A stretch of 64,000 nucleotides of DNA, from positions 1-64,000 of the forward strand of contig DATIBR010000180.1 in NCBI GenBank assembly GCA_035457425.1. The letters run 5' to 3'. Below are positions 1 to 64,000 of this stretch, one piece after another. Within the stretch, counting starts at the first letter, position 1. Every line of letters begins with the position of its first letter. This DNA is from Terriglobales bacterium (GTDB taxonomy: Bacteria; Acidobacteriota; Terriglobia; Terriglobales; Acidobacteriaceae). Under the pieces are notes generated by a model. It searched no databases and was not told the origin of the DNA. It worked only from the letters and a program-made list of their open reading frames with translations. Made by a program: the position numbers and the translations under genes.

Positions 1-1509
1 GCCCATGATGACGATCTTCTTCGGGTCGACGAGGCCAGTCTGAAGAACCCATTCGGCGGCGGCGACGTTGTCCGCGAGGTCGCCGCCGCCCATGTCGAAG
101 CGGTTGGCGTCCTGGAACTCTTTGCCGTAGCCGGTGGAGCCGCGGTAGTTGGGCGCGATGACGAGATAGCCCTGGTTCACCAGGTACTGGATGCTGCGGT
201 TGAAGGAGTTCATGGTCTGCGCGGTCGGGCCGCCGTGGACGTAGACGATGGCGGCGGTCTTGTCGCCGGCCTTCAGGTTGTAAGGCACGTAGACGAAGGC
301 GGAGAGCTGCCACTTGCCGTCTTTCGATGGGTAATGCACGAGGTAGGGTTCGACCATGTCGTCGCCGCGGATGCCGGCGACGAAGCTGTTGGTGAGCTGC
401 GTGGAGCGGCCGCTGGCCACGTCGGAGATCCAGAGGTCGACGGGGGCGGCCGCGCCGTTGTGCCGGTAGAGGAGGTGCGAGCCGTCGCGGGTGAACGGCG
501 ACTCCGCGCCACCGAGCGAGTTCACACCCTTCGGGAGCGGTAAAGCGGAAGCCTTCTTCGTCGCCAGGTCGTAGGTGAAGATCTCCTGGTTGCCGTCGAT
601 GTTCGCGGTCCAGGTGGCGAGCTTGCCGTCGGGCGAGAAGCTGGCGGAGGAGATCTCCCATTTGTCTTGCGTCAGCCACTCGAGCTTCCTGGTCGCGACC
701 TCGAGCAGGCCGACGTTGTCGTAGCCGTTGCCGGCGTCGGAGGTGAGCAGGACCCACTTGCCGTCGGGCGACCAATCGCTGGCGACGTGCTTACGCTCGT
801 TCTGGTGGGGCGTGAGCAGCGTGCGCTCGCCGGTCGCGACATCGAGCAGGAAGACGTTCGAGTCCTTGCCGGTGACGTGCGACTGCGAGAAGACGATGTG
901 CTTGCTATCCCGCGACCACAGGACGCCGAAGTTGCTGAGCTCCTTCGGCGTGTTGCTGGTGAGGTGCTTCGCCTGACGAGTGGCCATGTCGAACAGGTCG
1001 ATCTCGTAGTTGGGCGTTTCCTTAGGCTTCACGATGTAGGCGAGCCACTTGCCGTCGGGCGACCACGCCGGCTCTTCTTCCGAGACGAGGCGCGAGCTGG
1101 TCAGGTTGGTCACGTCGCCGTTCTCGGTGGAGACAAGGAAGATGTCCCACTGCTCGTCGCCGTCGTAGTCGGACATGAAGGCGATGTGCTTGCCGTCGGG
1201 CGAAAACACCGGCGAGGTCTGGCGCTGGTTGCTGACGGTGAGCTGCGTGGGCCAGCCGCCGGTCGCAGGGACGAGCCAGAGGTTGTTGCGGCCGCTGATG
1301 TTGGTGACGAAGGCGACCAGCTTGCCGTCGGGCGACCAGGCCGAGCCGCCGATGTTGCGCGTGAGGTAGAGCTTCTCCAGGTCGAAAGACTGGACGCGGT
1401 CTTTCCTCTGGCTGGTGATCTGTTTCGGGTCGGTAACGACGCCGGCCTGTTGGGCGAAAAGGACTGTGGACATTAGAAAGACGATAGCAAACAGCAAGAG
1501 TGCGCGCAT
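1..1509 (-). CDS. S9 family (prolyl oligopeptidase-like) peptidase, 3' end outside window
   Basis: The first 503 codons are visible. An N-terminal signal peptide (residues 1-20, ending FAQQ) indicates export. It is followed by a WD40/TolB-like beta-propeller with repeated WSPDGK and FSPDGK motifs, and then the beginning of the alpha/beta hydrolase domain (VYVHGGP and the YRGSTGYG motif). The frame leaves the window at VIMG, just where the family has its G-x-S-x-G nucleophile elbow, so the catalytic triad cannot be inspected. Such enzymes cleave oligopeptides in the periplasm. The ATG at 1509 is chosen because the signal peptide starts there. The gene is divergent from nothing nearby; nth lies upstream on the same strand. 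Confidence 0.9.
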   Translation of the reverse strand, partial: MRALLLFAIVFLMSTVLFAQQAGVVTDPKQITSQRKDRVQSFDLEKLYLTRNIGGSAWSPDGKLVAFVTNISGRNNLWLVPATGGWPTQLTVSNQRQTSPVFSPDGKHIAFMSDYDGDEQWDIFLVSTENGDVTNLTSSRLVSEEEPAWSPDGKWLAYIVKPKETPNYEIDLFDMATRQAKHLTSNTPKELSNFGVLWSRDSKHIVFSQSHVTGKDSNVFLLDVATGERTLLTPHQNERKHVASDWSPDGKWVLLTSDAGNGYDNVGLLEVATRKLEWLTQDKWEISSASFSPDGKLATWTANIDGNQEIFTYDLATKKASALPLPKGVNSLGGAESPFTRDGSHLLYRHNGAAAPVDLWISDVASGRSTQLTNSFVAGIRGDDMVEPYLVHYPSKDGKWQLSAFVYVPYNLKAGDKTAAIVYVHGGPTAQTMNSFNRSIQYLVNQGYLVIAPNYRGSTGYGKEFQDANRFDMGGGDLADNVAAAEWVLQTGLVDPKKIVIMG

Positions 1510-1565
1510 GAGTACCTCAGGTGGATGGCGCGAGTGTACACCGCGGCGGCGAGGCACCGGCGCTT

Positions 1566-2288
1566 CTAGGGCTTGGCCCAGGGGTGAGTGTCGACAGTCG
1601 ACCAGGTCTTGTCGGCGGCGTGGCAGATGTTCTCGAGCGGGCACTCGGCGCACTTGGGCTTGCGCGCGATGCAGAGCGCGCGGCCGTGATGGATGACCTG
1701 GTGGGAGAAGTCGATCCACCTGGACTGCGGGATGACCTGCATCAGGTCCTGCTCGATGTTCTTGGGGTCGTCCTTGTCCGAAAGCTCCAGTCGGCGCGAG
1801 ATGCGGTGGACGTGGGTGTCCACGACGACGCCAACGGCCTTCTTAAACCAAGTGCCAAGAACGACGTTGGCGGTCTTGCGCGCGGCGCCGGGGACGGTGA
1901 GCAGCTCTTCCATCGTTTCGGGGACCTTGCCGCCGAAGTCTTCGACGATCTTCTTCGCCGCGCCGACGATGGACTTGGACTTGTTGCGGAAGAACCCGGT
2001 GGACCGGATGTCAGGCTCGAGCTCCTCGGGCTTGAGTGCGGCGAAGTGCTGCGGCGTCGGGTACTTCTTAAAGATGACAGGGGTGACCATGTTGACGCGG
2101 ACATCGGTGCATTGCGCGGAGAGGATGGTGGCGACCAGCAGTTCCCAGGCGTTGCGGTGGGTAAGGGCACAGGTCACGCCGGGATACGTCTGGTCGAGCC
2201 GCTGCAGGATGTCGGCGACGCGCTTCGGATCGGGCGGGGTGAACTTCCCGCGCTTCTTGGCCTGTTTTTTCTTCTTCCGGGCGAGCAT
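1566..2288 (-). CDS. nth: Endonuclease III (DNA glycosylase/AP lyase)
   Basis: This 240-residue HhH-GPD glycosylase removes oxidised pyrimidines and nicks abasic sites in base-excision repair. The helix-hairpin-helix region is at residues 132-140 (VPGAARKTA), with the catalytic Lys at 138 and the catalytic Asp at 157 (VVVDTHVHR). The C-terminal 4Fe-4S cluster has the usual C-x6-C-x2-C-x5-C spacing. The hairpin reads PGAARK where the classical enzyme has PGVGRK, a mild departure. A lysine-rich N-terminal extension (KKKKQAKKRGK) may help DNA binding. It is monocistronic, with hemQ starting divergently 64 bases away. Confidence 0.96.
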   Translation of the reverse strand: MLARKKKKQAKKRGKFTPPDPKRVADILQRLDQTYPGVTCALTHRNAWELLVATILSAQCTDVRVNMVTPVIFKKYPTPQHFAALKPEELEPDIRSTGFFRNKSKSIVGAAKKIVEDFGGKVPETMEELLTVPGAARKTANVVLGTWFKKAVGVVVDTHVHRISRRLELSDKDDPKNIEQDLMQVIPQSRWIDFSHQVIHHGRALCIARKPKCAECPLENICHAADKTWSTVDTHPWAKP

Positions 2289-2352
2289 GGCGCCCGGTCA
2301 GAGTAACTTCCCGCGCGCTCCGATTACAATGGACGCTTCGCAAGGGGAGTGA

Positions 2353-3201
2353 ATGGCTACCAAAACAGGAGTACGGCCGGCGGAGCTACCGGCAGCGCCG
2401 CTCACAATGGAGGGCGCGAGCGTCCTGCACCAGATGTTCCGGGTGCGCTGGGCGGAGTGGAAGCGGTTGCCGAAGGGCGAGCGTGAGGCCGCAACGAAGG
2501 AAGCCGCGGCGTGGCTGGCGCCGCTCGAGAAGGAAGGGAAGTCGGCGCTGTTCGCCATGCTGGGGCACAAGGGCGATGTGATGTTCACGCACTTCCGCGA
2601 CTCGTTCGAGGGGCTGAAGGCGACCGAGCTCCAGATGGCGAACCTGAAGCTGTGGGACCTGCTGGAGCCGGCGAGCTCGTACCTGTCGGTCGTGGAGCTG
2701 GGGCTGTATGACTCGTCGCTGAAGCTCTACCGCCAGCTTGCCGAGCGCGGGGTGGAGCCGCACACGCCGGAGTGGAACAAAGAGGTCGAGGAGACGATCG
2801 CGCGGCAGAGCGAGGCGATGAAGTCGCGCTTGTGGCCGAAGATCCCCGCGAACCGTTACGTCTGCTTTTATCCCATGAACCGGTTGCGCGGCGAGGACAA
2901 GAACTTCTACACGCTGCCCATTGAGGAGCGGCAGAAGCAGATGGAAGCGCACGGGATGGTCGGGCGGCGCTACGCCGGCAAGGTGCAGCAGATCATCACC
3001 GGCTCGATCGGGTTCGATGACTGGGAGTGGGGGGTGGACCTGTTTGGCGACGACCCGCTGCAATTCAAGAAATTGATCTACGAGATGCGCTTCGACGAGG
3101 TCTCGGCGATTTACGCGCTGTTCGGGCAGTTCTTCGTGGGAGTGCGCGTGCCGGCGGAGAAGCTGGGCGAGCTGCTGGCCGGGACACTGCCGGACAAGTA
3201 G
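2353..3201 (+). CDS. hemQ: Coproheme decarboxylase / chlorite dismutase-family protein HemQ
   Basis: This 282-residue chlorite-dismutase-fold protein is expected to convert coproheme III to heme b, the last step of the coproporphyrin-dependent heme route. The family stretch HGMVGR is at 200-205, with His200 aligning with the proximal heme ligand. It is followed by GKVQQIITGSIGFDDWEWG. Tyr173 in FYPMNR aligns with the catalytic tyrosine of the Geobacillus enzyme. The ATG at 2353 follows a GGGGAG ribosome-binding site. True chlorite dismutases have a different active-site pattern, so the decarboxylase role is preferred. No other heme gene is in the window. Confidence 0.92.
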   Translation: MATKTGVRPAELPAAPLTMEGASVLHQMFRVRWAEWKRLPKGEREAATKEAAAWLAPLEKEGKSALFAMLGHKGDVMFTHFRDSFEGLKATELQMANLKLWDLLEPASSYLSVVELGLYDSSLKLYRQLAERGVEPHTPEWNKEVEETIARQSEAMKSRLWPKIPANRYVCFYPMNRLRGEDKNFYTLPIEERQKQMEAHGMVGRRYAGKVQQIITGSIGFDDWEWGVDLFGDDPLQFKKLIYEMRFDEVSAIYALFGQFFVGVRVPAEKLGELLAGTLPDK

Positions 3202-3202
3202 T

Positions 3203-3231
3203 TTGACGGCAGGGGCCCGCGCGTCTATCTT
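3203..3231 (+). promoter_or_regulatory. Sigma-70-type promoter for the small gene pair at 3255
   Basis: TTGACG at 3203-3208 and TATCTT at 3226-3231 are separated by 17 bases. They lie directly after the hemQ stop and about 24 bases before the next ATG. This suggests the two small genes are transcribed independently of hemQ. Confidence 0.5.
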
Positions 3232-3254
3232 CATCGTGCTTTTCAGGGAGTGAC

Positions 3255-3482
3255 ATGTCCGTTAAATCCATCCTGCTGGGCCAGGTCTGGCGCAACGACC
3301 AGACGGGCCAGGACTACCTGGTGACCAAGATCTACAGCGAGGTCTTCACGCAGTACGCGATGCTGCGGACGGCGAACGCCGCAGCGGCCGCGACCGACAC
3401 GGTGCGCGTCAAGATCCAGAAGACGGCAGACGGCGCCACGCTCCCCGGGTACACCTTCACGCAGGAATCGCAGGAGTTTTGA
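3255..3482 (+). CDS. Small conserved-type hypothetical protein
   Basis: This 75-residue soluble protein has no signal peptide or membrane segment. The sequence starts MSVKSILLGQVWRNDQTG and looks like one small beta-rich domain (GQVW...DYLVTKIY...RVKI...LPGYTF). I do not recognise a function. AGGGAG lies just before the ATG. The stop codon is two bases from the ATG of the zinc-ribbon gene, so the two are almost certainly co-translated. Confidence 0.75.
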   Translation: MSVKSILLGQVWRNDQTGQDYLVTKIYSEVFTQYAMLRTANAAAAATDTVRVKIQKTADGATLPGYTFTQESQEF

Positions 3483-3484
3483 TC

Positions 3485-3754
3485 ATGCCCGAACCATTCA
3501 GCTGTCCGCATTGCGGGGGACACGACTACGTGATCACGCTGACGGGGTGCAACATCACGGGCGCCACCGTGCAGGAAGCGTTCGAGTGGAACGAGGAAGA
3601 GAAGGACTACGACTCGTCCGGCTCCATCATCGTAGAGAGCGAAGGGGTCGAGAACGAGGGCGGCGAGGCGATCTGCGCGAACTGCGAGAAGGACGTATCG
3701 GACGCCGTCTCCGCCTACGAAGACAAGATCGTGGGCGGCGCGGCACAGGCCTGA
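3485..3754 (+). CDS. Small zinc-ribbon protein
   Basis: An 89-residue acidic protein with two Cys pairs: FSCPHCGG near the N-terminus and AICANCEKD near residue 65. Together they could bind one zinc ion. The middle is rich in Glu and Asp. A TTG two codons upstream also opens the frame, but the ATG at 3485 puts MPEPFSCPHC at the start, as is usual for zinc ribbons. It is coupled to the preceding 75-residue gene. Function is unknown; a partner-binding or nucleic-acid-binding role is possible. Confidence 0.75.
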   Translation: MPEPFSCPHCGGHDYVITLTGCNITGATVQEAFEWNEEEKDYDSSGSIIVESEGVENEGGEAICANCEKDVSDAVSAYEDKIVGGAAQA

Positions 3755-3789
3755 GCTGCATCCTACCTAAGCCTTACTGAACGACCCTC

Positions 3790-4407
3790 ATGATCGAGAA
3801 GATCCTCGCGGCGATATTCGTCTTCATCAAGTGGGTGATCGAGGCGACCGGCTATTGGGGCATCGTCGTCCTGATGGGCATCGAGTCGGCGTGCATCCCG
3901 CTGCCGAGCGAACTGATCATGCCGTTCGCGGGCTATCTGGTGTACGAGGGGAAGTTCAACCTGTTCTGGGTGGCGACGGCGGGCGCGGTCGGGTGCAATG
4001 TGGGGTCGGTGATCGCGTACGAGGTGGGGTACTACGGCGGGCGGCCGCTGGTGGAGAAGTACGGGAAGTACATCCTGCTCTCACGCACGGAGCTCGACTG
4101 GGCCGACCGGTTCTTCGCGCGCTGGGGCCACGCCGCGGTCTTCGTCGGGCGGCTGCTGCCGGTCATCCGGACGTTCATCGCGCTGCCGGCGGGCATCGCG
4201 CGGATGCCGCGGTTGCGCTTCCACGTCTACACCTTCCTAGGGTCATGGCCGTGGTGTTTCGCGCTGGCGTACGTCGGAATGAAGCTGGGCGAGAATTGGC
4301 GTGCGATCGGGAAATACTTCCACCAGTTCGACATCGTGATCGGCGCGATGATCGCCGCGGGCGTGATCTGGTTCGTGTGGTCGCGGTGGAAGCACCGTGT
4401 GAAGTAG
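3790..4407 (+). CDS. DedA/SNARE-associated family inner-membrane protein
   Basis: This 205-residue polytopic membrane protein belongs to the DedA family, whose members help recycle undecaprenyl phosphate or phospholipids across the inner membrane and affect proton-motive force. The diagnostic segments are ESACIPLPSELIMPFAG (about residues 32-48) and FVGRLLPVIRTFIALPAG, the latter carrying the conserved G-R-x-x-P-x-x-R. It ends with a membrane helix and the basic tail SRWKHRVK. Its stop codon directly abuts the stop of the convergent SDR gene, with no spacer. Confidence 0.9.
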   Translation: MIEKILAAIFVFIKWVIEATGYWGIVVLMGIESACIPLPSELIMPFAGYLVYEGKFNLFWVATAGAVGCNVGSVIAYEVGYYGGRPLVEKYGKYILLSRTELDWADRFFARWGHAAVFVGRLLPVIRTFIALPAGIARMPRLRFHVYTFLGSWPWCFALAYVGMKLGENWRAIGKYFHQFDIVIGAMIAAGVIWFVWSRWKHRVK

Positions 4408-5247
4408 TCACACGTCGATGCGCGTGTGCTTCGCGACCATCTTCTCCCAACGCTTCCAGGGCAGGAGCTTCTTCATCCAGTAGGCGGCGCGGGCGTCGCG
4501 ACCGATGAGATAACGCAGCTTCGGGTCCGGGTCCTGCGCGATGCGGACGATGAGGTCGGCGACCTGGCGCGCGTCGGCCTTGGAGACGTTCTTCTGGACG
4601 AAGTCGCGGAAGCGCAGGCTGCGCTCGAAATTCGGTGACTCCGGCATGGTGGCGCGCTTCGCCATCACGACGTTCTTCTCCCAGATGTCGGTCTCGAAGG
4701 CGCCCGGCTCGACCAGGACGACGCGGATGCCGAGCGACTGCGTCTCGATGCGGACGGACTCGCTCCAGCCTTCGAGCGCGTGCTTGGTGGCGCAGTAAGT
4801 GGAGATGAGTGGCTGGCCGACGAGGCCGGCCATGGACGAGACCATGATGACGTGACCGGAGCGCTGGCTGCGCATTTGAGGCAGGACGGCCTTGGTCATG
4901 GCGACGTGGCCGAAGAAATTGGTGTCGAAGTTGTGGCGAATCTCTTCGAGCGTCATGTCCTCGGCGAAGCCGGAGACCGAGAAGCCGGCGTTGTTGACGA
5001 GCACATCGAGGCGGCCGTAGTCGGCGATGAGCTGCTCGACGAAGCCGGCGAGCGAGTCGTATTCGGTGATGTCGAGCCGGCGGAGGTCTAACTGGACGCC
5101 TGCTTCCTTCGCGGCGGCGTCGAGCGCAGTACGCTTTTCCAGGTTGCGCATGGTCGCGACCACGCGGAAACCGGCGCGCGCGAGCGCGACCGCGGTCAGC
5201 TTGCCGAAGCCGCTGGAACATCCGGTGATGAGTGCAACCTTCTCCAT
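4408..5247 (-). CDS. Short-chain dehydrogenase/reductase (classical SDR)
   Basis: This 279-residue NAD(P)-dependent oxidoreductase has a Rossmann motif TGCSSGFG at 8-15, NNAG near residue 86, a catalytic Ser in VSSMAG, and YCATK as the Y-x-x-x-K active site. The C-terminal extension (YLIGRDARAAYWMKKLLPWKRWEKMV) resembles SDRs acting on hydrophobic substrates such as retinol or 3-oxo lipids. Substrate specificity cannot be read from the sequence. The gene stands alone on its strand, convergent with DedA and divergent from the inositol-phosphate synthase gene. Confidence 0.93.
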   Translation of the reverse strand: MEKVALITGCSSGFGKLTAVALARAGFRVVATMRNLEKRTALDAAAKEAGVQLDLRRLDITEYDSLAGFVEQLIADYGRLDVLVNNAGFSVSGFAEDMTLEEIRHNFDTNFFGHVAMTKAVLPQMRSQRSGHVIMVSSMAGLVGQPLISTYCATKHALEGWSESVRIETQSLGIRVVLVEPGAFETDIWEKNVVMAKRATMPESPNFERSLRFRDFVQKNVSKADARQVADLIVRIAQDPDPKLRYLIGRDARAAYWMKKLLPWKRWEKMVAKHTRIDV

Positions 5248-5372
5248 TCAGTGCTCCTGTGCGCCCTCCAGCCCGCGATTCATGCGGTCCATGGCGTTTG
5301 CGGTTTACAAGCGTGGCGCGGTACGAGAAGATAACAGGTTTCCGGAATCATTCCGATCCTGACAGGACATTC

Positions 5373-6719
<1,347 letters not shown>

Positions 6720-6756
6720 GCTGCGCGCTTGGCGGGCGTCCGCATCCTAGGTAGCC

Positions 6757-7116
6757 ATGCGCCGCGTGCTGGCCACCGTGCTCGTCGCCGCCTGCCTGAT
6801 GATCCCGACCTACGCCGGAAGTGTCGGCATGTTCGCCGGCCGCGTGGTGGATGCGGCGGCCGAGAACCCTCCGGGCAAGTGGATCTACGTGAAGGGACGC
6901 GGCACGACGCTGCGTCGCGTGGAGATCTCGCAGGCGCGCTACGAGTACTCCGACGCCGTGCCGCAGGCGGTGCGCGCGCCTAAGCCGGCCGATGACCTGA
7001 GAGAGGGCGCCGTGATCCAGGTGGCGGCCGAGCAGGACAGCTCGGGCGAGTGGATTGCGAAGACCATCCTGTTCCTGCGACTGTCGAAGCAGAAGCTCGT
7101 GCAGTCGGCGCGCTGA
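6757..7116 (+). CDS. Small secreted protein of unknown function
   Basis: A 119-residue protein with a clear signal peptide (MRRVLATVLVAACLMIPTYA) and a mature part of about 99 residues with alternating polar and hydrophobic segments. I recognise no domain. It starts 37 bases after the inositol-phosphate synthase stop, so it may share that transcript. It ends one base before the stop of the convergent aminotransferase gene. Confidence 0.7.
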   Translation: MRRVLATVLVAACLMIPTYAGSVGMFAGRVVDAAAENPPGKWIYVKGRGTTLRRVEISQARYEYSDAVPQAVRAPKPADDLREGAVIQVAAEQDSSGEWIAKTILFLRLSKQKLVQSAR

Positions 7117-7117
7117 C

Positions 7118-8404
7118 CTACAGGCCTTTCAGCTTCTTGTACTCGTCGAAGGCGGCGAGGAAGCGGTCAATCTCCGCCTTCAAGAGGTAATAGGGCGTGG
7201 AGAGGCGAAGCTTGGAAGGCTCGCCGCCGCGGATGCGTATCCGACGATTCTTCCAGAGCCAGTTCTCGAGGTCCATGCGCTGGATGGGCGGCACATTCAC
7301 GGTCGCAATGGCGCACCGCAGAGCGGGGTCGGGCGAGGTCCAGGATTCGGCGCCGCGCCGGACCATCTCCGCGAGGATGTAATCCGCCATCTTGCGGTGG
7401 CGGCGCTCGATGCGCTCGATGCCAAGATTCTTCGCGTACTGGAGCGCGGCGCGCAGTCCCCAGAGTGAGGGGACGTTCGAGGAGCCGATGCGCTGGAAGC
7501 GCTCGGCCTTGAGTGTGGGATCGTCCCAGCCTTCCGTGGCGATGGTGTTCCAGAGGCGGTCCTGGACCTCATCGCGGACGTAAAGAAATCCGGAACCTTT
7601 GGGAGCCTGCAGCCACTTATGGGGGCTGGCGGCGTACATGTCGCAGCCGAGATCGCGGATGCTGAGCTTCATCATGCCGGGGACGTGGGCGCCGTCGAGG
7701 GCGGAGAGGATGCCCTTGGCGCGAGCCAGGGCGCACATCTCCTTGACCGGCAGGACGACGCCGGTAACGGTCGTGATGTGGCTGACGAACAGGACACGGG
7801 TACGCGGGGTGAGCGCGTCATTGAGGCGGTTGAGGATGTCGGCGGCGGACTTGGGCGGCTTGGGCAGATCGAACTTCTTCACCACGACGCCGTAGCGCTT
7901 GGCGCGCAGGTTCCAGGGATGCTGGCCGGAGGGATGCTCCTGGTCGGTCATCAGGACCTCATCGCCGGGCTTCATGTCTATGCCGTTGGCGATGTAGCTG
8001 TTGGCTTCGGTGGAGTTGCGCACGAGCGCGAGCTCGTCGCGGTGGCAGCCGACGAATTCGGCGAGCGGGTCGCGGAACTCGTTCCATGGCCCGTACCCCC
8101 AGATGGGGTAATCCTCGGGGTCGGCCTGGTCCATCTTCTCGGTAGCCTCATAGCCATCGAAGATCGCCTTCAGCACCGGGCGCGGCGAAGAGCCGACCGT
8201 GCCGTTGTTGAGGTAGACCTCGTCAGGCGGGATGAGGAACTGCTGGCGGACCTGGGCCCAGTAGGCTTCTTCGTCCTGCTGGTAAAGCGGCTCTGGCGGC
8301 AGAGGTGGCGGAGGCGTGGTGAGTGCCTCGAGCAGGGCGGGGGAAAGCACGGTGGCGGCAGCGCCGCCGGTAGCGGCACGAAGGAAGGAACGGCGGTCGA
8401 GCAC
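7118..8404 (-). CDS. Tat-exported aminotransferase class V-fold PLP enzyme
   Basis: This 428-residue fold-type I PLP enzyme is close to the isopenicillin-N-epimerase/cysteine-desulfurase-like group. The N-terminus has a twin-arginine signal (DRRSFLRAATGG, then an Ala-rich hydrophobic stretch), so the folded, cofactor-loaded enzyme is probably exported. NNGTVGSSPRPV is the substrate-loop region, LDGAHVPG carries the PLP-pairing Asp, and SPHKWLQAPKG carries the Schiff-base Lys. Exported members of this family are common in Acidobacteriota; their substrates are generally unknown. Confidence 0.88.
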   Translation of the reverse strand: MLDRRSFLRAATGGAAATVLSPALLEALTTPPPPLPPEPLYQQDEEAYWAQVRQQFLIPPDEVYLNNGTVGSSPRPVLKAIFDGYEATEKMDQADPEDYPIWGYGPWNEFRDPLAEFVGCHRDELALVRNSTEANSYIANGIDMKPGDEVLMTDQEHPSGQHPWNLRAKRYGVVVKKFDLPKPPKSAADILNRLNDALTPRTRVLFVSHITTVTGVVLPVKEMCALARAKGILSALDGAHVPGMMKLSIRDLGCDMYAASPHKWLQAPKGSGFLYVRDEVQDRLWNTIATEGWDDPTLKAERFQRIGSSNVPSLWGLRAALQYAKNLGIERIERRHRKMADYILAEMVRRGAESWTSPDPALRCAIATVNVPPIQRMDLENWLWKNRRIRIRGGEPSKLRLSTPYYLLKAEIDRFLAAFDEYKKLKGL

Positions 8405-8573
8405 GGCGCACCTCCGGGAAGCCAGAGGCCGAAACTATATGGGCCGCGGGCGAGTGGAGCAAGCCTGGCGGGGGTTGAAAATGTCAGAGCTGCTGGATAA
8501 CGGCGGAACTGGTTTTGTGCGTCCAATGAGAGAGGAAGGGCGTCTAATCACCAGCAGTCCATCCCAACGGGCA

Positions 8574-8579
8574 TATAAT
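8574..8579 (+). promoter_or_regulatory. -10 element upstream of the M48 protease gene
   Basis: A perfect TATAAT lies 49 bases before the ATG at 8628. No convincing -35 sits at normal spacing. The 8405-8627 interval is otherwise without recognisable features. Confidence 0.4.
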
Positions 8580-8627
8580 CGAGCTATTCCGACTGACATC
8601 GAGAAGGGCTTGCAAGGGAGTATCGTC

Positions 8628-9737
8628 ATGAAGTTTCGAGCCAACATGCTGGCAGTGATCCTGCTGCTTTCGACCTTCGGCCTGACCACGGCGGTGGCGC
8701 AGGAGCCGTCGAATGCTCCGGCGTCGGAGCCGACGGCGGCGCAGCCGCAGCAGCCGGCGGCAGACCAGCCGGCGCAGTTGGACACCAAGCCTGCGGAGCA
8801 GCCAGCCGAGAAGGCCGACACCAAGAAGAAAAGCGGGGGCAAGGACGACATCGACGCCATCGGGAACCGCGGCGTCGGCAAGCGCGGCCTGGGGAACTGG
8901 TATTCGCTGGAGCGCGAGATCGCGATGGGCAAGCAATACGCCCAGATGGTCGAGAGCAGCGCGAAGCTGGTGCAGGACCCAGTCGTCAACGAGTACGTGA
9001 ACCGCGTCGGGCAGAATCTGGTGCGGAACTCGGACGCGAAGGTGCCGTTCACGATCAAGGTGATCGATTCGGATGAGGTCAACGCTTTCGCGCTGCCGGG
9101 CGGATTCTTCTACGTCAACTCGGGGCTGATCCTGGCGGCGGACGAAGAAGCGGAACTGGCGGGCGTGATGGCACACGAGATCGCGCACGTGGCTGCGCGG
9201 CACGCGACGCGGCAGATGACGCGGTCGCAGTGGGCGAACTTCGCCTCGATCCCGCTCATCTTCGTGGGTGGCGGGATCGGGTACGCGGCGCGCATGGCCG
9301 CGAGCTTCGCTCTGCCGATGACGTTCATGAGGTTCTCCCGCGGCTTCGAGTCGGAGGCGGACTATCTCGGCCTGGAGTACATGTACAAGACGGGGTACGA
9401 CCCGCAGGCCTACGTAAGCTTCTTCGAGAAGATCCAGGCGAAAGAGAAGAAGCGGCCGGGAGCTTTAGCCAAGGCATTCATGTCGCATCCGCCGACGCCG
9501 GACCGCATCGACAACACGCAGAAGGAGATCGCGCAAGTGCTCCCGGCGCGCGATCAGTACCTGGTCAGCACCTCGGAGTTCGATGAGGTGAAGGCGCGCC
9601 TGGCGGCGGTCGAGAACCGGCGCAAGGTCGTCGAGGAAAAGGAAAGCCGCCCGACCCTGCGCAAGACCACGGCGTCAGGACCGAAGGGCGACGCCAAGGA
9701 CGACGACGAGCGTCCGACTCTGAAGAAGAGGGACTAG
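8628..9737 (+). CDS. Secreted M48-family zinc metalloprotease
   Basis: This 369-residue protein has a signal peptide (1-25), a Pro/Ala/Gln-rich low-complexity segment (26-70) and an M48 catalytic domain. The zinc motif HEIAH is at 183-187. The third ligand lies in FESEADYLGLEYM, and the conserved SHPPTPDRI follows. It resembles BepA/LoiP-type periplasmic proteases that maintain outer-membrane proteins. The frame opens upstream at 8316, but the ATG at 8628 has AAGGGAG seven bases before it and begins the signal peptide. The C-terminal Lys/Asp-rich tail is probably disordered. Confidence 0.92.
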   Translation: MKFRANMLAVILLLSTFGLTTAVAQEPSNAPASEPTAAQPQQPAADQPAQLDTKPAEQPAEKADTKKKSGGKDDIDAIGNRGVGKRGLGNWYSLEREIAMGKQYAQMVESSAKLVQDPVVNEYVNRVGQNLVRNSDAKVPFTIKVIDSDEVNAFALPGGFFYVNSGLILAADEEAELAGVMAHEIAHVAARHATRQMTRSQWANFASIPLIFVGGGIGYAARMAASFALPMTFMRFSRGFESEADYLGLEYMYKTGYDPQAYVSFFEKIQAKEKKRPGALAKAFMSHPPTPDRIDNTQKEIAQVLPARDQYLVSTSEFDEVKARLAAVENRRKVVEEKESRPTLRKTTASGPKGDAKDDDERPTLKKRD

Positions 9738-9757
9738 AAGAAGGAAAGAATCCACGA

Positions 9758-9787
9758 ACCGGCGGCTACGGCCGCCGGTCTTGTTTT
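9758..9787 (+). terminator. Rho-independent terminator after the M48 protease gene
   Basis: A 9-bp perfect stem (ACCGGCGGC paired with GCCGCCGGT), a TACG loop and a TTGTTTT tract lie 20 bases after the stop codon. Confidence 0.8.
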
Positions 9788-10007
9788 AGTGCTCGCGCTG
9801 CTCGCGCATGCGCTCGACCTTGAGCTTTGTGAGCTGCTGGCTGTCCGCGAATAATTGCCGGATGAGCGTGCGCTGCGCCTCGATGATGCGCCCCTGTTCC
9901 AGGATGAGCATGGAGAACAGCAGATAAGCGATCAGCATCACGCTGGAAAGCCAATTCCGGCGGAGCCAGCGTTGGGCAGGGACGGGAAGGACGGGCACGG
10001 TAGACAT
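9786..10007 (-). CDS. Small single-pass membrane protein
   Basis: A 73-residue protein with one predicted membrane helix (LSSVMLIAYLLFSMLILEQG) followed by a hydrophilic helix rich in Gln, Lys and Arg that could form a coiled coil (RTLIRQLFADSQQLTKLKVERMREQ). The layout resembles FtsB/FtsL-like small membrane proteins but no diagnostic motif is present. The ATG at 10007 is preferred over the GTG two codons upstream because GGGAGAG lies at suitable distance. Function unknown. Confidence 0.6.
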   Translation of the reverse strand: MSTVPVLPVPAQRWLRRNWLSSVMLIAYLLFSMLILEQGRIIEAQRTLIRQLFADSQQLTKLKVERMREQREH

Positions 10008-10081
10008 GGGCACACTCTCCCTGCTCAGATGCGCGGTCGTGGGAAGTGGAGAGCCGGAGAGGCGAAATATCGAGCGGGAGC

Positions 10082-11572
10082 TTAGGCTTTGGCGGCGGAG
10101 GACGCCGCCTTGGCGGTCGCGACGCGAGCCAGCAAGAGGCGGATGAGCTCGAGCTCGGTGGAGCCGTCATGGGGGTAGTGGACGGTGGCGGAAGCGGACG
10201 AGACCTGGCGCGTGGCCTGGCCGTCGCGATACTGGATGGCAGCGATGGCGGCTTCGACCTTGGCGATGACGGCGAGGGCGCGATCCTTCTCGGTCTCGGG
10301 CATCACAAGAGCGAAGCGGTCGCCGGCGTACCGGCAGAGGGTATCGATGCTTCGCACCTGCCCCTTGATGGCCTGCGCGGCCTGGCGCAGCACGTTGTCA
10401 CCTTCGTCGAATCCGAGCGCGGCATTGACCTGGCGAAAGTCGCGCAGATCGAGCATCGCCAGGGCGAAGCCCTTGCCGTAGCGCTTGGCGCGCGTGACCT
10501 CCTGCGCCACCACGGTGTGGAAGTAGCGCTGGTTGAACACGCCAGTCAATGAATCGGTGGAGGTGACGCGGCGAAGCTCCTCTGCGAGTTGCACGTTCTT
10601 GATGGCGGTGGCACAGACGTCTGCCGCAGCCTGGGCGATGGCACGATCGTCGGCGGTGAAGAACTGGGCCCGCTCGTGGGTGATGAGGATGACGCCCAGG
10701 GTCTCGCCGAAGCTCACCAGGGGGATGCACAGTTCCGACTTCGCGCCGGGGATGGATACGGGCCAATCTTCTCGCGCGGGCGTCGCGGAGTGAATGACGT
10801 TGCTGCGGGCGGAGAGGGCCTGGCCGATGATGCCGCCGCGCTCGGAAGCGGAAAAGTCGAGTTCGTCGTGCTCCTGTGAGCCGGCGCGCGCGCGCAAGCC
10901 GAGCTTGCCATCGTGTTCGCGGACCAGGATGCAGACATCGGTACCCTCGAACGTGTCGTAGATCAGGTCGGACAGCGTGATGAGGAACTGATCGATCTCG
11001 TTGGCGGCGGTGGCGGAGCGCGCGATAAGGTTGATGAGCTCGATCTGCCGCATGCGGCGCCGCTCGGTGGAATAGAGGCGTGCATTTTCCAGCGCGACCG
11101 CGGCCTGACCGGCGAACAGAGCCAGCAGTCCGATCATGTCGTCGGTGAAGTAATCGAGCTTCTCGCTCTCGATGTCGAGGACCCCGATGATCTCTTCGCG
11201 GACGACGAGTGGCAGGGCGAGCTCGCTGCGGATGGCGACGTCGCCGGCGACGTAGCGCGGTTCCTTCGTCACGTCAGGCACGTAAAGCGGAATGCCGCTG
11301 TGCGCGACCCAGCCGGTCACGCCTTCCTTGCCGATGCGCAGGCGGCGCGTGGTGGAGTCGTCGGCGTCGTAACCGTTCTGGGCGCGGACGTAGAGGTGCG
11401 TGCCGCCGGGCTGCTCGACCATCAGGATGGCGCAGTTCTTGATGCCGAAGTAGTTGCGGACGATGAGGAGGATCTGGTGCAGGACGGTATCGACATCCAC
11501 GCTGGACAAGATCATCTCCGTCGCTTCCTGCAGGACGGCGATCTCGCGCACGCTGGGATGGACGTCGGTCAA
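10082..11572 (-). CDS. Tandem GAF protein with degenerate GGDEF domain
   Basis: This 496-residue cytoplasmic protein has two GAF sensory domains (about 15-165 and 180-330) and a C-terminal diguanylate-cyclase-like domain (from TDSLTGVFNQRYF, about 342). The signature GGDEF reads AGDRF (416-420), so the catalytic acidic residue is Arg and cyclase activity is unlikely. RSID at 407-410, five residues before it, matches the RxxD inhibitory site that binds c-di-GMP. The protein may therefore be a c-di-GMP receptor rather than an enzyme. It is divergent from the CBS gene; a TATAAT lies at 11602-11607 on its strand. Confidence 0.88.
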   Translation of the reverse strand: MTDVHPSVREIAVLQEATEMILSSVDVDTVLHQILLIVRNYFGIKNCAILMVEQPGGTHLYVRAQNGYDADDSTTRRLRIGKEGVTGWVAHSGIPLYVPDVTKEPRYVAGDVAIRSELALPLVVREEIIGVLDIESEKLDYFTDDMIGLLALFAGQAAVALENARLYSTERRRMRQIELINLIARSATAANEIDQFLITLSDLIYDTFEGTDVCILVREHDGKLGLRARAGSQEHDELDFSASERGGIIGQALSARSNVIHSATPAREDWPVSIPGAKSELCIPLVSFGETLGVILITHERAQFFTADDRAIAQAAADVCATAIKNVQLAEELRRVTSTDSLTGVFNQRYFHTVVAQEVTRAKRYGKGFALAMLDLRDFRQVNAALGFDEGDNVLRQAAQAIKGQVRSIDTLCRYAGDRFALVMPETEKDRALAVIAKVEAAIAAIQYRDGQATRQVSSASATVHYPHDGSTELELIRLLLARVATAKAASSAAKA

Positions 11573-11601
11573 GGGAACCTCTGGGGAGTGGGAGTGGGCA
11601 C

Positions 11602-11607
11602 ATTATA
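11602..11607 (-). promoter_or_regulatory. -10 element for the GAF/GGDEF-like gene
   Basis: The minus strand reads TATAAT here, about 30 bases before the ATG at 11572. I see no good -35. Confidence 0.4.
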
Positions 11608-11717
11608 CGATTTTTGCCAGCGAGAGGAGCCGGAAGTCGGCGCGGCGCGCAGAAATATTCGGGGGTACGGGAAAGCTTTGCTACAATCTGCCGCACTCCA
11701 GGAGCTTGAGGGGACCC

Positions 11718-12161
11718 ATGTACGTGCGAGATTACATGACGAGTAGTGTCACGACTCTGACCGACGACTCGCGTCTGATCGACGCGGCGCTGCTGATCCG
11801 ACGGACCGGCAAGCGGCACGTGCCGATCGTGGATGGCGAAGGGAAGGTCGTCGGAATCATCAGCGATCGCGACGTCGCTCGCATGGCGCCCTCCATCCTG
11901 GGCCAGATGTCGCCCGAGGAATACAACAGCATCTTCGAGGCGACGCCCATCACCGTGGCCATGACGAAGAACCCGCTGACCATCGGTCCGGACGAGCCCA
12001 TCCAGAATGCGGTCGCGATGCTCTACAGCAAGAAGATCGGGGCGCTGATCGTGGTGAAGGGCGGGAAGCTCGAAGGGATCCTGACGGTCAACGACATGCT
12101 AGGACTGCTGAACGAGCTGCTGGCGGACAAAGGAAATGCCGCCGGCGCAGCTCTCGACTAG
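11718..12161 (+). CDS. CBS-domain-pair protein
   Basis: This 147-residue protein consists almost entirely of two CBS domains (about 7-60 and 75-140), with typical HVPIVDGEGKVVGIISDRDV and ALIVVKGGKLEGILTVNDML segments. Such pairs bind adenine nucleotides and sense energy charge or other ligands. A GAGGGG ribosome-binding site precedes the ATG at 11718; the longer open frame from 11454 overlaps the divergent gene and is rejected. A possible -10 (TACAAT) is at 11682. The partner is unknown. Confidence 0.9.
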   Translation: MYVRDYMTSSVTTLTDDSRLIDAALLIRRTGKRHVPIVDGEGKVVGIISDRDVARMAPSILGQMSPEEYNSIFEATPITVAMTKNPLTIGPDEPIQNAVAMLYSKKIGALIVVKGGKLEGILTVNDMLGLLNELLADKGNAAGAALD

Positions 12162-12190
12162 CGCCCGGCGGCCTCCAGAAGATCCTTCGG

Positions 12191-12430
12191 TCACTTCCCG
12201 GCGTACGACTCCGCGGTGGCGGCGAGCGCCCGTTCGGTCCGGCCCTCGCCTTCCATCACTCGCATCTCCTGCCAGTCGTAGGGGAACTCCCTGCCGCAGT
12301 CGAGGCACACGACGTAGGTGCCGGTGAGCGCGGCTGCGCCCGCGCGGCGCTGACCTTTCCTGGCGGTGATGGGAAAGCTGTAATTCTTGTGCCAGCAGCC
12401 GAAAAACATGTCGACCAGACTCGCGATCAT
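12191..12430 (-). CDS. Small Cys-containing protein of unknown function
   Basis: A 79-residue protein with GCWHKNYSFP near the N-terminus and VVCLDCGREFPYDWQEM in the middle. The CLDC pair plus the earlier Cys/His could bind zinc. The ATG at 12430 has AAGGGG five to six bases upstream, so it is preferred to the ATG at 12454. It resembles small zinc-ribbon-like proteins often seen in Acidobacteriota, but I cannot assign a role. Confidence 0.65.
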   Translation of the reverse strand: MIASLVDMFFGCWHKNYSFPITARKGQRRAGAAALTGTYVVCLDCGREFPYDWQEMRVMEGEGRTERALAATAESYAGK

Positions 12431-12590
12431 CTCAACCCCTTGGTTGGGCCGCATGGTCCCAATGGAATCTGCCTGTCGAGCAGGAGCTACTCTGCCCAGC
12501 TACTTAGATTCAGGATGGCGGAAAAAGGGTTTCCAGGGGGTGAGGGACCGGGAGGAGGGAGCTGCCGCATCGGCGGTGCAGCTCGACGGC

Positions 12591-12860
12591 TTACTTGCGC
12601 TTTTCGTCCGAACTGCCGGAACCGGGCTTGGTAGCGCGGCACTTGTTGGCGATGGCGGAGTGGAGGCGTGTTCGCAGTTCGTCGGGGAGCTCGTAGATCT
12701 TCTCTTCGCGGTAGATCTGGATGGTCTTCTTGGTGGTATCGCAAACCACGAAGCAGTCGTGGCACCAGACCAGGTGGTCTTCCAACTCAGCGCGAGTGCG
12801 CGCGTCCAGCGCGTCGTCCAGGTAATCGGTCAATTCTTTCAGGAACTCAGCGCACGTCAC
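12591..12860 (-). CDS. Anti-sigma factor, zf-HC2 type
   Basis: An 89-residue soluble anti-sigma factor. Its N-terminal zinc-finger has the H-x3-C-x2-C pattern (LEDHLVWCHDC) preceded by MTCAEFLKELTDYLDD, the typical anti-sigma domain. The C-terminus is a charged tail without membrane helix. Its ATG overlaps the last four bases of the upstream sigma-factor gene, so the pair is translationally coupled. It should hold that sigma factor inactive until a signal (often redox at the Zn-Cys site) releases it. Confidence 0.85.
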   Translation of the reverse strand: MTCAEFLKELTDYLDDALDARTRAELEDHLVWCHDCFVVCDTTKKTIQIYREEKIYELPDELRTRLHSAIANKCRATKPGSGSSDEKRK

Positions 12861-13489
12861 CGTTGGTTGCCATCCTTGTTCTTCGGAGTCTTGAAGTACT
12901 TCGTCAGTCTCTCCCGGAGCTGCAGACGGGCCCGCAGCAGCCGAGATTTTACCGCGGGAACGCTCAGGTCCAGCGCCTCAGCCGTTTCCTCGGTCGATAA
13001 ACCTTCCACGTCGCGCAGCACGAACACGGTCCGGAAGCTCGGAGGGAGGCCCTGGATGGTCTTGCTCAGGATCTCCCGCAGCTCCTCCTGCTTGAACTGC
13101 TGCTCGGGGTTGGGGGCCCAGTCCGCGATCTCGCGCGGGATGGTGTCCTCTTCCGTCTCGATATCCTGGTCCATCGATACGGTCTTATCCGAGCGGCGGC
13201 GGCGCAGCTTCATGAGCGCCTCATTCACCGCAATGCGTACCAGCCAGGTATAGAACTTCGACTGCTCCTGGAAGCGGTCGAGGTTCTGGTACGCCTTCAG
13301 GAAGGCTTCCTGCACCACATCTTCCGCGTCTTCGGTGTTGTGCGTGATGTGGTTGGCAATGCGGAAGACGTTGCGGTCATAACGCCGCACGAGCTCCTCG
13401 AAGGCCGCGACGTCGCCCAGCTTCGCAGCACGGACGAGCGCCATTTCATCGGCGTTCGCGCCTACCTGATTGGATTGGATGAGCGCCAT
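12857..13489 (-). CDS. ECF-type RNA polymerase sigma factor
   Basis: This 210-residue sigma-70-family protein has region 2 (YDRNVFRIANHITHNTED, then AEDVVQEAFLKAYQNLDRF), an acidic linker, and region 4 (LPPSFRTVFVLRDVEGLS, then a helix-turn-helix ending VKSRLLRARLQLRERL). The TTG at 13507 extends the frame, but the ATG at 13489 (MALIQSNQ) matches family N-termini. It is coupled to the zf-HC2 anti-sigma gene. The CuA-type lipoprotein gene starts divergently 88 bases away and is a possible target. Confidence 0.9.
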   Translation of the reverse strand: MALIQSNQVGANADEMALVRAAKLGDVAAFEELVRRYDRNVFRIANHITHNTEDAEDVVQEAFLKAYQNLDRFQEQSKFYTWLVRIAVNEALMKLRRRRSDKTVSMDQDIETEEDTIPREIADWAPNPEQQFKQEELREILSKTIQGLPPSFRTVFVLRDVEGLSTEETAEALDLSVPAVKSRLLRARLQLRERLTKYFKTPKNKDGNQR

Positions 13490-13576
13490 GCCAGCCGGAT
13501 GCAACAATTGTGCCAGTCGTGAATCTAGTATTCTAGCGGGTAATCCAAAAACTGTCTGCGAGGGAATGCTGGACGC

Positions 13577-13915
13577 ATGAAGCGCGCCGCCGCCGTACTG
13601 CTCCCCCTAGTCGTGCTCCTGGCCGCCTGTAGCAAGGAACCCGACGTGAAGATCGACGTCGTCATGAAGAAGTACACCATCACGCCGGCGGAGATCCGCG
13701 TGAAGAAGGGGCAGCGGGTGCAACTGACGGTCTCGACCGCCGACGTGCAGCACGGCTTTGCCGTGCCGGACCTGGGGATCAAGGAACCGGTCCAGAAAGG
13801 AAAGCCCGCCGTCATCGTCTTCGAGGCCCGCCGGGCGGGGACCTACCCGGTAACGTGCAGCATCATCTGCGGCGCCGGCCACGAAGACATGCAGGCAAAG
13901 ATCATTGTGGAATAG
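13577..13915 (+). CDS. Lipoprotein with CoxII-like CuA cupredoxin domain
   Basis: A 112-residue lipoprotein: the signal ends at lipobox LLAAC with Cys18. The mature part is one cupredoxin domain with the full binuclear CuA ligand set. His59 lies in DVQHGFAVPDLGIK, and Cys94, Cys98, His102 and Met105 lie in CSIICGAGHEDM. The same spacing occurs in cytochrome oxidase subunit II (compare the gene at 38437). Without membrane anchor helices it could be a soluble-type electron carrier or a copper donor for oxidase assembly. It is divergent from the sigma-factor gene. Confidence 0.85.
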   Translation: MKRAAAVLLPLVVLLAACSKEPDVKIDVVMKKYTITPAEIRVKKGQRVQLTVSTADVQHGFAVPDLGIKEPVQKGKPAVIVFEARRAGTYPVTCSIICGAGHEDMQAKIIVE

Positions 13916-13921
13916 CGGGGT

Positions 13922-13949
13922 TTGACAGCCTGCGAATCCACCATATAAT
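13922..13949 (+). promoter_or_regulatory. Strong sigma-70 promoter upstream of the GAF gene at 13992
   Basis: Perfect TTGACA (13922-13927) and TATAAT (13944-13949) are separated by 16 bases. They lie just after the cupredoxin stop codon, with about 42 bases to the next ATG. Confidence 0.75.
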
Positions 13950-13991
13950 CGCCCACGGACGCGGCCTCCCGGCGCGTTCCCAAACCGACAA

Positions 13992-15032
13992 ATGGCCGGA
14001 TCCAAGGAAATCCATCAGATCATCGAGAGCGCCGTCAACGAGGTGTTTGACGCGCAGGTCGCGAAGCTGCGGACGAAGGTCATCGAGAAAGTGCTATCCG
14101 ACCTGGAGCCGGTGCTGAGCGGTCCGCCCACCGGAACGCCGACCGACCAATTGAACTCCGCGGTGGCGTCGCTGCACGACAGCACCGCCCAGACGGAGAT
14201 CCTGGGGGCGTTGCTGGATGGCGCCGCCAAGTTCGCCGGGCGGGTCGCGCTGTTCGTGATTCGTGGCGGGGAAGCGAAGGGGTGGCAGGCGCGCGGATTC
14301 GCCGACGATGGCGCGATCAAGAGCGTGACACTGGGTACCGGCGGGGGATTGATCGGGCGGGCGAACGATGACCGCATGCCGGTCGCGGCCGCGGCGGGAG
14401 AGTTCGATACGCAGTTCAATCAGGATTTTGGCAACCCGGTCGACGGCAACGCGCTGGTGCTGCCGCTGGTCGTGCGCGACAAGGTCGCGGCGTTCATCTA
14501 TGCCGATGCCGGCATGGAAGAGCATTCCAAGATCGATACTTCGGCACTCACGCTCCTGGTGCGCGACGCCGGGCTCTGGCTCGAGCTGCTCACGCTGCGG
14601 AAGAGCGGCGCCGCTCCCGCCGCGGCCCCGGAACCGGAGGCGCACGCGCCGGAGCAGGTCGAGGCTCCTCCTCCGCCGGCTCCCCCGCCGCCGGCGCAGA
14701 AGGCCAAGGCGGCCGTCGCAGCGGCGCCGGCTCCGGCGGAAGAAAAAGCACAGATCGCGCCCGGGGACGAGGAGATACACAAGAAGGCGAAGCGTTTCGC
14801 CAAGCTGCTGGTCGACGAGATCAAGCTATACAACCAGGCGAAAGTGCAGGAGGGCCGCCAGAATCGCGACCTGTACGAGCGCCTGAGAGAAGACATCGAC
14901 AAGAGCCGCGCGACTTATGAGAAGCGTTATGGCTCGACGCCGGCGGCGAGCGGCGACTACTTCATGGCGGAAGTGGTCCGGATCCTGGCCGACAACGACC
15001 GAACGCTGATGGGTGAAAGTTTTCCGCAGTAG
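13992..15032 (+). CDS. GAF-like protein with Pro/Ala linker and C-terminal helical domain
   Basis: A 346-residue cytoplasmic protein. Residues 1-40 are helical; about 45-200 form a GAF-like domain (LHDSTAQTEILGALLDGAAKF... ALVLPLVVRDKVAAFIYAD). About 205-255 is a low-complexity Ala/Pro linker. About 260-346 is a charged helical domain (HKKAKRFAKLLVDEIKLYN... LYERLREDIDKSRATYEKRY) that recurs in regulatory proteins of Acidobacteriota and deltaproteobacteria. A signalling role is likely but no output is identifiable. The lytic transglycosylase gene starts five bases after its stop, so the two are probably one operon. Confidence 0.75.
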   Translation: MAGSKEIHQIIESAVNEVFDAQVAKLRTKVIEKVLSDLEPVLSGPPTGTPTDQLNSAVASLHDSTAQTEILGALLDGAAKFAGRVALFVIRGGEAKGWQARGFADDGAIKSVTLGTGGGLIGRANDDRMPVAAAAGEFDTQFNQDFGNPVDGNALVLPLVVRDKVAAFIYADAGMEEHSKIDTSALTLLVRDAGLWLELLTLRKSGAAPAAAPEPEAHAPEQVEAPPPPAPPPPAQKAKAAVAAAPAPAEEKAQIAPGDEEIHKKAKRFAKLLVDEIKLYNQAKVQEGRQNRDLYERLREDIDKSRATYEKRYGSTPAASGDYFMAEVVRILADNDRTLMGESFPQ

Positions 15033-15037
15033 GGAAC

Positions 15038-17317
15038 GTGCGCATTCGTCTGGTCTCCGTCTTCGTGCTCCTGCTGGTGAGCGTGGCCGCGCTCAGCCAG
15101 ACCCCTTCGCACACCAAGAAGAAGTCGCGCAAGACGGCTGTCTCCCCCGGTAAAAAGAAGAGCGCGCAGAAGCCGGCGGCGCGCCGCGAACAGCGCGCCA
15201 CGCGGCTGCAACAGACTTTCGTCGCCTCGAGCGACCTGAAGCCGATGGCGGCGCAGCTGCTCGACTCACATTCCCCGGCGGCGTACGCGGGGGTGGAGAG
15301 CTACGCGCGCAAGCACGATGGGGAAGACGCCGGCGCGCTGGCCTGGCTGGTGCTGGGCTATGCGTACCTCACCGACAACCAGCCGCAGAGCGCGGTCCCG
15401 GCGCTGGTGCGCGCGCAGAGGCCAGCGGGCGACCTGAGCGACTATGCCGACTTTCTGTTAGCGCAGGCGCAGCAGGCGACCGGCGACCAGGAAGCCGCCG
15501 CGCGAACGCTGCGCTCCTTCGCGCAGAAATACCCGAACTCGCTGTTGCTCACCGACGCCGCCATCGTGCAAGCGAACGCGCTGCTCGCGCTGGGGAATGG
15601 GTCGCACGCGGCCGCGGTCCTGGAGTCGCGCCGGAGTCCAGCGCAGGCGGACCTGGAGATCGCGCTGGGCAAAGCCTACCTGAAGGCGGGGAATACCGCC
15701 AAAGCGGCGGAAGCGTTCCGCGTGGTGTACTTCACAATGCCGATGAGCGAGCAAGCGGCGGAGGCGTCGGCACAGCTCGAACTGATGGCTGGGGGCCTGC
15801 CGGGCGCCGCGTACGAGCAGAAGCGACGCCGCGCAGAACTGCTCTACCAGGGGCGGCGCTATGCGGCGTCGGCCGGGGAATTCCGCGCTCTGGTCGATCG
15901 AGCGCCCTCGAGCGACCTGCGGGCGCTGCAGGTGGCCTACGGCACCGCCCTTTACAAGGCCGGCAGGTACAAGGACGCGCGGCTGGTGCTCGAGCAGATC
16001 GGCGATGCGAACGACGAGATCAACGCGCAGCGGCTGTTCTATCTCTCGGAGATGTCGAAAGAGGACAGCAGGCGGTGGCTGGCGTTGCTGAACCAACTGC
16101 GCGACACACAGCCCGCGAGCCCGTGGTTGAGCGAGCTGCTGCTGGCCGCGGGCAATCGCGCATTGCTGAAGAAGGACTACAAGACCGCGCTCTCGTTCTA
16201 TAACGAGACGTGGCTGCGCAATCCCGCGGGCAAGTACGCGTCGTACACGCACTGGAAGGCGGCGTGGCTGAGCTTCCGGCTGAACAAACGGGCGGAGGCC
16301 AAGAAGCTGTTTGAAGAGCAGATCACGCAGTACTCGGATGGGACGGAGGTAGCGTCGGCCCTGTACTGGCGCGCGCGGATGGCCGAGGAAGATGGTGAGC
16401 CAGGGCGCGCGAAGGCGTACTACCAGAGGCTCGCGGAGCGTTATCGGCTTTTCTACTACGGCGCTCTCGGCACCGAGCGACTGCGGACGCTGGCCTACGA
16501 CGGCCCGCCCGTCCGGGATGCGGTTCTGACGCGGGTCCAAGCGGTCAAGGTGCCGACGTTCCTGCGCACGCCGCCGGCGGACAACGTGCGCGTGCAGAAG
16601 GCGATGGTGCTGGAGAACGGCGCGCTCTACGACTTCGCCATCCGGGAGCTGCAGGCGGCGGGCAACGACCCGGTCACGACTTACTGGGCGCAAGGGCGGA
16701 TCGCCCGCATCTACCAAGCGCAAGGGCGCAACTACCGGGCGCTGCAGGTGATGAAGCGCGCCGTGCCGCAGTACTACTCGTACGACCTCGCGCAGATGCC
16801 GCGGGCGTACTGGGAGGTCCTGTTCCCGCGACTTTACTGGAACGACCTGGAGAAGTACTCGACCGAGAACAATCTGGACCCGTATCTGGTGGCCGCATTG
16901 ATCCGGCAGGAATCGGAGTTCAACCCCTCGGCCGTATCGCGGGCGAATGCGGTGGGCCTGATGCAGCTGCTGCCGAGCGTCGGCAAGAAAGTGGCAAAAC
17001 ACCTGAAACTGCGGGGCTTCAGCACCTCGCAGCTCACTGTGCCGGAGGTCAATCTGCAGCTCGGCTCCAATTTCTTCCGCCAGATGCTCGACGAGCACGA
17101 TGGCCAGGTGGAATACGCGCTGGCGGCGTACAACGCAGGTGGCGACCGGGTGGAAGACTGGCGCGGAGAGACCTACCGCGACATCGCGGAGTTCGTGGAG
17201 TCCATTCCGTTCACCGAGACGCGGGAATACGTGCAGGCCATCCACCGCAATGCGGTCATCTACCGCCGGCTGTACGCGGTCACGCCGACCGAGACGGCGC
17301 GCACGAGCGCGCCGTAG
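15038..17317 (+). CDS. TPR-containing lytic murein transglycosylase (Slt70-like)
   Basis: This 759-residue periplasmic enzyme has a signal peptide (1-21) and a basic segment. A long superhelix of TPR-like repeats fills about 60-560. The C-terminal SLT catalytic domain begins near NLDPYLVAALIRQESEFNPSA, whose Glu is the catalytic acid. GLMQLLPSVGKKVA and AYNAGGDRVEDW are the other family motifs. It cleaves peptidoglycan glycan chains to 1,6-anhydro-muropeptides. The start is GTG at 15038, just after a TAGGGA sequence. Length and order match Slt70 rather than small MltE-type enzymes. Confidence 0.92.
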   Translation: MRIRLVSVFVLLLVSVAALSQTPSHTKKKSRKTAVSPGKKKSAQKPAARREQRATRLQQTFVASSDLKPMAAQLLDSHSPAAYAGVESYARKHDGEDAGALAWLVLGYAYLTDNQPQSAVPALVRAQRPAGDLSDYADFLLAQAQQATGDQEAAARTLRSFAQKYPNSLLLTDAAIVQANALLALGNGSHAAAVLESRRSPAQADLEIALGKAYLKAGNTAKAAEAFRVVYFTMPMSEQAAEASAQLELMAGGLPGAAYEQKRRRAELLYQGRRYAASAGEFRALVDRAPSSDLRALQVAYGTALYKAGRYKDARLVLEQIGDANDEINAQRLFYLSEMSKEDSRRWLALLNQLRDTQPASPWLSELLLAAGNRALLKKDYKTALSFYNETWLRNPAGKYASYTHWKAAWLSFRLNKRAEAKKLFEEQITQYSDGTEVASALYWRARMAEEDGEPGRAKAYYQRLAERYRLFYYGALGTERLRTLAYDGPPVRDAVLTRVQAVKVPTFLRTPPADNVRVQKAMVLENGALYDFAIRELQAAGNDPVTTYWAQGRIARIYQAQGRNYRALQVMKRAVPQYYSYDLAQMPRAYWEVLFPRLYWNDLEKYSTENNLDPYLVAALIRQESEFNPSAVSRANAVGLMQLLPSVGKKVAKHLKLRGFSTSQLTVPEVNLQLGSNFFRQMLDEHDGQVEYALAAYNAGGDRVEDWRGETYRDIAEFVESIPFTETREYVQAIHRNAVIYRRLYAVTPTETARTSAP

Positions 17318-17331
17318 TCGCGGGGCGGGCG

Positions 17332-17679
17332 TCAGTTCTCGTCCACTTCGATATCCAGCAGCTTGACCTCTTCGCCGCTGACCGCTTCGGTGTAGGCGTG
17401 TCCGCAATGCGGGCAGCCGAGGTCGCGGGCCGAGCCCTCGAAGCTGCGGTTGCATCCGTGGCACGTTCGCGTCACCGGCAGGAGCTTGACGAGCAGCTTG
17501 GCTCCATCGGCGACGGTGCCGCGGGCGGCATCGGCAAAGGTGTGGTCGAGCAACTCGAAATCGAAGTGGCGGCGGCCGCCGACGGCGATGCGCACGCGGC
17601 TCACGCGGTGGACGGCGTTCTGATAAGCGGCGCGGTCCACCGCTTCGAGGACATGGTTGGCGAGTTCGCGTTCGGTCAT
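17332..17679 (-). CDS. HypA-like nickel/zinc metallochaperone homologue
   Basis: A 115-residue protein with the size and layout of HypA/HybF: N-terminal helix (TERELANHVLEAVDRAA), a beta region, and a zinc loop with CHGC and CPHC pairs. Canonical HypA begins M-H-E and uses His2 to bind nickel; here the start is M-T-E, so nickel binding would be altered. The ATG at 17679 has CGAGG seven bases upstream; an ATG at 17766 would add a Pro-rich tail and is less likely. No hydrogenase or urease gene is in the window. It may be a divergent zinc-ribbon homologue. Confidence 0.7.
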   Translation of the reverse strand: MTERELANHVLEAVDRAAYQNAVHRVSRVRIAVGGRRHFDFELLDHTFADAARGTVADGAKLLVKLLPVTRTCHGCNRSFEGSARDLGCPHCGHAYTEAVSGEEVKLLDIEVDEN

Positions 17680-17807
17680 GGCGAACCTCGGAGGCAGCGC
17701 GGGGGCCGGAAGAGGAAGGGGAACGGAGTGGGAGCAGCCCCCGATGGCTGCTATGCGGCGGAGCATACCGCCGGAGCGAAGCGCAGGTCAATGTCTCTGG
17801 ATGGATG

Positions 17808-18320
17808 TTATAGCTGAGCCACGCGCTCGCCGGGCGCCTGCTTGAAGAGGATCTCGGCCACCAGCATGCACGCGCCGACGACGATCGCGCTGTCGGCAAC
17901 GTTGAAGGCAGGCCAGTGGTGTCCGTTGATGTAGAAGTCGAGGAAATCCACGACGTGGCCGAAGAGGACGCGATCCCAGAGATTGCCGACTGCGCCGCCG
18001 AGGATGAGGGCGAGCGCCATTCCGGTCATGCTGAGCGCGTGGCTATTGCGCCAGAGCAGGGCGGAGACGATCGTCAGGGCCACGAGCGAGAACAATACCA
18101 GCAGGGCGATCTTCCACTCCGAAGGCGATTCGGCAAAAAGGCCGAAAGCGGCGCCGCGGTTCTGCACGTGCGTCAGGCGAAAGAAACCTGGAATGACCGG
18201 GATGCTGTCGTGCAGCCCGATGCGTTCTTCCACTAGCCACTTGGTGATGCGATCGAGGACCAGGACGACGAGCGCAGCGGCAAAGTAGAAGCGTCGCATG
18301 GCATGTGGCCGCTTGGTCAT
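17808..18320 (-). CDS. lspA: Prolipoprotein signal peptidase
   Basis: This 170-residue inner-membrane aspartyl protease cleaves lipoprotein signal peptides after lipidation of the +1 Cys. Four membrane helices are evident. The catalytic Asp residues lie in GGAVGNLWDRV and in FNVADSAIVVG, both matching the family. VQNRGAAFG is the conserved N-R-G-A motif. Its ATG overlaps the last base of ileS; the ileS-lspA pairing is widespread in bacteria. Lipoproteins in this window (13577, 49775) are expected substrates. Confidence 0.96.
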   Translation of the reverse strand: MTKRPHAMRRFYFAAALVVLVLDRITKWLVEERIGLHDSIPVIPGFFRLTHVQNRGAAFGLFAESPSEWKIALLVLFSLVALTIVSALLWRNSHALSMTGMALALILGGAVGNLWDRVLFGHVVDFLDFYINGHHWPAFNVADSAIVVGACMLVAEILFKQAPGERVAQL

Positions 18321-21220
18321 CAGGCGCCGGCTCCCGCGGTGATCTCGTCGAGCGTCCTGGTGCAGCGCTCACAAACGGTCGGGTACTCTGGACTCTCGCC
18401 CACGCGCACCGAGTAGTTCCAGCAGCGCTCGCACTTCTGGCCGGCCGCCTTCTTCACCTGCACCTGGAGCGAGGTGGCGCCATTGCCGCGGGAGTCCTTC
18501 TCGAAGGTCACGCCGGAGGTGATGAAGATGGGGCGCAGCCAGGCCTCGTTGCGGCGCAGGACATCAAACGTGTTCTCGTCCACTGCCAGGTGCACCTCCG
18601 CCTCCAGGCTGCCGCCGATGGTCTTCGCGGCGCGCGCTGCTTCCAACGCCCGCAGGACCTCGTCGCGAACGGCGAAGAGGATCTCCCAGTCCGCGCGTAG
18701 CTCAGTGGCGCGCTTCGGGTCGAGCGCCCCGCCGACGAGCTCCGCTGCCGGGATAAAACCCGAAAGGTGGACGCTTGACTCTCGCCCAGCGACCTTCGGC
18801 AGGTACTGCCAGATCTCGTCGGCGGTGAAGCTCATGATGGGAGCGACCATGCGCACTAGCGCCTCCGCGATCCGCCACACGGCGGTCTGGGCGGAGCGTC
18901 GTGACTGGGAACGCGGCGCGAAGGTGTAGAGGCGGTCCTTGAGAACGTCGAAGTAGATGGCGCTAAGGTCGACGACGCAGAAGTCCTTCACGCCGTGATA
19001 GACCTTGTGGAAGGCAACCTCGTCGTACGAGCGGAGCACGTCGGCCGCCAAGTCGGCGGTGCGCAGCAGCATGTACTGGTCGAGCGCTTCCATCTCGGCG
19101 AGCGGCACCGCGTCGCGAGCGGGGTCGAACCCGTCGAGGTTCCCAAGTATCCAGCGGAAGGTGTTGCGGATCTTGCGGTAGTTCTCGGCGACGCGCTGCA
19201 TGAGTTCTTCCGAGACGTGGGCGTCTTCCCGGAAGTCGATCGACGCAACCCACATACGGACAATCTCTGCACCCATGCGCTTAGCGATATCCACCGGGTC
19301 GACGACGTTACCGAGCGACTTGGACATCGGACGTCCCTGGGGATCGAGCGTCCAGCCAGAGGTCGCCACGTGCTTGAACGGGGGCTTGAACTCGGTGCCG
19401 ACCGCGACCATCAACGAAGACTGAAACCAGCCTCGATATTGGTCTGCGCCCTCCGTATAGAAATCAGCGGGCCAACGCAGGCCGGGCTCGCGTTTCAGGA
19501 CGGCCGCGTGGCTCGCGCCGGACTCGAACCAGACGTCGATGATATCCATCTCTTTGCGAAACTTTGTGCCGCCACAGGGACACGCCGTTCCTTTGGGGAG
19601 AATGGTATCGGCGTCGTGGTTGTACCAGGCGTCGGCACCCTCGCGGGCGAACAGGTCCACAACGGCCTGCTGTGCGGGCCGGGACTCGAGAAGCTTTCCG
19701 CAGCCCTCGCAGAAGAACACTGCGATGGGCGTGCCCCACACACGCTGGCGCGAGATACACCAATCGGGTCGCGACGCGATCATGTTTGAAAGCCGGGCCC
19801 CGCCCCATGGCGGGTCCCAGATGACATCCTGAATACTGAGGAGCGCCCTGGCGCGCAGTGTTCTGGCCTCTTCCTGAGACGACGAGGCAACATCAGGCAC
19901 TGGTGGACCGAAGGGGCGGTCCATCGCGATGAACCACTGCTCGGTGGCGCGGAAGATGACGGGATTGTGGCAGCGCCAGCAGTGCGGGTAAGAGTGCTGG
20001 ATCTTCTCCGAGGCCAGCAACACGCCGCGAGCCTTCAGCAATTCCACGATGTGAGGATTTGCTTTGAAGACCTGCTGGCCGTCGTACTCGGGCAGGCCAT
20101 TGCGAAGGCGGCCGGCTTCGTCGACATTGCAGGTCTGGTCGAGCTTGTACTTCGCGCCGGTATAGAAATCGTCGGCGCCGTGGGAAGGTGCGGTGTGGAC
20201 GACTCCCGTGCCCTGGTCCATCACGACGTAGTCTGCCAAGACCGCCAGGATCTTGCGCTGCTCCCACGGCAGGAACGGATGGTAGAAGTACAGGTTCTCC
20301 AGCGCACGACCGGGGAAGCGGGCGACTTCGTTTGCGCCGGCCAGGCCACACTTCTCGGCCGTCAACTTCGCGAGCTTTTCGGCGACGATGAAGATCTCGC
20401 TGCCCGATTCGAGCGCGACGTATACCTCATCCGGGTGGAACGCCACGGCCATTGAAGCCGGCAGGGTCCAGGGCGTGGTCGTCCAGATGATGGTGTGGAC
20501 GGCCTTGCCCTCCCAGATGCGCTTGTCGGCGACCTTCGCGTCGAGCGTGCGAGGGTCGGATTGCATGCGGTACTTCACCCACACGCTTGGGCTCGTGTGA
20601 TCCTCGTATTCGACCTCGGCCTCGGCCAGCGCGGTCTTGTCGTAGATGCACCAATAGACCGGCTTCAGGCCTTTGTAGACCAAGCCGCGATTCATGAAGT
20701 CGTAGAGCGACTCGACGATGACGGACTCGTACTCCGGCGACATCGTGGAATAGGGCGAATCCCAGCGGCCGAAAACGCCGATGCGCTTGAACTGCTCACG
20801 CTGAAGCTCCAGGTACTTTTCGGCATACGCGCGGCAGGCTTTACGCACCTCGAGGGGGGCCATTTCGAGCTTCTTGCGGCCGAGCGATTCGTCGACCTTG
20901 ATCTCGATGGGCAGGCCGTGGCAGTCCCAGCCAGGAACGTAGGGCGAGTCGAAGCCGGCCATGGTACGGCACTTCACGACAAAGTCCTTCAAGCACTTGT
21001 TGAGCGCGTGGCCGAGGTGGATGGGGCCGTTGGCGTAGGGCGGGCCATCGTGCAGGACGTAAAGGGGCCTGCCCTTGCCGGCCTCGCGGAGGCGCTCGTA
21101 AAGGCGCATTTCCCCCCAGCGCGCCAGCATTGCCGGCTCGTTCTGCGGCAGGTTGGCCTTCATGGGGAAGTCGGTCTTCGGCAGGTTGATCGTCGACTTC
21201 AGGTCGCGGGGCGTTCCCAT
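18320..21220 (-). CDS. ileS: Isoleucyl-tRNA synthetase
   Basis: This 966-residue class I aminoacyl-tRNA synthetase charges tRNA-Ile. The HIGH motif is in [11 protein letters not shown] (about residue 57), the KMSKS motif is PMSKSLGN (about 620), and WDCHGLPIE is also intact. The C-terminus has the zinc-binding module CERCW...CERC typical of the bacterial short type. The editing (CP1) domain with [10 protein letters not shown] is present. A TATAAT at 21250-21255 on the minus strand, about 30 bases before the ATG, is a likely -10. It is cotranscribed with lspA. Confidence 0.97.
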
Positions 21221-21249
21221 CCAAACTCCGAACGTGGTGGTGAATCCAC

Positions 21250-21277
21250 ATTATAGAGGGTTGGCGGGGAGCGTCCA
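21250..21277 (-). promoter_or_regulatory. Likely promoter for ileS-lspA
   Basis: The minus strand has TATAAT (21250-21255) with a weak -35 (TGGACG, 21272-21277) 16 bases upstream. The rest of 21278-21500 holds only a small hairpin (GCAGTTC/GAACTGC, 21455-21473) ahead of the TonB-family gene. Confidence 0.45.
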
Positions 21278-21500
21278 TCGGGCGAAGGTAACCCGGAAAA
21301 CCTCGGGGGAGGGGGTCCGAATGGAGACGGACGTGCATCTAATCGTGGCAGGTACGGGAACTCACCCTGGTGGATGGCAACGTAAGTACCCACACGTTGG
21401 CATCCGGATACCAAAGGCAACTTGCTGGAGACACCGGGCGTCCCTTACCGAACAGCAGTTCTCAAGGAACTGCGGGAATCGAAGGGTACCCAACACGGTT

Positions 21501-22505
21501 ATGGCGAACTCGGTCCTAACGCCCCGGCCTCAGAACGTCGACATCCCCCTGCCCAGCCTGCTGGTCGACAGCGTCGTCGAGCAAGGCACCTGGGAATCGC
21601 TGAAGAACAATCTGCGCGACGTCTTCTTCCCCGAAAAGCTTCCGCCGTTGAAGCTGACCTCCAAGCCCGTGAAGGTGCGGGAGATCTGGGGAACCTCGAG
21701 CAACAAAAAGAGCGCGGTCACCAGCTCCATCTTGCTGCACATCGGAGTGGTCGTAGCGGTGGTAGCGCTGACCATGGTCACCAAGACCGTGGTGCAGCAG
21801 GTGCAGAAGCAGCAGGTCACGCTGGTCGCTCCCGATATCTCGGAATACCAGATGCCGATCTCGGCCAAGAAGAACGATACGCTCTCGGGCGGCGGCGGCG
21901 GCGGCGATCGCGACAAGCTCGAGGCGTCGAAGGGCAAGCTGCCGAAGCCCTCGATGCAGCAGCTCGCGCCTCCGGCGGCGGTGATCCGCAATCCGAACCC
22001 GGCGCTCCCGGTCGAACCGACCGTGGTGATGCCGGACAACGTAAAGCTGCCCAACGTGCAGATGCCGAACTACGGAGATCCGCTGGCGAAGCTCGGCGGA
22101 CCGCCGTCGAACGGCACGGGCTCGGGCGGCGGCATCGGCTCGGGTTCCGGCGGCGGCGTGGGCTCGGGTGAAGGCGGCGGCGTCGGCCCGGGCAAGGGCG
22201 GCGGCATGGGCGGCGGCATCTTCAGGGTCGGCGGCGGCGTGAGCGCCCCGCGCGCCCTGTACGCGCCCGATCCGGAGTACTCGGAAGAAGCTCGCAAGGC
22301 GAAGTACCAGGGCGTGGTCGTGCTGTGGCTGATCGTGGGCCCGGACGGCCGCCCACGGGATATCAAGCTCTCGCGCCCGCTCGGCATGGGCCTGGATCAG
22401 AAGGCCATCGAGGCGGTGCGGCAGTGGAAGTTCGAACCCGCGATGAAGGACGGCAAGCCGGTCGCAGTGCAGATCAACGTGGAAGTGAACTTCAGGCTTT
22501 ACTAG
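21501..22505 (+). CDS. TonB-family energy-transducing protein
   Basis: A 334-residue inner-membrane-anchored periplasmic protein. The N-terminal ~70 residues are cytoplasmic, followed by one membrane helix (SSILLHIGVVVAVVALTMV). A long Gly/Ser-rich spacer (about 190-240) replaces the usual Pro-rich linker. The C-terminus is a TonB domain (PDPEYSEEARKAKYQG... VRQWKFEPAMKDGKPVAV). It would transmit ExbBD energy to outer-membrane receptors, or act as a structural homologue. The frame opens upstream at 21153 inside ileS; the ATG at 21501 is chosen because the sequence before it is not protein-like. No exbB/exbD is nearby. Confidence 0.88.
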   Translation: MANSVLTPRPQNVDIPLPSLLVDSVVEQGTWESLKNNLRDVFFPEKLPPLKLTSKPVKVREIWGTSSNKKSAVTSSILLHIGVVVAVVALTMVTKTVVQQVQKQQVTLVAPDISEYQMPISAKKNDTLSGGGGGGDRDKLEASKGKLPKPSMQQLAPPAAVIRNPNPALPVEPTVVMPDNVKLPNVQMPNYGDPLAKLGGPPSNGTGSGGGIGSGSGGGVGSGEGGGVGPGKGGGMGGGIFRVGGGVSAPRALYAPDPEYSEEARKAKYQGVVVLWLIVGPDGRPRDIKLSRPLGMGLDQKAIEAVRQWKFEPAMKDGKPVAVQINVEVNFRLY

Positions 22506-22528
22506 AAGTGTAGCTAGCTAACACCAAT

Positions 22529-22567
22529 GAAACGCGGAGGCTAACCGGCCTCCGCGTTTCTATCTTT
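22529..22567. terminator. Bidirectional terminator between the TonB-family and ABC-DtxR genes
   Basis: A perfect 13-bp stem (GAAACGCGGAGGC with GCCTCCGCGTTTC), a six-base loop and a T-rich tract on the plus strand (to 22567) separate two convergent genes. A-rich bases on the left allow use by the minus-strand iron operon. Confidence 0.85.
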
Positions 22568-22575
22568 CGGGGTTG

Positions 22576-23781
22576 TTAGTCGTCGCCGGCGCGGGCGGAC
22601 TGCACCGCGCAGCACGCGCCCGCGGGGATGGGGCTGCCGTGCGGGCAGGTCCGCGGGTGTCCGAGGAAGGCGCAGATCTTGTCGGTCGCCTCGGGCGAGA
22701 GGATGTGCTCGAACTTGCAGGCCTGCTGCTCGATCTCCTCCTCGTTCTCGACGCGGAGCGCCTCGGTGAACAGGCGCTCGGCCAGGCGGTGGCGGCGGAT
22801 GACGTCGGCAGCGCGCTGCCGGCCCTTCTCGGTGAACTCGACGATCAGCTCGCCATCGCCGATGGGCGCTCCGTGCGACCAGAGCTTCTCGTGGCAGCGG
22901 CTGAGGACGTCCTTATGGTCGTGCGGCTGCGGCGGATGGGCCTCGGCGGTGACGAGCCCGAGTGCCGACATCTTCTCGATGGCGATGGAGACGGGCAGGG
23001 CGCCCTCCACATCCATGCGGCCGACTTCGGCCGGCTCGCCATTCTCGTGCAGAATCCACATCTCCTCGAGGACTTCGTCGATCTGCTGGTCGTCTGCCAT
23101 GGCGAAGGTCTCGCTGGTGGTGATGCGGCCGTGATGCAGCTCGACGCGGCGGTCAGCGAGGCGGGCGACGACGGGGTCGTGCGTCACCATCACGATGGTG
23201 CGACCCTGCTGATGGAAGTCGCGCAGCAGGCGGAGGACGATCTCTTCGTTGGCGGCGTCGAGGTTGCCGGTCGGCTCGTCGGCCAGGATGATCTTGGGGT
23301 CGTTAATGAGAGCGCGCGCGATGCAGACCCGCTGCTGCTCGCCACCCGAGAGATGAGCGGGCAGGTGGTTGGCGCGGTCGCGCAGGCCGACGTGCGCCAG
23401 GGCTTCGAGGGCGTCGCCCTCATCGGTCATGGAGTGGAAGTACTGCGCCAGCATCACGTTCTCGAGCGCGGTCAGGTGCGGGATGAGGTGGAACTGCTGG
23501 AAGATGAAGCCGATCTTTTCGGCGCGGAAGCGCGGCATCGCGTCGGCCGAGAGCGTGCTGACGTCCTCGCCGTCGATCAGGATGTTGCCCGAAGTGGGGC
23601 GGTCGAGACAGCCGACCAGGTTCGAGAGCGTTGACTTGCCGGAGCCGGAGGGCCCCATGACGGCCAGCCACTCGCCCGCGGCGACTTCGAGCGTCACCCG
23701 GTCGAGCGCGCGCACCTCGCCGGCGTCCTGCCCCGGCTTGGCGGGGTAGATCTTGCTGACGTCCTGGAGCACGATCGACAT
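22576..23781 (-). CDS. ABC transporter ATPase fused to DtxR/IdeR-type metalloregulator
   Basis: A 401-residue fusion. Residues 1-225 are a complete MacB/LolD-type ABC ATPase: Walker [10 protein letters not shown] (43-51), Q-loop Q95/Q96, signature LSGGEQQR (144-151), Walker B IILADEP (164-170), H-loop His201. Residues about 231-318 look like a winged-helix DNA-binding domain ([15 protein letters not shown]... [12 protein letters not shown]). Residues 316-386 match the DtxR metal-binding/dimerisation domain: His331, Glu335, Cys355, Glu358 and His359 fall where MntR/IdeR place metal ligands, followed by [14 protein letters not shown]. It is the last gene of the iron operon, abutting the permease stop. 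One protein may both power transport and sense metal. Confidence 0.92.
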
Positions 23782-24879
23782 TTATTCACCGCGCAGCAAC
23801 GTGGCGGGCTGCGCCTTTGCGAGCATCAACATGGGGAAGACCGCTGCAATCGCGGATATCACTAGTGTACCGGCAAACACGACCGGCAGGACGCTCCAGC
23901 GGGGCGTGACGGCGGCGTGGAAGTTGGCATGGCCGATCCACATGGCCAGGCCCATGCCGAGGACCAGGCCGATGACGCAGCCAATGAGCGCGAACGCAGC
24001 GGTCTCGGCAAGGAAGAGGGCGTGCAACGTGCGCGAGGTCGCGCCCAAGGCGCGCATCACCGCGAAATCTTTTCGGCGATTCAGGACCGAAGCGGTCAGC
24101 GTTGCCAGCAGGCACATGGTGGCAAGCACGATCACGACGAGCGAGGCGCCGAGCAGAGCGCCCCGGGTCTTGCCGAGCACGTTGGCTTCAGCCTCGACGA
24201 GCTGCCGAACAGGCTCCACCCGGGCGCCGGGGAGCGCCGTGCGGAGCGTGGCGGTCGCCGCCTCGACGTCTTGCGCGCTGCCGGGAACGGCAAGCTCGAG
24301 CACGTTGGGACGCATGCCGGTCCAGGCTTCGAAGTCGGCGAGCGACAGGTAGACCCGGCTCTCTTCGTCGCTGCCGGTGGTCAAGACACCGGCAGAAGTG
24401 ACGCGCAGCTTCTTGCCGTCATAGTCCAATTCAAAGGCCTGATTCTGGCCGGCGAGCAGGCGCTGGGCACGGGCGCCGACGAGCGCTTCGCCAGGTTTCT
24501 GCGGCCAGGACGTGACGCCCCACCAGCCGTTGAGCGTGCGGGCGCGATTGAAGTCGGTGGCGGCGACCACGATGGGACTGCCATCCGAGCGCTTGGCGAC
24601 GGCATAAAGGAAGGGCGCGGCGGTCGTGCCGGGCGGCGTGAGCTTCTCGACCTGGGCCAGGGTGCCGGCGGGAAGAGGTCCGCCGCTGGTCGCAACGATA
24701 TTGGCGCCGTAGCCGCGGAACTCCTTGTGCAGCTTGTTGTCGAGGTCGGCGTAGAGGTTGAGGAGCGCGGTGGTGACCGCGGCGGCCACCACGACGGCAA
24801 ACATCGCCAGCACGCTGCGCGAGCGGTCGCGGACCGCGGAGCGCATCATCATGCGCAAGAACATGCGCTCGCGGCTCAC
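23782..24879 (-). CDS. ABC transporter permease, FtsX/MacB type (second)
   Basis: A 365-residue membrane protein. An N-terminal helix (SVLAMFAVVVAAAVTTALLNLYA) is followed by a periplasmic MacB-type domain (about 50-230). Three C-terminal helices make up the FtsX permease domain (SLVVIVLATMCLLATLTASVLNRRKDFAVMRALGAT...). The RRKDFAVMRALGAT cytoplasmic loop is the ATPase-contact region. It matches the FtsX-type permeases found with FTR1 iron permeases, such as Campylobacter Cj1661/Cj1662. Its first four bases overlap the upstream permease and its stop abuts the ATPase start. Confidence 0.9.
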   Translation of the reverse strand: MSRERMFLRMMMRSAVRDRSRSVLAMFAVVVAAAVTTALLNLYADLDNKLHKEFRGYGANIVATSGGPLPAGTLAQVEKLTPPGTTAAPFLYAVAKRSDGSPIVVAATDFNRARTLNGWWGVTSWPQKPGEALVGARAQRLLAGQNQAFELDYDGKKLRVTSAGVLTTGSDEESRVYLSLADFEAWTGMRPNVLELAVPGSAQDVEAATATLRTALPGARVEPVRQLVEAEANVLGKTRGALLGASLVVIVLATMCLLATLTASVLNRRKDFAVMRALGATSRTLHALFLAETAAFALIGCVIGLVLGMGLAMWIGHANFHAAVTPRWSVLPVVFAGTLVISAIAAVFPMLMLAKAQPATLLRGE

Positions 24880-26138
24880 GCGTCACCCCGCAGAACGACG
24901 GCGGGGTCGAGCCGCACGGCGCGCCGGATGGCGGTGGCGCTGGCCGCGCAGGTCACGAGGACCGAGAGGGCGATAACGATGGGGAAGAGCACCGGCTGGA
25001 TGGTGACGCCGGAACCGAAGATGGCCAGGCTGATGCGCTGCGCCATCAGCGTGCCACCATAGAAACCGAGCAGGCCGCCGCCGAGCGCGAGCAACCCCGC
25101 TTCGGTGTAGAAGACGGCGGCGATCATGCCGTTCGCCGCGCCGAGCGCTTTCATGAGGCCGACTTCGCGACGGCGCTCGAGGATGGCCGTGGCCATGGCC
25201 GCGGCGACGGCGAGGGCGCTCGCGATGAGGGCCGCGAGGGTGACCAGAAGCATGAGGCCGCGAATGCGTCCCAGGACGGCGCCTTCGTTCTGCGCGACCT
25301 GGCGGATCTGCTCGGCCTGCGCGCCCGGCACGACTTCGCGGATCTGGAGCGCGATGGAGTTCGCATAGGGCGAGCAGTACCAGCGGTCGTACTCGACGCG
25401 GTTCATGGTGGACGGATTCCGACGGCCAAAGGCGTCTTCCGGTTTTGTGAGCGCGCTGACCAAGACGCGGCGGACCGCATGGGGCCTGCCGGCGAGCTGC
25501 TGCGCCAGGGCGAGCGGCGCGACGATGGCGGCGTCTTCGGCGCCGGCCGCGTCGAGGATGCCCGTGACGCGCAGCGTATGGCCCGCAACGACGATGCTGG
25601 AACCCGACTCGAGCTTGAGATCCGCCGCCAGCTTTCTCCCGAGCAGCACGCCGGTGCCGTCATCGGAGGGCCAATCGCCGCGGACCTTCCACCAAGGATG
25701 CGTGGTGCGCACGCCGGTGGTGAATTCGTCCTTCGGCAGCGGGATGGTCTTGGCGAAGTACGTTCCGATGACCTCGACTTCGCGAGCGGCAGGCTGTTCG
25801 AGGCGCGCCTGGACCGGCAAGAAGGGCGAGTAACCCAGGATGTTATGGCGCCAGAAGACCTGCTTGATCTTCACCAGGTCCCGCTCGTCAAGGTAAGCGC
25901 CGGCGGTCGCGGGCTTCAGGTCAAGGCCGCCGATGCGGACGTCGAGCGTGTCCTCCATCGGATAGACGGCGATGTTGGCGCCGTAGCTGCGCAACTCGCG
26001 GTTGATCTTGTCGCCGACGTCGCTGGCGACCACCAGCATGGCAGTGGTCACCGCGGTGCCGAGAGCGATGGCAATGCCCGCCAAGAGCTTGCGCCGCCGC
26101 TGGCGCAAGAAGGATTGGTAGACCAGGCGGCTGAACAT
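24876..26138 (-). CDS. ABC transporter permease, FtsX/MacB type (first)
   Basis: A 420-residue permease with the same plan: N-terminal helix (LLAGIAIALGTAVTTAMLVVA), large periplasmic domain (about 40-300) and three C-terminal helices with RRREVGLMKALGAA as the ATPase-contact loop. Both permeases share an N-terminal RSYGANI-type segment (RELRSYGANIAVYP here, EFRGYGANIVAT in the other), so they are paralogues likely to form a heterodimer. The ATG at 26138 gives MFSRLVYQSF, four bases after the FTR1 stop; the longer frame from 26168 would overlap it. Confidence 0.9.
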   Translation of the reverse strand: MFSRLVYQSFLRQRRRKLLAGIAIALGTAVTTAMLVVASDVGDKINRELRSYGANIAVYPMEDTLDVRIGGLDLKPATAGAYLDERDLVKIKQVFWRHNILGYSPFLPVQARLEQPAAREVEVIGTYFAKTIPLPKDEFTTGVRTTHPWWKVRGDWPSDDGTGVLLGRKLAADLKLESGSSIVVAGHTLRVTGILDAAGAEDAAIVAPLALAQQLAGRPHAVRRVLVSALTKPEDAFGRRNPSTMNRVEYDRWYCSPYANSIALQIREVVPGAQAEQIRQVAQNEGAVLGRIRGLMLLVTLAALIASALAVAAAMATAILERRREVGLMKALGAANGMIAAVFYTEAGLLALGGGLLGFYGGTLMAQRISLAIFGSGVTIQPVLFPIVIALSVLVTCAASATAIRRAVRLDPAVVLRGDA

Positions 26139-26142
26139 GGCG

Positions 26143-27393
26143 TCACTCGTGGAAGTGCGCCGCCACACGGGCCAGGTCGGCCCGGTGGATCACGATGGCG
26201 TCGGCGGTGGCGGTGGAGTCGAGCGGGATGGGGTTGCAGCCGCCGGGCTGGCCCATCGACATGGGCGCGATGGGGGCAGCGCAGTTCTTGCAGATGATGC
26301 CGGTGGCGTCCTTGTAGAAGCCGACCGAGCCGCAAATCTCGCAGGCGTCGGCGAGCGCCACGACCTTCCCGTCGGGCTTCTGGTAGAGCAGGAAGCGGAT
26401 GCGCGTGCCGTCGATGGTGGCGGCGAAGCGGTGCAGATCGCCGTCGGAGACCTGGGCCAAAGGCACGGACACCTGGTCATGGACGAGCGGGACCTCGGTC
26501 GCGGGGGAGAGCGTGTCGGTCGTCCGGGCGTAGATGAATTGCGCGGTGATGAGAAAGATGAAGAGGAAGGAACTGGCGTAGACGCCAGCCATCCACATGC
26601 GCTCGCGACGCGCCTTCCACTGCTGCTTGCGCTCCTCGGCGCGCGACTCGGCTTCGGACGGCTGCGGCACCCGCCGGCGATATTCGAGCAGGACCATGAG
26701 CGCAGCGAGCGCGAGGATGGTGACGAAGAAGAAGACGTCGTTGCGGACGATGGGGCCGATGAGCGCCATCTCCCGCTTGCTCGAGGGTAGCACCCCGTTC
26801 TCCGAGAGCTCGTGCAGGCCGGAGACGAGGAGCTGGAAGGCGACGAAGAAGAGAATGACGGTCGTGACCTTGAAAAACTTCTGCAGGTTGATGCGGACGC
26901 TGCCTTTCACGAAGACGACGCCGAAAATGACGGCCAGCGCCACACCGAGCAGGGTCCCCAGGAAGCCCATCAGTTCGCTCGAGTTCAAAGAGACGGCGGA
27001 GAGGATGAGCACGGTTTCCACGCCCTCGCGCAGGACCATCAGGAAGACGAACAGGAACAGGCCGATGGGGGAGCCGCGGTCGGCGAGGGAACCGACCTTG
27101 CCTTCGATCTCGCCCTTGAGGCGGCGGGCGGTGCGCATCATGAAGACGATCATGGTGACGACGAAGAAGGCGGCCGCCAGCATGATCCAGCCTTCGAAGA
27201 CTTCCTGGTTGGCCTCGAGGCGCGCCAGCAGGACGGCGCCGGCGATGGAGGCGACGAAGGCGGCCCCGAGCGCCCCGTAGACGCTGCGGCGCAGGTCCGG
27301 GCGGCCGATCTTCTGGAGGTAGGCGAGCGTGATGCCTACGATGAGGGCGGCTTCGACGCCCTCCCGGAGGGTGATGATGAGTGCCTGGAGCAA
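26143..27393 (-). CDS. FTR1-family iron permease fused to DUF2318 Fe-S-type domain
   Basis: A 416-residue inner-membrane protein. The N-terminal ~260 residues are an FTR1/EfeU-type iron permease with two REGVE motifs (10-14 and 122-126), the R-E-x-x-E iron-binding signature. After one more membrane helix (ASSFLFIFLITAQFIYA) comes a periplasmic DUF2318 domain with CEICGSVGFYKD, ICKNCAAPI and GGCNPIPL, a Cys-rich site thought to bind metal. The TTG at 27393 is chosen: it gives MLQALIITLREG as in FTR1 proteins, has AGAGG six bases upstream, and leaves promoter and operator outside the gene. The ATG at 27450 overlaps the -10. It heads the iron operon. Confidence 0.9.
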   Translation of the reverse strand: MLQALIITLREGVEAALIVGITLAYLQKIGRPDLRRSVYGALGAAFVASIAGAVLLARLEANQEVFEGWIMLAAAFFVVTMIVFMMRTARRLKGEIEGKVGSLADRGSPIGLFLFVFLMVLREGVETVLILSAVSLNSSELMGFLGTLLGVALAVIFGVVFVKGSVRINLQKFFKVTTVILFFVAFQLLVSGLHELSENGVLPSSKREMALIGPIVRNDVFFFVTILALAALMVLLEYRRRVPQPSEAESRAEERKQQWKARRERMWMAGVYASSFLFIFLITAQFIYARTTDTLSPATEVPLVHDQVSVPLAQVSDGDLHRFAATIDGTRIRFLLYQKPDGKVVALADACEICGSVGFYKDATGIICKNCAAPIAPMSMGQPGGCNPIPLDSTATADAIVIHRADLARVAAHFHE

Positions 27394-27420
27394 AGGGGGC
27401 CTCTGCAAGAGGAGAGCTAA

Positions 27421-27443
27421 TTGAAAATGAAATTCAATTTCAA
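27421..27443. promoter_or_regulatory. Palindromic operator (Fur/DtxR-like box) of the iron operon
   Basis: A near-perfect 23-bp inverted repeat whose core TGAAATTCAATTTCA (27428-27442) is a perfect 7-1-7 palindrome, like the Fur-box layout. It begins five bases downstream of the -10, so it covers the expected transcription start. It is strikingly AT-rich in a GC-rich region. The binder could be Fur or the DtxR-type domain encoded by the operon itself. Confidence 0.8.
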
Positions 27444-27448
27444 CTAGC

Positions 27449-27478
27449 ATGATACCCCTCGCGCCCAGGCGGGGTCAA
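27449..27478 (-). promoter_or_regulatory. Sigma-70 promoter of the FTR1-ABC iron operon
   Basis: On the minus strand TTGACC (27473-27478) and TATCAT (27449-27454) are separated by 18 bases, about 56 bases before the chosen TTG start at 27393. The palindrome at 27421-27443 lies over the start point. Confidence 0.75.
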
Positions 27479-27550
27479 CGAAATGAAAAGGCGTGGGGTC
27501 AGAGCTGCGGCACATCCGCGCGCGGGAGACCGGCGTCTAACGCTTTCAGA

Positions 27551-28504
27551 ATGCGTCGCTTACGCACTGCCACCTGCGCCCGTGAACTGGAGGCTCTGCG
27601 CCCGCTGTGGCAGTCGCTCGAGCGGAGTCCGGGCGCGACGGTCTTCCAGAGCTACCTATGGAACCTGGCGGCAGCGCGCCACCTGAGGGGCCGGGAGCGG
27701 CCGCACGTGATCGCGCTCGAGACGGATTGCGGCGCCGCCATCGTTCCGGCTGCGTTCTGCGGCGGGGGCGGGGTCACATTCCTCGGTGAGATGCTGTTCG
27801 ATTACCGCGACGTTCTGACGGCGGGCGATCCGAGAGTGCTCGACCTGGCTCTGGCGGAGCTAGGCAAGGCGGGCCGCCAACTTTGGTTGCCGGCGGTCCG
27901 CGAAGACGCCACGCTCGCGCTCGGCAGGCGCGAGCCCTGGGTGGGGGCGCCGGTCTTGCGGCGCGCGCGAACGACGCCGGAGAGATTCCGCCAGGACCAT
28001 TATCGCGGGCGCAAGCAGAGGAAGCGCCTGGAGAGAGCGGGAGCCACCTTCGAGCGGTATCAGGGGGACGCTGCGACACTGCTGGACTGGGTCTATCGGC
28101 GGAAGGCGTCGCAATTCGCCGGATCCGGGCTTGACGTCCTCTCCGATGCGGCGCGCCGCGCGTGCATGCTGGAGATCTGCTCCCGCTCCGGCCCGCGCTG
28201 CGAGGTCTTCACCATCGAACTCGGCAGCTCGGTCGTTGCCGCGCTCGTGACCTTCCGCGAGCCGGAGGTGCGTCGCTTGTACACGGTATGGCACGATCCC
28301 GCGCGCGAGGATCTGTCGCCCGGGATCGTGCTGTTTCTCCACGTGGCCCAGCTCTCGCTGGAGGAGGGTCTCGACGTGGACTTCCTAACGGGCGAGCAAC
28401 CGTACAAGGCACGCCTGACCAACGACCGCGTCCAGCTCTACCGCTTGCGCGCGACCGCCGCAGAGCTGTTAGGCGCAGAGCGCGCGCTGCCTCTGGCGGC
28501 CTAG
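27551..28504 (+). CDS. GNAT/FemAB-like acetyltransferase (Acetyltransf_6 type)
   Basis: A 317-residue protein resembling the BioF2-like acyltransferase group found in polysaccharide and cellulose-related loci. The pattern includes WQSLERSPGATVFQSYLWN near the N-terminus and a charged YRGRKQRKRLERAGATFERY. It is followed by VVAALVTFREPEVRRLYTVWHDP and LSPGIVLFLHVAQLSLEEGLDVDFLTGEQPYK, the conserved C-terminal core. Start is uncertain: the frame opens at 27449 over the divergent promoter, so the ATG at 27551 (MRRLRTATCAREL) is preferred. The acceptor is unknown. Its stop overlaps that of the next gene. Confidence 0.75.
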   Translation: MRRLRTATCARELEALRPLWQSLERSPGATVFQSYLWNLAAARHLRGRERPHVIALETDCGAAIVPAAFCGGGGVTFLGEMLFDYRDVLTAGDPRVLDLALAELGKAGRQLWLPAVREDATLALGRREPWVGAPVLRRARTTPERFRQDHYRGRKQRKRLERAGATFERYQGDAATLLDWVYRRKASQFAGSGLDVLSDAARRACMLEICSRSGPRCEVFTIELGSSVVAALVTFREPEVRRLYTVWHDPAREDLSPGIVLFLHVAQLSLEEGLDVDFLTGEQPYKARLTNDRVQLYRLRATAAELLGAERALPLAA

Positions 28505-29187
28505 AGCTGCTTCAAATACTGCTTGGCTTTCTCGAGGTCGGGGAAGAGTCTTTCTTCTTCCTGAAAGGCCGCCGGGTGCACGCAGCGCCGCGTGCCGCGG
28601 AGCTTGACCGGATGCTTGAGGTGGAGCATCTCGTGGTAGACGAGGTACTCGATGGCGAAGCGGGGGACCTGCGGCCGGTCGAAGATGCGGCTGACGACGA
28701 TGGTGTTATGCGCCGGATCGTAGTGACCGAGGCTGTTGCGCGCGCGCTCGCGGCTCCAGGTCATCAGGGGTCTTCCGAGCAGGCCGTGAAAGAAGCGGCG
28801 GTTGAGGGAGTCGAAGACCTCATGCAGGTCGTAGACGGAGCCGCGCGCGCCGTTCAGGCGCTTGCGTCCTCGCATGGTGCGGATGAGGTGAGCCTTGGCG
28901 GTGACGTCGTGGCTGGAGACGTACTTGCGATAGCGCGCGGCGTGCGCCGGCCCGATGGGCTTGCGGTAGAGCTTGGCAAGCAGGATGTGGGCGATGGCTT
29001 CGACCACGCCGTCAGGCGCGCCCTCCAGCAGGTCCGACACACGCGCGTAGACGCGACCGTCGCGCAGGCGGATGGTGTTGTTGACGTTGGCGAAGCGGAA
29101 GAACGAGGCGTGGATCTCCGGCACGGCGGTGCGTGGCCGCAGGTCGCGGTGCGCTTGCTGGAAGATGCTGAGGAGCCGGGGATCCAA
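28501..29187 (-). CDS. SprT-like putative zinc metallopeptidase
   Basis: A 228-residue soluble protein with an HExxH zinc motif (VYHEMLHLKHPV) and a downstream RCVHPAAFQEEERLFPDLEKA segment, plus RARNSLGHYDPAHNTIVVSRIFD, all reminiscent of SprT/YgjP-type peptidases. The start is probably TTG at 29187 (LDPRLLSIFQQ). Upstream the same open frame is only low-complexity Ser/Thr/Arg sequence antisense to normal coding, so it is not part of the protein. It is the last gene of the uvrA-led minus-strand run and overlaps the GNAT gene stop by three bases. Confidence 0.75.
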   Translation of the reverse strand: MDPRLLSIFQQAHRDLRPRTAVPEIHASFFRFANVNNTIRLRDGRVYARVSDLLEGAPDGVVEAIAHILLAKLYRKPIGPAHAARYRKYVSSHDVTAKAHLIRTMRGRKRLNGARGSVYDLHEVFDSLNRRFFHGLLGRPLMTWSRERARNSLGHYDPAHNTIVVSRIFDRPQVPRFAIEYLVYHEMLHLKHPVKLRGTRRCVHPAAFQEEERLFPDLEKAKQYLKQL

Positions 29188-29215
29188 TCTGGCTAGAAAA
29201 TAACACGAAGCCGGG

Positions 29216-29752
29216 TCATTGAGGCTTGACGAGCTTCTTGTCCTTGGCGAGCTGGTTCTGTTCTTCGAGCGTGGCGCGCGCGTTGTCGCCGTTCGAGTCC
29301 ACGGCATCGACAGCGTCTTCGAGGACGTAGCGCCAATCCTTAGCCTCGGAGGCGCTTTCCGGTTGCGCAGCGGCGTCCTTGAGCGCGCGGAGCTGGAGCT
29401 CAAACTGGGCGTTCGCTTCGACGACTTCCTTGAGGGGTTTGCGGATGTCCTGGTGCTGGCCGGCGTACTGGTCGATGTTGCGGTCGAGCTCGACGACGAT
29501 CGCAGCGAAATCCTCGAGCAGGTCGTGAACACGCTGGCCGCGCCCTTCGGCGAATTTCGGGTCGCTGCGCAGCTCCTGGATAGCGAGCATGCGCGCCTTG
29601 GCGAAGGTCAACAGCAGCTTGAGGCGCTTGGAACCGTCCTGCGCCATCTCCCGCATCTGGTCGACCTCGGCCTCGGTCAGGGGATCGCGGCGGCCGGCGA
29701 AGGCGGGCGCGCAGAGAGGGAGCAGCAGGACCAAAGCGAGCCAGCGTCTCAT
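29216..29752 (-). CDS. Secreted helical protein of unknown function
   Basis: A 178-residue protein with a signal peptide (MRRWLALVLLLPLCAPAFA) and an almost wholly alpha-helical, charged mature part (RRDPLTEAEVDQMREMAQDG... KPLKEVVEANAQFELQLRALKDAAAQ). No domain is recognised. Its ATG overlaps the preceding gene stop by four bases (29749-29752), so it is coupled with that gene and with the TPR protein upstream. A periplasmic structural or binding role is possible. Confidence 0.7.
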   Translation of the reverse strand: MRRWLALVLLLPLCAPAFAGRRDPLTEAEVDQMREMAQDGSKRLKLLLTFAKARMLAIQELRSDPKFAEGRGQRVHDLLEDFAAIVVELDRNIDQYAGQHQDIRKPLKEVVEANAQFELQLRALKDAAAQPESASEAKDWRYVLEDAVDAVDSNGDNARATLEEQNQLAKDKKLVKPQ

Positions 29753-30219
29753 TGCCGGCTTTCCTCCGGCGGCCTTTCGTCAGCCTTCGGTTCTTTCTTC
29801 CCGAACATGATGACGAGGAGCTCGCGGCGCGTCTTCTCGATGGCGTCGACGGCGCTTTTCACCTTGGGCTGGTCGTCGAAGTTGAGCGAGCGACGGACCT
29901 CTTCCAGACGGCGGCTGGCCCTGTAGAGGGTGAGTTCGGTGCTCTTGAGTTTGCGCTCTTTGCCGGTCTGCGCGGCTTCCAGGCACTTTTCAGTGAAGGA
30001 GACGATCTCGTTGATGGTGGCTTCGGCTTTCGCGACGTCGCCGGCGGTGTAAAGATCGTTGGCGACCTCCACCTGGCGGCGGACCACTTCGGCATACAGA
30101 CGAGGGTGGTCGGCGCGCTGCGCCTCGGCCTTGAGGGCGTCGAGCGGCTTGTCGTCCGCGACCGCGAGCGAGAGCGCGCACAGCAGCAGGGCCGCGAGTT
30201 GGGTTGCCTTGACTCGCAT
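29749..30219 (-). CDS. Secreted helical protein of unknown function, partner of next gene
   Basis: A 156-residue protein with a signal peptide (MRVKATQLAALLLCALSLAVA) and a helical mature part (HPRLYAEVVRRQVEVANDLYTAGDVAKAEATINEIVSF...) that looks TPR-like in amphipathic pattern. The ATG at 30219 is chosen because the signal peptide begins there; the frame opens further upstream inside the TPR gene. It lies between the TPR gene (two-base gap) and the next secreted helical protein (four-base overlap). Confidence 0.72.
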   Translation of the reverse strand: MRVKATQLAALLLCALSLAVADDKPLDALKAEAQRADHPRLYAEVVRRQVEVANDLYTAGDVAKAEATINEIVSFTEKCLEAAQTGKERKLKSTELTLYRASRRLEEVRRSLNFDDQPKVKSAVDAIEKTRRELLVIMFGKKEPKADERPPEESRQ

Positions 30220-30221
30220 GG

Positions 30222-31518
30222 TCAGCGAGAGCCCGGGTCGATAGCCTTCAGGCGGTGGCGGGCCTTCCATTCCTCGTCAGGGAACTGCCCGGCCGAGGCC
30301 TGCAGGAACCTCTTATAGTACTCAGATGCTTCTTTGAACAGGTGTAAATGGTCGTAGGAGGTGGCGCGCAGAAAAAAAGTCCCGGGCGAGTCGGGGAGGT
30401 AGCGAGTCCGGGCGTCCAGTGCCTGGATGGCGAGCTGGTAGTTCTTGCCCTCGGAAGCCGCGACGGCGAGGTCGCCATAGGCGTCGGCGAGGCCGGGGTC
30501 GAGCTTGAGGGCGGTGATCAGTTCCTGCTGCGCCCTGAGATAGTCCTTCTGCTTGAGCAGGGCGAAGCCGTAAACGCGATGCAGCTCGGGGTCGTTGGGC
30601 TGGAGCTTGACCAGCCCTTCATACAGGGGCAGGGCCTTGGTCCACTGGCTGGTGGCCGAATAGACAGCGGCCAGTTCGCGCGCCAGGAGGGGATCCTGGG
30701 GCGAGCCGGACAAGCCTGCCTCCAGCTCCGTGACGGCTTCCGGATATTTTTTCTGCGCCGCGAGAACCCGGCCGAGCTGCGCCCGCGCCGCTGGATTCTT
30801 CTCATCAGCCTCCAGATAGCGGCGGAGAAGGGTCTCGGCTTCGGCGAACTTCTTCTCCTCGGTCGCCACGTTCACCAGCCCGATCAAGGCGTCAGTCGAC
30901 TTGGGGTCGAGAGCCGCGGCACGCTGGAAGGCTGCCTCGGCTTCGGCAAAGCGCTTCTGGCGGTCGAGAATGGCGCCGGCGGCAAGGTGCGGCTCCGGGT
31001 CTTTGGGGAGCAGCTTGGCGGCCTCGGCATAGGCGGCGAGAGCGCCGTCCGGATTGGCCTCTTCCACCACGCGTCCGAGAGCCATCCAGGCGTTGGCGCG
31101 GCCGGTATCGGGATTGTCGGAGGGCTTCAGCGCGGTCGCAGCGCGGAGGTACTTCTCGGCGTCGGGATCGTTCTGCTTCGCCAGGAGCAGCCCCAGGTTG
31201 AGGTTCGACTCGAATAGGTCAGGCTTGAGTTCGAGCGAACGGCGGTAAGCCGCAGCAGCCTCAGCGGGCTTGGCGAGACGACTCTCCGCGTAACCGAGGT
31301 AGTACCAGGCATGGTAGTCCTTGGGATCGGCGGTGGTGGCGGCCTTCAGTTTGGCCTCGGCGGTGGCGTAGTCCTGCCTCTCGATGGCGGTGACGGCTTC
31401 GCGGACCATGGACGAAGTCGACTCTGCGGGGACCCGGCGTTTGCGCACGGTGGCTCCGCTGCTCTGCGCCGCGATGGTGCCGGCCAGCAGGCAGAGCGCA
31501 AGCCCCGCGCCGATGAAC

Positions 31519-31532
<14 letters not shown>
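30222..31532 (-). CDS. Secreted tetratricopeptide-repeat protein
   Basis: A 436-residue exported protein: signal peptide (1-22), then about ten TPR motifs from residue 40 to the C-terminus, for example AWYYLGYAESRLAKPAEAAAAYRRSLELKPD and the run ending KRFLQASAGQ. TPR solenoids are protein-interaction scaffolds; the partner is not identifiable. It overlaps the end of uvrA by 14 bases and is followed by two small secreted proteins, suggesting a periplasmic complex encoded together. Confidence 0.85.
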
Positions 31533-34458
<2,926 letters not shown>

Positions 34459-34517
34459 GCCCTCAGGACCGAAACACCCCTCCCCAGAGCGCTCCGGAGA
34501 GAAATGTGAATCTTCTT

Positions 34518-34523
34518 ATTATA
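34518..34523 (-). promoter_or_regulatory. -10 element for uvrA
   Basis: The minus strand reads TATAAT, about 60 bases upstream of the uvrA ATG. No clear -35 sits at 16-18 bases. Confidence 0.4.
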
Positions 34524-34539
34524 CGAGAGCGGCGGAAGG

Positions 34540-34755
34540 TCAGCCGTCGCGGCGGTAGAAGAACGCCAGGCCGACGAGGCCGGCCATCAGTCCGAGCGGC
34601 GGGATGAGCAGAACGAAGACGCCGTGCATGAGCGACTTCTGCGTGCGCGCGCTGGCTCCCGCGGCATTGCTGGCGCACATCGAGCACTGCGCGAGCGCGG
34701 GCGCCGCCGGAAGAAGGGCGAGCGCCAGCGTCGCGATGGCAATCAGCCGCCTCAT
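34540..34755 (-). CDS. Small membrane protein with CSMC motif, end of oxidase operon
   Basis: A 71-residue protein: signal peptide (MRRLIAIATLALALLPAAPALA), then QCSMCASNAAGAS, then one membrane helix (GVFVLLIPPLGLMAGLVGLAFFY) and a short basic tail. The CxxC right after the cleavage site could bind copper or heme or be redox-active. It overlaps the subunit IV gene by four bases, so it belongs to the oxidase operon and may be an accessory or assembly subunit. The frame extends upstream but the signal peptide fixes the start. Confidence 0.72.
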   Translation of the reverse strand: MRRLIAIATLALALLPAAPALAQCSMCASNAAGASARTQKSLMHGVFVLLIPPLGLMAGLVGLAFFYRRDG

Positions 34756-35078
34756 TTGCCGGTCCCGAGCTTGATGATGCGCTCGGCATCCACGAAGAAG
34801 ATGAACATGAGGATGAGGCAAAGGGTGAGCGAGCCCATGAGGGTCCACTTCATCACGTTGGTCTCGCCCTTAAGGTGCATGAACCAGCCGATGATGAGCA
34901 CCGATTTCACGATCGAGAGCGACAGGAGCACGATGAGCATGTGGAGCGGGTCGAAGACCTGCTTGTAGGCGAGGACGATCTCGACCACGGTCAGCACGAG
35001 CAGCGCGCCCCAGACGTAGAAGTAGGTCGCCTTGCCTTCGGCGTGCGAATCAGCGTGTTGATGATGCGTCATTTCCAT
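34752..35078 (-). CDS. ctaF: Cytochrome c oxidase subunit IV
   Basis: A 108-residue protein with three membrane helices (VWGALLVLTVVEIVLAY, MLIVLLSLSIVKSVLIIGWFMHLKGE, MGSLTLCLILMFIFFV). The MHLKGE segment is typical of the prokaryotic COX4/CyoD family. The N-terminus is His-rich. It lies 11 bases after the second subunit III gene. The subunit stabilises the oxidase and is not catalytic. Confidence 0.88.
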   Translation of the reverse strand: MEMTHHQHADSHAEGKATYFYVWGALLVLTVVEIVLAYKQVFDPLHMLIVLLSLSIVKSVLIIGWFMHLKGETNVMKWTLMGSLTLCLILMFIFFVDAERIIKLGTGK

Positions 35079-35089
35079 TCTGCGCGCTC

Positions 35090-35878
35090 CTAGATCTTGG
35101 TGGACATCAGGTACACGAGCGGGAAGATGAACATCCAGACCAGGTCGACGAAGTGCCAGTAGAGACCGCCGACCTCGATATCGTGCGCGTCATACGCCTT
35201 CGGCTTGAGCCACAAGATGATGCCGCACACGACCAGCGCCAGGACGAGCGGGTACGTGAGCCAGTGGAAGGTGCTCCACGACGGAATGAAGAAGGCGCCG
35301 ACGGCGAAGATCGCCAGTGCCGGGAGCCACTTGCGGCCGAAGGCGAGCACGCCCAGGTAGATGACGCCGATGGTCACGTGCAGCATGTGCATGCCGGTGA
35401 GGGCGAAAAAGGTTCCGGCGAACTGCGGGACGGTGCTGGCTTGCTTGCCGAGCTCGGTGGCTTCCGCGCCCGGGATCTCGGGAAAGATGGAGAGCGTCAT
35501 GCCTTCATGGCGCAGGCCGTTCCACTCCCAGGCGTGCAGGACGATGAAGGCGGTGCCGAAGAGCATGGTGGCGATGAGCCAGTTGCGCGTCCAGGCGCGA
35601 TCGCGGCGCCCCGCGGCGAGCACGGCCAGCACCATGGTGAGCGAACTGGAGAGCAGGCAAGCGGTCATCACGCTGGCGTTGGCGATGGAGTGGGCATTGA
35701 AGGGCGTGGGCCAGTGCGGGGTCGCGATGCGCCCGTAGCTGTAGGCGAACAGCAGCGCGCCGAAGGTCAGGGAGTCGGAGAGCAGGAACAGCCACATCCC
35801 GATCTTCTTGGAGTACGCGCCCAGGAACGGCGGCTCGTATTCGCCGGCTTGTGGATGATGCACGACTGCATCCGCCAT
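35090..35878 (-). CDS. Cytochrome c oxidase subunit III, copy 2
   Basis: A 262-residue seven-helix subunit III. HAWEWNGLRHEG, TGMHMLHVTIGVIYLGVL and YWHFVDLVWMFIFPLVYL are the family segments. It differs considerably from the neighbouring copy 1 (242 residues), so it is not a recent duplication. An extra loop (MTLSIFPEIPGAEATELGKQAS) is present after the fourth helix. Both copies lie between the subunit I and IV genes in one operon. Confidence 0.9.
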   Translation of the reverse strand: MADAVVHHPQAGEYEPPFLGAYSKKIGMWLFLLSDSLTFGALLFAYSYGRIATPHWPTPFNAHSIANASVMTACLLSSSLTMVLAVLAAGRRDRAWTRNWLIATMLFGTAFIVLHAWEWNGLRHEGMTLSIFPEIPGAEATELGKQASTVPQFAGTFFALTGMHMLHVTIGVIYLGVLAFGRKWLPALAIFAVGAFFIPSWSTFHWLTYPLVLALVVCGIILWLKPKAYDAHDIEVGGLYWHFVDLVWMFIFPLVYLMSTKI

Positions 35879-35894
35879 CGTCAGTGTTCTCCTC

Positions 35895-36623
35895 TTATTT
35901 CACGAACTGGAACAACCCAAAGATGTAGAGCCACAGCAATGCCATGAAGTGCCAGTAGATGCCGGTGACGTCGACCACGAGCAGCCGCTGCGCGATGGAG
36001 CGGTGGAACCAGGCCGTGGCCTGGGCATAGCCGAGCGCGATCATCCCGCCCAGCAAGTGAACGCCGTGGAGCGCCGTCAGCAGGTAGAAGAACGAACTCG
36101 ACGGGTTGGTCGGCAGGTAGACGCCGCGACGGCGGAGCTCGCTCCAGACGAAGAGCTGTCCCGCCAGGAACCCCGCGCCAAGCAGGACCGAGATCGCGAG
36201 CCAGGGAGCGGGAGCCTGGGCTTCGGAGTCGCCGACGGCTTCCGCGACCGCGTATTGGCGTTTGAGTGAGCGGCGTGCCATCTCCAGCGCCACGCTGGAA
36301 GCCATCAGCAGCAGAGTGTTGAGCACGAGTGCCGACGTGGGCAAGGTGATGGGCAGCCAGTCCACCGTCTCGATCCCGGTATTCGGGTCGCGTGTCGTCG
36401 TCCCCTGGCGGACGATGAAGGCGCTTGTCAGGCTGACGAACACCATGATGACACCGATGAGGCCGATGGCCATGCCGAGGCGATAGCGGTTCAGGCGCTC
36501 GCGGAAGTCGGGGGCATCGTCGCCGCGGGCGCCGCCGCCGTCGCCTCCCCGGGGCGGGGGGACACGTCCGCCGCCACCACCACCGTGCTTCTCGAGTTCG
36601 AGGCTCGCCGGCATCGTGGACAT
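35895..36623 (-). CDS. ctaE: Cytochrome c oxidase subunit III, copy 1
   Basis: A 242-residue subunit III with a Gly-rich N-terminal tail (about 12-35) and five clear membrane helices. LTALHGVHLLGGMIALGYAQ and YWHFMALLWLYIFGLFQFVK match the family C-terminal core. It starts four bases after the subunit I gene and is the likelier canonical subunit because of position. Subunit III supports proton uptake and enzyme stability. Confidence 0.9.
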   Translation of the reverse strand: MSTMPASLELEKHGGGGGGRVPPPRGGDGGGARGDDAPDFRERLNRYRLGMAIGLIGVIMVFVSLTSAFIVRQGTTTRDPNTGIETVDWLPITLPTSALVLNTLLLMASSVALEMARRSLKRQYAVAEAVGDSEAQAPAPWLAISVLLGAGFLAGQLFVWSELRRRGVYLPTNPSSSFFYLLTALHGVHLLGGMIALGYAQATAWFHRSIAQRLLVVDVTGIYWHFMALLWLYIFGLFQFVK

Positions 36624-36626
36624 CGG

Positions 36627-38402
36627 TTATTCCGCCGCTAGCGGTTTGTCCTCCGACGGTACGTGGCCGCCGTGCGGAGTCGGGTCGGTCTGCATGACGA
36701 AGTCGTTGGGCGCGCCCGGCACCGAGTACTCGTAGGGCCCGTGGTAGACGGTCGGCGTGACGCCGGCGAAGTTGTCGTGCGGCGGCGGAGTGGCCGTGGT
36801 CCACTCCAACGTAGTCGCGTTCCACGGGTTGTCGGTCGCCTTCTTACCCTTGAACATTGACCAGAACAAGTTGAAGACGAAAATGAACTGCGCCGCGATG
36901 GTGATGAAGGCCGCGTAGGTGACGAACTTCTCGACGCCGGTCAACTGCTGCAGCCATCCGACCTCGGTGAGCTGCGAGTAGCGACGCGGGCGCGCGGCCA
37001 TGCCCTCGTAGTGCATCGGCATGAAGATGGCGTACGTGCCGATGAGCGTGAGCCAGAAGTGCGCCTGCGCGAGGGCCTCGTTCATCATGCGGCCGAACAT
37101 CTTGGGGAACCAGTAGTAGGTTCCGGCGAAGATGCCGAAGATGGCCGCCACGCCCATGATGAGGTGGAAGTGGGCGACGACGAAGAAAGTGTCGTGCAGG
37201 TAGATGTCGAGCAGGGGCTGCGCCAGGAACGGGCCGCTCAGGCCGCCGGAGACGAACAGCGACACGAAGCCGACGGCGAACAGCATCGGGGAATCGAAGT
37301 GCACGCGGCCGCGCCAGATAGTGCCGAGCCAGTTGAAGGTCTTGATGGCCGAGGGCACGCCGATGGCCATGGTCATGAGCGAGAAGGCGAAGGCGGAGTA
37401 CGGGCTCATGCCGCTCATGAACATGTGATGGCCCCACACCACGAAGCCCAAGCCGCCAATGGCCATGATGGCATAGACCATCGCCTTGTAGCCGAAGATG
37501 GGCTTGCGCGAGAAGGTGGAGAGCAGTTGCGACGCCACGCCCATGCCCGGAAGGATGGCGATGTAGACCTCGGGGTGCCCGAAGAACCAGAAGAGGTGTT
37601 GCCACAGGAGCGGCGACCCTCCCTTGTGATTCAGCAGCGTGCCGTTGACGACGGTGCCGCCCGGAATAAAGAAGCTGGTGCCAAGATTGCGATCGAGCAG
37701 CAGCAGGATGCCGGCGGAGAGGAGCACACCGAAGGCGAGCAGGCCGAGGATGGCAGTGATGAACCATGCCCACACGGTGAGCGGCATGCGCATCATCGAC
37801 ATGCCTTTGCAGCGCAGGTCGAGCACGGTGGTGATGAAGTTGAGCGCGCCCATCAACGACGCGACGCAGAAGATGGCGATGGAGAGCACCCAGAGGTCGG
37901 CGCCGAGAGCCTCACCCGGACCGGCACTGGGCACGGCGCTGAGCGGCGGGTATCCGGTCCAGCCGTGTAGGGGAGCGCCGCCCTCGACGAAGAAGGCCGC
38001 GATGGCGACCAGGAATGCCAGAAACGTGGTCCAGAACGAGAGCATGTTCAGGACGGGGAACGCCATATCGGGCGCGCCGATCTGGATGGGCAGGAAGTAA
38101 TTGCCGAATCCCGACTGCGGCGCCGTGGTGAGCACGAAGAACACCATGAAGGTGCCGTGCATGGTCAGCAGCGAGAGGTAGGTCTCGGGCTTGATCTCGC
38201 CGATCAGGGGAAGGCTCACGCCCGGCCAGACGAGGTGGATGCGCATCAGCAGCGACAGGAACATTCCGATGAACACCGAGGCCAGCGCCAGGAAGTAGTA
38301 CTGGATGCCGATGACCTTGTGGTCGAGGCTGAAAACGTACTTGCGGATGAAACCCGTCGGCGCAGCGTGGGCGTGCGCCGCGTGTTCGATGTGTTCCGCC
38401 AT
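36627..38402 (-). CDS. ctaD: Cytochrome c oxidase subunit I (aa3-type, A1 family)
   Basis: A 591-residue catalytic subunit with twelve core helices. The heme-copper site is marked by WFFGHPEVYIAILPG, which carries the CuB His, the cross-linked Tyr and the D-channel Glu of A1-type oxidases. VVWGHHMF gives the paired CuB His residues, and HDTFFVVAHFHLIMG the heme a and a3 ligands. It reduces oxygen to water and pumps protons. The His-rich N-terminus (MAEHIEHAAHAHAA) is unusual. The operon order is II-I-III-III-IV-small protein. Confidence 0.96.
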   Translation of the reverse strand: MAEHIEHAAHAHAAPTGFIRKYVFSLDHKVIGIQYYFLALASVFIGMFLSLLMRIHLVWPGVSLPLIGEIKPETYLSLLTMHGTFMVFFVLTTAPQSGFGNYFLPIQIGAPDMAFPVLNMLSFWTTFLAFLVAIAAFFVEGGAPLHGWTGYPPLSAVPSAGPGEALGADLWVLSIAIFCVASLMGALNFITTVLDLRCKGMSMMRMPLTVWAWFITAILGLLAFGVLLSAGILLLLDRNLGTSFFIPGGTVVNGTLLNHKGGSPLLWQHLFWFFGHPEVYIAILPGMGVASQLLSTFSRKPIFGYKAMVYAIMAIGGLGFVVWGHHMFMSGMSPYSAFAFSLMTMAIGVPSAIKTFNWLGTIWRGRVHFDSPMLFAVGFVSLFVSGGLSGPFLAQPLLDIYLHDTFFVVAHFHLIMGVAAIFGIFAGTYYWFPKMFGRMMNEALAQAHFWLTLIGTYAIFMPMHYEGMAARPRRYSQLTEVGWLQQLTGVEKFVTYAAFITIAAQFIFVFNLFWSMFKGKKATDNPWNATTLEWTTATPPPHDNFAGVTPTVYHGPYEYSVPGAPNDFVMQTDPTPHGGHVPSEDKPLAAE

Positions 38403-38436
38403 AGTCTCTCTGGTCTCTCCTGTGGTGAGTCCTGCG

Positions 38437-39246
38437 CTACTCTGCGTTCTTCTCCGCGATGCGTTCCGCCAGCCACTTGTCGTACTCCTCCTGGCTGACG
38501 ACCTTCAGCATGCCGTGCATCTTGTAGTGTCCGAGGCCGCACAACTCGGCGCACGCGAACTCGTAGTCGCCGACGGCGGTCGGGCGGAAGTGCATGGGGA
38601 TGATGAGCCCGGGAACGGCGTCTTGCTTGAAGCGCATCGCGGGCACGTAGAAGCTGTGGATGACGTCCTGGGCGCGCAGCATGACCTGTACGTCGCGGTT
38701 CACCGGCACGACCATGGTGCCGACGACGATGTCGTCCTTGGCGGCGGGGTCGGTGGTGTCCACACCGACCCCGCCCATGTTACCGGCGGAGGCGTCGATG
38801 TCGGCGGGGTTCACCTTCGCGAACTTGTTGTCGGGACCGGGATAGCGGAAGTACCAGGCGAACTGCACGCCGGTGACTTCCACGGTGATGGCGTTGGCGG
38901 GCGCGGGCTGGAAGCGCTGCTCGCTCCAGGCCTTGGCGCCGGCGAGGTTCAAGCCGATAAAGAGGATGGCGGTCAGCACCGTCCAGGTCATCTCCAGGCC
39001 CGTGTCGCCGTGGCTGTAGTGGGCCTTCATGCGCTCCTTGTCACGGTACTTCCAAACGAAAAGGCCCAGCGCGAGCTGGGCGGCGAGGAAGACGATCCCC
39101 ATGAGCGCATAGGTGATGGCGAATTGGCGGTCGATCCCGGCCGCGGCCGCTGAAGCGCCTGCGGGCATCCACCAAGTTTTAGAGAAAAAGAACCACGAAC
39201 TGGCCAGGGTGATCAGCCAGATGACGAACAGAAGAGCCAGCCCCAT
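38437..39246 (-). CDS. ctaC: Cytochrome c oxidase subunit II
   Basis: A 269-residue subunit with membrane helices near the N-terminus, followed by a periplasmic cupredoxin domain. The CuA site is complete: DVIHSFYVPAMRFK supplies His, and CAELCGLGHYKMHG supplies two Cys, His and Met. No cytochrome c domain is fused, so this is aa3 rather than caa3 type. It is the first gene of the operon; 39247-39408 upstream contains no gene and no convincing complete promoter, only a TTGACA on the minus strand. Confidence 0.94.
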   Translation of the reverse strand: MGLALLFVIWLITLASSWFFFSKTWWMPAGASAAAAGIDRQFAITYALMGIVFLAAQLALGLFVWKYRDKERMKAHYSHGDTGLEMTWTVLTAILFIGLNLAGAKAWSEQRFQPAPANAITVEVTGVQFAWYFRYPGPDNKFAKVNPADIDASAGNMGGVGVDTTDPAAKDDIVVGTMVVPVNRDVQVMLRAQDVIHSFYVPAMRFKQDAVPGLIIPMHFRPTAVGDYEFACAELCGLGHYKMHGMLKVVSQEEYDKWLAERIAEKNAE

Positions 39247-39408
39247 CCTCGGTCCTCGTCGATAGATTTAGGGACGACCGCAGCTTGCCGCTTCGCGACC
39301 CCGAGACGCGAGCAAGCGCGCCAGTCTAACAATCCTGTCAATGACGCGCAACACGCATCGCTGTGACGGCGCACGTGATTGTGGAGTTGGAAGTCAGGAA
39401 TGGCCGGA

Positions 39409-39975
39409 TCACTTCGAGCCGTTGCGCGCCATCTGGAGGAATTCTTCGTGCACGCGCGTGCCGGCGGAGAGCTCAGGATGAAAGGTCGCAGCCAAGATCT
39501 TGCCCTGGCGGACCAGCACCGGGTCGTTCTTTTCCACGGCGAGCACCTCGACGCCCTGCCCGACGCGCGTGATCTTGGGCGCGCGGATGAAAACGGACTC
39601 CATCGGGCCGAGCTTCGTCTGGAGTTCGGCGATGAAACTCTCATTCTGGCGACCGTAGGCGTTGCGGCGAATGTCGATGTCGAGCGCCCCCAGGGATTGC
39701 TGTGGTGGGTTCTCGACGTCTTTGGCGAGCAGGATGGCGCCCGCGCAGGTGCCGAATGTGGGCTTCGCGCGAACAAAGTCGCGCAGTTTTTCGAGGAATC
39801 CATGCTCGGCAAGGAAGTTCAGGAAGGTGGTGGACTCGCCGCCGGGGATGATGAGCGCATCGACTTCAGCGAGCTGCTCGGGTTTGCGGACGAAGCGAAC
39901 CTGGGCGCCGAGCTTCTCGAGCACCCGGCCGTGCGCTTCGTAATCACCCTGGATGGCGAGGACACCGACGGTCAT
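39409..39975 (-). CDS. pdxT: Pyridoxal 5'-phosphate synthase glutaminase subunit
   Basis: A 188-residue class I glutamine amidotransferase that supplies ammonia to PdxS for PLP synthesis. The nucleophile Cys lies in TFGTCAGAILLA, preceded by IPGGESTT. The catalytic His-Glu pair is in ATFHPELSAG. Length fits the family. Its ATG overlaps by one base the stop of a 93-residue gene inserted between pdxS and pdxT. Confidence 0.95.
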   Translation of the reverse strand: MTVGVLAIQGDYEAHGRVLEKLGAQVRFVRKPEQLAEVDALIIPGGESTTFLNFLAEHGFLEKLRDFVRAKPTFGTCAGAILLAKDVENPPQQSLGALDIDIRRNAYGRQNESFIAELQTKLGPMESVFIRAPKITRVGQGVEVLAVEKNDPVLVRQGKILAATFHPELSAGTRVHEEFLQMARNGSK

Positions 39976-40256
39976 TAGGGTCTATTCCGTTCCGCCTGTT
40001 GCTTCTCGAGTAGGTGCAATAGATCGCCAACCGTAGCGTTTGCAATCCCTTCCTCTTCGAAGGCCATCAAAAACTCAACCGCATCAAGGCTATCTTCGAA
40101 GAGGGCTCCGCCAGTGGCGGCTGAAATCTCGCGCCAGCGACCCTCTATGAGATCAGTCTCGCTGAATTCGCCCCGTAGAATCCCGCTGCGCAGCTGCACG
40201 ATGAGCTCTGAGCGATCCGCCAGAATCGCTCGTCGCAATGAGCGGCGCAGCCCCAT
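39975..40256 (-). CDS. Small acyl-carrier-protein-like protein inserted between pdxS and pdxT
   Basis: A 93-residue protein. The C-terminal half contains EDSLDAVEFLMAFEEEG (54-70), which resembles the D-S-L-D phosphopantetheine site and helix II of acyl carrier proteins, but the overall similarity is short. The DNA is clearly less GC-rich than its neighbours, suggesting recent acquisition. It is eight bases after pdxS and overlaps pdxT by one base, so it is co-transcribed with them. Alternative: an unrelated small helical protein. Confidence 0.55.
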   Translation of the reverse strand: MGLRRSLRRAILADRSELIVQLRSGILRGEFSETDLIEGRWREISAATGGALFEDSLDAVEFLMAFEEEGIANATVGDLLHLLEKQQAERNRP

Positions 40257-40264
40257 TTGGCGAC

Positions 40265-41185
40265 CTACCAGCCGCGCTTCTGCAGCAGGTCCGCTTCCGC
40301 GATGGCGGCGACCGCTAGGCCCTTCATGGCGCCCGCGAGATCGTTCGAGACCTCGAGCAGCACCTTGGGGTCGTCGAAGTGCGTGGTGGCGCGGACGATG
40401 GCCTTGGCGCGGCGCTCGGCTTCCGCGGGCTCGCAGAAGTTGACGGAATCCTTCATGAAGATGCCGGAGCCGACGAAGACGGCCTCGGCGCCGAGCTGGC
40501 GGACGAGCGCGGCGTCAGCCGGCGTGGCGATGCCACCCGCGGAGAAGTTCGGGACGGGCAGCTTGCCTTCCTTCGCGACCATCTTCACCAGCTCGTACGG
40601 CGCCTGATGCTCCTTGGCGGCCGCGTACAGCTCCTGCTCGCTCAGCACGGTAAGGCGCTTCATCTCGCTCACGATCTGGCGCATGTGCTTGACGGCGTGG
40701 ATGACGTCGCCGGTGCCGGCTTCGCCCTTGGTGCGGATCATAGCCGCGCCCTCGGCGATGCGCCGCAGCGCCTCGCCCAGGTTGCGTGCGCCGCATACGA
40801 ACGGCGTGGTGAAGGCGTGCTTGTCGACGTGGTGAGCTTCGTCGGCGGGCGTGAGGACTTCGGATTCGTCGATGTAATCCACGCCCAGCTCCTGCAGGAT
40901 CTGCGCCTCGGCAAAGTGCCCGATGCGGCACTTGGCCATCACGGGGATGGAGACGGTGTCCATGATCTCGCGGATCTTCTTGGGCGAGGCCATGCGGGCC
41001 ACGCCGCCCTCGGCGCGGATCTGCGCGGGCACGCGCTCGAGCGCCATCACGGCGGACGCGCCGGCTTTCTCGGCGATCTCGGCCTGGCGGGCGTCGGTGA
41101 CGTCCATGATCACGCCACCCTTGAGCATCTCGGCGAGGCCGGTCTTGAGCCGCAGGGAAGTCTGGTTGCCGTTCTTCTCGGACAT
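40265..41185 (-). CDS. pdxS: Pyridoxal 5'-phosphate synthase lyase subunit
   Basis: A 306-residue TIM-barrel enzyme that makes PLP from ribose 5-phosphate, glyceraldehyde 3-phosphate and ammonia from PdxT. The catalytic Lys lies in [15 protein letters not shown], and the second in [28 protein letters not shown] and GSGIFMK form the phosphate site. The ATG at 41185 has AAGGAGA six bases upstream and is preferred to the GTG at 41203. It is the first gene of the pdxS-(ACP-like)-pdxT set. Confidence 0.96.
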
Positions 41186-41284
41186 ACGTCTCCTTACGCT
41201 CACATCCGCTCAGCAGGTATGTGGCTGGGAAGCTCCATTTTACCTCTTTAGGGATTCGCGCCGCCGCCAAACGACGCAGGAAGC

Positions 41285-41770
41285 CTAGCGCTCGCGCATC
41301 CCCTTGATGTGCCGGGCGAACATCTTGTGCGGGTCGATGGCAATGAACAAGCCGGTCGAGCGCGCCAGGAGCTCACCTTGAGCATTGCGTATCTCGGCTA
41401 CGTTGGTGTGCTTGCGGCCGTGGACCCGCAGCTCGTAGCCCTCGACCGTGATGGGCTTGCCGAGCGGCACCGGCTTCAGGTACTCGACCTCCATGCTGCG
41501 GGTCATCGCAACGACGTGGCGCAGCTTGTTCACCTTGCCCATGGCTTCGTCGAGGATGGTGGCGATGACGCCGCCGTGGGCGTGGCCGGGTGGTCCGACA
41601 TAACGTTTTGGCAGGCGGAAGCGTCCGATGCAGCGCTGGCGCTTCTCGTCGAGGAAGAACTTGAGGCGCATGCCCTCGGGGTTGTCGCGGCCGCATCCGA
41701 AGCAGCGGTTACGAACCCCCTTGGGGATCTTGAGGTGCTTGGTGCCGTGGCCATGCAGGGTGCGTTTCAT
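41285..41770 (-). CDS. PaaI-type hotdog thioesterase
   Basis: A 161-residue hotdog-fold protein with a short N-terminal CFGCGRDNPEGMRLKF motif, common in thioesterases with a Cys pair near the start. The core HGGVIATILDEAMGKV contains the conserved Gly and acidic residue of the active-site helix. The substrate is probably an acyl-CoA or acyl-ACP. The ATG at 41770 (MKRTLHGHG) is preferred over the GTG farther upstream. It stands alone, divergent from the propeller protein. Confidence 0.88.
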   Translation of the reverse strand: MKRTLHGHGTKHLKIPKGVRNRCFGCGRDNPEGMRLKFFLDEKRQRCIGRFRLPKRYVGPPGHAHGGVIATILDEAMGKVNKLRHVVAMTRSMEVEYLKPVPLGKPITVEGYELRVHGRKHTNVAEIRNAQGELLARSTGLFIAIDPHKMFARHIKGMRER

Positions 41771-41855
41771 CACGGGAGAGCGTGATTCTAGCACTGCGGT
41801 TTTCGGGCTCTAGGTGTATAACCGTCAGTTCCATTCCAGCTCAGGAGAACCAGCC

Positions 41856-44800
41856 GTGAAGCGAATCCTCGCCCTTTTCTCTCTGTTTCTCGCCTTCACT
41901 CTCACGCAGGCGCAGACCGCGCCGGCGCCGCAGGTCACCGGACCGACCGTCGCGAAGACGCCCGAGTCGGCCACCGAGCCCGATTCCGACACCGCGCAAA
42001 AGGAGAAGGAGAAGGAAAAGCCCGGCGCCGCGGCCGACAAGAAGAAGAGCGCGGCGAAAGACGAGCAGGGCAGAGCCGGCGACAAGAAGGAAGAGAAGAA
42101 GGACGAGAAAAAGAAAGACCCATTCGCGAGCGGGACGTTCAGCGGCATGAAGCTGCGGAATATCGGGCCGTCGTTCCCGTCGGGTCGCGTCGAGGACGTC
42201 GCCGTCAATCCGAACAACAAGGCGGAGATCTACATCGCGGTCGCGTCGGGCGGGGTGTGGAAGACGACGGACGCCGGGTATTCCTGGACGCCGGTATTCG
42301 ACGGCGAAGGCTCGTATTCCATCGGCGTGGTGCAGCTCGACCCGAAGAATCCATGCGTGGTGTGGGTCGGCACCGGAGAAGACAACTCGCAGCGCTCGGT
42401 GGGCTACGGCGACGGCGTGTACAAGTCGGTGGACTGCGGCAAGAGCTGGACGAACGTGGGCCTGAAGCACTCTGAGCACATCGGCGAGATCCTGATCGAC
42501 CCGCGGGACTCGAACACCATCTACGTGGCAGCGCAGGGGCCGCTCTGGGGACCGGGCGGCGACCGCGGCGTCTATCTCTCGAGGGACGGCGGCAAGACGT
42601 GGAAGAAGTCGCTCTACATCTCCGAGAACACCGGCGCGAACGACCTGGCGCAGGACCCGGAAGATCCCGACACGATCTACGCGACGACCTACCAGCGGCG
42701 GCGGCACGTTTTCACGCTGATCGACGGCGGGCCGGAAAGCGCGATTTACAAGACGACCGACGGCGGCAAGACGTGGAACACGATCAACAGCGGCCTGCCG
42801 AGCGTGGACCTGGGCCGCATCGGCATCGCAGTCTCGCCGGCGGACCGCAACGTGGTCTATGCCGTGGTCGAGGCCGCCGACGGCAAGAGCGGCGTCTTCC
42901 GTTCGACCGACCGCGGGGCCAACTGGGAAAAGCGCGCGGACTTCTCGAACGGCGCGATGTACTACGGGCACATCTTCGCCGATCCGAAGAACGTCGACCG
43001 GATCTACCTGTCCGACACGTTCACGCGCATCTCGGAAGACGGCGGCAAGACCATCCGCCGGCTGGGAGACAAGCAGAAGCACGTCGACTCGCACGTGGTG
43101 TGGATCGACCCCGACGACACCAAGCACCTGATCGTGGGCTGCGACGGTGGCCTGTACGTGAGCTACGACCGCGGCGCGAGCTGGGGATTCATCCAGAACC
43201 TGCCGGTAGTGCAGTTCTATGACGTGGCGGTGGACAACTCGTCGCCGTTCTACTACGTCTGCGGCGGCACGCAGGACAACAACTCGATGTGCGGGCCGGC
43301 ACGGACGCGCAGCGCCAGCGGCATCATCAATGCCGATTGGTTCATCACCAACGGCGGCGACGGCTTCCGCTCGGCCATCGATCCGGAAGACCCCAACACC
43401 ATCTACGCGGAGTCGCAGTACGGCGGGCTGGTGCGCTTCGACCGCAAGACGGGGGAGATCCTGGGCATCCAGCCGCAGGAGGCGCGCAACGCCGACCCGC
43501 ACCGCTGGAACTGGGATTCGCCGTTCATCATCAGCCCGCACTCGCATACGCGGCTGTATTTCGCGGCGCAGAAGTTGTACCGCTCGGATGACCGCGGCAA
43601 CACCTGGCGCGCGATCTCCGGCGACCTGACGCGGCAGATCGACCGCAACAAGCTGCCGGTGATGGGGAAGGTGTGGGGCATCGACGCGGTGGCGAAGAAC
43701 CAGTCGACCGACTTTTATGGCAATTCGTCCGCGCTGGCGGAGTCGCCGGTGAAGGAAGGCCTGATCTACCTGGGCAGCGACGACGGCCTTATCCAGATCA
43801 CCGAGGACGGGGGGCAGAACTGGCGCAAGGTCGAGACATTTCCCGGCGTGCCGGCGCTGACCTACGTCAGCCGGATCGCGGCCTCGAACCACGACGCCCA
43901 CACTGTCTACGCCGCGTTCGAGAACCACAAGAACAACGACTTCAAGCCGTACCTGCTTAAGTCGACCGACGCAGGGAAGACGTGGACATCGATCGCCGGG
44001 AACCTGCCGGAGAACCATCCGGTGCTGGCGATCGCCGAAGACCCGGTCAACCCCAAGCTGCTGTTCGCCGGGACGGAGTTCGGCCTGTTCTTCACCTCGG
44101 ACGGCGGCGCGAAGTGGGTGCAACTGAAGGGCGGGCTGCCGACCGTCGCGATCCGCGACGCGGTCATCCAGAAGAAGGCGAACGACCTGGTGCTGGCCAG
44201 CTTCGGCCGCGGCTTCTGGGTGCTCGACGACATCACGCCGCTGCGGCAGGTGACGCCGGCCATGCTCGACCAGAACGCGGCGTTGTTCCCGGCGCGCGAC
44301 GCGCTGATGTACATCCAGTCGCTGCCATTCGGCGGCTTCGGCGCGGCTTCGCAGGGGACCAACTTCTACTTCGCGAAGAATCCGCCATACGGCGCGACTT
44401 TCACGTACTACCTGAAGGAGAAGCTCAAGACGAAGAAGGAACTGCGCCAGGAGCGGGAGAAGGAGGCGGAGAAGAACAAGCAGCAGGCCCCGTTCCCGAC
44501 CAATGACGAACTGCGCGCGGAATCCGAGGCGGAGGCGCCGCAGGTCTTCCTCGTCGTGTTCGACGACAGCAACACGCCGATCCGGCGCATCCCGGCGTCG
44601 AACAGCGCGGGCCTCAGCCGCGTGACGTGGGACCTGCGCTATCCGCCGGCCGAGCTGCCGGAGGGTGGCGGCGGGTTCTACGACGACCCCGAGCTGGCGG
44701 CCTTCTTCGGTCCCCAGGGCCCGCTGGTCATGCCGGGCAAGTACACGGCGGCGCTCTACCAGAAACAGGACGGCCAGTTCACCCAGCTCGCCGGTCCGCA

Positions 44801-45329
44801 GCCGGTGAACGTGACGGTGGAAGGCGTCTCGGAGATGAAGCCGGAGGACCGCAAGGCGCTCTCCGACTTCCAGCACAAGGTGGTGCGGCTGAACCGCGCG
44901 GTCTCCGGCGCCGTGAACCTGGCGAACGAGGTGCGTGACCGGCTGAAGAAGATCAAGGAAGCGCTTAACGAGACGCCTGGAAAGTACCAGGAACTCGTGA
45001 AGCGCGCCGACCAACTCGAGAAGCGCAATACCGACCTGCTGCGGGAGCTGCGCGGCGACGTGGCGCTGCGGCGGCGTGACATCCCGACGCTGCCTTCGAT
45101 CAACGACCGGGCGAACCTGATCATGGACGACGAGCGCATGTCGACCTCGCCGCCGACCGAGACGCACAAGGCCAACTTCGCCCTCGCCGCCGAGGACTTC
45201 TCGAAGGCTCTGGCGAGCCTGAAGCAGCTGGTCGAGGGCGACCTGGCGACACTCGAGCGCGACATGGAAGCGGCAGGCGCTCCGTGGACGCCGGGACGGG
45301 TCCCGTCCTGGAGTCCCGACAGCAAGTAG
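41856..45329 (+). CDS. Large secreted sortilin/VPS10-type beta-propeller protein
   Basis: A 1157-residue exported protein. Signal peptide (1-20), a Lys/Glu/Asp-rich linker (25-90), then many BNR/Asp-box repeats (SRDGGKTWKKS, TTDGGKTWNTI, SEDGGKTIRRL, STDAGKTWTSI) forming one or two propellers. The C-terminal third has a beta domain and a helical end. Such proteins are numerous in Acidobacteriota and are thought to act as exo-glycosidases or carbohydrate-binding proteins; I cannot confirm activity. The start is GTG at 41856 with CAGGAGA seven bases upstream; the frame itself opens at an earlier ATG. Confidence 0.85.
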   Translation: MKRILALFSLFLAFTLTQAQTAPAPQVTGPTVAKTPESATEPDSDTAQKEKEKEKPGAAADKKKSAAKDEQGRAGDKKEEKKDEKKKDPFASGTFSGMKLRNIGPSFPSGRVEDVAVNPNNKAEIYIAVASGGVWKTTDAGYSWTPVFDGEGSYSIGVVQLDPKNPCVVWVGTGEDNSQRSVGYGDGVYKSVDCGKSWTNVGLKHSEHIGEILIDPRDSNTIYVAAQGPLWGPGGDRGVYLSRDGGKTWKKSLYISENTGANDLAQDPEDPDTIYATTYQRRRHVFTLIDGGPESAIYKTTDGGKTWNTINSGLPSVDLGRIGIAVSPADRNVVYAVVEAADGKSGVFRSTDRGANWEKRADFSNGAMYYGHIFADPKNVDRIYLSDTFTRISEDGGKTIRRLGDKQKHVDSHVVWIDPDDTKHLIVGCDGGLYVSYDRGASWGFIQNLPVVQFYDVAVDNSSPFYYVCGGTQDNNSMCGPARTRSASGIINADWFITNGGDGFRSAIDPEDPNTIYAESQYGGLVRFDRKTGEILGIQPQEARNADPHRWNWDSPFIISPHSHTRLYFAAQKLYRSDDRGNTWRAISGDLTRQIDRNKLPVMGKVWGIDAVAKNQSTDFYGNSSALAESPVKEGLIYLGSDDGLIQITEDGGQNWRKVETFPGVPALTYVSRIAASNHDAHTVYAAFENHKNNDFKPYLLKSTDAGKTWTSIAGNLPENHPVLAIAEDPVNPKLLFAGTEFGLFFTSDGGAKWVQLKGGLPTVAIRDAVIQKKANDLVLASFGRGFWVLDDITPLRQVTPAMLDQNAALFPARDALMYIQSLPFGGFGAASQGTNFYFAKNPPYGATFTYYLKEKLKTKKELRQEREKEAEKNKQQAPFPTNDELRAESEAEAPQVFLVVFDDSNTPIRRIPASNSAGLSRVTWDLRYPPAELPEGGGGFYDDPELAAFFGPQGPLVMPGKYTAALYQKQDGQFTQLAGPQPVNVTVEGVSEMKPEDRKALSDFQHKVVRLNRAVSGAVNLANEVRDRLKKIKEALNETPGKYQELVKRADQLEKRNTDLLRELRGDVALRRRDIPTLPSINDRANLIMDDERMSTSPPTETHKANFALAAEDFSKALASLKQLVEGDLATLERDMEAAGAPWTPGRVPSWSPDSK

Positions 45330-45344
45330 GGTGATCCTCCGCAC

Positions 45345-45377
45345 GGGGCGGGCCTTTGGCTCGCCCCGCACTTTTTT
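45345..45377 (+). terminator. Terminator after the propeller gene
   Basis: A 10-bp stem with one G-T pair (GGGGCGGGCC with GGCTCGCCCC), a TTT loop and six T residues at 45372-45377. Confidence 0.8.
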
Positions 45378-45383
45378 GTGCTC

Positions 45384-45424
45384 GCGACAAGTTTTTGTTA
45401 TGCGGGCGGCGAATTTTTGTCATA
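45384..45424. promoter_or_regulatory. Two 18-bp repeat sites upstream of the sigma-54 activator gene
   Basis: Site A (GCGACAAGTTTTTGTTATG, 45384-45402) and site B (GGCGAATTTTTGTCATA, 45408-45424) share the pattern GACAA-T5-GTC and are offset by 22 bases. Reverse complements of the same pattern occur at 46857-46898. Probably binding sites of the activator encoded next to them (inference). Confidence 0.6.
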
Positions 45425-45458
45425 GACTTTCCGGGCCCCTTGACCCCTTGGAGGGCCC

Positions 45459-46856
45459 ATGCGCACGACCGCCGCCGCCAAGGCGCCCGAAACCTACCGC
45501 GTCGCCATCGTCACTCCTGACGAAGGCGTGCTGCCGGAGGTCGAGGAATTCCTCGCCAAGTATTTTGCCGTGAACTTCCTGCGCTCGGTGCCTGAGCTCC
45601 AGCCGCTGCTGGAGGAGGTCGACGCCATCTTGCTCGACATCGACGCGGTCGGCGAGAAGGCGGAAGATGGGATCGGGACCTTGCAGGAGCTGCGAGGGAT
45701 CAACCAGGACTTCATTCTGATCGCGCTGACGCGCTCGCGCAACCGTGCCATCCGGCTGAAGGCGGGGCAGGTGGCGGACGAGTTCTTCGTTGCGCCGGTC
45801 GACTTCCAGGAGCTGCAGATCGTGCTTTCGCGCGCGCTCGAAAAGCGCGAGATGGAGCTGGAAAGCCGCCGCCTGCGCGAGGAGATCGCGAGCAAGTACT
45901 CGCTGGGCGAGATTGTGGGCGGCTCTGAGCAGATGCGCCGCGTCTACGACGCCATCACCCGCATCGCCGAGAGCCCCAGCACGGTGATGATCCGCGGCGA
46001 GAGTGGCACGGGCAAAGAATTGGTAGCGCGCGCCTTGGTCCGGTTCTCCATGCGCAGCGAGAAACCGTTCGTGAGCGTGAACTGCGCCGCGCTGCCGGAG
46101 AACCTGATCGAGGCCGAGCTGTTCGGGCACGAGAAGGGAGCGTTCACCGGCGCCCACGCGGCGCGTGCGGGACATATCGAGCTGGCGCACGGCGGGACGC
46201 TGTTCCTCGACGAGATCGGCGCCCTTGACCTAGCGCTGCAGAGCAAGCTGCTGCGGGTCCTGGAAGAACGCACCGTGCAGCGCCTCGGCGGCAAGACTCC
46301 CAAGAAAGTGGACTTCCGGCTTCTCACGGCCACTAACGACGACGTGGAAGAGATGGTGCGGACCGGCCGCTTCCGGGAGGACCTCTATTACCGCATCCAC
46401 GTGGTGCCGATCCATCTGCCTCCGCTGCGGGAGCGGGAGGGCGACATCCCACTCCTGGTCGAGCACTTCCTGCGGGTGTATTGCGCGGCCAATAAGCTGC
46501 CGCTGAAGAAGGTGGAGCCGGACGTGATGGATGTGCTCGAGGACTACTCATGGCCGGGGAACGTCCGCGAGCTGGAGAACGTGGTGCAGCGCCTGGTGCT
46601 GATGGTGGAGGGAAGCGCTATCACGGTGAAGCACCTGCCGCAGCAATTGCTGGCGTCGTCGGCCGCCAAGCAGGAGGCCCTGCTCATCCCGGAGGAAGGC
46701 ATCGACTTCGACGAGGAGATGCAGCGCATCGAGACCGCGTACCTGCAAGCGGCGATGCGGCGAGCGGGGGGAAAGAAGGCGGCGGCGGCGCAGATCCTGC
46801 GCATCGACTCGCGGCGCATGGCCTATCTCTGCGCCAAGTACCGCATCGAAGGCTGA
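45459..46856 (+). CDS. Sigma-54-dependent transcriptional activator (NtrC-type)
   Basis: A 465-residue enhancer-binding protein. Residues 12-130 form a receiver-like domain with an Asp at position 60, but the conserved Lys of the K-P motif is missing (VAPVDF), so phosphorylation may not be the switch. The AAA+ domain has Walker A GESGTGKE (180-187), the sigma-54-contact GAFTGA (227-232), Walker B LFLDEI (248-253), and PGNVRELENVVQRLV. The C-terminal Fis-like helix-turn-helix ends RMAYLCAKYRIEG. The ATG at 45459 follows GGAGGG. A sigma-54 promoter lies 113 bases downstream of its stop, ahead of the repeat-peptide gene. Confidence 0.94.
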   Translation: MRTTAAAKAPETYRVAIVTPDEGVLPEVEEFLAKYFAVNFLRSVPELQPLLEEVDAILLDIDAVGEKAEDGIGTLQELRGINQDFILIALTRSRNRAIRLKAGQVADEFFVAPVDFQELQIVLSRALEKREMELESRRLREEIASKYSLGEIVGGSEQMRRVYDAITRIAESPSTVMIRGESGTGKELVARALVRFSMRSEKPFVSVNCAALPENLIEAELFGHEKGAFTGAHAARAGHIELAHGGTLFLDEIGALDLALQSKLLRVLEERTVQRLGGKTPKKVDFRLLTATNDDVEEMVRTGRFREDLYYRIHVVPIHLPPLREREGDIPLLVEHFLRVYCAANKLPLKKVEPDVMDVLEDYSWPGNVRELENVVQRLVLMVEGSAITVKHLPQQLLASSAAKQEALLIPEEGIDFDEEMQRIETAYLQAAMRRAGGKKAAAAQILRIDSRRMAYLCAKYRIEG

Positions 46857-46898
46857 TTCGACAAAAAATTGTTGATACGACGACGAAAAATTTGTCGC
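46857..46898. promoter_or_regulatory. Two 18-bp repeat sites upstream of the sigma-54 promoter (candidate enhancer)
   Basis: Site C (CGACAAAAAATTGTTGAT, 46859-46876) and site D (CGACGAAAAATTTGTCGC, 46881-46898) are related and start 22 bases apart, about two helical turns. They lie 70-110 bases upstream of the -24/-12 promoter, where enhancer sites for sigma-54 activators usually sit. Confidence 0.65.
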
Positions 46899-46968
46899 CT
46901 GAACAGCCACTCACCCGGCGGGTGCCCGTAAGTCGTTGATTCCACGTTGTACCCATTCCCACAGCGGT

Positions 46969-46985
46969 TTGGCCCAACCCTTGCA
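46969..46985 (+). promoter_or_regulatory. Sigma-54 (-24/-12) promoter of the repeat-peptide gene
   Basis: TTGGCCCAACCCTTGCA matches the YTGGCACGRNNNTTGCW consensus at nearly all positions, with GG and GC separated by exactly 10 bases. Transcription would start near 46996, about 57 bases before the ATG. The gene directly upstream encodes a sigma-54 activator. Confidence 0.85.
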
Positions 46986-47052
46986 ACATCAACGGGCGTA
47001 CGGGTCAAGGGCAGAGCGAGATCAGAGTTCGAAACACTAGAGAGGAAAAGAC

Positions 47053-47535
47053 ATGGCGATCCAGAAGAAGTCATTGATCAACAGCCGGGCGGCCCTGAAA
47101 AAGGCCATCATCGCCCGTGAGAAGACCAACTTGAGCGGTTCCAAGGGTTTGAGCGGCGCGAAGGGCTTGTCGGGCGCGAAGGGTCTGTCGGGCGCGAAGG
47201 GTCTGTCGGGCGCGAAGGGTCTGTCGGGCGCGAAGGGCCTGTCGGGCGCGAAGGGCCTGTCGGGCGCCAAGGGCCTGTCGGGCGCGAAGGGCCTGTCGGG
47301 CGCGAAGGGCCTGTCGGGCGCGAAGGGCCTGTCGGGCGCGAAGGGCCTGTCGGGCGCGAAGGGCCTGTCGGGCGCGAAGGGTCTGTCGGGCGCGAAGGGT
47401 CTGTCGGGCGCGAAGGGTCTGTCGGGCGCAAAGGGTCTGTCGGGCGCGAAGGGTCTGTCGGGCGCGAAGGGTCTGTCGGGCGCAAAGGGTCTGTCGGGCG
47501 CCAAGGGCCTCTCGGGCAGCAAGATGGTCGAGTAA
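47053..47535 (+). CDS. Repeat protein: basic leader plus 21 GLSGAK hexads
   Basis: A 160-residue protein. Residues 1-26 are a basic amphipathic leader (MAIQKKSLINSRAALKKAII, then AREKTN). LSGSK (27-31) leads into twenty GLSGAK hexads and a final GLSGSK (32-157); the protein ends MVE. Gly occurs at every third position, a collagen-like Gly-X-Y pattern without Pro; Lys and Ser recur regularly. It has no signal peptide. AGAGGA lies seven bases before the ATG. It follows a sigma-54 promoter and faces the PqqD-S2P-HlyD operon. It may be a ribosomally made precursor or a structural surface peptide; the function is unknown. Confidence 0.85.
   Translation: MAIQKKSLINSRAALKKAIIAREKTNLSGSKGLSGAKGLSGAKGLSGAKGLSGAKGLSGAKGLSGAKGLSGAKGLSGAKGLSGAKGLSGAKGLSGAKGLSGAKGLSGAKGLSGAKGLSGAKGLSGAKGLSGAKGLSGAKGLSGAKGLSGAKGLSGSKMVE
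47146..47523 (+). repeat. 21 tandem 18-bp repeats
   Basis: Twenty-one in-frame copies of an 18-bp unit (GGTCTGTCGGGCGCGAAG and close variants) encode the hexads. Differences are nearly all synonymous (GGT/GGC, GCG/GCC/GCA), and runs of identical variants point to recent expansion by slippage or unequal exchange. Confidence 0.95.
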
Positions 47536-47565
47536 GTCCGACCTCAGGTGTTGTACAAGGGGGAG

Positions 47566-47604
47566 GGAGGTTGCGAATTCGTTCGCAGCCTCCTTTTTAT
47601 TTTG
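47566..47604. terminator. Terminator between the repeat-peptide gene and the convergent operon
   Basis: A 12-bp stem with one mismatched (G-T type) position (GGAGGTTGCGAA with TTCGCAGCCTCC), a TTCG tetraloop and a T-rich tail lie 30 bases after the repeat gene stop and just before the end of the convergent gene. Confidence 0.88.
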
Positions 47605-47605
47605 G

Positions 47606-49759
47606 CTACCAGATCTTCCGGCGCACAGTGTTCCAGACGGGCTCCCAGAGCATCGCAACCAGGCTGCGCCAGCCGTGGTAAACCTTCGCGGTGCCGGGCA
47701 TGCCGAGCAGCAGGGAGCCGTCAGGGTTCGGGATCACGATGGTGACGACGTAGTACTTCGGCGGACGGATGCCCTTGTATTCGGCATGCGGCGTCAGTCC
47801 CGCCTGGATGTCTTCGGAAGCAGGCAACACGGAATCCACGGTCCCCGTAAGGGGAAGGAGACGGCCTTCCGGCAGGAGACTGGCCTTCGCGCCGACGGTA
47901 ACCTTGCGGAGGTCGAATTCCGGCACATAGAGGCGGGCCTTCAAAGTGGACGTGTCCGCCACCTCGAGCAGCTCGACGCCTTCCTTGACGTAGCTATTGG
48001 CGAGGTCCTCAGGCCGCGGGCTGGCCACCACGCCGTCGCGCGGGCTCCGGACGACCAGCCGATCCATGCGGTCCCTGGTCCCTTCCGCATCGGTACGCGA
48101 CTGGTTGCGCGCGTTCTGTGCCTTGGCGAAATCCAGCGAGCGAAGTTGCGCCTCGTTCAGCTCCGCTTTGGCGTAGACGAGCTGTGCGTTCGCCTTCCCA
48201 GCGGCCGACTCCACGTCAAAATTCCGCACCCGCATCAACACGTCGCCTGCTTTCACGCGCTGGCCTTCCGAGACGTTGACCAGCTCGACCCGGCCGGGAA
48301 CGGCGGCGCGCAACACGGAGGTAGCGTTGGGTTCAAGAACGTAGCGACCTTCCACCGAGTCGCGCCAGATGGGGGCGAAGAGGAGTACCGCCGCGGCGAC
48401 TGCGGCCGCGACCCGGCGCCGGGGCGTGAACCACGCCCGCACGCGCTCTTTCTTGTCGAGATAAACCGTCTTCATAAAGGCCACCAAGGTCTTGATCCGG
48501 GAGCGGAAGATGAGGAGCCCGGCCAGCGTCGCTGGAATGAACGCCCAGTCGCCGCTGAAGCCGCGCGTGATGTTCCCCGCGAAGCGCGCAACGAAATACA
48601 GGATGGTGTAGCTGTAGAGGCCCGAGGTGAGGGCGTAGAAGACGTAACCGAAACGCCGCTTCTTGGGGACATAGGGGATCTCGATGGGCAGGCGCCAGAA
48701 GTACTTCTTCACCAAGGCCGAGGTATAGGCGGTCGAATCCTCTTTCAGGTTGGGGATGGAGATGATCTCGGTGAGGAGGTAGTAGCCGTCGAGCTTGATG
48801 AGCGGGTTCCAGTTGAAGAAGATGACACCGAGACCGGTGATCAGGATCATCTTGTAGGCGAAGTCGTGGACCCAGCTGCCGTAGGGAGTGACGTACCAGA
48901 GCGGCGTGGCGATGGCGCAGATCATCATCTCCGACCACGCGCCTGAGACGATGGTCACCACGCGCTGCCACTTGCCGGCATAGACCCAGGCTTCGGTGAC
49001 GTCGGTGAAGAACGCGGGCGTCAGGTACACGAGGTGGAAGCCCATGCGATGGACGTGCCCGCCGTAGTGCTTGCACGAGATGCCGTGGGCGGTCTCGTGA
49101 ATGAACAGGACGAAGCAGGCGAGCAGCCAGAACTCGGCGATCTCCCAGCCGCTCTTCGCGGTCATGTTGTAGAACTGCAGCGTGTCGACGCCGATCTCTT
49201 CCCACTTGATGAAGAAGATGTATCCCATCAGCAGGAAGGACGCGACGGTGAGCAGCGTGAACCACGGTGTGTACATGAAGCTGAGCGCGCGGTTCACCAC
49301 CTCCAGGTAGTTGTCGGGGTCCCAGGCGTTGAACTCGATGTGGGAGACGTCGCCGAAGCGCGATTGTTTCTTGGCCTGCAGGGCGCGCCCTTCGGCCAGC
49401 TTCTGCCGGAGCGCGATGTTCTTCTCCAGCGGAGTCTTGAACCAGAAGTCGACGGCGTCGAGCTCCTCGGCATACGTGCGGATCTCTTCCGGGCTATAGC
49501 GCACGCCGCTCTGCTGGGCATAGAGCTCCGCGATCTCCTCGTAGGAGCGCTTGCCGTCAAAGAGATTGACGATGGCCCATTGCTCGGGCGTGAAGGTGAA
49601 CAGCTCGGGACGCTTGGAGATGACCGCGCTGACGACGCGCTCGTCGCCTTCCATGTGCTCTCGGCCGACCAGCGACGGGTGCAGGCGGAAGTATCCCTGG
49701 CGTTGCGCGTGGATGGGGATCTCAGGGAGCGCGACGTTCAGAGTCTCGGTAAGATTCAT
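47606..49759 (-). CDS. PqqD-like / site-2 protease (M50) / HlyD fusion
   Basis: A 717-residue multidomain membrane protein. Residues about 20-110 resemble PqqD, the peptide-recognition fold of RiPP systems (FTPEQWAIVNLFDGKRSYEEIAELY). About 160-450 is an S2P-type membrane domain with HETAH (221-225) and NPLIKLDGYYLL (318-329) carrying the second metal Asp. After another helix (VAAAVAAAVLLFAPIW) comes a HlyD-type half-hairpin with biotinyl-like lobes (VPGRVELVNVSEGQRVKAGDVLMRV, then a helical hairpin and beta barrel). Likely in the inner membrane reaching the periplasm. Third gene of the operon started at 53091. Confidence 0.88.
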   Translation of the reverse strand: MNLTETLNVALPEIPIHAQRQGYFRLHPSLVGREHMEGDERVVSAVISKRPELFTFTPEQWAIVNLFDGKRSYEEIAELYAQQSGVRYSPEEIRTYAEELDAVDFWFKTPLEKNIALRQKLAEGRALQAKKQSRFGDVSHIEFNAWDPDNYLEVVNRALSFMYTPWFTLLTVASFLLMGYIFFIKWEEIGVDTLQFYNMTAKSGWEIAEFWLLACFVLFIHETAHGISCKHYGGHVHRMGFHLVYLTPAFFTDVTEAWVYAGKWQRVVTIVSGAWSEMMICAIATPLWYVTPYGSWVHDFAYKMILITGLGVIFFNWNPLIKLDGYYLLTEIISIPNLKEDSTAYTSALVKKYFWRLPIEIPYVPKKRRFGYVFYALTSGLYSYTILYFVARFAGNITRGFSGDWAFIPATLAGLLIFRSRIKTLVAFMKTVYLDKKERVRAWFTPRRRVAAAVAAAVLLFAPIWRDSVEGRYVLEPNATSVLRAAVPGRVELVNVSEGQRVKAGDVLMRVRNFDVESAAGKANAQLVYAKAELNEAQLRSLDFAKAQNARNQSRTDAEGTRDRMDRLVVRSPRDGVVASPRPEDLANSYVKEGVELLEVADTSTLKARLYVPEFDLRKVTVGAKASLLPEGRLLPLTGTVDSVLPASEDIQAGLTPHAEYKGIRPPKYYVVTIVIPNPDGSLLLGMPGTAKVYHGWRSLVAMLWEPVWNTVRRKIW

Positions 49760-49774
49760 GGCAAGGCGCGAGTT

Positions 49775-50689
49775 CTATTTCGGGTGTTCGAAGCTGATGT
49801 TCGCCGACATGCCGGGCCGCAGGTCCTTGCCGGGCGAGACGACTTCGGCGGCGACCTCGATCGTGCCGCTGGCGGGATCGACGACCGGGCTCACTAGGAC
49901 GATCTTGGCGGCGTGCTTCATCTCGGGTGCGTCCGCGACGGTGAGCTCCAGCATGTCCCCTTTTTGCACCCTGCCGATGTATTTTTCAGGAAGCGTGAAG
50001 CGGACGCGGAGCGGGGAAGTCGCGGTCACCCAGAATAAGCGCTCGCCGGCCGTGACCTTATCGCCGGCACGGACGTAGCGGCGTCCGACGACGCCGGCGA
50101 ATGGAGCGACGATGCGGATCTTCGCCAGCTCGACTTCGGCGCCCTTGAGCTGCTCGCGCGCGCTTTCCAGGCTTGCGCGGATGCGTTCGGTCTCGAAGCG
50201 GGCGCCCTGCGTCTTGTAGCGCGCCTTGTCGAGTTCCTGCGCGGTGACCAGGCCGGACTCCGCTAGCTTCTCCATCCTGGCCAGCTCGGCCTCCTGGGCC
50301 TTCACTTCGTATTCCCAGCCCTTCACATCGAATTCCAGGCTGCGGACGCGGGCGGCGGCGCCGTTGCGCTCGGCCAGGGCCTGCCGGCTGTCCAACTCAG
50401 CCAACAACTGCCCCTGTTTCACCTGCGATCCGATGTCGGCGACGACGCGGCTCATCATGCCATCGCGCTGGGCTTCGACCTCGACCTGGTTCTCGACGAT
50501 GAGCGGGCCGCTGGCGATGACGCCGTCGTCGGGGCCGGTGGTGGTGGCCGCAGTTGCTTTTGTGACAGCGGGATTGGGCGCGGTCTCCGTCTTCGCCGCC
50601 GACGCATTCGAGCCGCTGCAGCCGGCCAGGAACATCGCCAGCGGGAGCGCTGCCATCCACAGACCCTGTTTCACGTCGAGCCTCCTCAT
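49775..50689 (-). CDS. HlyD/RND-type periplasmic adaptor lipoprotein
   Basis: A 304-residue adaptor. The lipobox FLAGC follows a hydrophobic signal, so it is membrane-anchored by lipid. A biotinyl-lipoyl half (VEAQRDGMMSRVVADIGSQVKQGQLLAEL), an alpha hairpin (about 105-190) and a beta-barrel (IRIVAPFAGVVGRRYVRAGDKV) follow, as in MFP proteins of efflux and secretion pumps. No RND or ABC pump subunit is adjacent, which is unusual. The ATG at 50689 is chosen for MRRLDVKQG. Five bases separate it from the upstream gene. Confidence 0.88.
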   Translation of the reverse strand: MRRLDVKQGLWMAALPLAMFLAGCSGSNASAAKTETAPNPAVTKATAATTTGPDDGVIASGPLIVENQVEVEAQRDGMMSRVVADIGSQVKQGQLLAELDSRQALAERNGAAARVRSLEFDVKGWEYEVKAQEAELARMEKLAESGLVTAQELDKARYKTQGARFETERIRASLESAREQLKGAEVELAKIRIVAPFAGVVGRRYVRAGDKVTAGERLFWVTATSPLRVRFTLPEKYIGRVQKGDMLELTVADAPEMKHAAKIVLVSPVVDPASGTIEVAAEVVSPGKDLRPGMSANISFEHPK

Positions 50690-50694
50690 CGTCC

Positions 50695-53091
50695 TCACCA
50701 CGGCAACCAGGACCAGGCCTTCGACCAGGCCCACATCCCAAGCTTGCGGAACATCACGTATCCGACCGAATGGTAGCCCGGTACGGAGACCTTCCCCCGT
50801 CCCTGCATTCCGGAACGAACCAGGCCCTCGGGGTTGTCGATGGTCACGCGCGCGAAGTACACGCGATGTTCGCCTTCGGGCGTGCTCATCGGGCTGACCA
50901 CGTCCACGGTCCCGTCATAAGTCTTGGTCGGCAGCGCCTCAAGCTTGACCCAGCCTTTCACGCCCTGGCGCAGCAAGCCGGCGTCGCCTTCGGGGATGGC
51001 AACGTCCACGACGGCGTGGGAGGTATCGATGACCTCGGCGAATGGGTCGCCGGGCTCGAGGTGGCGGCCCGTGAAGGTCTCAATGTGCGGGGTGGCCACG
51101 ACGCCGGCGATGGGGGCGCGCAGCTTGGTGCGGTCGAGCCGCTCCTGCGCCCGGCGGACCTCGGCGGTCCAGTAATCGGCGTTGGCGCGGGTGGCGCCGG
51201 CGGTGGCGCCGTCGCCAGTGGCGAGCGCCCGACTCATGTCGGCCATGGCGTCGGCGCGCTTGGCTTCGGCGGCAGCCAGGGCCGACTTGGCGTCCCAGTC
51301 TTCCATCTCGGCGATGACCGTACCGGGGGCGACGCGTTCGCCTTCCTTGACGAGCACGCGGCGCACCACGCCTTCCACTTCGGGCTGAACCTGCGCGCGC
51401 AGGGCAGGCGCGACGGTGGCGTCGCCGTCCAGCCGCATCGGCATCGGCGTGACCGCGAGCAGCACCAGGCCGACGACGGTGGCAGTGATGTAAGTCTGGC
51501 GGCGGCGCTTTCCCAGCCGCATGAAACGGTCTCTCTTCTGGAGGAGCGGCTCGAGAATGCCGATGAAGGGGACTTCCTTGTACATCTCGGCATTGCGGAT
51601 GGCAACCGTCGCCTGGCCCGCGAGCACCTTGATCATCTCGAAGTGCGCTTCGTTGAGGAAGTCGGGATCGCTGCTCTCGAAGGTGATGATGCCGACGCGG
51701 CCCTGCTCGTCGCTGAGGGGCAGGGCAAAGAAGCCGCGCGCTCCGCTTTCGGCGAAGTAAGCGCGGAACTTTTCCTCGCTCGATTCTGGAGACGCCTTGA
51801 TGGTCTCCTCGCGCTGGGTGGCGTAGACCTCCTGCTGCACGCCGGCGACCCAGTGCACGAGGTCGTCGAGCCGGCGGATGTTGGGGTCGGTGTTGTCGAC
51901 GCGGGCTTCGCCGGTCACCGCCTTCATCACCATCTTGCCGTGCTGGTCGAGCGATAGGGTGGCGCGCTCGTACGGGATGACCTCCTGCGGGCCATCGACT
52001 ACGGCCTGTAGTACGCGCTCCAAGTGAAGCGTGGAAGTGATCTCCTTGCTGACCTTGACCAGCGTTTCGAGGATCTCGACCTTGCGCTCGGCCTGCAACA
52101 AACTCGCGTTATGCAGCGCGCTCGCGGCAGTCTCGCAGATGGTGGTGAGCAGGAAGAGGTCGTCTTCGTCAAAGTTGCTACCGTCGAAACGATTCATGAC
52201 TTCGACGACACCGACCTCTTTTCCTTTCTCCAGAACGGGCGCGAGCATGGCGCAATAGGCGCCCTCAGTCTGCCGTCGTTGCAGCCGCTCGTCGTCTGCG
52301 CTCTCGATCAGGATCGCTTCGCCCTTGTCGGACACCTCGGCCGCGAGCCCTTCGCCTGCCTTCTGGATGGCGCCGAGTTCGTAGCGGGGATCGTCTCCGG
52401 CCTGTCCGGTCAGGACAAGTTCATCACCGTCGACGAGCCAGAGGTTCACGATGGGGGCGTTGAGGATCTCCTGGAATTTGGAGCAGATGATCGGCACGAG
52501 CGAGTCGAGCTCGAGCGTGCTGTTGAAGACCTTCTCGAGGTCGTACATCTGCGTGACGCGGGTGATGGACTCGAGCTGCTGGTTACGCTCGTTCTCGTAA
52601 ATGATGGCGGAGCCCAGCCCGGTCGCCGCCACCGAGGCACACTCGATCGCGGGAGCGATGGCGGCTTCGGTCAGCGACTTGCCGAAGCCGATGAGCTCGA
52701 TGCCGCCGATGAGCGTTTCCTCATCGATCAACAACGGGATGTAAGCGAGCGAGCCCACGGTCCGGCGCACGTTGAGGTGCGAGTAGTCTTCGCGGGCGAG
52801 GTCGGCGACCTCGTAGAGCAAAGGCTCGCGCCGCTCGGCGAGTTCGCCCAGAGTGCCGGCATGGAACTCGACGGTGGCATCCTGGAGGGCGATCTCGCCC
52901 TGGACGGCGGCGGCGGACCACTCGGGCGCGTTCTGATCGTGCACGACGTAGAGGATGACCGCGGTGTCGGGGAGCATCCCGGCGATGAAGTTCGCGACGA
53001 TGCGGGCGCGTGGCCCGACCTCTCGCTCCGCGAGCAGCGATGCAGCCAGCTCCGCCAGCGGAACGGAGAAGCCCGGACTCTGAGTCGCCAT
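50695..53091 (-). CDS. Triple-GAF sensor fused to HlyD-type adaptor
   Basis: A 798-residue protein with an unusual order: about 30-190, 200-360 and 370-530 are GAF-like domains (for example ILNAPIVNLWLVDGDELVLTGQAG and ERATLSLDQHGKMVMKAVTGEA). A membrane helix follows (YITATVVGLVLLAVTPM), then a HlyD-type biotinyl lobe and hairpin (VQPEVEGVVRRVLVKEGERVAPGTVIAEM) and beta-barrel. Cytoplasmic sensing could thus be coupled to a periplasmic adaptor. The ATG at 53091 has AAGGAG seven bases before it. First gene of the three-gene operon, with its own sigma-70 promoter. Confidence 0.87.
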   Translation of the reverse strand: MATQSPGFSVPLAELAASLLAEREVGPRARIVANFIAGMLPDTAVILYVVHDQNAPEWSAAAVQGEIALQDATVEFHAGTLGELAERREPLLYEVADLAREDYSHLNVRRTVGSLAYIPLLIDEETLIGGIELIGFGKSLTEAAIAPAIECASVAATGLGSAIIYENERNQQLESITRVTQMYDLEKVFNSTLELDSLVPIICSKFQEILNAPIVNLWLVDGDELVLTGQAGDDPRYELGAIQKAGEGLAAEVSDKGEAILIESADDERLQRRQTEGAYCAMLAPVLEKGKEVGVVEVMNRFDGSNFDEDDLFLLTTICETAASALHNASLLQAERKVEILETLVKVSKEITSTLHLERVLQAVVDGPQEVIPYERATLSLDQHGKMVMKAVTGEARVDNTDPNIRRLDDLVHWVAGVQQEVYATQREETIKASPESSEEKFRAYFAESGARGFFALPLSDEQGRVGIITFESSDPDFLNEAHFEMIKVLAGQATVAIRNAEMYKEVPFIGILEPLLQKRDRFMRLGKRRRQTYITATVVGLVLLAVTPMPMRLDGDATVAPALRAQVQPEVEGVVRRVLVKEGERVAPGTVIAEMEDWDAKSALAAAEAKRADAMADMSRALATGDGATAGATRANADYWTAEVRRAQERLDRTKLRAPIAGVVATPHIETFTGRHLEPGDPFAEVIDTSHAVVDVAIPEGDAGLLRQGVKGWVKLEALPTKTYDGTVDVVSPMSTPEGEHRVYFARVTIDNPEGLVRSGMQGRGKVSVPGYHSVGYVMFRKLGMWAWSKAWSWLPW

Positions 53092-53193
53092 GCAGCGGCT
53101 CCTTCTGTCGAGAAGTCTGAGGAATGCGGCTTGCAACCGCCAGGAGACTATTGCGCTTGCAAAATCCGGCAGGTTCTCTTAATTTGAGCGCGC

Positions 53194-53222
53194 ACTGTAG
53201 CAAACAGGTATTGAGGTGTCAA
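53194..53222 (-). promoter_or_regulatory. Sigma-70 promoter of the GAF-HlyD operon
   Basis: On the minus strand TTGACA (53217-53222) and TACAGT (53194-53199) are separated by 17 bases. The perfect inverted repeat GGTGTCAATCAACACC (53215-53230) covers the -35, so a repressor or activator site is plausible. It sits between this operon and the divergent STAS gene. Confidence 0.7.
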
Positions 53223-53264
53223 TCAACACCTTAGCTGTAGAGCGCCCGTCCCCGGAGGCCGTGC

Positions 53265-53603
53265 TTGGAGATCGACGTACGAAAGAAAGAAGAAGTCCAG
53301 GTCATCCATCTCCACGGCGATTTGAAGATCGGCGACCCCGTCGACTCCTTCCGCCAGACCGTTGAAGAGCTTTTCGGCCAGGGCGACAGCCGCATCGTGG
53401 TCGATGTCGGCGACGTCCCCATGATCGACTCCAGCGGCATCGGAGCGCTGGTGCGGCTTCTGACGATCGCTAAGCAGCGCGGCGGCGCACTCAAGCTCGT
53501 CAATCCCTCGAAACTTGCCGTCCAGACCCTGAAGATCGTTGGCCTGCTGAACCTGTTCGAGATCTACGAAGATGAAGGCCAAGCGGTCTCGTCGTTCAAC
53601 TAG
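53265..53603 (+). CDS. STAS-domain anti-anti-sigma factor
   Basis: A 112-residue SpoIIAA/RsbV-like protein. VDVGDVPMIDSSGIGALVRL contains the Ser that partner anti-sigma kinases phosphorylate. The start is TTG at 53265 with CGGAGG six bases upstream. No partner kinase is nearby. It overlaps the next gene by 32 bases, which implies coupled translation or a wrongly placed start of that gene. Confidence 0.88.
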   Translation: MEIDVRKKEEVQVIHLHGDLKIGDPVDSFRQTVEELFGQGDSRIVVDVGDVPMIDSSGIGALVRLLTIAKQRGGALKLVNPSKLAVQTLKIVGLLNLFEIYEDEGQAVSSFN

Positions 53604-54354
53604 GAGATCCAGGAGTCGGGGTCCTGCGAAGCGGGCGGTGCCGCGCCCGCGCATCTCCACGGTCATCTTCGACCTCGACGACACACTCTACGACTGCTTT
53701 CGCCAGCGCGTGCAGTCGGCTCATCGCCACGCCGCTGGGGTGATGGCCGAGCATGGCGTCAACGGGACGCCGGAGCAGATATTCCGGGAGCGAATGAAGG
53801 CGTTCCAGACGGATCCGCAGCTCCATCACATCGATATCGCCGTGATTCGAAAACTGGGCGTGAAGGAATGGGCGAATCCTGCGTTGATCGAGATGCGCTC
53901 GCGCGCGGCGTACTTCTCCACCCCGGTCGGGAAGCTCACGCTGTTTCCCGCCAGCCTGCGCGTCTTGCGAACGTTCGCCAAGCGAGGCGTGCGCAACTTC
54001 ATCGTCAGCTTCGGAGATCCCGAAACGCAGCACGCGAAGGTGCGCTCGCTGGGGCTGGACACTGAAGCTTCGGTGAGGAAGGTCTTCTACGCCGACACCG
54101 GCAAGCTTCTGACCAAGGAAGCCATCTTCAGGGTCATCCAGCAGCACGAGGAGCCGGACCCAAGCAAGATCCTGGTCGTGGGCGATCGGCCGTCGAGTGA
54201 GATCAAGGCAGGGAAGGCGCTTGGCTTCCACACGGTGCGGCTGCGCCACGGAGAGTTCTCGTCGCTCGACCCGGCCGGACCGGAAGAGGAGTCGGACCGG
54301 ACGATCCATTCGATCGGCGACGTATTGCGCCTGCCGTACCGCTTCGGCAAATGA
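53572..54354 (+). CDS. HAD-superfamily hydrolase
   Basis: A 260-residue HAD phosphatase-like protein with motif I FDLDDTLYDCF (both Asp present), motif II at FIVSFGDPE, and motif III/IV ILVVGDRPSSEIKAGKALGF. The first ~28 residues are very basic (KAKRSRRSTRRSRSRG) and may not be translated: the GTG at 53638 is an alternative start that removes the overlap with the STAS gene. The natural substrate is unknown. Confidence 0.85.
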   Translation: MKAKRSRRSTRRSRSRGPAKRAVPRPRISTVIFDLDDTLYDCFRQRVQSAHRHAAGVMAEHGVNGTPEQIFRERMKAFQTDPQLHHIDIAVIRKLGVKEWANPALIEMRSRAAYFSTPVGKLTLFPASLRVLRTFAKRGVRNFIVSFGDPETQHAKVRSLGLDTEASVRKVFYADTGKLLTKEAIFRVIQQHEEPDPSKILVVGDRPSSEIKAGKALGFHTVRLRHGEFSSLDPAGPEEESDRTIHSIGDVLRLPYRFGK

Positions 54355-54378
54355 AAAAGGGCGGGCCGAAGCCCGCCC
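54354..54378 (-). terminator. Terminator of the nucleotidyltransferase-like gene
   Basis: A perfect 8-bp stem (GGGCGGGC with GCCCGCCC) and CGAA loop, with five A residues on its left, reads on the minus strand as a stem followed by TTTTT. Confidence 0.8.
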
Positions 54379-54393
54379 TGCCGCAAGTACTGA

Positions 54394-55479
54394 CTACCAG
54401 ACTCCTTTATCGCTCCCCGTCACCCGGTAGGCCACCGCGGCAGCCGTGGCCAGCGGCGGTAACAGCGACAAGCGGAAGGTCCCCTCAACGTCGCCGCGCA
54501 GCGCTGTCTTGGTGATCTGCGTGGTGTAGAGGTGGGCGCCATGCGGCATGATGGGCACACGCAGGAATTTGGCGCGGACGTTCACCTCGTTGCCGTTCAC
54601 GCGCGCGGCCTCCAGCACCTCGGCGGGAAGATTCAGCGGCGTGCCGGTGAACTGCGCGACCTTGTCGGACACGATCTTGAGGTAGCTAGCCACACCGGCC
54701 CAGATGCCGGCTTGCTCGCTCGCCTGCCGGAGCTCGCGGTAATCGATGCGCCCGGCGGCGACGTCGTTGGCGGTGTTCACGATGTCGCACACGCGGAAGT
54801 AGAAGTGGCGGTACATCCGTTGCAGAGTCGCCACGATAAGTGCCTCTTCCGGCGCGGGCGCCTGGTAGATGAGACCCATCAGCGTCTTGGGCTGCCGGCG
54901 GGAGACGAAGCGCTCTGCCAGATGCGTGTGTTCGCCGGTTTGTCCCAGGCGCTGCGCGTGGACTTCGACCGCCTCCGGCAGGTCGGGCACGGCGAAGTTC
55001 CACTTGTTGGCCAGGCGGTCACCCCAGCTCCGCGCCTCGATGTGCGCGTTGAATCTCGAGACCATCACGCGGATGACCTTGCGCTCGCTCGCCGTGGTGT
55101 AGAGATCGAGGTCGTTGCCCAAGTCAGGCCAGTGCTCGAGCGACTTCATGACGACGGTCGCGCAGCCCGCGGCTTCCAGGGCCTCGACGATGCCATGCAG
55201 CCTGGTAAGCGCGTTCTCGATGCGGGCGCGCTCCTTCTCGATGGCGGCGGCAGCCCAGCGCTCCACGGCGGTGTCGCCTTCCGCCAGCGCGATGGCGCGA
55301 AGCGGCTCGAGCGCACGAATGATGACGTGATGCGAGTCCGCCAGGGCGACGAACTCGTCGCGCTCGGCGTCCTTCAGTGAGGAGACAAGCCGGTAGGCGT
55401 CTTGTGCCTGGGTCGGGTTCAGCGTGAGGGTCAGGAGTGCGTGGACGTATTCCTTCTCGCGAGCCAGCGGAGCAGCCAT
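54394..55479 (-). CDS. Nucleotidyltransferase-family protein (NTP_transf_5-like)
   Basis: A 361-residue soluble protein. The central VVMKSLEHWPDLGNDLDLYT resembles the K-G-x-D-L-D-L-Y site of putative nucleotidyltransferases often found in capsule or peptide-modification loci. The rest is helical. It begins MAAPLAREKEY and stands alone on its strand with its own terminator. Substrate unknown. The divergent UbiD gene starts 134 bases away. Confidence 0.7.
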   Translation of the reverse strand: MAAPLAREKEYVHALLTLTLNPTQAQDAYRLVSSLKDAERDEFVALADSHHVIIRALEPLRAIALAEGDTAVERWAAAAIEKERARIENALTRLHGIVEALEAAGCATVVMKSLEHWPDLGNDLDLYTTASERKVIRVMVSRFNAHIEARSWGDRLANKWNFAVPDLPEAVEVHAQRLGQTGEHTHLAERFVSRRQPKTLMGLIYQAPAPEEALIVATLQRMYRHFYFRVCDIVNTANDVAAGRIDYRELRQASEQAGIWAGVASYLKIVSDKVAQFTGTPLNLPAEVLEAARVNGNEVNVRAKFLRVPIMPHGAHLYTTQITKTALRGDVEGTFRLSLLPPLATAAAVAYRVTGSDKGVW

Positions 55480-55581
55480 GGGTTCTATGAGGTCCTTCGG
55501 AGCAGATGAGCCCGGGAGGGCGCGTACATCGGAGTTGGATGAGAGCGGCTGCTGCTGAGTTTGCCGGTGCGCTCCGGCCCG

Positions 55582-55587
55582 TATAAT
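55582..55587 (+). promoter_or_regulatory. -10 element of the UbiD gene
   Basis: A perfect TATAAT lies 26 bases before the TTG at 55613, with a weak TTGCCG 15 bases upstream. It overlaps the ATG at 55586, which argues that ATG is not the translation start. Confidence 0.55.
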
Positions 55588-55612
55588 GGCGCGTTCTGCA
55601 CAGGAGAGCCGA

Positions 55613-57178
55613 TTGGCCTACCAGGACCTGAGAGACTGGATCGCCGAGCTCGACCGCACCGGCGAACTGAAACGCGTCACGGCGGAGGTCGACCCCATCC
55701 TTGAGATGACCGAGGTGACCGACCGCGTCTCGAAGCAGAAGGCGGCCGGCGGGCGGCCCGCGGGTGGCCCGGCGCTGTTGTTCGAGAAGGTGAAAGGACA
55801 CCCTGGCGCCAAGGTGCTGATCAACCAGTTCGGCTCGGAGCGGCGGATGCGGATGGCGCTCAGGGTCGACTTGCTCGACGAGATCGCCCAGCGCATCCAC
55901 CAGTTCCTCGACGTCAAGTCGCCTGAAGGTCTGCTCGACAAGATCAAGATGTTGCCGATGCTGGCGGACGTCGGAAAATTCTTTCCCAAGACGGTCGCGA
56001 CCGGTCCATGTAAGGAAGTCGTCAAGAAGGCGGACGCCTCGCTGCTGGATCTTCCGGTGCTGCAGTGCTGGCCCAAGGATGCCGGGCGGTTCATCACGCT
56101 ACCGTTGGTCATCACGCGCGACCCCAAGAGTGGGAAGCGCAACGTCGGCTGCTACCGGATGCAGGTGTACGACGCCAAGACCGCGGGCATGCACTGGCAG
56201 CGGCAGAAGGTCGGCGCGGAGCACTACCGCGAGGCGATGCGGCGGGCAGCCGCAGGCGCCGAGGGCGGCAACGCCGCTGCCGTCGATGTGATGGCACGCT
56301 CCGGCGGTGGAGCTATCGCCGCGCAAGGGGATCGGCCCGCGGGCAGGCTCGAGGTAGCGGTCGCGATCGGCACCGACCCGGCGCTCACTTTTTCGGCTAT
56401 CGTTCCGGCGCCGCCGGACGTGGAGGAGTTCATGATCGCCGGCTTCCTGCGGCAGAAGCCGGTCGAACTGGTGAAGTGCGAGACGGTGGACCTGGAGGTG
56501 CCTGCTTCGGCGGAGATCGTCCTCGAAGGCTACGTGAACCTCGACGAGCTCCGCACCGAAGGGCCGTTCGGCGACCACACCGGTTTCTACTCGCTGGCCG
56601 ACGAGTACCCAGTCTTCCACGTCACCTGCATCACACACCGCAAGGACCCGATCTACTCCACGACCATCGTCGGGAAACCGCCGATGGAGGACGCCTGGAT
56701 GGGCAAGGCGGTCGAGCGCATCTTCCTGCCGCTGATGCGGGTCACGCTGCCGGAGATCGTCGACGTGAACCTGCCGGTCGAGGGCGTCTTTCACAACCTG
56801 ATGATCGTGTCGATCCGCAAGTCCTACCCCGGCCACGCCCGCAAGGTGATGAGCGGCATCTGGGCGATGGGGCAGGCGATGTTCACCAAGTGCATCGTGG
56901 TGGTGGACGAAGACGTCAATGTGCAGGACCTGGGCGAGGTCACGCTGAAGGCGCTGAACCACATCGATCCGGAGCGCGACATCCAGTTCACGCTCGGCCC
57001 GGTCGACTCGCTCGATCACGCCTCGCGCCTGCCGAACTTCGGCTCGAAGATGGGGGTCGACGCCACGCGCAAGTGGCCGACCGAGGGCTTCAACCGCCCT
57101 TGGCCCGACGAGATCGTGATGGACGACAAGACGAAACGGCGCGTCGACCAGATCTGGAAGTCGCTAGGCCTCGACTAG
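55613..57178 (+). CDS. ubiD: UbiD-family prenyl-FMN decarboxylase
   Basis: A 521-residue UbiD-type enzyme; the family decarboxylates 3-polyprenyl-4-hydroxybenzoate (ubiquinone or menaquinone routes) or aromatic acids with prenylated FMN. The active-site block EGPFGDHTGFYS, the N-terminal YQDLRDWIAELDRTGEL and VGCYRMQVYD are typical. Start chosen as TTG (55613) with AGGAGAG close upstream, giving MAYQDLRDW as in homologues. The partner UbiX is not in the window. Specificity cannot be decided from this sequence alone. Confidence 0.92.
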   Translation: MAYQDLRDWIAELDRTGELKRVTAEVDPILEMTEVTDRVSKQKAAGGRPAGGPALLFEKVKGHPGAKVLINQFGSERRMRMALRVDLLDEIAQRIHQFLDVKSPEGLLDKIKMLPMLADVGKFFPKTVATGPCKEVVKKADASLLDLPVLQCWPKDAGRFITLPLVITRDPKSGKRNVGCYRMQVYDAKTAGMHWQRQKVGAEHYREAMRRAAAGAEGGNAAAVDVMARSGGGAIAAQGDRPAGRLEVAVAIGTDPALTFSAIVPAPPDVEEFMIAGFLRQKPVELVKCETVDLEVPASAEIVLEGYVNLDELRTEGPFGDHTGFYSLADEYPVFHVTCITHRKDPIYSTTIVGKPPMEDAWMGKAVERIFLPLMRVTLPEIVDVNLPVEGVFHNLMIVSIRKSYPGHARKVMSGIWAMGQAMFTKCIVVVDEDVNVQDLGEVTLKALNHIDPERDIQFTLGPVDSLDHASRLPNFGSKMGVDATRKWPTEGFNRPWPDEIVMDDKTKRRVDQIWKSLGLD

Positions 57179-57191
57179 GCGGGAGGAGCTC

Positions 57192-58328
57192 GTGAAGGGA
57201 CGTTTCCTCGGCGTGGTGCTGGCGCTCTCTGGGGTCTTGACTGCGCAAACGCACAAACCGCGCGCCCGCGACCTCGGGGTCCCCTTCGACGGCCGGGCGG
57301 GCAAACTGAACGCCATCACGGACGTGGCCGGAGTCGAGGTCGGCTATACCACCCTCATCTCCGGGGAGGGCAGACTGCGGGTCGGACAAGGGCCGGTGCG
57401 GACCGGCGTGACGGCGATCCTGCCGCGCGGCAAGGCCTCCTCCGACCCCGTCTTCGGGGCTTGGTTCTCGCTCAATGGCAACGGCGAGATGACCGGGACG
57501 ACGTGGCTGGAGGAATCCGGCTTTCTCGATGGCCCGGTAATGATCACCAACACGCACAGCGTGGGCGTGGTGCACGATGCGGTCATCGCCTGGCAGCGAC
57601 GGCGCGCGCCCAGCGGCGACTCGTGGTCGCTGCCTGTGGTAGCCGAGACATGGGATGGGCTGCTCAACGACATCAACGGCTTTCACGTAAAGCCGGAGCA
57701 CGCCTTTCACGCGCTCGACTCGGCGGCGGGCGGGGCCATCGCCGAAGGCAACGTCGGCGGCGGTACGGGGATGGTCTGCAACGAGTTCAAGGGCGGCACC
57801 GGCACGGCATCGCGCCTCGTCGAGATCGAGAAGACGCAGTACACCGTCGGCGTCCTGGTGCAATGCAACTACGGTTTGCGGCCGAACCTGCTGATCGCGG
57901 GAGTTCCGGTCGGCAAGGAGATACCGGAGGAGCCCGCCTACAAGCAGGAGGCCGGGTCCATCATCATCGTGGTCGCGACCGACGCGCCCTTGCTGCCGCA
58001 GCAGTTGAAGCGGCTGGCCCGGCGCGCGGCCATGGGGGTGGCGCGAACGGGCAGCATCGCCGGCAACGGTTCGGGAGACATCTTCATCAGCTTTTCGACT
58101 GCCAACCCGGGTGCGGCCACCGCAAAGGGAACGGCCTCGGCCCGCTTTCTCCCCAACGAACAAATGAATCCCTTGTTCCAGGGCACCATCGAAGCGGTGG
58201 ACGAAGCCATCGTCAATGCCATGGTCGCGGCCGAGACGATGACCGGGGTCGACGGTCACCGGGTCATTGCACTGCCACACGAGCGGCTCCGTGAAGTCCT
58301 GAAGAAGTACAACCGGCTGGCGCATTAG
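57192..58328 (+). CDS. P1-family (DmpA-like) aminopeptidase, exported
   Basis: A 378-residue N-terminal-nucleophile peptidase of the DmpA/BapA type: such enzymes cleave themselves before a Ser and then remove N-terminal residues, including beta- or D-residues. The self-cleavage site is at GNGSGDIF. A short signal (MKGRFLGVVLALSGVLTAQ) suggests export. ITDVAGVEVGYTTL is the family N-terminus. The start is GTG at 57192, 14 bases after ubiD, so likely one transcript with ubiD. Confidence 0.9.
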   Translation: MKGRFLGVVLALSGVLTAQTHKPRARDLGVPFDGRAGKLNAITDVAGVEVGYTTLISGEGRLRVGQGPVRTGVTAILPRGKASSDPVFGAWFSLNGNGEMTGTTWLEESGFLDGPVMITNTHSVGVVHDAVIAWQRRRAPSGDSWSLPVVAETWDGLLNDINGFHVKPEHAFHALDSAAGGAIAEGNVGGGTGMVCNEFKGGTGTASRLVEIEKTQYTVGVLVQCNYGLRPNLLIAGVPVGKEIPEEPAYKQEAGSIIIVVATDAPLLPQQLKRLARRAAMGVARTGSIAGNGSGDIFISFSTANPGAATAKGTASARFLPNEQMNPLFQGTIEAVDEAIVNAMVAAETMTGVDGHRVIALPHERLREVLKKYNRLAH

Positions 58329-58336
58329 GAGGGAAG

Positions 58337-58834
58337 TTGGGAACGAATCGCGAATTCATCACTGTTGCCAGGGAGCTGCGCGAGGTCCTGAAGCTCGCGC
58401 AGCCGATCCTGGAGCGCATGTCCGACGCGGAAGCAGCGCGGCCGCACGCGCCGGGCAAGTGGTCGCACAAGCAGGTCCTCTCGCACCTGGTGGACTCGGC
58501 GTCGAACAACCACAGCCGTTTCACCCGCGCCGCGCTGGAGGGCGCGCTGAAGACGACCAGCTACGACGCCGACGGGCTGACCGAGCTGCAGCGGCCGAAC
58601 GAGCTCGACTGGCGCACCCTTACCCAGCTTTGGGTGAACTACAACCTCTTCCTGGCGCACGTGATCGAGCGGCTGCCGGCGTCTGCCGCGGACAATCGCT
58701 GCGAGATCTCGGGCGACATCGCCGGAACGCTTAGCTTCATCGTGCGGGACTACTTGGAGCACCTGAAGCACCACGTCAACCAGGCGGCGGGCCTCGACCT
58801 GCCGAGCGCCTACGCCGCCGCAGCGAAAGGATGA
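58337..58834 (+). CDS. DinB-family protein
   Basis: A 165-residue four-helix DinB/YfiT-like protein with metal-binding His residues in VLSHLVDSASNN and YLEHLKHHVNQA. Such proteins are metal-dependent hydrolases or transferases for thiols, with few known substrates. The TTG at 58337 follows a strong AGGAGG that overlaps the previous stop codon; spacing supports translation. It is coupled to the following gene. Confidence 0.85.
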   Translation: MGTNREFITVARELREVLKLAQPILERMSDAEAARPHAPGKWSHKQVLSHLVDSASNNHSRFTRAALEGALKTTSYDADGLTELQRPNELDWRTLTQLWVNYNLFLAHVIERLPASAADNRCEISGDIAGTLSFIVRDYLEHLKHHVNQAAGLDLPSAYAAAAKG

Positions 58835-58836
58835 CA

Positions 58837-59202
58837 ATGCCGACCTCGTACAAAGAGCTGCCCGCCTGGCAGCGCGGCGTCGAACTCGCGAAAGAGGTCT
58901 ACTACTTTTCGAAAGAGTTCCCGGTGGAGGAACTCGACGGGCTGACGCAGATGATGCGACGCACCGCCGTGCTGGTGCCGTGCAAGATCGCGAGCGGCCA
59001 CGCCATCGCCGAAGAGCAGTACCTGCGCCGGAACTTGGTCAAGGCCGAGGGCCTGCTCTACGAACTGGAGACGCAGGTCACCATCGCGCACGAGTTGAAG
59101 TTCTGCACCGCCGACGCCAAGAGCGACCTGGTCGCGCTCATCGTCACCGAGCAGCGGCTGGTGGGGCAGCTGATTAGCAAGCTCGACCGCAAGGCGAAGT
59201 AA
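58837..59202 (+). CDS. Four-helix bundle (23S rRNA intervening-sequence type) protein
   Basis: A 121-residue protein with the family pattern YKELPAWQRGVELAKEVYYFSKEFP and LRRNLVKAEGLLYELETQ, ending in Lys-rich sequence. It belongs to the four-helix bundle proteins first seen in 23S rRNA intervening sequences; no rRNA is in the window. The ATG at 58837 has AAAGGA upstream; the ATG at 58831 overlaps the DinB stop and is an alternative. Function unknown. Confidence 0.82.
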   Translation: MPTSYKELPAWQRGVELAKEVYYFSKEFPVEELDGLTQMMRRTAVLVPCKIASGHAIAEEQYLRRNLVKAEGLLYELETQVTIAHELKFCTADAKSDLVALIVTEQRLVGQLISKLDRKAK

Positions 59203-59226
59203 AAAAGGGCGGCGCGCACGCCGCCC
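59201..59226 (-). terminator. Terminator of the DUF1326 gene
   Basis: A perfect 8-bp stem (GGGCGGCG with CGCCGCCC), CGCA loop and six A residues on the left read on the minus strand as a terminator with a T tract. Confidence 0.8.
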
Positions 59227-59243
59227 CTAGGCGAACCCAAGGC

Positions 59244-59951
59244 CTACTTGTGGCTTTTCTCCGCGCCGCTCATCGCCGGCGTTGCTGCGCCTTCGTAAGA
59301 ATCGATCGAGATGAGGAACGCGTTGCGGTCGGAGTAGTCGAACTGGTGGCCCATGACGTCCGCGGTGTGGTTCATGGACTTGTACATCCAAAACCCGCTG
59401 TTGTTCTGCGCGCCGAAGTAGTTCACGTTTTTCAGCACGACGCCCTTGCCGTCCATGCCAGGCTCGCGCTTCAGCTTCATGTGCGCCATCTGACCGCCGC
59501 CGAGCTTGGCTTCGACCACGTCGCCGCCGAAGTTCGTGATCTCGATGGGTGCCTCCTGCACCTTCAGCTCGGACCACTCCAGCCCGTACGTCTTCAAGAT
59601 CATCGGCGCCAGGGCATCGCGCTGCTCCTTGGTGGTGGCGGGGTCGAAGGAGACGACGACCCACGCGCCCTTCTTGTCGGTGCCCCACTTGTCGCCGAGA
59701 TCGCCGGTGATCCAGTACTTGGCGCCGGCCAGGTTGGTCTTGCCGTTGTGGCCCTCGCGCACCTTCACCGCCATGTTGAATTCGCAGGTCGGGTGCTCGG
59801 CGTGTTTGTTGAAGTAGCACGGGCAGAACAGGTGGCAGGAACAGGCTTCCACGTAGTCGGCTTTCATCCGCCACGCCGGGCCGGCCGGCTTCGCAGCCAT
59901 TAGGGCGATGACCGCGACCAACAGGAAAGAGATGCGTGCCAGGCGATTCAT
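59244..59951 (-). CDS. Exported DUF1326-domain protein
   Basis: A 235-residue protein with a signal peptide (MNRLARISFLLVAVIALMAA) and a DUF1326 domain. The ACSCHLFCPCYF stretch is the diagnostic Cys-rich motif and could bind metal or be redox-active. Function of the family is unknown. The gene is alone on its strand, 53 bases from the end of the candidate selenoprotein gene and with the same orientation, so a joint transcript is possible. Confidence 0.85.
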   Translation of the reverse strand: MNRLARISFLLVAVIALMAAKPAGPAWRMKADYVEACSCHLFCPCYFNKHAEHPTCEFNMAVKVREGHNGKTNLAGAKYWITGDLGDKWGTDKKGAWVVVSFDPATTKEQRDALAPMILKTYGLEWSELKVQEAPIEITNFGGDVVEAKLGGGQMAHMKLKREPGMDGKGVVLKNVNYFGAQNNSGFWMYKSMNHTADVMGHQFDYSDRNAFLISIDSYEGAATPAMSGAEKSHK

Positions 59952-60004
59952 TTCACAGCCTCCTCGAAATGAGCTGCAATAGGGGCCGCAAGTATACGCC
60001 TGTC

Positions 60005-60532
60005 TCAGGGGATGGCGGCCAGCACATCCGACACCAGCGCATTGTCGCTAAAAGTCCGGCTGACGTACGCGAACAGGTCGCGGTCGCCGGGCGCAAAAAT
60101 GAAACTGGCGCCGAGCTGGAACGGGTCCTGGCCCAGCTTATGCTGGAGATACCCGGCGGCCTTCGCGCGCTTGCGGGCCTTCGCGTTGTCGCCCCGGAGC
60201 AGGTGGAGGATGTTGGCCTTGCGCAGGTCGGCGGCCCGGTAGGCCGCGCGCTGGTCGTCGAGGAGGAGAGGAAAGGTGATACCGGTCTCTTCGCGAAAGA
60301 GGCGGGCGTAGTTCGCGTCGCCCAGGCCGATCGCGGCGAGGTTAGCGCCCTTGGCGGTGAACTCGGGTTGGTGCGCGCGCAACTGCGCGACGTGCTCGCG
60401 ACAGAAGATTCAGCCGTAATGCCGCAGAAAGACGACCACCGCCGGGCGGTCGGCCCAGAGCGACCCCAGCCGGACAGTTTTACCGTCGGGATCGGGCAGC
60501 GTAATGCCCGCGAGCCTGGCCGCGAGGGACAT
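60005..60532 (-). CDS. Peroxiredoxin-like (AhpC/TSA_2) protein with in-frame UGA, candidate selenoprotein
   Basis: A 175-residue frame if UGA codon 41 (60410-60412) is read as selenocysteine. The sequence around it is VVVFLRHYG-U-IFCREHVAQL; family members have Cys here in a C-x-x-C site, so the gene keeps U-x-x-C with Cys44. The frame is intact on both sides and resembles the SelU/PRXL2 group. The ATG at 60532 has GGAGA upstream. A hairpin (60373-60392) with loop AGTT begins 17 bases after the UGA, its loop 25 bases from it, compatible with a bacterial SECIS. The alternative is a nonsense mutation or sequencing error. Confidence 0.72.
60373..60392 (-). promoter_or_regulatory. Putative bacterial SECIS hairpin
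   Basis: On the minus strand CGTCGCGC-AGTT-GCGCGCG can fold into a 7-bp stem with one bulged T and a four-base loop whose second base is G. The loop lies 25 bases after the UGA. GC-rich DNA forms such stems easily, so this is only supportive. Confidence 0.4.
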
Positions 60533-60614
60533 CGGGCGATTCTCCGGCCGCGTTCGGCCGCTGTCAACGCGGCAGGCAATCGACAAGGCTGCGGCGACTG
60601 TTTATCCTGTCCAG

Positions 60615-61181
60615 GTGAGCGTTCTCCGCGACATCGGCGCGATCCTCAAGGGAATGTCGGTCACCTTCCGGGAGATGTTCGCCCCGACGGTGGTCGAGAA
60701 CTACCCGGACGGGAAGGGGCCGCTCAAGGGCGCCGTGTTCCAGGAGCGGTTCCGCGGCGTGCACGTGCTGCAGCGCGACGAGAACGGCCTGGAGAAGTGC
60801 GTGGCGTGCTTCCTGTGCGCGGCGGCGTGTCCCTCGAATTGCATCTACATCGAGGCCGCCGAGAATACCGCGGAGCGCCGCGTCTCGGGCGCCGAGCGCT
60901 ACGCCGCGGTATACAACATCGATTACAACCGCTGCATCTTCTGCGGCTACTGCGTGGAGGCGTGCCCGACGGACGCCATCACGCACGGACACGGCTTCGA
61001 GCTGGCGACCTTCAATGCCTCGAACCTGATCTACCGCAAGGAACAGCTCCTGGCACCGGTAGGGGCGCCGGCGCAGCCGGTGCAGGCGCCCAAGGATGTA
61101 CTCGGGCAGCCGGGCGTCCACCCCTCGGCCGCTGCGCGAATGCCGGGCGACCCCGGCAACCGTCCCGCGCACGCGCGCTAA
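60615..61181 (+). CDS. nuoI: NuoI-type 4Fe-4S ferredoxin (NADH-quinone oxidoreductase subunit I)
   Basis: A 188-residue protein with two 4Fe-4S sites, CVACFLCAAACPSNC and CIFCGYCVEACPTDA, and the N-terminal VLRDIGAILKGMSVTFREMF typical of complex I subunit I. The C-terminal ~45 residues are Ala/Pro/Gln-rich and extra. The start is GTG at 60615. No other nuo gene is nearby, so it is an orphan copy or one separated from its operon. metH begins 43 bases downstream. Confidence 0.9.
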   Translation: MSVLRDIGAILKGMSVTFREMFAPTVVENYPDGKGPLKGAVFQERFRGVHVLQRDENGLEKCVACFLCAAACPSNCIYIEAAENTAERRVSGAERYAAVYNIDYNRCIFCGYCVEACPTDAITHGHGFELATFNASNLIYRKEQLLAPVGAPAQPVQAPKDVLGQPGVHPSAAARMPGDPGNRPAHAR

Positions 61182-61224
61182 CCAGCTAAAATCAAAGCAC
61201 CCCAGCACCAGCAGCACAGCCAAA

Positions 61225-64000
<2,776 letters not shown>

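Follow-up and report, generated by a model that had tools for sequence, protein, structure and literature searches.

An in-frame active-site UGA, almost certainly decoded as selenocysteine, in a PRXL2/SelL-related redox protein of a Terriglobales bacterium

The minus strand of a 64,000-nucleotide stretch of a Terriglobales genome, referred to here as the window, carries a peroxiredoxin-like gene with a TGA within its frame, which raises the question of whether this codon marks a damaged gene or specifies an amino acid at the active site. Translation from 60532 to 60005 yields 40 codons, the TGA, 134 further codons, and a TGA stop. The product begins MSLAARLAGITLPDPDGKTVRLGSLWADRPAVVVFLRHYG-TGA-IFCREHVAQL..., and the active-site motif around the UGA is RHYG-U-IF-C-REH (on the forward strand the complement of the codon appears as tca at 60410-60412). 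Comparative sequence evidence indicates that codon 41 is almost certainly read as selenocysteine (Sec), and the 60005-60532 gene is a well-supported addition to an already known selenoprotein type. Coordinates of the features discussed below are collected in Table 1.

Table 1. Features of the selenoprotein locus, with positions in the window.
Feature	Position	Strand	Basis
Selenoprotein gene, UxxC, PRXL2/SelL-related redox protein, 175 aa	60005..60532	-	translation, NF040769, PF13911
Gene ends: start ATG at 60532; stop TGA at 60007-60005		-	start: relatives and promoter spacing
In-frame UGA, codon 41, Sec reading; aligns with Cys44 of human PGFS	60410..60412	-	
TGT codon 44 (Cys), second residue of UxxC; aligns with Cys47 of human PGFS	60401..60403	-	
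Sigma-70-like promoter TTGACA-17-GAGAAT, ending 6 nt before ATG	60539..60567	-	consensus match
Bacterial SECIS core CGCGC-AGUU-GCGCG (predicted), bases 24-37 from the T of UGA	60376..60389	-	frozen synonymous codons, covariation

The protein matched the NCBIfam model NF040769, "SelL-related redox protein", over its full length at 120.2 bits from the ATG start and at 119.7 bits with an upstream extension; with a cut-off of 120, this makes the pass borderline. Close relatives exceed the same cut-off by 6-10 bits. Pfam AhpC-TSA_2 (PF13911) scored 56.6 bits against a cut-off of 27, and the PF00578 cut-off was also passed, although PF13911 gave the best score. An AlphaFold2 model built with Cys in place of Sec (mean pLDDT 95, pTM 0.91) predicts a PRXL2-type thioredoxin fold, for which the best PDB match was human prostamide/PGF synthase (PGFS, PRXL2B; PDB 9us9/9usa), with a TM score of 0.80 on the query and 24% identity, followed by ResA and then by PrxQ/AhpE peroxiredoxins. 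A phmmer alignment matched Sec41 to Cys44 of PGFS and the bacterial Cys44 to Cys47, the two human residues that are mutated in 9usa. The two proteins share the fold and both redox positions, but the human enzyme has Cys-x-x-Cys, whereas the bacterial protein has UxxC and a SECIS inside its coding sequence. PGFS was the nearest solved protein by both sequence and fold, bearing out an early comparison of this gene with SelU/PRXL2 proteins.

The fold, the family matches, and the absence of the peroxidatic signature PxxxTxxC together point to a Sec-Cys couple acting via a selenenyl-sulfide as the likely mechanism. Sec41-x-x-Cys44 would be the catalytic pair, with the selenolate attacking a peroxide-type or disulfide substrate, Cys44 resolving the attack product as a selenenyl-sulfide bond, and thioredoxin or a similar donor reducing that bond. 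Chemistry, substrate, and electron donor are proposed on the basis of the motif, the fold, and human PGFS. It is possible, if somewhat improbable, that the selenoprotein is a thiol-disulfide oxidoreductase of the ResA/TlpA kind and not a peroxide or endoperoxide reductase: UxxC resembles the thioredoxin motif, ResA structures rank high in the fold search, and the classical peroxiredoxin signature PxxxTxxC/U is absent from the sequence FLRHYGUIFC, in which H takes the place of T at the third position before U. Against this, PGFS, an endoperoxide reductase, is the solved protein nearest to it in both sequence and fold, and the N-terminus does not, on inspection, resemble a signal peptide, unlike that of ResA.

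Evidence that the TGA is part of a functional gene came from its relatives. By tblastn, all close relatives (55-78% identical) have TGA at the codon-41 column. They make up a 23-sequence group from Acidobacteriota and Myxococcota metagenome-assembled genomes, all with TGA, and in the tree these 23 Sec sequences form one clade with support of 100/99, Myxococcota members included. In distant relatives, which come from Chloroflexota, Planctomycetota, and a single Acidobacteriota genome, the codon is TGC (Cys). The 44 copies retrieved, including a few obtained twice, derive from dozens of genomes that were assembled separately; the column reads TGA in 41 of them and TGC in 3. The initial annotation, made from the sequence of the window, had placed the UGA at the first Cys of a C-x-x-C motif and looked to homologues for Cys/Sec exchange; the exchange occurs at exactly this one column, where the TGC of distant homologues and Cys44 of human PGFS align. 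Also found were three distant Acidobacteriota relatives (L086, L087, and L088) with two in-frame TGA codons, which group together on a separate branch of the tree; there the codon 44 column, the second residue of UxxC, is itself TGA, giving UxxU as in SelL. We do not claim a direction for the Sec/Cys change, because branches in the tree are long and it lacks a reliable root.

The frame itself is constrained on both sides of the codon. Compared with 22 relatives, the rates of difference at codon positions 1, 2, and 3 were 0.28, 0.20, and 0.61 upstream of the UGA and 0.23, 0.18, and 0.48 downstream of it, and because differences concentrate at third positions on either side, both halves of the gene appear to be under coding constraint. 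The translation and these rates agree with the earlier placement of the UGA at codon 41 of a clean frame. Another expectation, that automatic annotation would truncate the gene at an internal ATG, held only in part: a downstream open reading frame is present, but the longest one in frame starts not at an ATG but at a TTG (60382; 125 aa), and this is the portion that a conventional caller would retain. Without a selenoprotein model, a gene caller would cut such genes short and miss the active site; an NCBIfam model for this family already exists.

A second line of comparative evidence lies just 3' of the UGA, where the initial annotation had proposed a hairpin at SECIS distance. Bacterial SECIS elements are described as having a small, guanosine-containing apical loop (PMC1088965), and the hairpin has such a loop; with the T of UGA as base 1, the loop G is base 30. 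Downstream of the UGA, the five codons +7 to +11 are synonymously frozen among 17 distinct Sec sequences (GTC 14/14, GCG 17/17, CAG 17/17, TTG 16/17, and CGC 16/17), which happens almost nowhere else in the gene; the background frequency is 0.28 for the Ala codon GCG at +8 and, among Leu codons elsewhere in the genes, 0.12 for TTG at +10. Two-sided changes were seen in three of seven stem pairs across 17 distinct sequences; none of 500 shuffles reached the covariation score, and every slid register fell below it. Distant Sec members retain the hairpin with altered stems, for example GCGGUGC-AGGU-GCAUCGC in L084, with the exception of L078, in which no clear hairpin was seen at the SECIS position; in the three Cys forms it is not retained. 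In this GC-rich region, single-sequence folding energy did not stand above shuffles (z from -1.05 to +0.89 in five sequences) and is uninformative. Support for the hairpin therefore comes from sequence comparison and not from energetics, and on the comparative evidence of frozen codons and covariation the hairpin is real.

These observations bear on the possibility that a TGC or TGT codon became TGA through sequencing or assembly error, or in a decaying pseudogene. Single-base errors do occur in draft assemblies, and this one comprises 192 contigs, but this explanation is extremely improbable and was ruled out by conservation of the TGA across genera: the same codon recurs in independent assemblies from many genera, coding constraint persists downstream of it, and the synonymous freeze is confined to the hairpin. 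With TGA in 41 of the 44 copies and TGC in the other 3, the codon is genuine, as had been proposed.

The source genome (3.14 Mb; estimated completeness 96%) encodes the means to read UGA as Sec. The initial annotation had tied its reading to the presence of selA, selB, selD, and tRNA-Sec, and all four were found: selA at 563 bits; selB at 337 bits, in an open reading frame that reaches a contig end, with C-terminal residues beyond the assembled sequence; selD at 373 bits, with an in-frame TGA of its own (...AAKAAG-U-ASKLSP...); and a tRNA-Sec with a UCA anticodon, detected with Rfam as well as with ARAGORN. A long near-perfect direct repeat (CCCTGACAAGAGAACGGGTGAGCGCG...; L092 1-235, G000:C92) immediately precedes the tRNA-Sec gene. 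Among 396 sampled Acidobacteriota genomes, with relatives counted at E below 1e-25, 22 genomes had a relative, 21 of them a Sec form and one a Cys form. All 21 Sec-form genomes contain selA, compared with 252 of the 396 overall (Fisher p 8e-5, phylogeny ignored), and no selA match was found in G425, the sole Cys-form genome of the sample. Genome-wide reassignment of UGA to Trp, Gly, or Cys would also leave the frame open, whatever residue TGA stood for, but its probability is negligible because this very gene, like half of the clade (11/22), uses TGA as its stop codon, and because the full Sec machinery is present; the Cys form in a genome without selA also argues against it.

In light of these results it seems highly probable that the gene encodes a PRXL2 (SelU/SelL-related, AhpC-TSA_2) selenoprotein with Sec41-x-x-Cys44 as its catalytic couple. 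SelB with Sec-tRNA-Sec would insert Sec at UGA codon 41, directed by the hairpin inside the coding sequence, for which the support is comparative.

Many relatives have a promoter similar to the one upstream of this gene, in which 6-11 nt separate the end of the -10 box from the start codon; the mean best match in relatives was 8.3/12 compared with 6.2 in shuffles, although a consensus match is not proof of function. A longer N-terminus from a TTG at -58 was considered less likely because the ATG position is common to relatives and lies directly after the promoter. With this spacing, transcription would be expected to begin at the ATG or close by, so that the selenoprotein mRNA is probably leaderless, a modest curiosity if borne out. 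A more elaborate picture, in which a UxxC PRXL2/SelL-related clade, patchy in Acidobacteriota and Myxococcota, combines leaderless mRNA with endoperoxide or lipid-peroxide reductase activity and the nearby UxxU branch records a UxxC-UxxU step, is tentative and, taken as a whole, unlikely.

SelL itself has the motif UxxU, which was not found in this gene, where the second residue is Cys (TGT); the gene matches NF040769 over its full length, and the Acidobacteriota/Myxococcota clade is UxxC. Bacterial "Prx-like thiol:disulfide oxidoreductase" selenoproteins with UxxC or UxxU have been described (PMC1794560, PMC2398784, PMC13188914) and resemble this protein in their Prx-like fold and UxxC motif, but are set apart by family filing, being placed under PF00578, whereas the gene here scores best with PF13911. 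An AhpC/TSA family selenoprotein (PF13911/cd02970; PMC9312934, PMC13188914) belongs to the same Pfam family and has Sec at the first redox position, but in a UxxS motif instead of UxxC. Classical Sec peroxiredoxins (TxxU) share the peroxiredoxin-like fold and Sec at the nucleophilic position, but have PxxxTxxU where this protein has HYGU. In the open literature, subscription papers being outside the search, we found no description of the Acidobacteriota/Myxococcota UxxC clade, and nothing on NF040769 or "SelL-related". UxxC, UxxU, and CxxC forms of one enzyme thus occur naturally within the alignment, and the Sec/Cys exchange is testable because a Cys form occurs in a genome without selA.

A comparison of gene neighborhoods found no conserved neighbor beyond the genus that would point to a functional partner. 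Directly downstream on the same strand (59244-59951) is a DUF1326 protein whose N-terminal part is rich in Cys (EACSCHLFCPC); this neighbor seems to be retained in the same-genus locus L021 and in none of the others. The same genome has a second UxxC peroxiredoxin-like gene (L090; G000:C75, about 910-1390) with a TGA at 1048 in the context YRGYW-U-PFC; its product has a membrane-type N-terminus, and CUCCGC-AGGUUC-GCGGAG follows the TGA at bacterial SECIS distance. Genomes of the same class contain many other AhpC/TSA or ResA-like matches with a single in-frame TGA, such as RGYW-U-PFC, which suggests an abundance of Prx-like selenoproteins in Acidobacteriota.
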